Shown: in pieces, positions 1 to 27,227 of the stretch | Position numbering within the stretch: position 1 is the first letter of the stretch | Layout: each line of letters opens with the position of its first letter | The notes under the pieces: generated by a model | What the model was told of the DNA's origin: nothing | What the model saw: only the letters and a program-made list of their open reading frames with translations | Databases searched by the model: none | Virus record (IMG/VR): IMGVR_UViG_3300025889_000780 | Location: 1-27,227 of that record | Strand: one strand, 5' to 3' | Length of the DNA stretch: 27,227 nucleotides | Source: a virus | Made by a program: the position numbers and the translations under genes

Positions 1-738
1 AATGTCCGACAAGGAATAATACGGCGCACCCGCTACGCCTCCCGTGGGACGCGGGCCAAGGGTAAGCGGGCGCGGAGTGTATGTAGAAGTTCCGTCAGTA
101 GTGCCATCAGTAGTGCCATCAGTAGTGTAAGGTTGACCGACACTGCCTGCTCCAAAAAAAGTAAAACCTCCGGCTCCTATGCCCGCATTTACGGATTCAA
201 AAAGTCTTGTGAAAACATCCTTGTTTTGATCCGTGAAGTTCATGCCTGCAATGGCCGAAACATCAAGCGGGTTGTTTTGCCTATAAGCAGTTGCTAGCCA
301 TGACCCGTCTCCCGCGTCACTGCCTTCGCTGAAATGTTTTAAAAGCCAATCATAATCATAAGGGTCTGCGTTATCGAAATAACCCAATATGTTTAACAAC
401 TGTATAAATTCGCGATTAGTTGTGCCCTGATCAATAATGATCCTGCCGTCGTCGCCAACATTTGCGTAAGAGGGAAGAGTTGAAGTGGTTGAGGTGTTTC
501 CGCCCGAAGTACCGGATACGCCCGAAATACCAGATGCGCCAAGGTTTATCAGCGAGTTGTATATACTACTTAGCTGATCCTCACTCATGCTTTCAACGAC
601 TTTCGGATCTAGCGAAGCCTTCCATTCTTCATAGGAACCAAGGTTGCTTGCAGTGCCGTCCCGAGGGTCTGTTACAGTCAAACCTCCGCCGTTGCTATAT
701 TTTTTGACAAAGCTACCAATCCCGGAGTACATCGACAT
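1..738 (-). CDS. Probable virion protein, Gly/Ser/Thr-rich, 3' end outside window
   Basis: This frame is open for 246 codons from ATG at 738 to the window edge with no stop, so the gene is cut by the window. It starts 5 nt after the terminase large subunit stop. The N terminus reads MSMYSGIGSFVKKYSNGGGL. Around residues 65-80 there is a short Gly-x-Ser run (GASGISGVSGTSGG), and near residues 205-216 three TTDG units come from a 12-bp tandem repeat. Low-complexity Gly/Ser/Thr segments and the position after terL suggest a structural or tail-related protein, but I recognise no family. No strong ribosome binding site is visible before the ATG, so translation may be coupled to terL. Confidence 0.75.
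   Translation of the reverse strand, partial: MSMYSGIGSFVKKYSNGGGLTVTDPRDGTASNLGSYEEWKASLDPKVVESMSEDQLSSIYNSLINLGASGISGVSGTSGGNTSTTSTLPSYANVGDDGRIIIDQGTTNREFIQLLNILGYFDNADPYDYDWLLKHFSEGSDAGDGSWLATAYRQNNPLDVSAIAGMNFTDQNKDVFTRLFESVNAGIGAGGFTFFGAGSVGQPYTTDGTTDGTTDGTSTYTPRPLTLGPRPTGGVAGAPYYSLSDI
95..127. repeat. 12-bp tandem repeat, 2.75 copies
   Basis: The unit tcagtagtgcca is repeated at 95-106 and 107-118, then partially at 119-127. On the minus strand it stays in frame and encodes T-T-D-G units in the partial virion gene. Copy number could vary by slippage without breaking the frame. Confidence 0.9.
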
Positions 739-743
739 AAAGG

Positions 744-2213
744 TTACCCGTAATATTGCATCGGTCGGAGATTGGTAGACTCATCTTCCCAATAATCCGA
801 CGGCAGTTGTACAAAATTGCCTTGCCGATACCGCATCAAGGCCTGCGTGGTGCTGTCCACCAAATCATCAAATTCGCCATTAGGAAACGCGGCGCATTCT
901 TCAATAACATCATGCGCCCAAGACTCATCAGGTGCCCAGATCATGCCGCTTTCAAAAAGTGGTGATACACTATGAACCCTTGACACCTTGTCGTTCCCTC
1001 GGCTAGGCGTAAAGTTTACCACAGGAATGCCCATATTCCGCAATTCATGCGTTAACGGCATCCCGCTCGCTTTTGCCTCAATAATCACCGTCTCAGGCTC
1101 CCAAAACCTGTAAGACTCCATTGCAACTTGCTTCAATTCTGGAAAATCCCAACGCCCCTTCTTCGCATCAAGCAAAATTAACGCCGAAACCTGACCCTCT
1201 TCAGGATAAAACACACCCCACGTCGTAATCGCACTGTAATCCGCCCGCGTACTCTTGGAAAACGCCGTGTCATAGCTCTGAATCACGTACTGCAACTGCG
1301 GAATCTGTTGCTTGTCCCACGTTTTCCACCACTCCCGCTTAATAATCGCGTTTTCGTCGCCGGTGGGATTTTGTTGATACTGAGCATTCCACTTCGGCAA
1401 CGGAATCGACGCCTTAACCGCCTGCATTTCCTCAAAAGACCAGAACTCAGGCCACAAAGGATTGCCAGAAGGCATCTCCATCGGGAACTCAATGACCTCC
1501 CAACTGTCCGCCAACGCATCCCGACCCTGCGCGCGGATCAATTGACCCGTCAAATCCTTCTCCGACCACCGCGTCATCACCACAATGATCGCCCCGCCCG
1601 GTTGCAAACGCTGTCGAGGACCACCCGTGTACCAATCCCACGCATCATCAAAACCATTCAACGACATCGCCGTCTGCTCAGAGTGCGGATCGTCAATAAT
1701 GATCAAATCACCACCACGTCCCGCCAAGTTTGAGCCAACACCCACGCCGTAATACATCCCTCCACGGGCCGTGTCCCACCGACCAGAGGCCTTTGAGTCC
1801 GCCGACAGGGCGGCGTCGGGGAATATCTCAAGATAATCCTCGCGTTCAAGCAGGTTTTTGACCTTTCGACCAAAGTTGACCGCCAGTTCAGTGGTGTGAG
1901 TCGCCTGAATAATCTTCATCGCAGGCTTTTTCCCAATCATCCAAGCAGGAAACAGGAAGCTCGCAAACTCAGACTTGGTGTGTCGAGGAGGCATGTTGAT
2001 GATCAGGCGCTTTAATTCGCCCTTGGCCACCCGTTCAAGCTTCTCGGCCATGATCCGATGATGCCTACCGGCAATGAACTCGGGCCACATCGAACGGACA
2101 AAGCTCAAGAAATTCCCCTGACACGCTTCGACCCGCTCAATCTGCGCCAAACGGTACTCAAGCTTCAGAATTTTCTCTTCGGCTTCCTCATCTGAAATGC
2201 GCTCAACTGACAT
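744..2213 (-). CDS. terL: Terminase large subunit
   Basis: The motor of DNA packaging: an ATPase that drives DNA into the procapsid, fused to a nuclease that cuts the concatemer. The 489-aa length is normal. The ATPase part shows a Walker A-like MPPRHTKS (residues 74-81), Walker B DLIIIDD (169-175) and a coupling motif MTRW (213-216). The C-terminal RNase H-like nuclease shows the expected acidic residues at D315 (QSYDTAF), E379 (IIEAK) and D449/D450 with D453 (FDDLVD). An AAGAG ribosome binding site precedes the ATG at 2213. Unusually, the small subunit gene lies about 4.6 kb upstream, separated by independently terminated small operons and a GC-rich non-coding island. Confidence 0.97.
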   Translation of the reverse strand: MSVERISDEEAEEKILKLEYRLAQIERVEACQGNFLSFVRSMWPEFIAGRHHRIMAEKLERVAKGELKRLIINMPPRHTKSEFASFLFPAWMIGKKPAMKIIQATHTTELAVNFGRKVKNLLEREDYLEIFPDAALSADSKASGRWDTARGGMYYGVGVGSNLAGRGGDLIIIDDPHSEQTAMSLNGFDDAWDWYTGGPRQRLQPGGAIIVVMTRWSEKDLTGQLIRAQGRDALADSWEVIEFPMEMPSGNPLWPEFWSFEEMQAVKASIPLPKWNAQYQQNPTGDENAIIKREWWKTWDKQQIPQLQYVIQSYDTAFSKSTRADYSAITTWGVFYPEEGQVSALILLDAKKGRWDFPELKQVAMESYRFWEPETVIIEAKASGMPLTHELRNMGIPVVNFTPSRGNDKVSRVHSVSPLFESGMIWAPDESWAHDVIEECAAFPNGEFDDLVDSTTQALMRYRQGNFVQLPSDYWEDESTNLRPMQYYG

Positions 2214-2429
2214 ATAAGACGCTCTTTTAATTACAGAAAACTATTAAAGCATATAAGACACCGTAGGTTTGAAATTTTTTTATAATTTTTTGGGCCTCGG
2301 GACTCCTAGCACTGCTTTTTTTTCTTTAATTATCTATTAATCGAAAAAACCAATCGAATTACTGGTTTTTATCAAAAAATTGAAACCGTATCGTTTTATC
2401 TCAGTATTGTTTGTGAAAAACATGCGCCT
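2214..2429. other. AT-rich gene-less leader of terL with a weak hairpin
   Basis: No coding frame is convincing here. The stretch is AT-rich with several T and A runs. An 8-bp inverted repeat (AAAAACCA at 2345-2352 and TGGTTTTT at 2363-2370, 10-nt loop) could act as a weak bidirectional terminator. A terL promoter is likely in this region, but no clear -35/-10 pair can be assigned. Confidence 0.4.
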
Positions 2430-2797
2430 TGATGCCGCTCGCCGGGCCGCCGCCGCGCCGCGCGGATCGCGCGCCACGGGCCGCGCTGAACGCCAGCAAT
2501 GACGCGGTCCGCGACTGGGCCCCACGGATCCCTCGGTCAACTGACGATAACGTTCATTTAAGGAAGTGAGCCGCGCCACGCGGCCCGCCGCGCTGGGGCC
2601 GGATCGGCGGCCCAGTCCCCACGGCGGCAGGGCGCGCGGTACGTTCGGCAGGGCGCACGGGGCGCGGACCCCGCGCCACGTGTTACCGGATCGCTTGCGG
2701 CGCAATGCTCACAAATTACTTGAACGCCCAACCCGCATGGTTGAGCCAATCCGTATGCTGCCAGGCGCATACAACTTTTGTCAGTGGCGGCGGGCAC
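2430..2797. other. GC-rich, highly structured non-coding island
   Basis: This stretch is far richer in GC than its neighbours, above all at 2430-2700. It contains strong hairpins: CTGGG/CCCAG plus GCCG/CGGC at 2593-2615, and GGCGCGG/CCGCGCC with a 3-nt loop at 2661-2677. There is also a 15-bp direct repeat with one mismatch (2625-2639 and 2646-2660). Open frames exist on both strands, but they are Ala/Arg/Pro-rich as expected of random GC-rich DNA, lack ribosome binding sites and resemble no family. It could be a structured RNA, a packaging (cos/pac) region between the terminase genes, or acquired DNA. Strand and function are undetermined. Confidence 0.5.
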
Positions 2798-2821
2798 AAA
2801 AAAGCCCGCTCGAGGCGGGCT
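2798..2821 (-). terminator. Intrinsic terminator after the 81-aa/61-aa operon
   Basis: On the minus strand there is a GCCCGC/GCGGGC stem with a short CTCGA-type loop, followed by six T. It sits 20 nt downstream of the 61-aa gene stop. Confidence 0.9.
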
Positions 2822-2841
2822 AGTGGTGCCAGTGTGGCAAG

Positions 2842-3027
2842 TTAATCGCTGGGGGTATCTTCCAGCGACTTGCAGTGCTCATTCCAGCGATCCGCCGCCC
2901 GCGCCATGGTTAGCACTTCCTGCACCAATTCATCGCCCATATGCACGTGGCCACGGTTTGCAATCGCTGTCAGTAGCACGGGGGTAATGCCTTCCCACGT
3001 GGGGCAAATGTTTATTGTCTCGCTCAT
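2842..3027 (-). CDS. Hypothetical 61-aa protein, second gene of cassette
   Basis: The chosen start is the ATG at 3027 (MSETINICPTWEG). It overlaps the previous gene's stop by 4 nt (ATGA) and has an AAGGGGG ribosome binding site; the frame is open further upstream but would run through the preceding gene. The product is a small soluble protein with a helical middle (ELVQEVLTMARAADRWNEH). It shares an ARAADR-x-hydrophilic pattern with its upstream neighbour (ELARAADRIH), so the two may be distant paralogues or contact each other. No family is recognised. A terminator follows directly. Confidence 0.7.
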   Translation of the reverse strand: MSETINICPTWEGITPVLLTAIANRGHVHMGDELVQEVLTMARAADRWNEHCKSLEDTPSD

Positions 3028-3269
3028 GACTTCGCCCCCTTCGCTCGCTTGAACTTTACGCCCATGTCCGCCAGTAGCGTTTTGTCGAAGCTTGCAAACT
3101 CTTCCGCTAATTGCAGGAAGGCGGGGTAATGCTTTGCGAGTCTTTCGCGGTTGCTGATATCCAGCGCGCAAACTGCGGTATGAATACGATCCGCCGCCCG
3201 GGCTAATTCATAGCAACGCGTTTGCGCTACGCCTACGGTTTCCAATTCATTTTCAAATTTGCCATACAT
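3024..3269 (-). CDS. Hypothetical 81-aa protein, first gene of cassette
   Basis: The chosen start is the ATG at 3269 (MYGKFENELETVGVAQ). It lies exactly 9 nt after the ACTTTGGG leader motif shared with the two other cassettes; the longer reading would run back through that leader and the preceding terminator. The product is mostly helical, with an ELARAADRIHTAVCAL segment and a basic C terminus (KFKRAKGAKS). It is co-transcribed with the 61-aa gene through an ATGA overlap. Function is unknown; its size and basic tail would fit a small nucleic-acid-binding or host-interaction protein, but that is a guess. Confidence 0.75.
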   Translation of the reverse strand: MYGKFENELETVGVAQTRCYELARAADRIHTAVCALDISNRERLAKHYPAFLQLAEEFASFDKTLLADMGVKFKRAKGAKS

Positions 3270-3326
3270 AAGATGATCCCCAAAGTGTCGCGGCATCATT
3301 ACCGCACCGGCAGGGTATCGCATACG
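3270..3326 (-). promoter_or_regulatory. Shared cassette leader, copy 3
   Basis: In transcription order it has CGTATGCGATA (3326-3316), a GC-rich imperfect dyad (GCGG...CCGC), then ACTTTGGG (3286-3279) and 9 nt before the ATG at 3269. The GGGGA serves as ribosome binding site. The preceding terminator ends only 7 nt upstream. Confidence 0.75.
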
Positions 3327-3332
3327 CGGCCC

Positions 3333-3357
3333 AAAAAAAACCCCGCTCGAGGCGGGG
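3333..3357 (-). terminator. Intrinsic terminator after the gp88-like operon
   Basis: On the minus strand a CCCCGC/GCGGGG stem with a CTCGA loop is followed by eight T. It ends the gp88-like/64-aa unit and abuts the next cassette leader. Confidence 0.92.
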
Positions 3358-3363
3358 TCGGGT

Positions 3364-3558
3364 TTAGTGTGGAAAATACCAACTGGGGGCGCGGGCTTGC
3401 TCGCCGTGGTGTTGCCAATAGTCGGCATAATGTCGCGCCTCAGTGTATAGAGCCAGCCAATTAACGTCGGGGCCGGGCGCGAGCGGGGATCGCATCGCGG
3501 CCCGATGCCATCGCAAATAGCGCGCCGCCTTCGCTCGCCAGATCTCGCGCTTAGTCAT
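3364..3558 (-). CDS. Hypothetical 64-aa basic protein, partner of the gp88-like gene
   Basis: The start at 3558 overlaps the gp88-like stop by 4 nt (ATGA), which marks translational coupling. The product is Arg/Trp/His-rich (MTKREIWRAKAARYLRWHRAA and an ALYTEARHYADYW segment) and looks like a small helical basic protein. No family is recognised. The fixed pairing with the gp88-like gene inside one promoter-terminator unit suggests the two act together. Confidence 0.75.
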   Translation of the reverse strand: MTKREIWRAKAARYLRWHRAAMRSPLAPGPDVNWLALYTEARHYADYWQHHGEQARAPSWYFPH

Positions 3559-4265
3559 GACGCGGCCCCGATCAAATCGGGGTTATCGATCACAAAGCCG
3601 GACCGATCCCGCCGCGCGCTACCCTTCGCGGTTAGTCCGACAATGCAACCGGTCCCCTCGGTTGCGTTCAAATAGTCGGAGCGATCCCCGTCGATCACGC
3701 GCCGCCCAAGAAACTTAGCAGGCAAGCCGCCGCGAAATACAACCGCAATCGGTAACAGTGTCGCCAATGCTTTTTCATTTTGGCGGCGGTACTGGGGCCG
3801 CCCGCTATAACTGAAAATCAGCCGATAATTGTCGGGCGTTTTACAAAGCCGATCCGCGCGTTTCGTGTAATCAATGAATAACAACTTAGGGTGCGCTTGC
3901 GGTATGCCCAGCATTTCCCAACGGACATCGGACAGAACGTTAAGCCGCACCACGCCGCGCCGCCCCTCGCGCTCGCAAAGCTTTCCGAAGTTGGATAGCT
4001 CGCGGTGGAGTTGATCAAGGAAGGCCGCGCGATCATCGCGAAAGAATGCCGCCTTGCGCTGGCGCGCTTCGCGCACGTTATCAAACCGCCCGCGCCCTTG
4101 ATCCGCTAAACAAGTATCAGCGCATCCCGCCGCCTTCGATCCGGGGCACAATTCCGCATCGGGATAAAGCGATAAGCCCGCGTAACGAAATGAGCCGAAC
4201 ACGTTCCCGAGTTCCGCCGTCTTTTTCAATTTGGGGTTTGCGCCCCGTGTATCGAGTAAATGCAT
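3555..4265 (-). CDS. Phage gp88-like protein (GP88 family)
   Basis: Recognised by the conserved pattern of the phage gene-product-88 family: KTAELG and SLYPDAELCPGS near the N terminus, Cys at 40, 48 and 52 (CPGSKAAGCADTC), DQGRGRFDNVREARQRK, the signature RLNVLSDVRWE (107-117), then FIDYTKR and LIFSYSGR. Members are scattered in phages and plasmids and their biochemical role is unknown to me. The Cys cluster suggests metal binding. The start at 4265 is fixed by the ACTTTGGG leader 9 nt upstream. The 236-aa length fits the family. It is followed by a coupled 64-aa gene and a terminator. Confidence 0.85.
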   Translation of the reverse strand: MHLLDTRGANPKLKKTAELGNVFGSFRYAGLSLYPDAELCPGSKAAGCADTCLADQGRGRFDNVREARQRKAAFFRDDRAAFLDQLHRELSNFGKLCEREGRRGVVRLNVLSDVRWEMLGIPQAHPKLLFIDYTKRADRLCKTPDNYRLIFSYSGRPQYRRQNEKALATLLPIAVVFRGGLPAKFLGRRVIDGDRSDYLNATEGTGCIVGLTAKGSARRDRSGFVIDNPDLIGAAS

Positions 4266-4321
4266 AATCAGTATCCCAAAGTGTCACCGCCAATCGCGGC
4301 CCGCTTAGGGTATCGCATACG
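4266..4321 (-). promoter_or_regulatory. Shared cassette leader, copy 2
   Basis: It has CGTATGCGATA (4321-4311), a GC-rich dyad (CCGC...GCGG), then ACTTTGGG (4282-4275) and exactly 9 nt before the gp88-like ATG at 4265. The upstream terminator ends 6 nt before CGTATGCGATA. Confidence 0.75.
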
Positions 4322-4327
4322 CTAGGC

Positions 4328-4353
4328 AAAAAAAAGCCCCGCCGAAGCGGGGC
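4328..4353 (-). terminator. Intrinsic terminator after the DUF932 gene
   Basis: On the minus strand a 7-bp GCCCCGC/GCGGGGC stem with a TTCG-type tetraloop is followed by eight T. Confidence 0.95.
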
Positions 4354-4369
4354 ACACTTTGGGGAGTGT
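4354..4369. repeat. Small dyad carrying inverted ACTTTGGG motif
   Basis: ACACT and AGTGT arms (4354-4358, 4365-4369) enclose TTGGGG. Read on the minus strand it gives CTCCCCAAAGTGT between the DUF932 stop and its terminator, the reverse complement of the leader motif. A similar CTCCCAAAGTG precedes the terminator near 10.6 kb. Confidence 0.6.
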
Positions 4370-4372
4370 AGG

Positions 4373-5512
4373 TTATGCGGCCATCGCCACGCGTTGCCAA
4401 TCGGAACGGGGCAGATCCAGAACGCGCCCGCCCAGTTTCTGCCAATCGTCCACGCTGTCCGCGTCCGCTTGATGCGCTACCGCCGTGACCGCGTTAACCA
4501 TAGTGGCGCGGGTTACTGGCTGACCGGCGTAGCCTGCCTGCCCGATAGTGGCGAGCAAGCCATCCATTAGGCTGGCGGTGTCTTTTTTGGTCAGCGCTAG
4601 CACTTTGCCCATGGCTTCGACTGCTGACTGCGGCGAACCTTCGACTTTGTCCTGATGCGCGGTTTTCATTTTTTCCAGCACCTCATCGAATGATTCGCGG
4701 CTAGCGTAGGCCTTAGTCACATCCCGCATTTGAAGCGCCAGCGCGTGATTGTCCGCATCCTTCGCTTCATCTGTCAGCAGGCCCCAAGTATCAGCATCGC
4801 CACGCGCGCCGGTGATGTGCGACTTGCGGGTACGCTTTTCGGTCTGCATTCCGTTTAGGCAGGCCAACGTCCAAAACATTTGGAAAACGTTCACGCTACC
4901 GCAACCGACTTCGCTGTTACTCATGCCAATGCCCAGCGCCATGATGTCGCCAACCGCCGCGCCTTCGCCCGTGATCACTTCGGATTTGAGGCGGAGATAT
5001 AAGCGCTTATCTGTCACCGTCCCGTTTACCACTTTCCACTGGGCATCGCTGTTCATCAATTCCGGCAGGGCAGAATTCAGCAGGTGAACATTGTCGAAGG
5101 TCTTGAAACGTTCGCTGACAAAGGCCCTCGCTTCCCCGAGGTTGGCATGGCCCGCGTGTTGAAACGTGCGGATCATTCGCACCGCCGGTTCTTTCTGCCA
5201 GATGGCATTGATCAGTCCATCGAATTCGGTGGAGTAATCCTGCTGTAGGCGGCGGGCAGTCCGGACATCGATACCGGCCCGCTGACTGATCTGGTCAAAC
5301 GCCACATCGTTGGCGGTCAGGATCTGGGTGGGTGCCCCGCCGGTCTGCTCCAAAACAATCTGGCTGACCTTGCTACCGTCACCCCGGTCACCGGTGTGCA
5401 ACTGAAGCTGGTTAGTGGGGGCCAGAAAGTCCTGCGATCTGGCGGCTTGGTCCTGCACCTGCTGAAGTAAACGGGTCAGGGTGTGGTCTGAATTTTCAAT
5501 CGTATGTTGCAT
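4373..5512 (-). CDS. DUF932 family protein
   Basis: A 379-aa protein of the DUF932 (phage/plasmid-like, YfjQ-related) family. The typical blocks are visible: RAFVSERFKTFDN (129-141), YLRLKSE (172-178), MSNSEVGCGSVNVF (197-210) and ACLNGM (217-222). The biochemical role is not established. The gene is a single-gene cassette with its own leader and terminator, and the ATG at 5512 lies 9 nt after ACTTTGGG with GGGAGA as ribosome binding site. High expression is possible given the strong signals on both sides. Confidence 0.9.
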   Translation of the reverse strand: MQHTIENSDHTLTRLLQQVQDQAARSQDFLAPTNQLQLHTGDRGDGSKVSQIVLEQTGGAPTQILTANDVAFDQISQRAGIDVRTARRLQQDYSTEFDGLINAIWQKEPAVRMIRTFQHAGHANLGEARAFVSERFKTFDNVHLLNSALPELMNSDAQWKVVNGTVTDKRLYLRLKSEVITGEGAAVGDIMALGIGMSNSEVGCGSVNVFQMFWTLACLNGMQTEKRTRKSHITGARGDADTWGLLTDEAKDADNHALALQMRDVTKAYASRESFDEVLEKMKTAHQDKVEGSPQSAVEAMGKVLALTKKDTASLMDGLLATIGQAGYAGQPVTRATMVNAVTAVAHQADADSVDDWQKLGGRVLDLPRSDWQRVAMAA

Positions 5513-5566
5513 GATATATCTCCCAAAGTATGCGGCAGGATTGCCGCACCCGAACTATCGCATACG
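5513..5566 (-). promoter_or_regulatory. Shared cassette leader, copy 1, with perfect dyad
   Basis: It has CGTATGCGATA (5566-5556), a perfect 7-bp dyad TGCGGCA/TGCCGCA (5531-5537, 5542-5548), then ACTTTGGG (5529-5522) and 9 nt before the ATG at 5512. The dyad could be an operator or an RNA hairpin in the 5' leader. Confidence 0.75.
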
Positions 5567-5609
5567 TCGCCCCGCCCTGCAATGCTCTTTTTAAAATTTC
5601 TTTGGGCAC

Positions 5610-5631
5610 AAAAAAGCCGCCCGAAGGCGGC
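5610..5631 (-). terminator. Intrinsic terminator after the zinc-ribbon operon
   Basis: On the minus strand a GCCGCC/GGCGGC stem with a TTCG tetraloop is followed by six T, 20 nt after the 70-aa gene stop. Confidence 0.93.
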
Positions 5632-5650
5632 TTGGCGTAGGTGCTAGCGC

Positions 5651-5863
5651 CTACGGATCACGGGCGAGCAGGGACACAATCCGGTCCCCCTCGCTAGTGA
5701 TAGGGGCAGGCCTTCCGACGTAATCGTCGTAAAGCCAAACGAAATGGCCGCGCGGATCAAGGCCTTTGTCACAACACGCGTCCACCCAGCCCTGCGGCAG
5801 GGCATGGTCATAAGTCAGGCCAGCGTATCTGGCCTCGGCGGCTTCGCCTACTGTCTGCGTCAT
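5651..5863 (-). CDS. Hypothetical 70-aa protein
   Basis: The ATG at 5863 overlaps the preceding stop by 4 nt. The product is a small acidic/aromatic protein (LTYDHALPQGWVDACCDKG, HFVWLYDDYVGRPAPI) with no recognised domain. It is the last gene of a three-gene operon that ends in the terminator at 5610-5631. Confidence 0.65.
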   Translation of the reverse strand: MTQTVGEAAEARYAGLTYDHALPQGWVDACCDKGLDPRGHFVWLYDDYVGRPAPITSEGDRIVSLLARDP

Positions 5864-6099
5864 CGCATGATCCTCAATTCAGCGGGAGCAGGCGCATTGT
5901 CCGCAAACGATTCAATGTTGTTAAGAATCTCGCAGACCTCTTCCACATCCCAAATGGTTTTCGATTGGACAAAGGGCACACCGTCCGCCTCTTTGTCCCA
6001 CTCGTTATTGGCAAATTCCTTTGCAGACGCATGGTCAGGAAACCATCTGCACCGCTCGCCACACACCACGGTCCACACCGGTAATCGCAGTTCTCTCAT
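5860..6099 (-). CDS. Hypothetical 79-aa protein
   Basis: It starts at 6099 with an ATGA overlap to the zinc-ribbon gene and a GGAGGGGGAG purine run as ribosome binding site. The N terminus MRELRLPVWTVVCGERCRWF contains a VCGERC Cys pair and is followed by an acidic C-terminal half. No family is recognised. The tight overlaps on both sides support it as a real gene. Confidence 0.7.
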   Translation of the reverse strand: MRELRLPVWTVVCGERCRWFPDHASAKEFANNEWDKEADGVPFVQSKTIWDVEEVCEILNNIESFADNAPAPAELRIMR

Positions 6100-6218
6100 G
6101 ACTCCCCCTCCAGCTTCAGGTCACCGCTTTCCCGCTCTTGATCGCAGGCGGTGCACGTCAAAGAAAATTCATTGTCGTGAAGGTCCTGACAAACTTCGCA
6201 TTCCCATCGTTCGCTCAT
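6096..6218 (-). CDS. 40-aa zinc-ribbon-like microprotein
   Basis: A 41-codon frame from ATG at 6218 to TGA at 6096, with a GGAGA ribosome binding site 8 nt upstream and an ATGA overlap with the next gene. The peptide MSERWECEVCQDLHDNEF continues through LTCTACDQE, giving two CxxC knuckles (C7/C10 and C22/C25) spaced as in a compact zinc ribbon. It is the first gene of a three-gene operon. Binding to nucleic acid or to a host protein is possible; no specific function can be given. Confidence 0.75.
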   Translation of the reverse strand: MSERWECEVCQDLHDNEFSLTCTACDQERESGDLKLEGES

Positions 6219-6271
6219 GTTTCGTTCTCCGTTAGTCAGGGCATATGCCCACCACCATAGTATGGGATAAC

Positions 6272-6709
6272 TCACATAGTGGCAATAGCGTGGAGAACAC
6301 TCCGGTACGAAACAGGGTGGCTGAAATGTTTAGTGGGTGTGGCGCGCAGTCCGTCCATCTTCAAGTCAACCGCACGGTCGCCACGGTACAGGAAGATTTC
6401 ATTGCCGGTAGGCGTACAAAGCTTCACCGCAATCCAGCAACTGCCGCGCGCGTGTTTAGTAGCAAACGCCACCTGATGCGGCGTGATGTCCACCGACATA
6501 TTCTGCGTGGTCTTCAATTCCACCATATGCCAAGCGCCCCTACCGTCCATGATCAGGACATCCGGCACACCCAACGTGGCCCTAGACTCCAACCGCGTGG
6601 CAGACCAATCAGGACAGTTGTCCCGAATTGCCTTCTTTAACGATTGCCAAAAGCTGGCTTCACGCTGTTTTTTCTTTTTTGCGGTAGGGAGCAGGATGTC
6701 GTTTTTCAT
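6272..6709 (-). CDS. VRR-NUC/PD-(D/E)XK-type nuclease
   Basis: A 145-aa protein with a nuclease core: RLESRATLGVPDVLI supplies the conserved Asp (PDV), and WHMVELKTT supplies the E-x-K pair about 15 residues later, followed by TPHQVAFATKHAR. This is the arrangement of small VRR-NUC or Holliday-junction-resolvase-like phage nucleases. It may resolve branched DNA before packaging, which fits its place behind terS and a small ORF. The start at 6709 lies inside the upstream small gene (about 50-nt overlap); no strong ribosome binding site is visible, so coupling is likely. Confidence 0.82.
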   Translation of the reverse strand: MKNDILLPTAKKKKQREASFWQSLKKAIRDNCPDWSATRLESRATLGVPDVLIMDGRGAWHMVELKTTQNMSVDITPHQVAFATKHARGSCWIAVKLCTPTGNEIFLYRGDRAVDLKMDGLRATPTKHFSHPVSYRSVLHAIATM

Positions 6710-6857
6710 GTAATTTCATTACTCGGGTTTGGTAATCCATCCAATCAATAGGTGTCTTAGGGGCTTCTACGGGCGGAGATGGAGCGGGGCCTTTTTGCAT
6801 CCGTTCCCACTTTTCCTTCCCATACCAAAGCTTTGCCGGTAGATCAATCAGGAACAT
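6660..6857 (-). CDS. Hypothetical 65-aa protein between terS and nuclease
   Basis: The chosen start is the ATG at 6857 (MFLIDLPAKLWYGKEKWERMQ) with AAGAGG 6 nt upstream; it overlaps the terS 3' end by 14 nt. The C-terminal part is basic (RVMKLHEKRHPAPYRKKEKTA) and overlaps the nuclease start in another frame. Family unknown. The good ribosome binding site and nested overlaps favour a real gene. Confidence 0.65.
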   Translation of the reverse strand: MFLIDLPAKLWYGKEKWERMQKGPAPSPPVEAPKTPIDWMDYQTRVMKLHEKRHPAPYRKKEKTA

Positions 6858-7461
6858 CTTGCACCTCTTCAGCAAGGCGCTCACGCGCCCGCTTTCTGTT
6901 TCCACCGTCCTCGGCTCCCGCATCATGTGTCAACGGGGCGTATGTCTGCTTCAGTTCGTTCAAGGCCTTCATGACTTCTTCCTTGCTCATTTGATCGATG
7001 GTGCCGTGACGTATCTCCGTTTTATTGACGTAGATGTCCCCCTGTGCCTGCCCACGGCGATATTCCGCCTGCACTGCGGCACTGTACGCACCATTCTCCA
7101 ACGCCGCGTCACGGATGATCTGGAGATCCCTGAGATGCCTCTGGTATTCCACGCCATACTTTTCGTCAAGCTCCTGCCTGTATTCACGGATCGCGCGGCA
7201 GACATGAGGGTGGATTCGGGGATTGGTGAGTTCAGAGGCCCTGACATGGGCAGACCGTTCGGGATAGCCCGCGTTGATCGCCGCCTCCCGCATTGTGATC
7301 TGTCCATCTTTTGACACAAGTTCGCGGACAAAAAGCTCTTGCCTTCTGGTCAGACGCTTTTGTGCCAGTGGCGGACGGTTGGTTTGCTGTCGTTTTGCTT
7401 CAGGAAGTGCCGCCGCCTTGGTGTCCAGCACCTTGGCGTACCGCTTGGCTTTCTTTGTCAC
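6844..7461 (-). CDS. terS: Terminase small subunit
   Basis: The DNA-recognition part of the packaging motor. The 205-aa protein carries a Terminase_2-like N-terminal domain: LTRRQELFVRELV, then MREAAINAGYPERSAHVRASEL and NPRIHPHVCRAI, the usual helix-turn-helix pattern. A helical oligomerisation region (ELDEKYGVEYQRHLRDLQIIRDAALENGAY) and a charged tail follow. The start is a GTG at 7461 with GAGGA about 7 nt upstream. The gene-less repeat region 7462-7829 lies immediately upstream and could hold its promoter or a packaging/origin site. The large subunit is 4.6 kb away rather than adjacent. Confidence 0.9.
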   Translation of the reverse strand: MTKKAKRYAKVLDTKAAALPEAKRQQTNRPPLAQKRLTRRQELFVRELVSKDGQITMREAAINAGYPERSAHVRASELTNPRIHPHVCRAIREYRQELDEKYGVEYQRHLRDLQIIRDAALENGAYSAAVQAEYRRGQAQGDIYVNKTEIRHGTIDQMSKEEVMKALNELKQTYAPLTHDAGAEDGGNRKRARERLAEEVQDVPD

Positions 7462-7829
7462 AGGAGTTCCTCGGTATGTGAGTAAGTCCGGCTAACCATA
7501 CCTTAATTTGGCCCTCTATATATATATTTTCCAGAAAAATAAAAATATTTTTTTTGAATCTCAAAACCCTTAATAGCAATAGCTCGATTAACAAGCTTGT
7601 ACATAAGTGGTGTATACCCGCGTTACCCACGTGTTACGACAGAATCCAGTGTTTATGCGGCCTGTAGGCCAAGGTAACGCGGTAACGCCGGTAACGGCTA
7701 TTTAGAATTTATTTTTTATTTTTTTATTTCTCTGGGAAAACACTATATAGATAGCGAAATTAAGACCCGTGGTCCGTGGTCCGTGGCCCGTGCCTGCTGT
7801 CTCGCGACATGGGGCTAATGGGCCACGGC
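7462..7829. other. Gene-less region with iteron-like repeats, AT-rich tracts and heptamer repeats
   Basis: No gene is seen. Three direct copies of GGTAACG(C/G) lie at 7673-7680, 7681-7688 and 7690-7697, and one inverted copy GCGTTACC at 7620-7627. A GGCC-TGTA-GGCC dyad is at 7659-7670. AT-rich tracts flank these (7514-7560 and 7701-7733). Repeated short sites next to easily melted DNA are what a replication origin looks like, but a terS control region is equally possible. Confidence 0.45.
7766..7792. repeat. Tandem heptamer repeat (CCGTGGT units), longest copy
   Basis: Four consecutive CCGTGG-type 7-bp units lie in the gene-less region. The last 15 bp match the 16-bp block shared by the copies at 9766 and 16547. 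Confidence 0.85.
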
Positions 7830-7835
7830 TCACGG
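7821..7835. repeat. Heptamer repeat copy overlapping a stop codon
   Basis: Reads ggccacggctcacgg. The TGA stop of the 33-aa membrane peptide gene (7830-7832) lies inside this copy, so the element may have supplied or altered that gene's end. Confidence 0.6.
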
Positions 7836-7931
7836 TAAGAGGAGGAAGAGGAAGATCCCGCTGAGTATGATGCAGATTCCGCCGACGATGACAGCCGCCC
7901 CGACGAGCAGTTCTTCTATTCGGTCGCTCAT
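7830..7931 (-). CDS. 33-aa single-span membrane peptide
   Basis: A 34-codon frame from ATG at 7931 to TGA at 7830, only 1 nt after the preceding gene's stop. The peptide is MSDRIEELLVGAAVIVGGIC followed by a second hydrophobic half ending FLFLLLP: a short charged N terminus and one long transmembrane segment with a GxxxAxxxGG-like pattern. Roles for such phage peptides include holin-like or membrane-signalling functions; none can be assigned. Context and hydrophobicity support it, length does not. Confidence 0.55.
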   Translation of the reverse strand: MSDRIEELLVGAAVIVGGICIILSGIFLFLLLP

Positions 7932-7932
7932 A

Positions 7933-8103
7933 TTACATGAATGTTGCGACGTAGGCCGTGAGGCCTGCCATGAGGATCAAGGCTAGGAAGTGTTCAGCGA
8001 TTTGCATTTTGACGGGTTTGTCTTTTCGGTCTTGGTGGCATCGGTCGCAAAGGGCGTTGTTGATGGGCACCCCGCATCGATTGCAGACGTAGCAGTGCCT
8101 CAT
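7933..8103 (-). CDS. 56-aa zinc-ribbon plus transmembrane microprotein
   Basis: The ATG at 8103 directly abuts the preceding stop at 8104, and TAA is at 7933. The N terminus MRHCYVCNRCGVPINNALCD has CxxC knuckles (C4/C7 or C7/C10, then C19/C22), followed by a basic linker (HQDRKDKPVK) and a C-terminal transmembrane segment (FLALILMAGLTAYVATFM). This looks like a membrane-anchored zinc ribbon. It forms an operon with the genes on both sides. No named family. Confidence 0.7.
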   Translation of the reverse strand: MRHCYVCNRCGVPINNALCDRCHQDRKDKPVKMQIAEHFLALILMAGLTAYVATFM

Positions 8104-8364
8104 TTAATGAAAGCTCTTGTGTTTGTACAGGTCGCGGGTTTCGATGAGGTAATCGGTATAGACGATGAAGCCGATTTGGCATAGGGCCAGCACGAACTCC
8201 TGTTCGTCGTCGGCCATCAGGGTTTCCATCATGTGCTTGCTTTGTTCGTCGCCCAACCAGATTTCGTTTTGTAGCGCGTTGGCTACGAATTCGCGGAAGC
8301 TCTCGCTACTTTCCAGTAGTTTGGCGGCGTCTACTCTTTTTTCTGAATCAATTGCCAATCCCAT
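8104..8364 (-). CDS. Hypothetical 86-aa protein
   Basis: It starts at ATG 8364 with GGGAGAG 6 nt upstream and ends 1 nt before the zinc-ribbon/TM gene. The product is an acidic helical protein (SSESFREFVANALQNEIWLGDEQ, EFVLALCQIGFIVYTDYLIETRDLY). No family is recognised. It is the first gene of a three-gene minus-strand unit, diverging from the plus-strand operon at 8443. Confidence 0.7.
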   Translation of the reverse strand: MGLAIDSEKRVDAAKLLESSESFREFVANALQNEIWLGDEQSKHMMETLMADDEQEFVLALCQIGFIVYTDYLIETRDLYKHKSFH

Positions 8365-8442
8365 ATCAGACTCTCCCGGCGGACTGTAGTAGTCTACTTC
8401 AATACAAAAACGAACTCTATCTTATATCGGGGGAATAAAGAT
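8365..8442. promoter_or_regulatory. Divergent intergenic region between two small operons
   Basis: It must carry promoters in both directions. An imperfect dyad GTAG-TAGT-CTAC lies at 8386-8397. On the plus strand a TATCTTATAT stretch precedes GGGGGA, the ribosome binding site of the gene at 8443. Exact promoter boxes are not assigned. Confidence 0.45.
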
Positions 8443-8706
8443 ATGATGCCAAGACTTTTTTTGGTTCGGTGGCGTGATGCGTGTGGCGGGACGCGTAGTG
8501 GTTGGCGTTCGGTTGAAGAGATGAAAGAAACACGGGAGGCGGAGGTGATGTCGTGTGGTGTGATACTTCATCAGGACGAACGGCGTCTTCTGCTGTGCCC
8601 GCACGTTTTGTTAAATGACGACGGTCAGGTTGAAGAGGGTGACGCAGAGATTGCAATACCTATGGATTGGGTGACCAGTGTGGAGGAGTGGAATGGTCAT
8701 GGGTAG
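8443..8706 (+). CDS. Hypothetical 87-aa phage protein
   Basis: One of the few plus-strand genes, with ATG at 8443 and GGGGGA 8 nt upstream. The product MMPRLFLVRWRDACGGTRSGW continues with a VMSCGVILHQDERRLLLCPH strand region and ends with AIPMDWVTSVEEW. The pattern VxWxDA...GW...CGVIL...IP...I..VxxL is a common small phage protein layout, likely a beta-rich domain, with no known function. It runs into the next gene with a 14-nt overlap. Confidence 0.75.
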   Translation: MMPRLFLVRWRDACGGTRSGWRSVEEMKETREAEVMSCGVILHQDERRLLLCPHVLLNDDGQVEEGDAEIAIPMDWVTSVEEWNGHG

Positions 8707-8866
8707 GGACGAAGACGATTGGGAAGATGTACTGAACGACTTAGAAGAAGAAGCGGAACTAGAGTTTGAGGAAGTCGAGCCGGAGATAGAAAAGCGGGAC
8801 GAATCTTTTTATGCTAGCCGCCTTGAGTTGATTGAAGAAGCGGCGAGGAAAATAAAAAGTGAATGA
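8693..8866 (+). CDS. Hypothetical 57-aa very acidic protein
   Basis: The chosen start is ATG 8693, 4 nt after GGAGGAG; ATG 8699 is an alternative. The product is strongly acidic (DEDDWEDVLNDLEEEAELEF, EVEPEIEKRDE) with a helical C terminus. Such highly acidic phage proteins sometimes mimic DNA, but this is only a composition-based thought. It overlaps both neighbours. Confidence 0.65.
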   Translation: MVMGRDEDDWEDVLNDLEEEAELEFEEVEPEIEKRDESFYASRLELIEEAARKIKSE

Positions 8867-8939
8867 TCTACCGGAGTATATGGTGCCCTTATGTTGCGTG
8901 GCGTTTGCGGCGCTGGCCTGTTACTTTATGGGGAATTAA
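8859..8939 (+). CDS. Possible 26-aa membrane peptide
   Basis: A GTG-initiated 26-codon frame overlapping the previous stop by 8 nt. The peptide NDLPEYMVPLCCVAFAALAC ends YFMGN: a short polar start and one transmembrane span. Very short, with an indistinct ribosome binding site, so tentative. Its end overlaps the convergent HNH gene by 14 nt. Confidence 0.35.
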   Translation: MNDLPEYMVPLCCVAFAALACYFMGN

Positions 8940-9429
8940 ACGCTTTGGTTAGGACGGCGCACCAAAAATAAAGGTCGCCGTCCGTCATGTTGGATTTCAT
9001 CTTGTTAACCCGGTCACACACCAGACGAATGTTGTCTGGCACATAGCCCTGCTCTGAATCAATCCTGTCGATAGAAATGTTGGTCCCGCGCCGTGAGCCG
9101 TGGTTCGAGTACAGGCCTTCGTGCATCCATGTCATGGGCAGGCCGGACACGGCGCACATTCCTTTTTGCTCTTGGTAAATACGCATTAGGAAATCGACAT
9201 CTATTTCTTCGGGAAGTTCGCCGCCGTTTTTCTTGACGCGTTGCCGCATGTCTCGGAAGCGAGAAGAGAGGTAGTTGCGGGGGCTTTTGTAGACGGAATC
9301 GACTTGAATCTTGGCGTCACACTCGGCACAAACGGGCCGCCCACGCTGATATTTTCCAGTGTGATAGCGAGCGCCAAAATTTTTTATTAGCTTTCTTTTC
9401 TTACAAAGTTTGCAAGTAAGCCGTTGCAA
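8926..9429 (-). CDS. HNH-type endonuclease with N-terminal zinc finger
   Basis: A 167-aa protein. The N terminus has two CxxC pairs (C6/C9 and C34/C37). The nuclease part shows GMCAVSGLPMT (90-100), ISIDRIDSEQGY (118-129) and PDNIRLVCDRVNKMKSN (131-147), the layout of phage HNH proteins that lie in genomes as homing or stand-alone nucleases. The first codon is TTG at 9429; a GGGCGG stretch sits just upstream inside a hairpin. A heptamer-repeat copy falls between the Cys and DRID motifs, encoding SNHGSRRG. The role may be homing or packaging-related cleavage. Confidence 0.85.
   Translation of the reverse strand: MQRLTCKLCKKRKLIKNFGARYHTGKYQRGRPVCAECDAKIQVDSVYKSPRNYLSSRFRDMRQRVKKNGGELPEEIDVDFLMRIYQEQKGMCAVSGLPMTWMHEGLYSNHGSRRGTNISIDRIDSEQGYVPDNIRLVCDRVNKMKSNMTDGDLYFWCAVLTKAFNSP
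9090..9107. repeat. Heptamer repeat copy inside the HNH gene
   Basis: gccgtgagccgtggttcg. In the HNH frame it encodes part of SNHGSRRG, a segment between the conserved motifs that could tolerate insertion. It shares CCGTGAGCCGTGG with the minus strand of the copy at 7821-7835. Confidence 0.55.
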
Positions 9430-9436
9430 TCGCCCG

Positions 9437-9456
9437 CCCCCACATGCGAGTGGGGG
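9437..9456. promoter_or_regulatory. Hairpin ahead of the HNH start codon
   Basis: A perfect 7-bp stem CCCCCAC/GTGGGGG with a 6-nt loop. On the minus strand its 3' arm is the G-rich stretch just before the HNH TTG start, so folding could limit access to the ribosome. No T-run follows, so it is not a classical terminator. Confidence 0.5.
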
Positions 9457-9469
9457 TAGGTATACTTGA

Positions 9470-9724
9470 TTAAGTCAATCCTATCAAGGACATAATTAAT
9501 AAAATTACAAACAACGCGAAGTATCCTTGCCAACCCATTAGATTTTTTTCGGGTTCTACAATGCGGTGGAGTTTTTTGGATGAGTCGCCTTTTGCGGCGG
9601 CGGGCGCGGTTATGGAAACGCTAGCGTTCTGCGGCTGTTCCCACGCTTCGTTCACTTCTGTTTCGGGGTTGTCCGCTAGGAATCGTCCGTCTTTGCCACG
9701 GGCGCGGCGTTTTTTGTTAGCCAT
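9470..9724 (-). CDS. Hypothetical 84-aa tail-anchored membrane protein
   Basis: The chosen start is ATG 9724 (MANKKRRARGKDGRFLADNP) with AGGAGG 6 nt upstream; it overlaps the nuclease gene by 8 nt. The frame is open further upstream, but that part lies inside the nuclease gene. The protein has a basic N terminus, a variable Ala/Pro linker and one C-terminal transmembrane segment (GYFALFVILLIMSLIGLT). It would sit in the inner membrane with its N terminus in the cytoplasm. Family unknown. Confidence 0.75.
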   Translation of the reverse strand: MANKKRRARGKDGRFLADNPETEVNEAWEQPQNASVSITAPAAAKGDSSKKLHRIVEPEKNLMGWQGYFALFVILLIMSLIGLT

Positions 9725-10532
9725 GAAGAGCCTCCTTCGGTTGTAGCTTTGACCATTGTGAACAGGGGTCCGTGGCCCGTGACTTGTGTAGCGTACAAAA
9801 CCACCGGCGTTTCGCTGTCGGTTTGGCGTGACGACAGGTGCGGCACTCGACGGAGAGCGGGAGAGGTTGCTCACCTTCGGGCCAGCAGTGTGGCTTGTAG
9901 TTACAGTACTTGCACTCAAAGCAATCAGGGGTATCTGAGATGCGAGTAGTGGATAAGCCACGGACCACGGATAGGGCTTTACGCATCAGGTCCTTGAACC
10001 GTGGTTCGTTAAACGGGACGTTCTGTGCGTGGTACACGGAGGTGTTTTTGTTGTACGCCACCATCCATGCTGATTTGAGGTCGGACAACCCCATGAGGAG
10101 TTGCATCTGGTCGTAGTAAATAGGGTGGCTGGTAAAGATGCCTTGGTTCTTGAACATGCGCCATTTCTTATCGTTCATGGACTTTATTTCAAGCACCTGC
10201 GTTCTATCGCCGTTGTAGATGATGCCGTCGGCGTGGCCGCGTAAGTGACCGCCAAGCGCCGTGTACGTCCATTGTTGCTGAGTCTTTGGGTCCACCTCTA
10301 CCACATTCACGCCCGCCATCTTCATGTCATGCACCACCACTTCTTCTAGCTGGTGGCCCAGTGAAAAGATCCGCATGACTGCGGGAGGTGGGGGGTTTTG
10401 CGGGTAGCCGCGCAGGCTGTATTGAAGAAAGGCGTGGCACGGGTTGCCTACGTTGCTTGCGCCGATGTAGCACCGACGTTCGCTTTTGTAAGTCTTCACC
10501 GTGCTGATATCAATCGCGTCGATTAATTCCAC
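9717..10532 (-). CDS. Cas4/RecB-like PD-(D/E)XK exonuclease with Cys clusters
   Basis: A 271-aa nuclease. The core shows HADGII with D102, VLEIKSM with E115-x-K117, and YDQMQLLMGL (140-149), the QxxxY-like motif region of RecB/Cas4 nucleases. Cysteines at C21, C32 and a tight cluster C204/C207/C210/C216 suggest an Fe-S cluster as in Cas4 and AddB. A second group C230/C233/C246/C257 looks like an added zinc finger, and the RATDP heptamer insert falls just before its last Cys. The start is GTG 10532 with GGGG 7 nt upstream. A recombination exonuclease role is likely. Confidence 0.85.
   Translation of the reverse strand: MELIDAIDISTVKTYKSERRCYIGASNVGNPCHAFLQYSLRGYPQNPPPPAVMRIFSLGHQLEEVVVHDMKMAGVNVVEVDPKTQQQWTYTALGGHLRGHADGIIYNGDRTQVLEIKSMNDKKWRMFKNQGIFTSHPIYYDQMQLLMGLSDLKSAWMVAYNKNTSVYHAQNVPFNEPRFKDLMRKALSVVRGLSTTRISDTPDCFECKYCNYKPHCWPEGEQPLPLSVECRTCRHAKPTAKRRWFCTLHKSRATDPCSQWSKLQPKEALHG
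9766..9781. repeat. Heptamer repeat copy, 16 bp identical to the copy at 16547
   Basis: gggtccgtggcccgtg. On the minus strand, in the nuclease frame, it encodes R-A-T-D-P in the C-terminal Cys-rich segment. The same 16 bp at 16547-16562 encodes R-A-T-D-P at the end of the primase. Confidence 0.85.
9957..9970. repeat. Heptamer repeat copy, opposite orientation
   Basis: gccacggaccacgg, reversed relative to the neighbouring copy. In the nuclease frame it encodes SVVRG, a linker just before the Fe-S type Cys cluster. Confidence 0.7.
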
Positions 10533-10587
10533 GTATGCGCCCCATCTGGATTAGTTGGATAAAGTAACATATGAAAAGCGGTAGCGC

Positions 10588-10614
10588 AAAAAAAAGCCCC
10601 GCATTGCGCGGGGC
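10588..10614 (-). terminator. Intrinsic terminator after the DUF3310 operon
   Basis: On the minus strand a GCCCCGC/GCGGGGC stem with a short loop is followed by eight T. A CTCCCAAAGTG motif lies just before it, as in the DUF932 cassette. Confidence 0.93.
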
Positions 10615-10712
10615 CGGGTTGTAACATGTTCACTTTGGGAGTCTAACATCAACCCTAATCAAACGTTTTAGGAGTGACACTCTTGAGGAAATGCCACGCC
10701 CCCAAGCTATCA

Positions 10713-10907
10713 CTACGGTCTGACGATTTCAAGCACTTCTTTGGTGGCTTGGTCGGCTGGTACAACCGACAGGTCGGATTGAATGGCCATGGGCTTTTGG
10801 AAACGGTCGGCCATTTGATGCGCGGCTTCTATGGCAATCTTCACTTCATCGGAAGCTATTCCAAACCACCATTGACCAGTTCCTTTATTAAGCGATCCAG
10901 AAACCAT
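10713..10907 (-). CDS. Hypothetical 64-aa protein
   Basis: The chosen start is ATG 10907 (MVSGSLNKGTGQWWFGIASD) with AAGGAAAG upstream; it overlaps the DUF3310 gene by 52 nt in another frame. The C-terminal part (HQMADRFQKPMAIQSDLSVV) looks like a small conserved phage domain, but I can name no family. It is the last gene before the terminator at 10588-10614. A shorter start without the overlap has no visible ribosome binding site. Confidence 0.65.
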   Translation of the reverse strand: MVSGSLNKGTGQWWFGIASDEVKIAIEAAHQMADRFQKPMAIQSDLSVVPADQATKEVLEIVRP

Positions 10908-11095
10908 TGGGCTTTCCTTAAATCTTCTACAGGCGCGTTCTTGTGTTCGTAACGCCAAAGGTATTTCATTGAAGACGCCTTGAGATAGGCCTGAAACCCC
11001 TCGGCGGTCAAGCTGGCTTTGATAGCGTCAATGCATTCAATCCCACCTTGGTTGTAGTGGGCAGGGCAGTTAACGTTATCTGAGTTCTCTGGCAT
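10856..11095 (-). CDS. DUF3310 family protein
   Basis: A 79-aa protein matching the small phage DUF3310 domain: NVNCPAHYNQGGIECIDAI near the start, then MKYLWRYEHKNAPVEDLRKA and QWFLDRLIKEL. Members are common in phage early regions and are sometimes labelled nucleotide kinase-like, without firm proof. The start at 11095 overlaps the 59-aa gene by 20 nt. It belongs to a four-gene operon. Confidence 0.88.
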   Translation of the reverse strand: MPENSDNVNCPAHYNQGGIECIDAIKASLTAEGFQAYLKASSMKYLWRYEHKNAPVEDLRKAQWFLDRLIKELVNGGLE

Positions 11096-11255
11096 TTTTT
11101 TCTCTCTCCGCGTCTAGCTTGGTTTTGAGAAACTCATGCCAAATATGCAGTTTGTCGAAGTCAGATCGATTAATTTTGTCGCCGCTTTCGTAGGCTTTTT
11201 CAAGCTTTCTCAACGCCTTGTCAAACTCCGCCTGCATGGTTGTAAATTGACTCAT
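11076..11255 (-). CDS. Hypothetical 59-aa helical protein
   Basis: A 60-codon frame from ATG 11255 to TAA 11076, starting with an ATGA overlap on the ribbon-helix-helix gene. The product MSQFTTMQAEFDKALRKLEK continues with KLHIWHEFLKTKLDAEREK and is almost entirely charged helix, probably a coiled coil. Family unknown. Its ATGA junction and nested overlap with DUF3310 support it. Confidence 0.75.
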   Translation of the reverse strand: MSQFTTMQAEFDKALRKLEKAYESGDKINRSDFDKLHIWHEFLKTKLDAEREKNARELR

Positions 11256-11482
11256 ATTGAAAAGCTCTTGGACGTAAGGTCTACGCCATTCTCCTTCTTA
11301 AATGAATCTACCTGCTCCGCAATATATTCCTGATCGCCGTCGGACAAATTTGCCATCTTCCAGCCCTCATGAATATAACGAAGCTGTCCACTAATTGTAC
11401 GCCCTTCAACGCGAGCAATCACCACAAGCTCTTCATAAACGTCGCGCGGCAACAACACAGATTTCCATTTGGTAGTGTCCAT
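11252..11482 (-). CDS. Ribbon-helix-helix-like DNA-binding protein
   Basis: A 76-aa protein. The first half fits a ribbon-helix-helix fold: strand WKSVLLPRDV, helix YEELVVIARVEG, then RTISGQLRYIHEGW. Such proteins bind DNA as dimers and often repress their own promoter. The chosen start is ATG 11482, 7 nt after AGGAG; a GTG 3 nt earlier is too close to it. A GTATA-N6-TATAC dyad at 11501-11516, just upstream, is a candidate operator. It is the first gene of a four-gene operon. Confidence 0.75.
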   Translation of the reverse strand: MDTTKWKSVLLPRDVYEELVVIARVEGRTISGQLRYIHEGWKMANLSDGDQEYIAEQVDSFKKENGVDLTSKSFSI

Positions 11483-11500
11483 CACACTTCTCCTAATTCG

Positions 11501-11516
11501 GTATAGGAGAGTATAC
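11501..11516 (-). promoter_or_regulatory. Candidate operator, GTATA-N6-TATAC dyad
   Basis: A perfect 5-bp inverted repeat 18 nt upstream of the ribbon-helix-helix gene start, overlapping where a -10 box could lie (TATACT on the minus strand). It would suit autorepression by a dimeric regulator. Confidence 0.5.
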
Positions 11517-11544
11517 GGACAGTCGTAGCCTCAAGCAACCGGCG

Positions 11545-12804
11545 TTAATCTACTATCTCCTCCCGCAGTCTACGGGCCTGTAGTCTTACGGGCCTTAAGG
11601 CGGCCTCCTCTTCCTCGTAGTCCTCGTTGTTTATCAGGGACACATCGTACCTAAGCCTGTTGAGGGCGTACGCTGTATCTGTTACGTCTCTGTAACCTGC
11701 TGGTGTTAGGCCAGTGTAAGAAAAGATTTCACTACAGAACAGATTAGAGTTAGTGTGGTAGTACCCTAGAAAACCATAAGACATGAGGTCGCTGTAAGAG
11801 CTACATATGTCGTTCCAACCGTGTCCAAACTCAGGCCATATGTAACCTTTTGCTGGATTAGATTGATTCTCTGGTCCGTGCGCTAGGCCTACTGAGTGCC
11901 CTATCTCGTGTAAGTCTGTAAACACAGAGCAACGAGACATGGACGACGGGGGTTGGCCCTCGCTAAACCACGTGTTCACATGAGCAACCCCACAGGTGTT
12001 AGGGTAAGACGTACCGTGGGCCAACACAACGTCCACAGGAAGCTTGTTAGCCTGACGCTCTACGTCACGTAAGCTATGATAGTGAGCCAGCCAAAGCTCC
12101 TTTAGCTCGTACCTGATGTGTACACCAGACCTTTCGTAGATACTGTTGTATTCATTTACCCTCTTCTGCCACTTGTCCCATTCCTCTGGGTACTCACGCA
12201 TGATTTCTATTGGTGTGTCTATGCCGTACTCTCTGTGCGAGGCGTACACCAGTACTCCTAGCTCCCAAGTGACTATAGTGTCATCGTCCTCCCCGTAGTA
12301 AATAAAGCCCTTGGACGGACCCCGAAACTCGTAACCTATACAGTCAGCGTTAAACTCTCTGGCGCACCGTGGTTCCTCTTCTATGGTAAACTCTATGTCT
12401 TTCCACCCCAGCCTAAAGATACCTGTGCCCAGCCTCCCGTCGCCAAAGATATGAACAGTGTCCCTACCGACTCTTACTGCTGTACCCATAGTTGTTGAAT
12501 GATGAACCATTCCCCAAGGCTCTTCACGGCCCAGCATGTCTTTGTAATCTACGTTAACTATGGCGGGATGAAATCTATCCCCCGTTTCTTTTTCCATCGT
12601 TAAATTCATATAACGACGAAAACCGCATTCCCAAGATCTAGGATCTTTTGTTGAATAACGATTGCCGTCAACGTCCTCGTAAATAAACCATTGAACGCCG
12701 GGATAGTTTTTAGAACATCCTGTTTTTATTAATGTGTCGGCTATTGCACTTTGAGAAAAAAATAAAAAAAGAACAAACTTACTTGTCTGTAAAAACCTCT
12801 GCAT
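11545..12804 (-). CDS. Secreted metzincin zinc metalloprotease
   Basis: A 419-aa protein with an N-terminal signal peptide (hydrophobic FVLFLFFSQSAIA, cleavage plausible near residue 22). The catalytic motif HEIGHSVGLAH (299-309) is the full metzincin HExxHxxGxxH, and SDLMSYG (338-344) gives the Met-turn at M341. Before it, NEYNSIYERSGVHIRYEL is typical of reprolysin-like metzincins. Many Cys residues (30, 60, 147, 155, 271, 292, 334, 357) suggest disulfides. An exported protease is unusual for a phage; it could act on the host envelope, on neighbours or on superinfecting phage. It overlaps the upstream gene by 26 nt with no clear ribosome binding site. Confidence 0.88.
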   Translation of the reverse strand: MQRFLQTSKFVLFLFFSQSAIADTLIKTGCSKNYPGVQWFIYEDVDGNRYSTKDPRSWECGFRRYMNLTMEKETGDRFHPAIVNVDYKDMLGREEPWGMVHHSTTMGTAVRVGRDTVHIFGDGRLGTGIFRLGWKDIEFTIEEEPRCAREFNADCIGYEFRGPSKGFIYYGEDDDTIVTWELGVLVYASHREYGIDTPIEIMREYPEEWDKWQKRVNEYNSIYERSGVHIRYELKELWLAHYHSLRDVERQANKLPVDVVLAHGTSYPNTCGVAHVNTWFSEGQPPSSMSRCSVFTDLHEIGHSVGLAHGPENQSNPAKGYIWPEFGHGWNDICSSYSDLMSYGFLGYYHTNSNLFCSEIFSYTGLTPAGYRDVTDTAYALNRLRYDVSLINNEDYEEEEAALRPVRLQARRLREEIVD

Positions 12805-12979
12805 GGCGGTCTTCGTAAAGCTGTGTTAAGTCCGCAATTATATCTTGAATCACATCCAACTCGCAGATGTCTTCTAAAAGGACATACCACCGTTCATTTA
12901 AAACGACAAACCCTTCGCCATCGTGTAGGTCGTAATAAATTGAACCCACTTTTGCCGCCGTTCGTATTTCATCCCTCAT
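12779..12979 (-). CDS. Hypothetical 66-aa protein after the polymerase
   Basis: The chosen start is ATG 12979 (MRDEIRTAAKVGSIYYDLHD), overlapping the polymerase stop by 4 nt (ATGA) with GAGGAG 6 nt upstream. The product is acidic with a probable beta-hairpin start (GEGFVVLNERWYVLLEDI) and a helical end. No family is recognised. Coupled to polymerase expression. Confidence 0.75.
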   Translation of the reverse strand: MRDEIRTAAKVGSIYYDLHDGEGFVVLNERWYVLLEDICELDVIQDIIADLTQLYEDRHAEVFTDK

Positions 12980-14883
12980 AATTGCTCCTCGCACTCGCCC
13001 CAACTTGGCCCCACTTCTACGTCACACTTGTTCGGAACCTGTAGCGGCACCGCATTCTCCATGATCGTAGCAAGTTCCCTTGCTTGTTCCGGGTTGTCTA
13101 CAGAAAAAGCCAGTTCGTCGTGAACCTGCAACATGGGGATAAAACCCGCCTCACAAACGTCTACCATCGCCTGCTTAGTCATATCTGCGGCAGAAGCCTG
13201 TATCAACCTATTTAACGCCTTGTAAGTGTATGCCCGCCGCAAACTGGTCGTTGGGCCGTGGGTCGCGATTGCTTCCTCGCGTGGAAGCGCCTTGTGCATT
13301 TCAAAGCTGTTGGGTTCCCACAGATCAAAGCGGCACTTCCTGCCGCGCAGTGAACGCAGACTGCCCGAGGACCGTGGGTCGTCAAGCTTGTTTTGTACGC
13401 CTTTCATCAGGCCCCTCACAAACGGTACGCGCTTGTGATACTGCTGTGTTAGGGCTTTTGCTTCGTCCACGGTCAGATCTAGTTGGTCCGACAGCTTGTT
13501 AACTCCCATGCCGTACATCATGCCGAGGTTGATCACCTTAGCTTGCTTACGTGGGATGCCTGCCATCTCGCTGACCATGCTGTGGAAGTCCATGTCCGGG
13601 TTGTTGCGGTAGCCGTCCACGAAGCTTTCTACGCCCTCCATGGGCATATTTTTATAGTCTCCGTAGTTCTTTGCGAAGTGAACCAAGATCCGTGGTTCCT
13701 GCTGGGAGAAGTCTATGGCCGCCCACTGCTGGCCTTCTTCTGGTAGGAATAGCGAACGGATCATGGGGCCTAGCTCTGGGTCGCGGGCCGGGATTTGTTG
13801 TAGGTTGGGCGAGTTCATGGAGATGCGGCCTGAGACGGTGCCGCCATCGTCAGACCGTAACTGATTGATATGACTGTGGATTCTTCCATCGTGGACATAT
13901 TTCAGGATACCGTCGATGAATGAGCCACTGGTCTTGTTCAGGTTGCGCGCTTTAACGATGTGCTTTGCAAGCTCATGGCTATGCTCAGACAGAAACGATT
14001 TGGTAAAGCTGGGCGCTCCTTTCTCCGTGCGCGGATAGGGGATGCTCTGTTTGTCAAACGCCTTGGCTATGGATTGCGCGGCCCAGATCTCCACGTCCAT
14101 GCCCGCCAGCGATTTGATCTGTTTGACCGTCTCCTTTTCCTGCTTCATTAGGATTTGCTTGGTCCGTTCGGCGCGGTCGATGTCTACCCGGATGCCCCGC
14201 ATAGTCATATCCACAAGGTGCGGCAGGAGTGCAATCTCAAGCCGCCACACATCCCAAAGCTCCTCACGGTTCAACAACGTCTTGAAGTGTCCCCAAAGCT
14301 CCAGCGTAATCTCCGCGTCTGTTTCGGCGTAGGGGCCGACGTACATTGCGGGTAGCTTCCACATCTCGCCTTTCGGGTCTACGCCAAATTCTTTCGCGGC
14401 CTCTACCAAGGTCTTTTCTGATTTGGTTTTGCCAAGGTGGTCGTAGCAGAGGGCGTTCAGGCTGTAGCTAAAGCGGTTTTCGTCAATCAGGCTAGCGGTA
14501 ATCATTGTATCGATAACGCGCCCCTTAACCTCAAACCCCTCTGCACGTATCCAGCCCAGATCATACTGGGCGTTGTGCATGATCTTGTCAGCAGGGCACT
14601 CAAATACTTTCTTGAGCCATTTACTGACGATGCGCTTGTCAAGGTTACCCCCGCCAGCATGACCGACGGGGATGTAGCCTTTCCAACCCGGCACTGCTAT
14701 GGCGTAACCCACCACTTCACCATCCTTTGTGGGCCAGCCGGGTCCTTTCTGTTTAAGATTCGGGTCCCGTGTTTCCACGTCGATGGCGATTTCTTCGGCG
14801 TCAAAAATGTTGGGCAACTCCACGGGAGGCACCCAATCGCTCTTTGGCGGGAACATAGCCATTTGCAGTTTGCCGGTTGTCAT
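12976..14883 (-). CDS. polA: Family A DNA polymerase with 3'-5' exonuclease
   Basis: The phage replicative polymerase, 635 aa. The exonuclease domain shows DVE (D35/E37), HNAQYD (103-108) and YAETD (185-189). The polymerase domain shows motif A DFSQQEPR (391-398), motif B RKQAKVINLGMMYG (445-458) and motif C HDE (588-590). There is no 5'-3' exonuclease domain, as in T7-type polymerases. The residue equivalent to E. coli Phe762 is Leu453. Two heptamer-repeat-like stretches fall in variable loops of the thumb/fingers region (residues 501-507 and 541-546). The ATG at 14883 overlaps the zinc-ribbon stop by 1 nt (TAATG). Confidence 0.97.
   Translation of the reverse strand: MTTGKLQMAMFPPKSDWVPPVELPNIFDAEEIAIDVETRDPNLKQKGPGWPTKDGEVVGYAIAVPGWKGYIPVGHAGGGNLDKRIVSKWLKKVFECPADKIMHNAQYDLGWIRAEGFEVKGRVIDTMITASLIDENRFSYSLNALCYDHLGKTKSEKTLVEAAKEFGVDPKGEMWKLPAMYVGPYAETDAEITLELWGHFKTLLNREELWDVWRLEIALLPHLVDMTMRGIRVDIDRAERTKQILMKQEKETVKQIKSLAGMDVEIWAAQSIAKAFDKQSIPYPRTEKGAPSFTKSFLSEHSHELAKHIVKARNLNKTSGSFIDGILKYVHDGRIHSHINQLRSDDGGTVSGRISMNSPNLQQIPARDPELGPMIRSLFLPEEGQQWAAIDFSQQEPRILVHFAKNYGDYKNMPMEGVESFVDGYRNNPDMDFHSMVSEMAGIPRKQAKVINLGMMYGMGVNKLSDQLDLTVDEAKALTQQYHKRVPFVRGLMKGVQNKLDDPRSSGSLRSLRGRKCRFDLWEPNSFEMHKALPREEAIATHGPTTSLRRAYTYKALNRLIQASAADMTKQAMVDVCEAGFIPMLQVHDELAFSVDNPEQARELATIMENAVPLQVPNKCDVEVGPSWGECEEQL
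13253..13266. repeat. Heptamer-repeat-like copy in polymerase (THGPTT)
   Basis: gggccgtgggtcgc, encoding THGPTT in a non-conserved loop between motifs B and C. A degenerate copy that could be chance. Confidence 0.4.
13367..13383. repeat. Heptamer-repeat-like copy in polymerase (DDPRSSG)
   Basis: gaggaccgtgggtcgtc, encoding DDPRSSG in a loop after motif B. Degenerate copy. Confidence 0.45.
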
Positions 14884-15041
14884 TAGGCCACCTTACGCTC
14901 GCGCAAAATTGCTTTCTCAAAATAGTCACAAGCTCGGCACCACCAGCCCACCCGTTTATTTTCTGCCGCGTGAATGATCTCTTCTGCCTTTTTCTCGCAC
15001 TTTGGACAGGGTATGTAACTCATTTCTGTTATTTGCTTCAT
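14883..15041 (-). CDS. 52-aa zinc-ribbon protein
   Basis: A 53-codon frame from ATG 15041, overlapping the helicase stop by 4 nt (ATGA), to TAA at 14883, overlapping the polymerase ATG by 1 nt (TAATG). The product has CPKC (C12/C15) and CRAC (C35/C38) knuckles around WW, a classic zinc ribbon, with a basic tail (LRERKVA). M7 is an alternative start. It sits between helicase and polymerase with coupling on both sides, so a replication accessory role is likely. Confidence 0.85.
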   Translation of the reverse strand: MKQITEMSYIPCPKCEKKAEEIIHAAENKRVGWWCRACDYFEKAILRERKVA

Positions 15042-16540
15042 AAAGCGTAAGCTCTCCAATAATCTTCTGGTTCTAGGATGTAGAGGTTTTGAAGTGCCCG
15101 CGTCACCCCCACGTAAAAGACGCGGTGAAGATCGTCCCCTGACGACTCAAGCGCCGCCGCAGTCAGATCCGGAAGGATTACAACGTTTTGTGCCTCGCCG
15201 CCTTTTGCCCCGTGGATCGTGGACAGTCGAATGCGGGGCTTGGCGTTGAATTTTTCGCCCCGGCGTAGAAGTGCCGTGATGTAGGCTCGATCCCCATCAG
15301 GTATTTTATCCATTGCCTCATGCCAGATCATCTTGTCCGTGGCCAATAGACCGAAATGTTCTTGTAATTCCCTGAGTTCAAACATTTGGTTATCGTCGGC
15401 GTTAATGGTTTTGTGCCCGCGCTTGACCCGGACGCCATTTCCTGACATGTATGAGTAGATGGCTTGCGCGGTGCCCGTGGTCACGGCACGGCCTTTCCGC
15501 AAACCCTCCCATCCATTGATGGCTAAGGACATTTTTTGCGGAATGGATCGGCCCCCGTTTTGTCGTTCAAACAGATAGCCACCGTTTTTTAATTCTTGCT
15601 CTATGGGGTAAAGCATAAACCGTGCTTGCGCCATGATCAGCCAGCCACCTTCCGACATGTCTATTGAGCGAATGTCGGGCACACGGTAAATCTGCCCCTG
15701 CTCCTGCCGAGGGCGGTACACCTTTGGGAAACGGTTTTGTATTCGTGAAGCTATTTTCTCAGCCAGTGCGTGAATGGCCGCAGGGACGCGGTAGCTTTGC
15801 TCCAATACCTCCGCGCCACCGGGCAAGTTAATGAAGTGCTCAACGTCGGCTCCTGCCCAACGGTAGATAGCCTGATCGTCATCGCCCGCTACAAACATTC
15901 GCTCTGACTTCGCGTCCAATTTATGGGCAATGTCCCACTGCAACGGAGAAAGGTCTTGCGCCTCGTCAAGGAAAGATATTTTGAATGAGGGCATTAAGTG
16001 ATCGGCCTGCTTAACGAAAGCCAAAAGCATGTCGGTAAAGTCCATGAGGCCAAACGATTTCTTATAATTTTCGTAAGAGTCGGCCACATACTTGACTTCA
16101 AGCCACGTGAAGTTCACGTTCGAGTGGTTGTACTCATGCTGAAGCGCGGTCTTTTTTGTTTTTGCAAGGTTTATTAGCTGAAGGATCGGGTGATCTGTCG
16201 CTTTAAACGACACATCCTCCTCTTCGCTACTTGAGCTATGAAGCGTGAAACCTATGGCTTTAGACAACTCCTTATAGTTTTGGTCGCTCATCAACTGGTT
16301 TTCGTTTACGCCCATTAGCCTGTAAGCCAGAGAATGGATTGTGCGGAAATACGGCAAGTCTTTTACGGGGTCCAAGTCAAACCGTTTAGCGGCCCGATCT
16401 CTAGCTTCGTTTGCCGCTTTTCTAGTAAACGCGAAAAACCCCACTTGTGAAGGGGTTATTCCCGACTCTAACGATTTTTCCACCATGTTTAACAACGTAG
16501 TGGTTTTCCCCGTTCCCGGAGGTCCAAAGATGCGAAACAT
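15038..16540 (-). CDS. UvrD/PcrA-like superfamily 1 helicase
   Basis: A 500-aa 3'-5' type DNA helicase. Motifs in order: Walker A GPPGTGKT (6-13), Ia AFTRKAANEA (37-46), II FLDEAQD (190-196), III AGDDDQAIYRWAGA (218-231), IV QSYR (248-251), V STIHGAKGGEAQNVV (440-454), VI FYVGVTRA (475-482). The protein begins almost directly at Walker A, so the usual N-terminal Q motif is missing, and it is shorter than UvrD (about 720 aa). The start overlaps the primase stop by 1 nt (TAATG). It probably unwinds the fork or acts in recombination. Confidence 0.95.
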   Translation of the reverse strand: MFRIFGPPGTGKTTTLLNMVEKSLESGITPSQVGFFAFTRKAANEARDRAAKRFDLDPVKDLPYFRTIHSLAYRLMGVNENQLMSDQNYKELSKAIGFTLHSSSSEEEDVSFKATDHPILQLINLAKTKKTALQHEYNHSNVNFTWLEVKYVADSYENYKKSFGLMDFTDMLLAFVKQADHLMPSFKISFLDEAQDLSPLQWDIAHKLDAKSERMFVAGDDDQAIYRWAGADVEHFINLPGGAEVLEQSYRVPAAIHALAEKIASRIQNRFPKVYRPRQEQGQIYRVPDIRSIDMSEGGWLIMAQARFMLYPIEQELKNGGYLFERQNGGRSIPQKMSLAINGWEGLRKGRAVTTGTAQAIYSYMSGNGVRVKRGHKTINADDNQMFELRELQEHFGLLATDKMIWHEAMDKIPDGDRAYITALLRRGEKFNAKPRIRLSTIHGAKGGEAQNVVILPDLTAAALESSGDDLHRVFYVGVTRALQNLYILEPEDYWRAYAL

Positions 16541-18078
16541 TAGAACGGGTCCGTGGCCCGTGTTTCAAAACTTTTGGACTCTACTTGATCGTGCGGGATG
16601 TCCTGCACAGGTACGCGCCACACGCGTGTCGGCTTTCCTTTTATTTTTAACAGCATGGATTCCCCATTTATGTCCCGTAAACGTTGTGCCACTTTGTGGG
16701 TTTTAAACTCACTAAAGCGGTTCTTTCTCAAAAAGCTTTCAAAGTCTTTTAGTCTAAAGTGAACGGCGTTGCTCTCTTCATCAACCCATGGTCTGCGGAG
16801 CAATATCTCTTCGCGGTCTTCCGCTTTCTGCGTCGAGGTGCAAAACTCATCAAGGTATTCGTAGAACTGACCATTGATGCTAGCGTCCTCCGACACTTCC
16901 ATGATGGACCCGTCGGTTTCTGCCATTTCTTTCATCAACTGATTGATGCGGCCTTCCCAGCCACGCCGGGGCATGGTCTGGGGCATGAAGTTAAGCTGTT
17001 CGATACAGGCTTTCTGGAAGATGGTCTGGTTTTGGAGCGCGTCCGTGTCCAGTTCAAGCGGTACGCCATTAACGTCAAGAAACCACACAGGCGGTATGGA
17101 GTTGTACTTCCGTAAGTTTGCCACAGCCATGTCGCTGACAGCCGCGCCAATGCCGTACTTCCGGGTTTGACACAACTCTCGGTTGCAGTACGGCTGAATG
17201 GGGGCGTCGTTACAGCGGTAGGCGTAGTCTTTTTTCTCAAGCTGTTTGACGACTATGTTGACTTCACTCAACGGTAACGGCGGATCAATGTACGCCATAT
17301 TGTGATGCAACACTTCATCCTGCCATGTGTCTGGGTACGCTTTTCGCAGATACACGCCTATGCTGAAGAGTCCGTTGTTTCGTCCTCCTTCGCTGATTTT
17401 TTGGGCGCATAAGGTTTGGAGACAAGGCGGACCGTCCACAATTGCTGTTCCTTCAACCGTGGCTTGCGTAAGTGCTTGTAGTTGTTCTGGCGTTTGGACG
17501 TGCGCCGCATGTAGTCCGAAAAATTCTTCCAGAGTTGCCGCACTGCCGTCATCATTGAACGCATAGCGCAACCCCTCCTCCGCATCAAAGTACGGCATGT
17601 TTAAGAAGTTTCCGATATCCCCCCGATCTAAAAACAACTTAATCTGTTTGGGGAAGATTTCACTGCCGCCGTAGCCTAAGCCACTAGCCAAGTGTTGTAA
17701 CGTTGACTGCATCGCCTTTGCAGTCACCCACTCACTGCAAAATAAAAAGCAGTGCGCGCCCCCAGATTTTGAACGACATACTACCAAAGGGAGCTTCCCA
17801 TGTCTGATCTTTTCGATCAGTCGGGTGTGGTCGAGCGGGTATTCATCAATGTCAATACAACCCCATTTACAGGCGTCGTCTTCGTTAATCGGAATAATTC
17901 CAATCCCAGCGCCTTCCCCAGCAAGGTGCTGTTCAAAATGCTCCGTGGTCCGTGGTTCGCGGACGACGCGAGCTTTGCCGGTGTTCTTACCGTTGGCTTT
18001 TGTGCTATCGATCTCATAGGTGCCATAGGCTTGCTTTAAGCCATCGAAGATAGCCGCAAATCTTTTTGCATCAGACAT
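16540..18078 (-). CDS. Archaeo-eukaryotic-type primase (TOTE/PrimPol-like)
   Basis: A 512-aa protein. The N-terminal AEP domain shows WGCIDIDEY with D76/D78, CRSKSGGAH with H109, and SEIFPKQ (139-145) then NFLNMPYF, the motif set of TOTE-type AEP primases. A middle region with RNNGLFSIGVYLRK (PriCT-like helices) and a Cys group near YRCNDAPIQPYCNRELC could hold a metal. The C-terminal part looks like a winged helix and a linker. It likely makes primers for the polymerase. Two heptamer-repeat copies are inside: REPRTTE (40-46) and RATDP just before the stop. No strong ribosome binding site is seen at ATG 18078. Confidence 0.87.
   Translation of the reverse strand: MSDAKRFAAIFDGLKQAYGTYEIDSTKANGKNTGKARVVREPRTTEHFEQHLAGEGAGIGIIPINEDDACKWGCIDIDEYPLDHTRLIEKIRHGKLPLVVCRSKSGGAHCFLFCSEWVTAKAMQSTLQHLASGLGYGGSEIFPKQIKLFLDRGDIGNFLNMPYFDAEEGLRYAFNDDGSAATLEEFFGLHAAHVQTPEQLQALTQATVEGTAIVDGPPCLQTLCAQKISEGGRNNGLFSIGVYLRKAYPDTWQDEVLHHNMAYIDPPLPLSEVNIVVKQLEKKDYAYRCNDAPIQPYCNRELCQTRKYGIGAAVSDMAVANLRKYNSIPPVWFLDVNGVPLELDTDALQNQTIFQKACIEQLNFMPQTMPRRGWEGRINQLMKEMAETDGSIMEVSEDASINGQFYEYLDEFCTSTQKAEDREEILLRRPWVDEESNAVHFRLKDFESFLRKNRFSEFKTHKVAQRLRDINGESMLLKIKGKPTRVWRVPVQDIPHDQVESKSFETRATDPF
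16547..16562. repeat. Heptamer repeat copy at the primase C terminus
   Basis: gggtccgtggcccgtg, identical over 16 bp to 9766-9781 and read in the same frame to give R-A-T-D-P. It ends 5 nt before the primase stop codon. Confidence 0.85.
17943..17958. repeat. Heptamer repeat copy near the primase N terminus
   Basis: ccgtggtccgtggttc, encoding EPRTT within REPRTTE at residues 40-46, ahead of the catalytic motifs. Confidence 0.75.
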
Positions 18079-18090
18079 TTTTTATAGACC

Positions 18091-18113
18091 AAGAAAGGGG
18101 GCGCGAGGCCCCC
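18091..18113 (-). terminator. Terminator or attenuator between the SSB-like gene and primase
   Basis: On the minus strand a GGGGGC/GCCCCC stem with a 5-nt loop is followed by TTTCTT, placed in the 42-nt gap. The interrupted T-run suggests partial read-through, which would lower primase relative to the SSB-like protein. Confidence 0.7.
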
Positions 18114-18120
18114 GTACAAC

Positions 18121-18897
18121 TTAAAACGGCGCGTCGTCTGACGTGTCGTCACCCTCTGCGGTGTGCTTCGCTTCCACATCACCTTTCATGATGCTATCTG
18201 CGAAGGCCTTGGCCTGCTGATAATGAGAGCCGTCTTCCACCACACCTTCAAGGCTGATGTCCCAACCATGCCAGCTACCTTTACTGTTCTCTTCCGAGAC
18301 AGTTTTAAGCAGGTAGACGTGGCTGAAACGCGGTGGCGTAAACGGACCGTTCTTACCCATCAAGGTGCGCTGGGCAATCGTGGAGTTCCACTTTCGGCTT
18401 TTTTTCATCTGCGTAGACTTCATCGCGATGACTGCCGTGGTGGTTGTTCCGTCCTCGTTGAGGATCAGGACGTAGTGCTGGTGAGTCTCCTCAATGTACG
18501 TGCCCGAGCCGCCGACAACATAATCCTTGTTGTCATCGCCGCGCTCAGTGCGAGGCCGCTTGTCTTCAGGCGTGTAGATATTTAAAGGAGCGCCGTTACC
18601 ACTGCCCCGAGGAGCCCACTCAAGATAGCGCCGCTGATAAGCGCAAGGTATGACACGAATACCTGTCTTACCAGCATACACTTGATTCGATACGGTATTG
18701 AGAATATCGCCCGCTTTAGCGTTATCAAGGTCATCCAACACTGGGTCTTGGCGGCTGAGAACTTTGAGGAAAGGGATTGCCATGTCATCTTGACTGAGGT
18801 CACCCATTCCCATTCCCGCATCTTGTTCAAAGATGCTTGCGTCAAACGTGACAATTTCATTCATTGTCTCCTTTGTTTCTGCGACTGCTTTACTCAT
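18121..18897 (-). CDS. Putative single-stranded-DNA-binding protein
   Basis: A 258-aa protein seen in many marine phage replication modules. The last residues (EGDDTSDDAPF) mimic the acidic tip with terminal Pro-Phe of bacterial SSB, which recruits replication partners. The middle is beta-rich (GIRVIPCAYQRRYLEW, HYVLILNEDGTTTTAVIAMK, SHVYLLKTVSEEN), fitting an OB-like or related fold. The start overlaps the upstream gene stop by 1 nt (TAATG). The role is inferred from tail and context, not from a named domain. Confidence 0.68.
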   Translation of the reverse strand: MSKAVAETKETMNEIVTFDASIFEQDAGMGMGDLSQDDMAIPFLKVLSRQDPVLDDLDNAKAGDILNTVSNQVYAGKTGIRVIPCAYQRRYLEWAPRGSGNGAPLNIYTPEDKRPRTERGDDNKDYVVGGSGTYIEETHQHYVLILNEDGTTTTAVIAMKSTQMKKSRKWNSTIAQRTLMGKNGPFTPPRFSHVYLLKTVSEENSKGSWHGWDISLEGVVEDGSHYQQAKAFADSIMKGDVEAKHTAEGDDTSDDAPF

Positions 18898-19469
18898 TAC
18901 TTCTTCCTCGCGATGTTAGCACGTTGGCCCACATAGGCCCCGAAAAGTTCCATAGGGAAGGCTTCCCCGTTTTGTACACGTTCTTTGACAAAGGCTTTCA
19001 GAGTGCTGGGATGCACGTCTGTTTTCTGCTCTGCGGCATAACCAAGACCTTGCGCGTACTCAATGAATTGAGACGCCTCGTGGTCTTCGCCACGACCAAA
19101 GTTACAGCTAACAGTGTTTTTGATGATGTCATCAAAACCGTTTTGCCGTAGCCAATCAAATGCCGTAGCTTTGTTTTCCGCCTTGATGTGCGCGCCATAC
19201 GTCGGACGCACAGTCACCTTTGATCCGTCCTCCAGTTCAAACGAACTAAGGCCGAGTTCAAGCAACATGGCAGGGAGGTCTTCGTCGGTGAGTTTAAGCA
19301 GTTCTCGCTTCGCTTCCTTGAGTTGATCTTCTAGCTTGCCCACAAGATCCTCTTGGTTACGAACAGCGCGAGCAATCTCTGCTACGCTGGCCAAGCCGGT
19401 GTTTGCCACCTTTTCGATGGAGGAAGCAGTGGCTTGATCTGCTTCCATGTTTAAGAGCAACTCGCTCAT
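18897..19469 (-). CDS. Coiled-coil phage replication-region protein
   Basis: A 190-aa protein, first gene of the minus-strand replication operon, with GGAGAAAAA before ATG 19469. It has an N-terminal helical coiled coil (RNQEDLVGKLEDQLKEAKRE), then a beta-rich domain (SFELEDGSKVTVRPTYGAHI) and a C-terminal part with STLKAFVKERVQNGEAFP. This layout is common next to the SSB-like gene in marine phages but has no known activity. I do not recognise a named domain. Confidence 0.75.
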   Translation of the reverse strand: MSELLLNMEADQATASSIEKVANTGLASVAEIARAVRNQEDLVGKLEDQLKEAKRELLKLTDEDLPAMLLELGLSSFELEDGSKVTVRPTYGAHIKAENKATAFDWLRQNGFDDIIKNTVSCNFGRGEDHEASQFIEYAQGLGYAAEQKTDVHPSTLKAFVKERVQNGEAFPMELFGAYVGQRANIARKK

Positions 19470-19559
19470 TTTTTCTCCTTTCGTGGTCAGGCCCTTTTTG
19501 GGGGCTGGACGCGCAGTCTCGCATCCTATATCCTCCTATGTCAAGCGTTGAGGGAAAAC
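19470..19559. promoter_or_regulatory. Divergent control region between replication operon and SNF2 gene
   Basis: The only spacer between the long minus operon and the plus-strand helicase, so it must start transcription both ways. A short dyad (CAGGCCC/GGGGCTG) around 19486-19507 could be an operator or hairpin. Promoter boxes cannot be placed with confidence. Confidence 0.5.
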
Positions 19560-21011
19560 ATGTACGAATTCAAAACAACACCCTACGATCATCAACGTAC
19601 CGCCTTCGATGAATCGTGGCGTAGGCCTTACTTCGGTTTGTTCATGGAGATGGGGACGGGCAAATCAAAAGTCGCCATCGATACCATGGGCGCGCTTTAC
19701 CAAGCCGGTGACATCGATACGGCGTTGATCATTGCCCCAAAGGGCGTCTTTGATAACTGGGTCAAAAAAGAGATCCCGGTTCATCTGCCAGACAGCATTC
19801 AGACTAAGCTGGTCAAGTGGCAACCTAACTTCACGCAGAAGTTCCGCGCAGAGATTCAGGAGATTGCCGACCCAGAGAACCGTGAGCCGGGGTTCCTGCA
19901 CATACTGGTGATGAACACAGAAGCGTTCTCAACGCCGAAGGGCGCGTCGGCGGCTCAGAAGTTTGTGCAGTTGAATCCAAACTGCATGACTATTCTGGAC
20001 GAAAGCACCAGCATTAAGAACAAGGGCGCACAGCGCACGAAGAACCTGATCAAGGTGGGACAGGCGTCGAAGTATCGCCGCATCTTGACCGGCTCACCGA
20101 TTACTAAAAGCCCCATGGATTTGTTCAGCCAGTGCATGTTTCTGGATCAGCAGGCGCTGGGCTTTGCGAGTTACTATTCGTTTCAGGGGCGCTACGCGAC
20201 CGTACAGCGGCGTTCGATGGGTCCCCACAGCTTCAACGAGATAACGGGCTATCGTCGCCTAGACGAGCTTGGGGAGAAGCTGGACACGTTTAGTACGCGG
20301 GTGTTGAAAGAGGATTGTTTGGACTTGCCGGAGAAAGTCTATCAACGGCGCGAAGTCAACCTGACCAAGGAGCAGGTGGTTTTATATAAGCAAATGAAGG
20401 ACTTAGCGTTGGCTCAGTTGGAGCAGGGCAAGCTGGCCACGACGGCATCCGTGCTGACGCAGATTATGCGGCTACAACAAATCTGTTGCGGCCACCTTCA
20501 ACCAGACGAAGGGCCGATACAAGAGATCAAAAACAACCGATTAGATGAGTTGATGGACGTGGTCGAAGAGGTCCAAGGTAAAGCTATTATCTGGGCCACT
20601 TACACCTACGATATTCACCGCATCGAAAAGGCGTTAAAGAAAAAGTGGGGCAGTGGCGTAGTAGCATCCTACTACGGTGAGACTCACCAAGATGATAGAC
20701 AGAACATTATCGACCGTTTTCAAGACCCTGACTCCGAGTTGCGTTTCTTTGTTGGACAGCCCCGGACGGGTGGTTACGGAATTACATTAACTGAAGCAAA
20801 TACAGTGATTTACTTCAGCAATAGCTACGATTTAGAGATACGTCTGCAATCAGAAGACCGCGCACACCGGATAGGCCAAAAGGACAACGTGACTTACGTT
20901 GATTTGGTCAGTCCGGGAACAATTGATGAGAAGATTCTAACCGCTTTGCGCGACAAAATAAACATTGCGGGCGACGTTTTAGGCGAATCGGCAAAGAACT
21001 GGCTGATTTAA
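19560..21011 (+). CDS. SNF2-like superfamily 2 helicase
   Basis: A 483-aa ATP-dependent DNA translocase. Motif I MEMGTGKSK (29-37), II LDEST (146-150, a DEAH-box variant), III TGSP (177-180), a C-terminal RecA lobe with GGYGITLTEANTVIYF, and motif VI QSEDRAHRIGQ (430-440), which is diagnostic for SNF2/SWI2. The chosen start is ATG 19560, 5 nt after GAGGG. It is the only large plus-strand gene, divergent from the replication operon, and its 3' end overlaps the convergent virion gene by 4 nt. Possible roles include replication initiation, branch migration or displacing bound proteins. Confidence 0.93.
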   Translation: MYEFKTTPYDHQRTAFDESWRRPYFGLFMEMGTGKSKVAIDTMGALYQAGDIDTALIIAPKGVFDNWVKKEIPVHLPDSIQTKLVKWQPNFTQKFRAEIQEIADPENREPGFLHILVMNTEAFSTPKGASAAQKFVQLNPNCMTILDESTSIKNKGAQRTKNLIKVGQASKYRRILTGSPITKSPMDLFSQCMFLDQQALGFASYYSFQGRYATVQRRSMGPHSFNEITGYRRLDELGEKLDTFSTRVLKEDCLDLPEKVYQRREVNLTKEQVVLYKQMKDLALAQLEQGKLATTASVLTQIMRLQQICCGHLQPDEGPIQEIKNNRLDELMDVVEEVQGKAIIWATYTYDIHRIEKALKKKWGSGVVASYYGETHQDDRQNIIDRFQDPDSELRFFVGQPRTGGYGITLTEANTVIYFSNSYDLEIRLQSEDRAHRIGQKDNVTYVDLVSPGTIDEKILTALRDKINIAGDVLGESAKNWLI

Positions 21012-24000
21012 GCCGGTCTTTGCCTCACCAGCATTTCTGACGCCAGCATCCCGATCTCATCCTGCGGACCCAGTATCTGTGCCGCTCTCTGCAACGACTG
21101 AGGGCTGACGGGTGCCGGAGCCGGGGGCATAGGGGGCGCGGCTTGTGCTACCGGTGGTTGTGGGGCAGGAGCCGCCTCGGCACGTTGCTGGCCATAGAAA
21201 TAATCTACTGCCGCTTGGCCGCCCTCCATTCGGACAATAGCGCGAACAAGTTGAGGAATTTTTGACTCGGGCACTTTGCCTTTAGCGTCTAAGCCCGTCT
21301 GTCGTTCTACAAACGAAATGTATTGATTTGTTTTGTTTTCAGATGGCGGCGCGTACTTATTTAAAAAATCCTCAAGATTCATGCCGCGTGTTTGAGTGTC
21401 CAAAACAACTTGTTGAGTCAACGCCCGCAAACCCTGACCGGGAGACGAAAATGCCGCAAAGCCGCCCTGTCCTTCTGTCGCACCGGGCTGACCTGCTAAC
21501 CGCAAGTTGCCGGGATTGTTGTTTTGGATAGACAGCGGACCCGTGGGCCGTGGCTCGGCTTGTGCTATCGGTGGTTGTGGGGCAGGAGCAGTTCTAGGTG
21601 TTCTGTCTTCGCCAAACCGTTCTTCCCGCTCAACAGGTTTTCCAATAACAGCTTCTGTTGCGGGTTCTATAATCAAACCTTCTTCCGTGGCTTCTCTACC
21701 CATACCGGGAGCCGGTCTACGGAAAATGTTAATTCCCATTCTTTGCAGGTAAGTCATGGCGCTATTTAAAATGCCTTCTCTTTCCGCCGCGTCGGTGCCC
21801 TTAAATTTAGTCAGCCACGCGGCCAACATCTCAGGGTTTTCCATAAACTCTTTCATTACGTCCATTTGCATGGCCAACGGCAGGTTGTAGGCTACGTTAC
21901 GAATGGCTCTAGAACCGGCCCCTGCGGCAACAATGGATTGCCTATTCCCCATGGCTTGTGAAGCTCGGGCACCTAAAGTTGCACCAGAAACGCGTAAGAA
22001 AAAGTCCAACATCGGTCCCGCTTCTGCGGCCAACTGCTCAATGTTGCCTTGCTGTACGCCTATTTCATACTTAATCATTTCTTTCAACAATTTTGAAAGG
22101 TTGGTTACTTCTGCCTGTGTGATTAAACCCTTTTCTTGCATGTACTCTATTGGGGAGATAGACGAGCTTCTTTTTTGAAACTTCACTGCATCCGGCGTAA
22201 ACAAAGCCTTGTACATGACGGAGGGCTTAAATTGTTGGTTTGAGCCTAATCCTCCGGACGTAGCCGCCCACTCAACAATGGCACCTTGGAGCGCCTTTGC
22301 GGCGGCCTCTCCCTCTGGCCCACGTACAGTGATTTCTCTTTTTGTAGCCGGGTCAATTCGTTTAGTTACGTCAGAGGCGCTGTCTATAACCTCTACAAAC
22401 CTATCTAATGCTTTGTAAGGAAATTCCGTAGAAGGAGAAAATATTTGAGCAACAGCACGTGCCGGACTTCTTTTTTCTGAAGAAGTCAGATTCATAAAAG
22501 AAATATCTTGGTTTAACTCGCGTTGTTTTCTCTTAGCGTATTCTTCTGTTTGATCTAACAACACGCTTGCCGTGTTTATGTCCTCTAAATCTGCTCGCAG
22601 GGCCGGAAACAAGTTCAGTAGGTTTTCATTTTCTTTCATGAAACGACCTAAATTGTTTCGATTAACCGCGCCTTCCGGAGTATTAGGTGTAAGCGCCCTT
22701 GTCCGTGCTTCACGTAATATAGCTTCTTGAATTTGAGACAGACCCGGAACAAGTTGAACGGGTCCCACGAAGCTAGGACCCATAAACCGCCCCGCTTCTT
22801 GTATTTGGTTGATACGTAAAAACGTAGCAGATGCACTACCACGTAATAATTGATCCGCCAATAACTCCGGCGCATCTCGTGTTCCGCCTTTAGCATTTTG
22901 TTGCAAAATGTCGCCAGCAAAAGCTCTGGTAAAGGTGTCGTTTAAAGCCCGCGAAAATGCGCGAGCTTCCCGATAAGGCACCGTAAAACTTTCATCAGGC
23001 AATTGATTTAACTGTTCAAGCAAAATGTCTGCATATTTGCCCGCTATTCGGGCTTCATCAAATTTGCTTTCTGCGCGTAGCTGTCTAACCGCGCTCAAAG
23101 CAATGCTCCGCATATCTGTCAGTTCTTGAGAACTTAAAATTGGGCCAGATCTAAATAAATTAAACCCCTCCCCCCCTTCTTCTAAAAACTCTCTTTGCTT
23201 TCGATCTACAAAATTCTGTATTTCTTTCAAAACGTTGGCGTTTTTGAAAAACACAGCCCTTGCTTCCGGCGTTGAAGGCAATAAGCGGTCCCACCCCGCT
23301 ATAAAATTAGTGTCTACCGGCCCATCAAACTCATTAAACTCAAATTGAAAACTAGGTATGTTTTCAGGGTCTATGGCTTGTTCTATTATAGGTACGTTGC
23401 GCCACAAACTTCGCTCTTGCGCTCTCGCTCGCTTTAGTTGAGCGTCCATTACGTCGTAAAGTTTTTGACCCAACTCTTGCTGATTTAAGGCTAAAGCATC
23501 TACCTCCTCCATGCCGGTAGTACCAAGACCTTCTCTCCCTAAAGCTCGGGTAAGTATTTCGGTGGCATACGCTATATCTGACGCAAAATTTGCATCAAAC
23601 ACTACTTTCATTTGATCAGCTAAAGCCTGCAAAAGATCGGGGTCGCTTCCTGCTACGGCGGCTAACATGCGAACTTGTGCCCGCATCGCTTGAACAGCTT
23701 TTTCGGACCCCGCAATCCTTTGTTTTGCAAGAGTCGGCGCAATATTACTAAGGGCCGCTTCCACCCCTAACAACGTTCCACTACCCGATTTAGCTGGCGC
23801 AGTAAGATCAATCGTCTTTCCGGTTTCAGGGTCAACTAAAAAAGTGTTTACTTCGTTTAGACGCTTTATGACTTCGTCTACGTCTTCGCCTTGTTGCTCA
23901 AACAACTCCAAAAGATACCGTATTGCTTTTTCGCGACGAGCATCTTTTCCCGTGACTTTTTCAAAAACACCCTCTAAACCGCCTTGCCGCCAAATATCTC

Positions 24001-25186
24001 TTAACGAGCGAAATGGAGCGAGCGGATCTGTAAGAAGCGTGGGCAACGCACCTACTATACTAATAGCGGGCTGACCTGCGGCGGAACCTACAATGGCCCC
24101 TACCGTTTCCCCCGCAATTCTTGGTAAAACTTCTCCCGGTGCGGCCTCTTCAGCCATCTGACCAAGGTAAGCTGACCCCGCTCCTGCCGCCGCTTCTATA
24201 GCGGCAAGTGTTTTGGGTTGTTCCCGAGCCTGACGACCAAGTCCCTGCAAGCCTTTTTCTATGGCGGCAATTGTCCGAGTACTTCGCGGTATGTTTTCAG
24301 CTTGCTGGGCCAAACGAGATAAATCTGTGCCAATATAATTTTTGCCCAACTTGGCCGCGTCTTGTGCAGGTTGGGCGGCCATCTTTAAGCGTCGTGCATT
24401 TTCTATAAATTGCTGGGCACCAAAATTTATGTCCCGTGCCTCTCCGGTTAGTAACTTTCTTCCCAGTGCCCATGGGGTTGCAAAAAAACCTAACACTCCA
24501 GCCGTGGTTTTTCCGGCCTCATATGGGCCGGTTGTCTCAGGTAAAATTAAAGACTCTTCCCCAAAAAGTTTACGCTGACCTGTGCGAACAGCCTCTTGAC
24601 CGAATAAACCGCCGATAATGGCCCCTACAGCAGGGACCATGAACTTTGCGGCAATAGTGGGAGGCGTTACAGGGGGCACACCCGCTACGAGTGCCGCGCC
24701 CGCTGTGGCTCCAGCCACTGCTCCAGCAAACCCGCCCGCTTGCGGTGCAATTTCTTCTTTTACACCCTCTATAAAACTACCGCGTTCTATTCGTTTACCG
24801 TCCGGGTTTCTTAGGAGCATTTGTAAGATTTGATCGTCGGTTAAAGCTCGTTCTTTTGGGTCTAAACCTTGATACGGCGTTAGCTCTTCAAATATTGGGG
24901 CCGTTCCGTCTTTTAAAGACTCATAAGTCATTTTGCCCGGAACTTGCGTCGCAACCGTGTCGGCAACGTACTTGGCAAACCGCGTCGTTCTTGTTCCCGG
25001 AATACTTTTACCTTCTTCTCTAGCTTCTTCTTGTTGTAGCCGTTGCTCAAAAAGAAGATCATCCATCTCTTCTTTTGACATGCGAAGAAACGGCACAACA
25101 TCAAAACCCGTCATTTGTTCTGTAACATCGGGCTGTGCAATTGTCGTGTCTTGAGTAGAAAGCGTCGTTGTAGGAACGATAGCCAT
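21008..25186 (-). CDS. Large internal virion protein with lysozyme-like domain
   Basis: A 1392-aa protein. Near residues 148-198 are Gly/Ala-rich hydrophobic stretches (GGFAGAVAGATAGAALVAGV, VPAVGAIIGGLFG) that could insert in membranes during DNA entry. A long helical middle follows. At about 1218-1333 is a domain of the NNPGNLR type, GFAAFSSPGQGLRAL then KYAPPSEN and YISFVERQTG, found in phage virion peptidoglycan hydrolases. Pro/Ala-rich linkers flank it. Length and layout match ejection proteins such as T7 gp16, without sequence identity being claimed. It follows the other virion gene by 5 nt. The domain is bracketed by a 34-bp direct repeat. Confidence 0.85.
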   Translation of the reverse strand: MAIVPTTTLSTQDTTIAQPDVTEQMTGFDVVPFLRMSKEEMDDLLFEQRLQQEEAREEGKSIPGTRTTRFAKYVADTVATQVPGKMTYESLKDGTAPIFEELTPYQGLDPKERALTDDQILQMLLRNPDGKRIERGSFIEGVKEEIAPQAGGFAGAVAGATAGAALVAGVPPVTPPTIAAKFMVPAVGAIIGGLFGQEAVRTGQRKLFGEESLILPETTGPYEAGKTTAGVLGFFATPWALGRKLLTGEARDINFGAQQFIENARRLKMAAQPAQDAAKLGKNYIGTDLSRLAQQAENIPRSTRTIAAIEKGLQGLGRQAREQPKTLAAIEAAAGAGSAYLGQMAEEAAPGEVLPRIAGETVGAIVGSAAGQPAISIVGALPTLLTDPLAPFRSLRDIWRQGGLEGVFEKVTGKDARREKAIRYLLELFEQQGEDVDEVIKRLNEVNTFLVDPETGKTIDLTAPAKSGSGTLLGVEAALSNIAPTLAKQRIAGSEKAVQAMRAQVRMLAAVAGSDPDLLQALADQMKVVFDANFASDIAYATEILTRALGREGLGTTGMEEVDALALNQQELGQKLYDVMDAQLKRARAQERSLWRNVPIIEQAIDPENIPSFQFEFNEFDGPVDTNFIAGWDRLLPSTPEARAVFFKNANVLKEIQNFVDRKQREFLEEGGEGFNLFRSGPILSSQELTDMRSIALSAVRQLRAESKFDEARIAGKYADILLEQLNQLPDESFTVPYREARAFSRALNDTFTRAFAGDILQQNAKGGTRDAPELLADQLLRGSASATFLRINQIQEAGRFMGPSFVGPVQLVPGLSQIQEAILREARTRALTPNTPEGAVNRNNLGRFMKENENLLNLFPALRADLEDINTASVLLDQTEEYAKRKQRELNQDISFMNLTSSEKRSPARAVAQIFSPSTEFPYKALDRFVEVIDSASDVTKRIDPATKREITVRGPEGEAAAKALQGAIVEWAATSGGLGSNQQFKPSVMYKALFTPDAVKFQKRSSSISPIEYMQEKGLITQAEVTNLSKLLKEMIKYEIGVQQGNIEQLAAEAGPMLDFFLRVSGATLGARASQAMGNRQSIVAAGAGSRAIRNVAYNLPLAMQMDVMKEFMENPEMLAAWLTKFKGTDAAEREGILNSAMTYLQRMGINIFRRPAPGMGREATEEGLIIEPATEAVIGKPVEREERFGEDRTPRTAPAPQPPIAQAEPRPTGPLSIQNNNPGNLRLAGQPGATEGQGGFAAFSSPGQGLRALTQQVVLDTQTRGMNLEDFLNKYAPPSENKTNQYISFVERQTGLDAKGKVPESKIPQLVRAIVRMEGGQAAVDYFYGQQRAEAAPAPQPPVAQAAPPMPPAPAPVSPQSLQRAAQILGPQDEIGMLASEMLVRQRPA
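21139..21172. repeat. 34-bp direct repeat, copy 1 (after lysozyme-like domain)
   Basis: Begins cggcttgtgctaccggtgg and matches 21556-21589 at 33 of 34 positions. It encodes the APAPQPPVAQA linker C-terminal to the domain. Confidence 0.9.
21537..21558. repeat. Heptamer repeat copy at the lysozyme-like domain border
   Basis: Contains cccgtgggccgtggctcgg, encoding AEPRPTGP between the linker repeat and the start of the NNPGNLR domain. Confidence 0.7.
21556..21589. repeat. 34-bp direct repeat, copy 2 (before lysozyme-like domain)
   Basis: Begins cggcttgtgctatcggtgg; it encodes the APAPQPPIAQA linker N-terminal to the domain and differs from copy 1 at one base. Confidence 0.9.
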
Positions 25187-25191
25187 TAGTT

Positions 25192-27227
25192 TTAATCCCC
25201 TAGACCTAGAAGCTCATTCATTCTTTCCTGATTACGATCTATACGTGCTTGATCTATAGGTGTTTCTATAGGAACAGATTGGAACAAACGCAACACCGTA
25301 GCTAATTGATTTATTTTTTGCTCTCTTTTTTCTCTGGATGACGCGGTAGAGCCAAGCTCTCCGATTTTTCCTCGTTCAAGGAGAGCAAGATAGCGACCTA
25401 ATATGGCTTGTTTCAATTGCGAAAGTTTTGCGGCCTGTGTTTCGGGGTTTTGGAAGAATGAATCCGGGTCGGCAAACAAACTACCAATGGCTTCATTTTC
25501 TGAAACAACATAACGATTAGAGTCTTCATCAACCAAAGCAGAACGCGATAGGATCATTGCGGCTCTAAGGTTTTGTCTGGCTTGTTGCGTTTTTGCGGTG
25601 TCGCCTACAAAAATCGAGGGGTCAATGGGACCCGCGCCAAACAAACGGTCAAAGGTAGCTTGAATCGCGGCTATTGGTCCGGTTCCGTCCAAAGCCGCTT
25701 GGAAAACATCGGGCGTGAGATTTTGAATAATTTGCGCTATTTCTGGGTCCGTTAATTGTGCAGGTACGACATTACCGCCCATTTGACTAACGCCCGTTCC
25801 GCCTTGAACCATCATAGGTTTACCTATGTCTACACCTTTTTTAGACGAATTAACAATTATGGTTAAGGGGTCTAAACCAACCGTATTTTGGTTCTCGTTT
25901 ATATCCGCCATAGTGGCATCGTAAATGGTGGAGTATTTTTCTGCGCGACTCTTCTTTTGAAGATGATCGGCCAGATCATTGCCTTTTAATACTCTTGCAT
26001 CGGTAGGAGTCTGAAGCGTGACGCCGTCCTCAACATATGATCGGCCCCCCGTAGTGCTGGGGTACTCACTACCGTCATCCAATACAACCACCGCTCTTTC
26101 TGGCGCTTCTTCTGTGCGAGGGCCTACCATTTGTTCGTCAGGAGTCATTGCATCGCGTCGCGCACGACCAGCCTCCGTAGATAAGTCAATGTTAGCCAGA
26201 ACCACGCCAGTATCACGGTTTTTAATTATCATGGGTTGAGGCGTTTTATCGCCGCCCGTTTCTGCCCGGTAAACACTTATTTCTTTATAGCCCTGTGCGG
26301 TTGCGCTATCTATATCTGCTTTATCTCTAGGGTCAACCGTAATTGTTTCTAACCCAGACTCAACTTGCTCCGTTGCGGGATCATCCACTCGGGGTCTTAC
26401 ATAAGTGTCAAAATTGTATGTTTGCCGACCCGCTTGTAATCTAGCCAACTCTAAAGCTTGACGATCAGATACTGCCGCCTGCTCAACCCCTATAGCGCCT
26501 TGTAGGGCGGCACTTCGTAAAGCCCGGTCTTCTGCACGAAGCGCAGAACGACGCTCTTGCGCCTGTGCCCCGAGGGCCGCGAGGTTTGCGACAGGATCTT
26601 TGGCGGCTTCAGCTAACTCCGACACAAAAGAGCCGCCTTTGCCACTACCTGAAGCAAGGTTTAATCCCAACTGACCAAGTTGAGAATAAAACATCATCTT
26701 ATCTAATTTTTCTCGTTCAGCGGCCTCCGCATCGCGCTCCGCTTGGGAGTTAATTTGTTGGAACAACGGCAGTAAAGCTTCGTATTGCGTTGATACGTTA
26801 TCTGCACTAAAAGTTAGGGCGGCACCACCTTTGTCAAACCTTTGAACAGCACCGCCATATCTAAAATTTTGTGGGGCGGGAGCCTCCTGCGCTCCTGCGG
26901 CCATCAAACTACCCACGCCCATGCCCATATCGGTAGGAGCGCCGTCAGCCGTGGTCATTTCCACGTCGCCCGCAATCTGTTGAACCAGAGCGCCGATCCC
27001 GCTGTCCATCATCCCCTCTTCCGTCATCATAATGACCGGCTGAACCATCGCGAGAACGGACTCTGGTGTCTGGTTTGCGTCAGATTGGCCGACATATCCG
27101 GCAAGCTCTTCGCGTCGAGCATCCAAAGGCCTATCGTTACCGCGCAACGCGTTGATAAGGTCTTCCGTAGACTGAGCGCCGTCAATCCCCGCCATCATTT
27201 TCTGCGCGTATTCGGCCCCAAGCTGTT
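25192..27227 (-). CDS. Large virion protein, 5' end outside window
   Basis: The frame remains open to the window edge beyond the two adjacent ATG codons at 27198-27193, reading QLGAEYAQK before MMAGIDGAQS, so the true start probably lies outside. At least 678 residues are inside. The N-terminal region (ALRGNDRPLDARREELAGYV, PESVLAMVQPVIMMTEEG) and the FRYGGAVQRFDKGG glycine motif occur in marine phage structural proteins as I remember them. An Ala-rich coiled coil follows (EAAEREKLDKMMFYSQLGQL), then a C-terminal helical region. It is likely an internal or tail-associated virion protein, co-transcribed with the 1392-aa gene. Confidence 0.8.
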   Translation of the reverse strand, partial: QLGAEYAQKMMAGIDGAQSTEDLINALRGNDRPLDARREELAGYVGQSDANQTPESVLAMVQPVIMMTEEGMMDSGIGALVQQIAGDVEMTTADGAPTDMGMGVGSLMAAGAQEAPAPQNFRYGGAVQRFDKGGAALTFSADNVSTQYEALLPLFQQINSQAERDAEAAEREKLDKMMFYSQLGQLGLNLASGSGKGGSFVSELAEAAKDPVANLAALGAQAQERRSALRAEDRALRSAALQGAIGVEQAAVSDRQALELARLQAGRQTYNFDTYVRPRVDDPATEQVESGLETITVDPRDKADIDSATAQGYKEISVYRAETGGDKTPQPMIIKNRDTGVVLANIDLSTEAGRARRDAMTPDEQMVGPRTEEAPERAVVVLDDGSEYPSTTGGRSYVEDGVTLQTPTDARVLKGNDLADHLQKKSRAEKYSTIYDATMADINENQNTVGLDPLTIIVNSSKKGVDIGKPMMVQGGTGVSQMGGNVVPAQLTDPEIAQIIQNLTPDVFQAALDGTGPIAAIQATFDRLFGAGPIDPSIFVGDTAKTQQARQNLRAAMILSRSALVDEDSNRYVVSENEAIGSLFADPDSFFQNPETQAAKLSQLKQAILGRYLALLERGKIGELGSTASSREKREQKINQLATVLRLFQSVPIETPIDQARIDRNQERMNELLGLGD

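Follow-up and report, generated by a model that had tools for sequence, protein, structure and literature searches.

The window, which is the whole stretch of DNA that we analyzed (the whole of a linear virus record of 27,227 bases), carries a tandem array of cassettes that we read, with a probability of about 0.85, as self-contained, modular transcription units of accessory genes. In order, each cassette would comprise a host sigma70-type promoter; a hairpin with which the mRNA begins; the start box CTTTGGGAG, Shine-Dalgarno sequence (SD) included; one small gene or a few of them; and an intrinsic terminator. The -35 element would be supplied either as TTGnnn or by the T-tract of the preceding terminator lying in that position, about 17 bp from an extended -10 of the form TATGC-GATAnn. 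We propose that host RNA polymerase transcribes each cassette from its own promoter, perhaps early in infection, and that the T-tract joins a terminator to the next promoter. As a result of this fusion, a unit could enter, drop out, or be swapped for another, either at the T-tract or within the leader, leaving its neighbors undisturbed. The array type belongs to a widespread group of marine phages, and it would give abundant aquatic phages a concrete route to plug in or swap short, uncharacterized genes while retaining their expressibility.

Layout, probable promoters, and leader hairpins

Three units lie in tandem on the minus strand. Cassette 1 encodes a 379 aa protein of family phrog_1362 (4373-5512); cassette 2 encodes GP88 (236 aa, PF17338, phrog_1617; 3555-4265) and a 64 aa product with no assigned function, recognized as an open reading frame (3364-3558); and cassette 3 encodes an 81 aa product with no assigned function, recognized as an open reading frame and from relatives (3024-3269), and a 61 aa protein of phrog_22670 (2842-3027), which has its own leader in the related contig L087. 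The design is common to all three: CGTATGCGATA, a hairpin, ACTTTGGG 9 nt 5' of the ATG, and an intrinsic terminator at the end. The shared leaders announced by the sequence-only reading are present at 5566-5513, 4321-4266, and 3326-3270 (minus strand), with the 9-nt distance to the ATG, and a terminator scan confirmed that each unit closes with an intrinsic terminator (4328-4353, 3330-3359 with its T-tract, and 2798-2821 for cassettes 1, 2, and 3; minus strand; fold z -3.5 to -3.9). The scan itself placed these three at 4353-4336, 3359-3339, and 2821-2803. The T8 tract of the first of these occupies the -35 region of cassette 2, and the distance from T-tract to leader, taken from the sequence, is 6 nt. 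Within the window, TATGCGATA has three copies, every one on the minus strand and at these leaders, and ACTTTGGG-N9-ATG has three perfect matches and no more.

Two points of the same reading held only in part. The fourth unit that it proposed (genes 6218-5651) does end in a terminator (5608-5633, minus strand; 5633-5614 in the terminator scan), but it is leaderless. The array was said to lie inside the terminase module; it adjoins, on the upstream side, the terminase large subunit gene (744-2213, minus strand, protein family match), its constant neighbor, and is better described as next to it. In isolate relatives, the corresponding interval is flanked by the genes for the small and the large terminase subunit; judged from the terminase sequence, the kin of this phage are HTVC023P, HTVC027P, and DSL-LC04.

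We aligned the leaders of the window and its relatives on TATGCGATA and separated those with a terminator just upstream from those without. In the first class, the T-tract ends 8 or 10 nt 5' of the core (87 cases) and occupies the -35 region. The second class has 40 unique leaders, of which 38 carry TTG at positions -19 to -17; both leaders that lack it have a variant terminator. The set is partly dependent, 25 of its members coming from the first gene and the remainder from about nine further gene contexts. These terminator-less leaders show both features by which a sigma70 promoter is recognized, an extended TGn and a -35 TTGnnn placed 16-18 bp, mostly 17, from GATAnn, and in L097 and L018 the -35 sits within the last codons of GP88. 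Distant relatives carry GATAAT, CATAAT, or TATAAT at the -10. TGC-GATAnn is best read, on this alignment, as the extended -10 of a host-type sigma70 promoter. The 11-mer had been put forward as a phage-specific promoter element or regulator site: a promoter element is supported, but its anatomy, an extended -10 and a -35 spaced about 17 bp apart, is of the host sigma70 type and not that of a phage-specific regulator site.

In the window, the putative promoter of cassette 1 reads as follows (all elements on the minus strand). An AT-rich, UP-like stretch in the AGAAATTTTAAAAAGAGCA region (5583-5601), conserved column by column across 27 distinct sequences upstream of the first gene, precedes a -35 TTGCAG (5577-5582), 17 bp 5' of the extended -10 TATGC-GATAGT (5554-5564), whose core is invariant. 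Cassettes 2 and 3 match this core with TATGC-GATACC (4309-4319 and 3314-3324). The start box is CTTTGGGAG, SD included, in leader 1 (5520-5528, motif match), and ACTTTGGG, a perfect match, in leaders 2 (4275-4282) and 3 (3279-3286).

Of 108 unique leaders, 93 have the base of the hairpin 5-8 nt 3' of the -10. Since this is the expected position of the transcription start, the mRNA would begin with the hairpin, which most likely shields a short mRNA from 5'-end decay and leaves the start box single-stranded. The stems vary in sequence (GCGGC/GCCGC, GCCGC/GCGGC, GTTCC/GGAAC, and others) and keep pairing: across 20 representatives, 97% of cells pair, versus 83.5% in shuffles, with none of 500 shuffles reaching as high, and one stem pair is split between 10 G-C and 9 C-G. 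Leader 1 folds with z -2.5 (5530-5549, minus strand) and shows this covariation among relatives. The hairpins of leaders 2 (4286-4300) and 3 (3290-3305), both on the minus strand, do not exceed shuffles when taken singly, and the median fold p of all single leaders is a marginal 0.057, so that the case for the hairpin relies on the comparison with relatives. A hairpin formed by the start box itself (CACT..AGTG) was dropped as a candidate, few leaders being able to form one. We also rejected ACTTTGGG as an SD and nothing more, as CTTTGG is kept where GGAG is lost.

Leaders in related genomes and exchange of cassettes

The pattern of 11-mer and ACTTTGGG recurs in 49 IMG/VR stretches, of which chance would yield a few. 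As a second sample, free of motif choice, we took 43 GP88 relatives picked by protein: core, hairpin, and CTTTGG lie immediately 5' of GP88 in 38, a small gene separates leader from GP88 in four, and L092, the most distant, is without the leader. CTTTGG was part of the search patterns, so its invariance is partly a selection effect, but the protein-picked set agrees. Pooling the relatives gave 149 distinct leader instances, ahead of about 22 unrelated clusters of small proteins within one genomic block. The first gene is encoded in 139 of the viral stretches detected. In two long relatives, TATGCGATA has nine and five copies, of which seven and three are such leaders, sharing one strand and grouped in the same genome region. 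The core is altered to TATCGCATA in L170, and L173-type genomes have no leader immediately 5' of the first gene. A search of relatives for the motif was the test by which the sequence-only reading had agreed in advance to be judged; the motif is present (38/43) and the units vary, and that reading thus survives it. Any open reading frame behind the leader can in practice be picked up by this sequence handle as a candidate accessory, possibly early, gene.

Within the first set of contigs, boxes are uniformly GGG (or longer) or uniformly GG, also when the same gene family sits in different genomes; L173 and L183, more divergent contigs, mix the two. By this sequence comparison, the leader goes with the genome that carries it more closely than with the gene behind it. 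Among the isolates, the same interval holds other sequences: DSL-LC04 has its own box, ACATAC[AT]G, ahead of four annotated genes, a hairpin lying just 5' in some cases; HTVC027P has two TTGACA promoters with a common tail; and HTVC023P has AACTAACAAA ahead of four genes. More distant viral contigs have the boxes AGGAGCTAG (L195) and GGAGAAAA (L200). Against phage isolates, neither megablast with the window nor a distant search with leader 1 gave a match, and an Rfam search of the region returned no family at gathering score, with sub-threshold look-alikes mostly at terminators.

That accessory genes are gained and lost as units, as had been claimed for their gain, is supported by the variable content and order in relatives and by a one-unit difference between the window and L022 with its junction at the T-tract. 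The gap between the first gene and GP88 is empty in some relatives and in others holds MATITL, MARKC plus MATITL, METTAEKRL, or MKKPTIED; METTAEKRL, MAKAWRKK, and other families also occur at other positions in the order. In the comparison with L022, the window to the left of the T-tract matches the end of the first gene at 85-100% identity, and the first 40 nt on its right match the GP88 leader at 95-100%; this identity on both sides points to one leader-gene-terminator unit cleanly present or absent. In L084, METTAEKRL has the hairpin type of another cassette with its own tail 3' of the box, a hybrid leader that places a breakpoint within the leader. Host-type modules of promoter, leader, gene, and terminator that are shuffled as units are, at the level of sequence, a well supported interpretation.

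Nearly all cassette proteins are without known function by comparison with PHROG, Pfam, and NCBIfam, and PADLOC and NCBIfam searches with those of the window found no match. The gp88-like gene was correctly named (PF17338, 118.5 bits against a curated cut-off of 24.4). Assignment of the cassette 1 protein to DUF932 had to be abandoned: Pfam and NCBIfam searches found no match to DUF932 (PF06067) or any other profile, the protein belonging to phrog_1362, and profile comparison of phrog_1362 with the DUF932-type replacement gave a single short alignment that is not significant (E 0.098). A true DUF932/TIGR03299 protein does occupy the first position in L012, L031, and L066, with a similar leader and terminator. 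No relative of the cassette 1 protein was found in bacterial genomes, and a protein scan with two accessory families, which returned mostly known contigs, saw no member outside this phage group. Anti-host or anti-defense functions expressed at one time had been suggested; for cassette genes such roles are possible but speculative, a suggestion based so far on their small size and variability.

Two other explanations of the shared leader bear on its interpretation as part of an exchangeable transcription unit. The core or the CTTTGGG box could be a DNA site for a phage-encoded regulator, or a promoter read by an RNA polymerase or sigma factor of the phage itself, with coordinate control of all cassettes. 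The core is indeed more invariant than most host promoters, and the box and the inverted form of it in cassette 1 (described below) could be one DNA site in two orientations, for which the same co-change is expected; yet a -35 appears at sigma70 spacing wherever the T-tract is absent, the -10 variants approach TATAAT, and five long relatives yielded no T7-type RNA polymerase in a search that ran without a working positive control, so that we regard this explanation as improbable. We give still less credence to the idea that leader and terminator serve mainly as recombination homology, their similarity reflecting recent copying and not function. It would agree with breakpoints at the T-tract and, in L084, within the leader, and with boxes that are alike within each genome of the first set, but it does not lead one to expect stems that diverge in sequence and still pair, a -35 with its spacing retained in unrelated contexts, the end of GP88 included, or the reappearance of the promoter-hairpin-box design with other sequences in DSL-LC04.

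A complementary element at the 3' end of cassette 1

A new observation, made by sequence comparison, is that the 3' end of cassette 1 carries an element complementary to the leader box of all cassettes. This anti-box, CCCCAAAGTG, forms in the window the loop and one arm of a predicted terminator-adjacent hairpin, ACACT-CCCCAA-AGTGT (4354-4369, minus strand), in the cassette 1 3'UTR; CTCCCCAAAG is the complement of CTTTGGGAG. The element was found in 37 of 38 loci scanned, which are partly dependent. Its predicted duplex energy averages -21.0 kcal/mol, and that of 105 other terminator regions -14.1 kcal/mol; as the element itself decided how regions were grouped, the comparison is a measure of pairing strength. 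The anti-box is retained when the gene is replaced, and also when stem and terminator are replaced (L081, L083, L038, and L011); in L023 its stem is altered on both sides (CCACT..AGTGG). Moreover, changes from GGG to GG in the leaders are accompanied by shortened C-runs in two independent lineages: GG leaders and CC elements co-occur in both, and the GP88 tree places these lineages apart. L179 (GG box, CCC element) and the mixed boxes of L173 and L183 are counter-examples.

As part of the preferred explanation, the complement in the 3'UTR would pair with the SD region and dampen translation, whether of the mRNA that carries it or of every cassette. We hold this antisense component tentatively, at somewhat less than even odds. 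Its more far-reaching form, in which the 3'UTR of cassette 1 (or a small RNA derived from that region) pairs with the start box that the cassettes have in common and so determines how much the array as a whole produces, with box and anti-box co-evolving in each lineage, is possible but rather doubtful. Close to an even chance may be given to a narrower role, in which the element acts solely within its own mRNA, by 5'-3' pairing, or solely as part of the terminator, leaving other cassettes unaffected. Pairing of a 3'UTR with the SD region in cis has a precedent in icaR of Staphylococcus aureus (PMC3868564), and a terminator part would fit a stable hairpin beside the terminator in which both stem sides change in L023. 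However, a terminator part would leave unexplained both the survival of CCCCAAAGTG in the four loci with replaced stem and terminator and a C-run that tracks the G-run of the leaders. L173-type genomes make action in cis alone less likely: there, a box is missing immediately 5' of the first gene, the downstream cassettes have one, and the element is kept; this pattern, judged on the immediate upstream sequence, would favor action on other cassettes. The pair of box and anti-box offers a direct handle on whether one antisense sequence controls an array of unrelated genes.

Comparison with known systems

PeSLs, one of the nearest parallels in design, reportedly go back to Arbiol 2010 and Comeau 2014. 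A further source describes them as composites of a promoter and a stem-loop terminator between accessory genes of T4-type phages, tied to modular shuffling (PMC4503421). The array likewise has a promoter joined to a stem-loop terminator between genes, as seen in the T-tract fusion and the -35/-10 geometry, and its elements sit at the borders of shuffled accessory genes. Unlike PeSLs, it belongs to a phage that is not T4-type, being of HTVC023P/HTVC027P/DSL-LC04 kinship, and has no T4 early promoter; it has in addition an extended -10, a covarying mRNA-leader hairpin, a uniform start box, and the complementary 3' element of cassette 1. The array works like a PeSL but is not classed as one. Lambdoid morons are also accessory genes with their own promoter and terminator, placed between phage genes; they are scattered single inserts without a common leader, whereas the array is in tandem with one leader design.

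In the haloarchaeal virus HGTV-1, a TATA-box-like region and an inverted repeat precede most genes of one genome part, with a proposed role in regulation and shuffling (PMC3950731). The likeness lies in a promoter-like region and an inverted repeat ahead of genes in one part of the genome; HGTV-1 is, however, an archaeal virus with another promoter type, and the text consulted describes neither a terminator fusion nor a 3' anti-box. Cluster K mycobacteriophages carry SAS, a short conserved box of 13 bp (GGGATAGGAGCCC) just 5' of the start codons of many unrelated genes of one phage; the box is of unknown function, and half of the boxes are preceded by ESAS, inverted repeats of 17 bp with a fixed consensus (PMC3203893). 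The array works in a similar way but differs in having CTTTGGGAG and not GGGATAGGAGCCC as its box, an inverted repeat that varies freely in sequence, and a promoter and terminator that belong to the unit. In icaR, UCCCCUG in the 3'UTR base-pairs with the SD region of the same transcript, lowering translation and allowing RNase III cleavage (PMC3868564). The array shares a 3'UTR motif complementary to the SD region, the pairing being predicted, but its C-rich motif complements the boxes of many genes.

The main texts of the papers on relatives that were searched mention no promoters of this kind. The related isolate HTVC027P is a cultured system with a published infection transcriptome, in which temporal classes are mosaic and none of the early genes has a known function (PMC12753301), a pattern that would fit the cassette idea.

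Further versions of the leader in related contigs

An additional leader, built as in the cassettes (an extended -10 core, a hairpin and a start box before the ATG) but with the palindromic hairpin GTGTTCCAYRTGGAACA, was observed in the related contigs L097 (4918), L054 (2310), L022 (4831), L023, L018 and L029. It precedes MKPETT or MIRHTK genes, and in these relatives the first cassette follows some 2.6-4.2 kb farther downstream; no leader of this kind was found in the window. In L170, the first gene has an altered leader core, TATCGCATA (281-289), which is TATGCGATA in reverse complement; the hairpin and box of this leader are intact. L195 carries a series of units (2310-5750) whose cores contain TATGCG and whose box is AGGAGCTAG; they represent the design of the window leaders in a separate sequence version.

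The stretch before the large terminase

The large terminase gene is separated from the terminator of the last cassette by ~580 bp (2214-2797) in which we observed no convincing gene. Parts of it are conserved in 21 distinct relatives, for example AAAAAATTATAAAAAAATTTCAAACC, near the terminase start. The stretch may correspond to a packaging site, a late promoter or a noncoding RNA. Across the whole window, GNCCGTGG occurs 16 times, versus 3.7 expected, and similar CCGTGG runs are present in the terminase-related isolate DSL-LC04, within the noncoding stretch upstream of terminase.

Features in phage isolates

Roseobacter phage CRP-235 (L109) has a hairpin, GGGGGCAATCCTGCCCCC, upstream of gp59, with a loop similar to that of window leader 1 (5566-5513), and a tail, AAAAGGAAATGACCAAATG, common to gp59 and gp58. 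These hairpin and tail sites lie upstream of 1411 and 2396, close to the CRP-235 GP88 gene. In HTVC023P (L108), an isolate related to this phage through terminase, three 33-nt repeats stand in tandem (4218-4316) immediately upstream of gp22.
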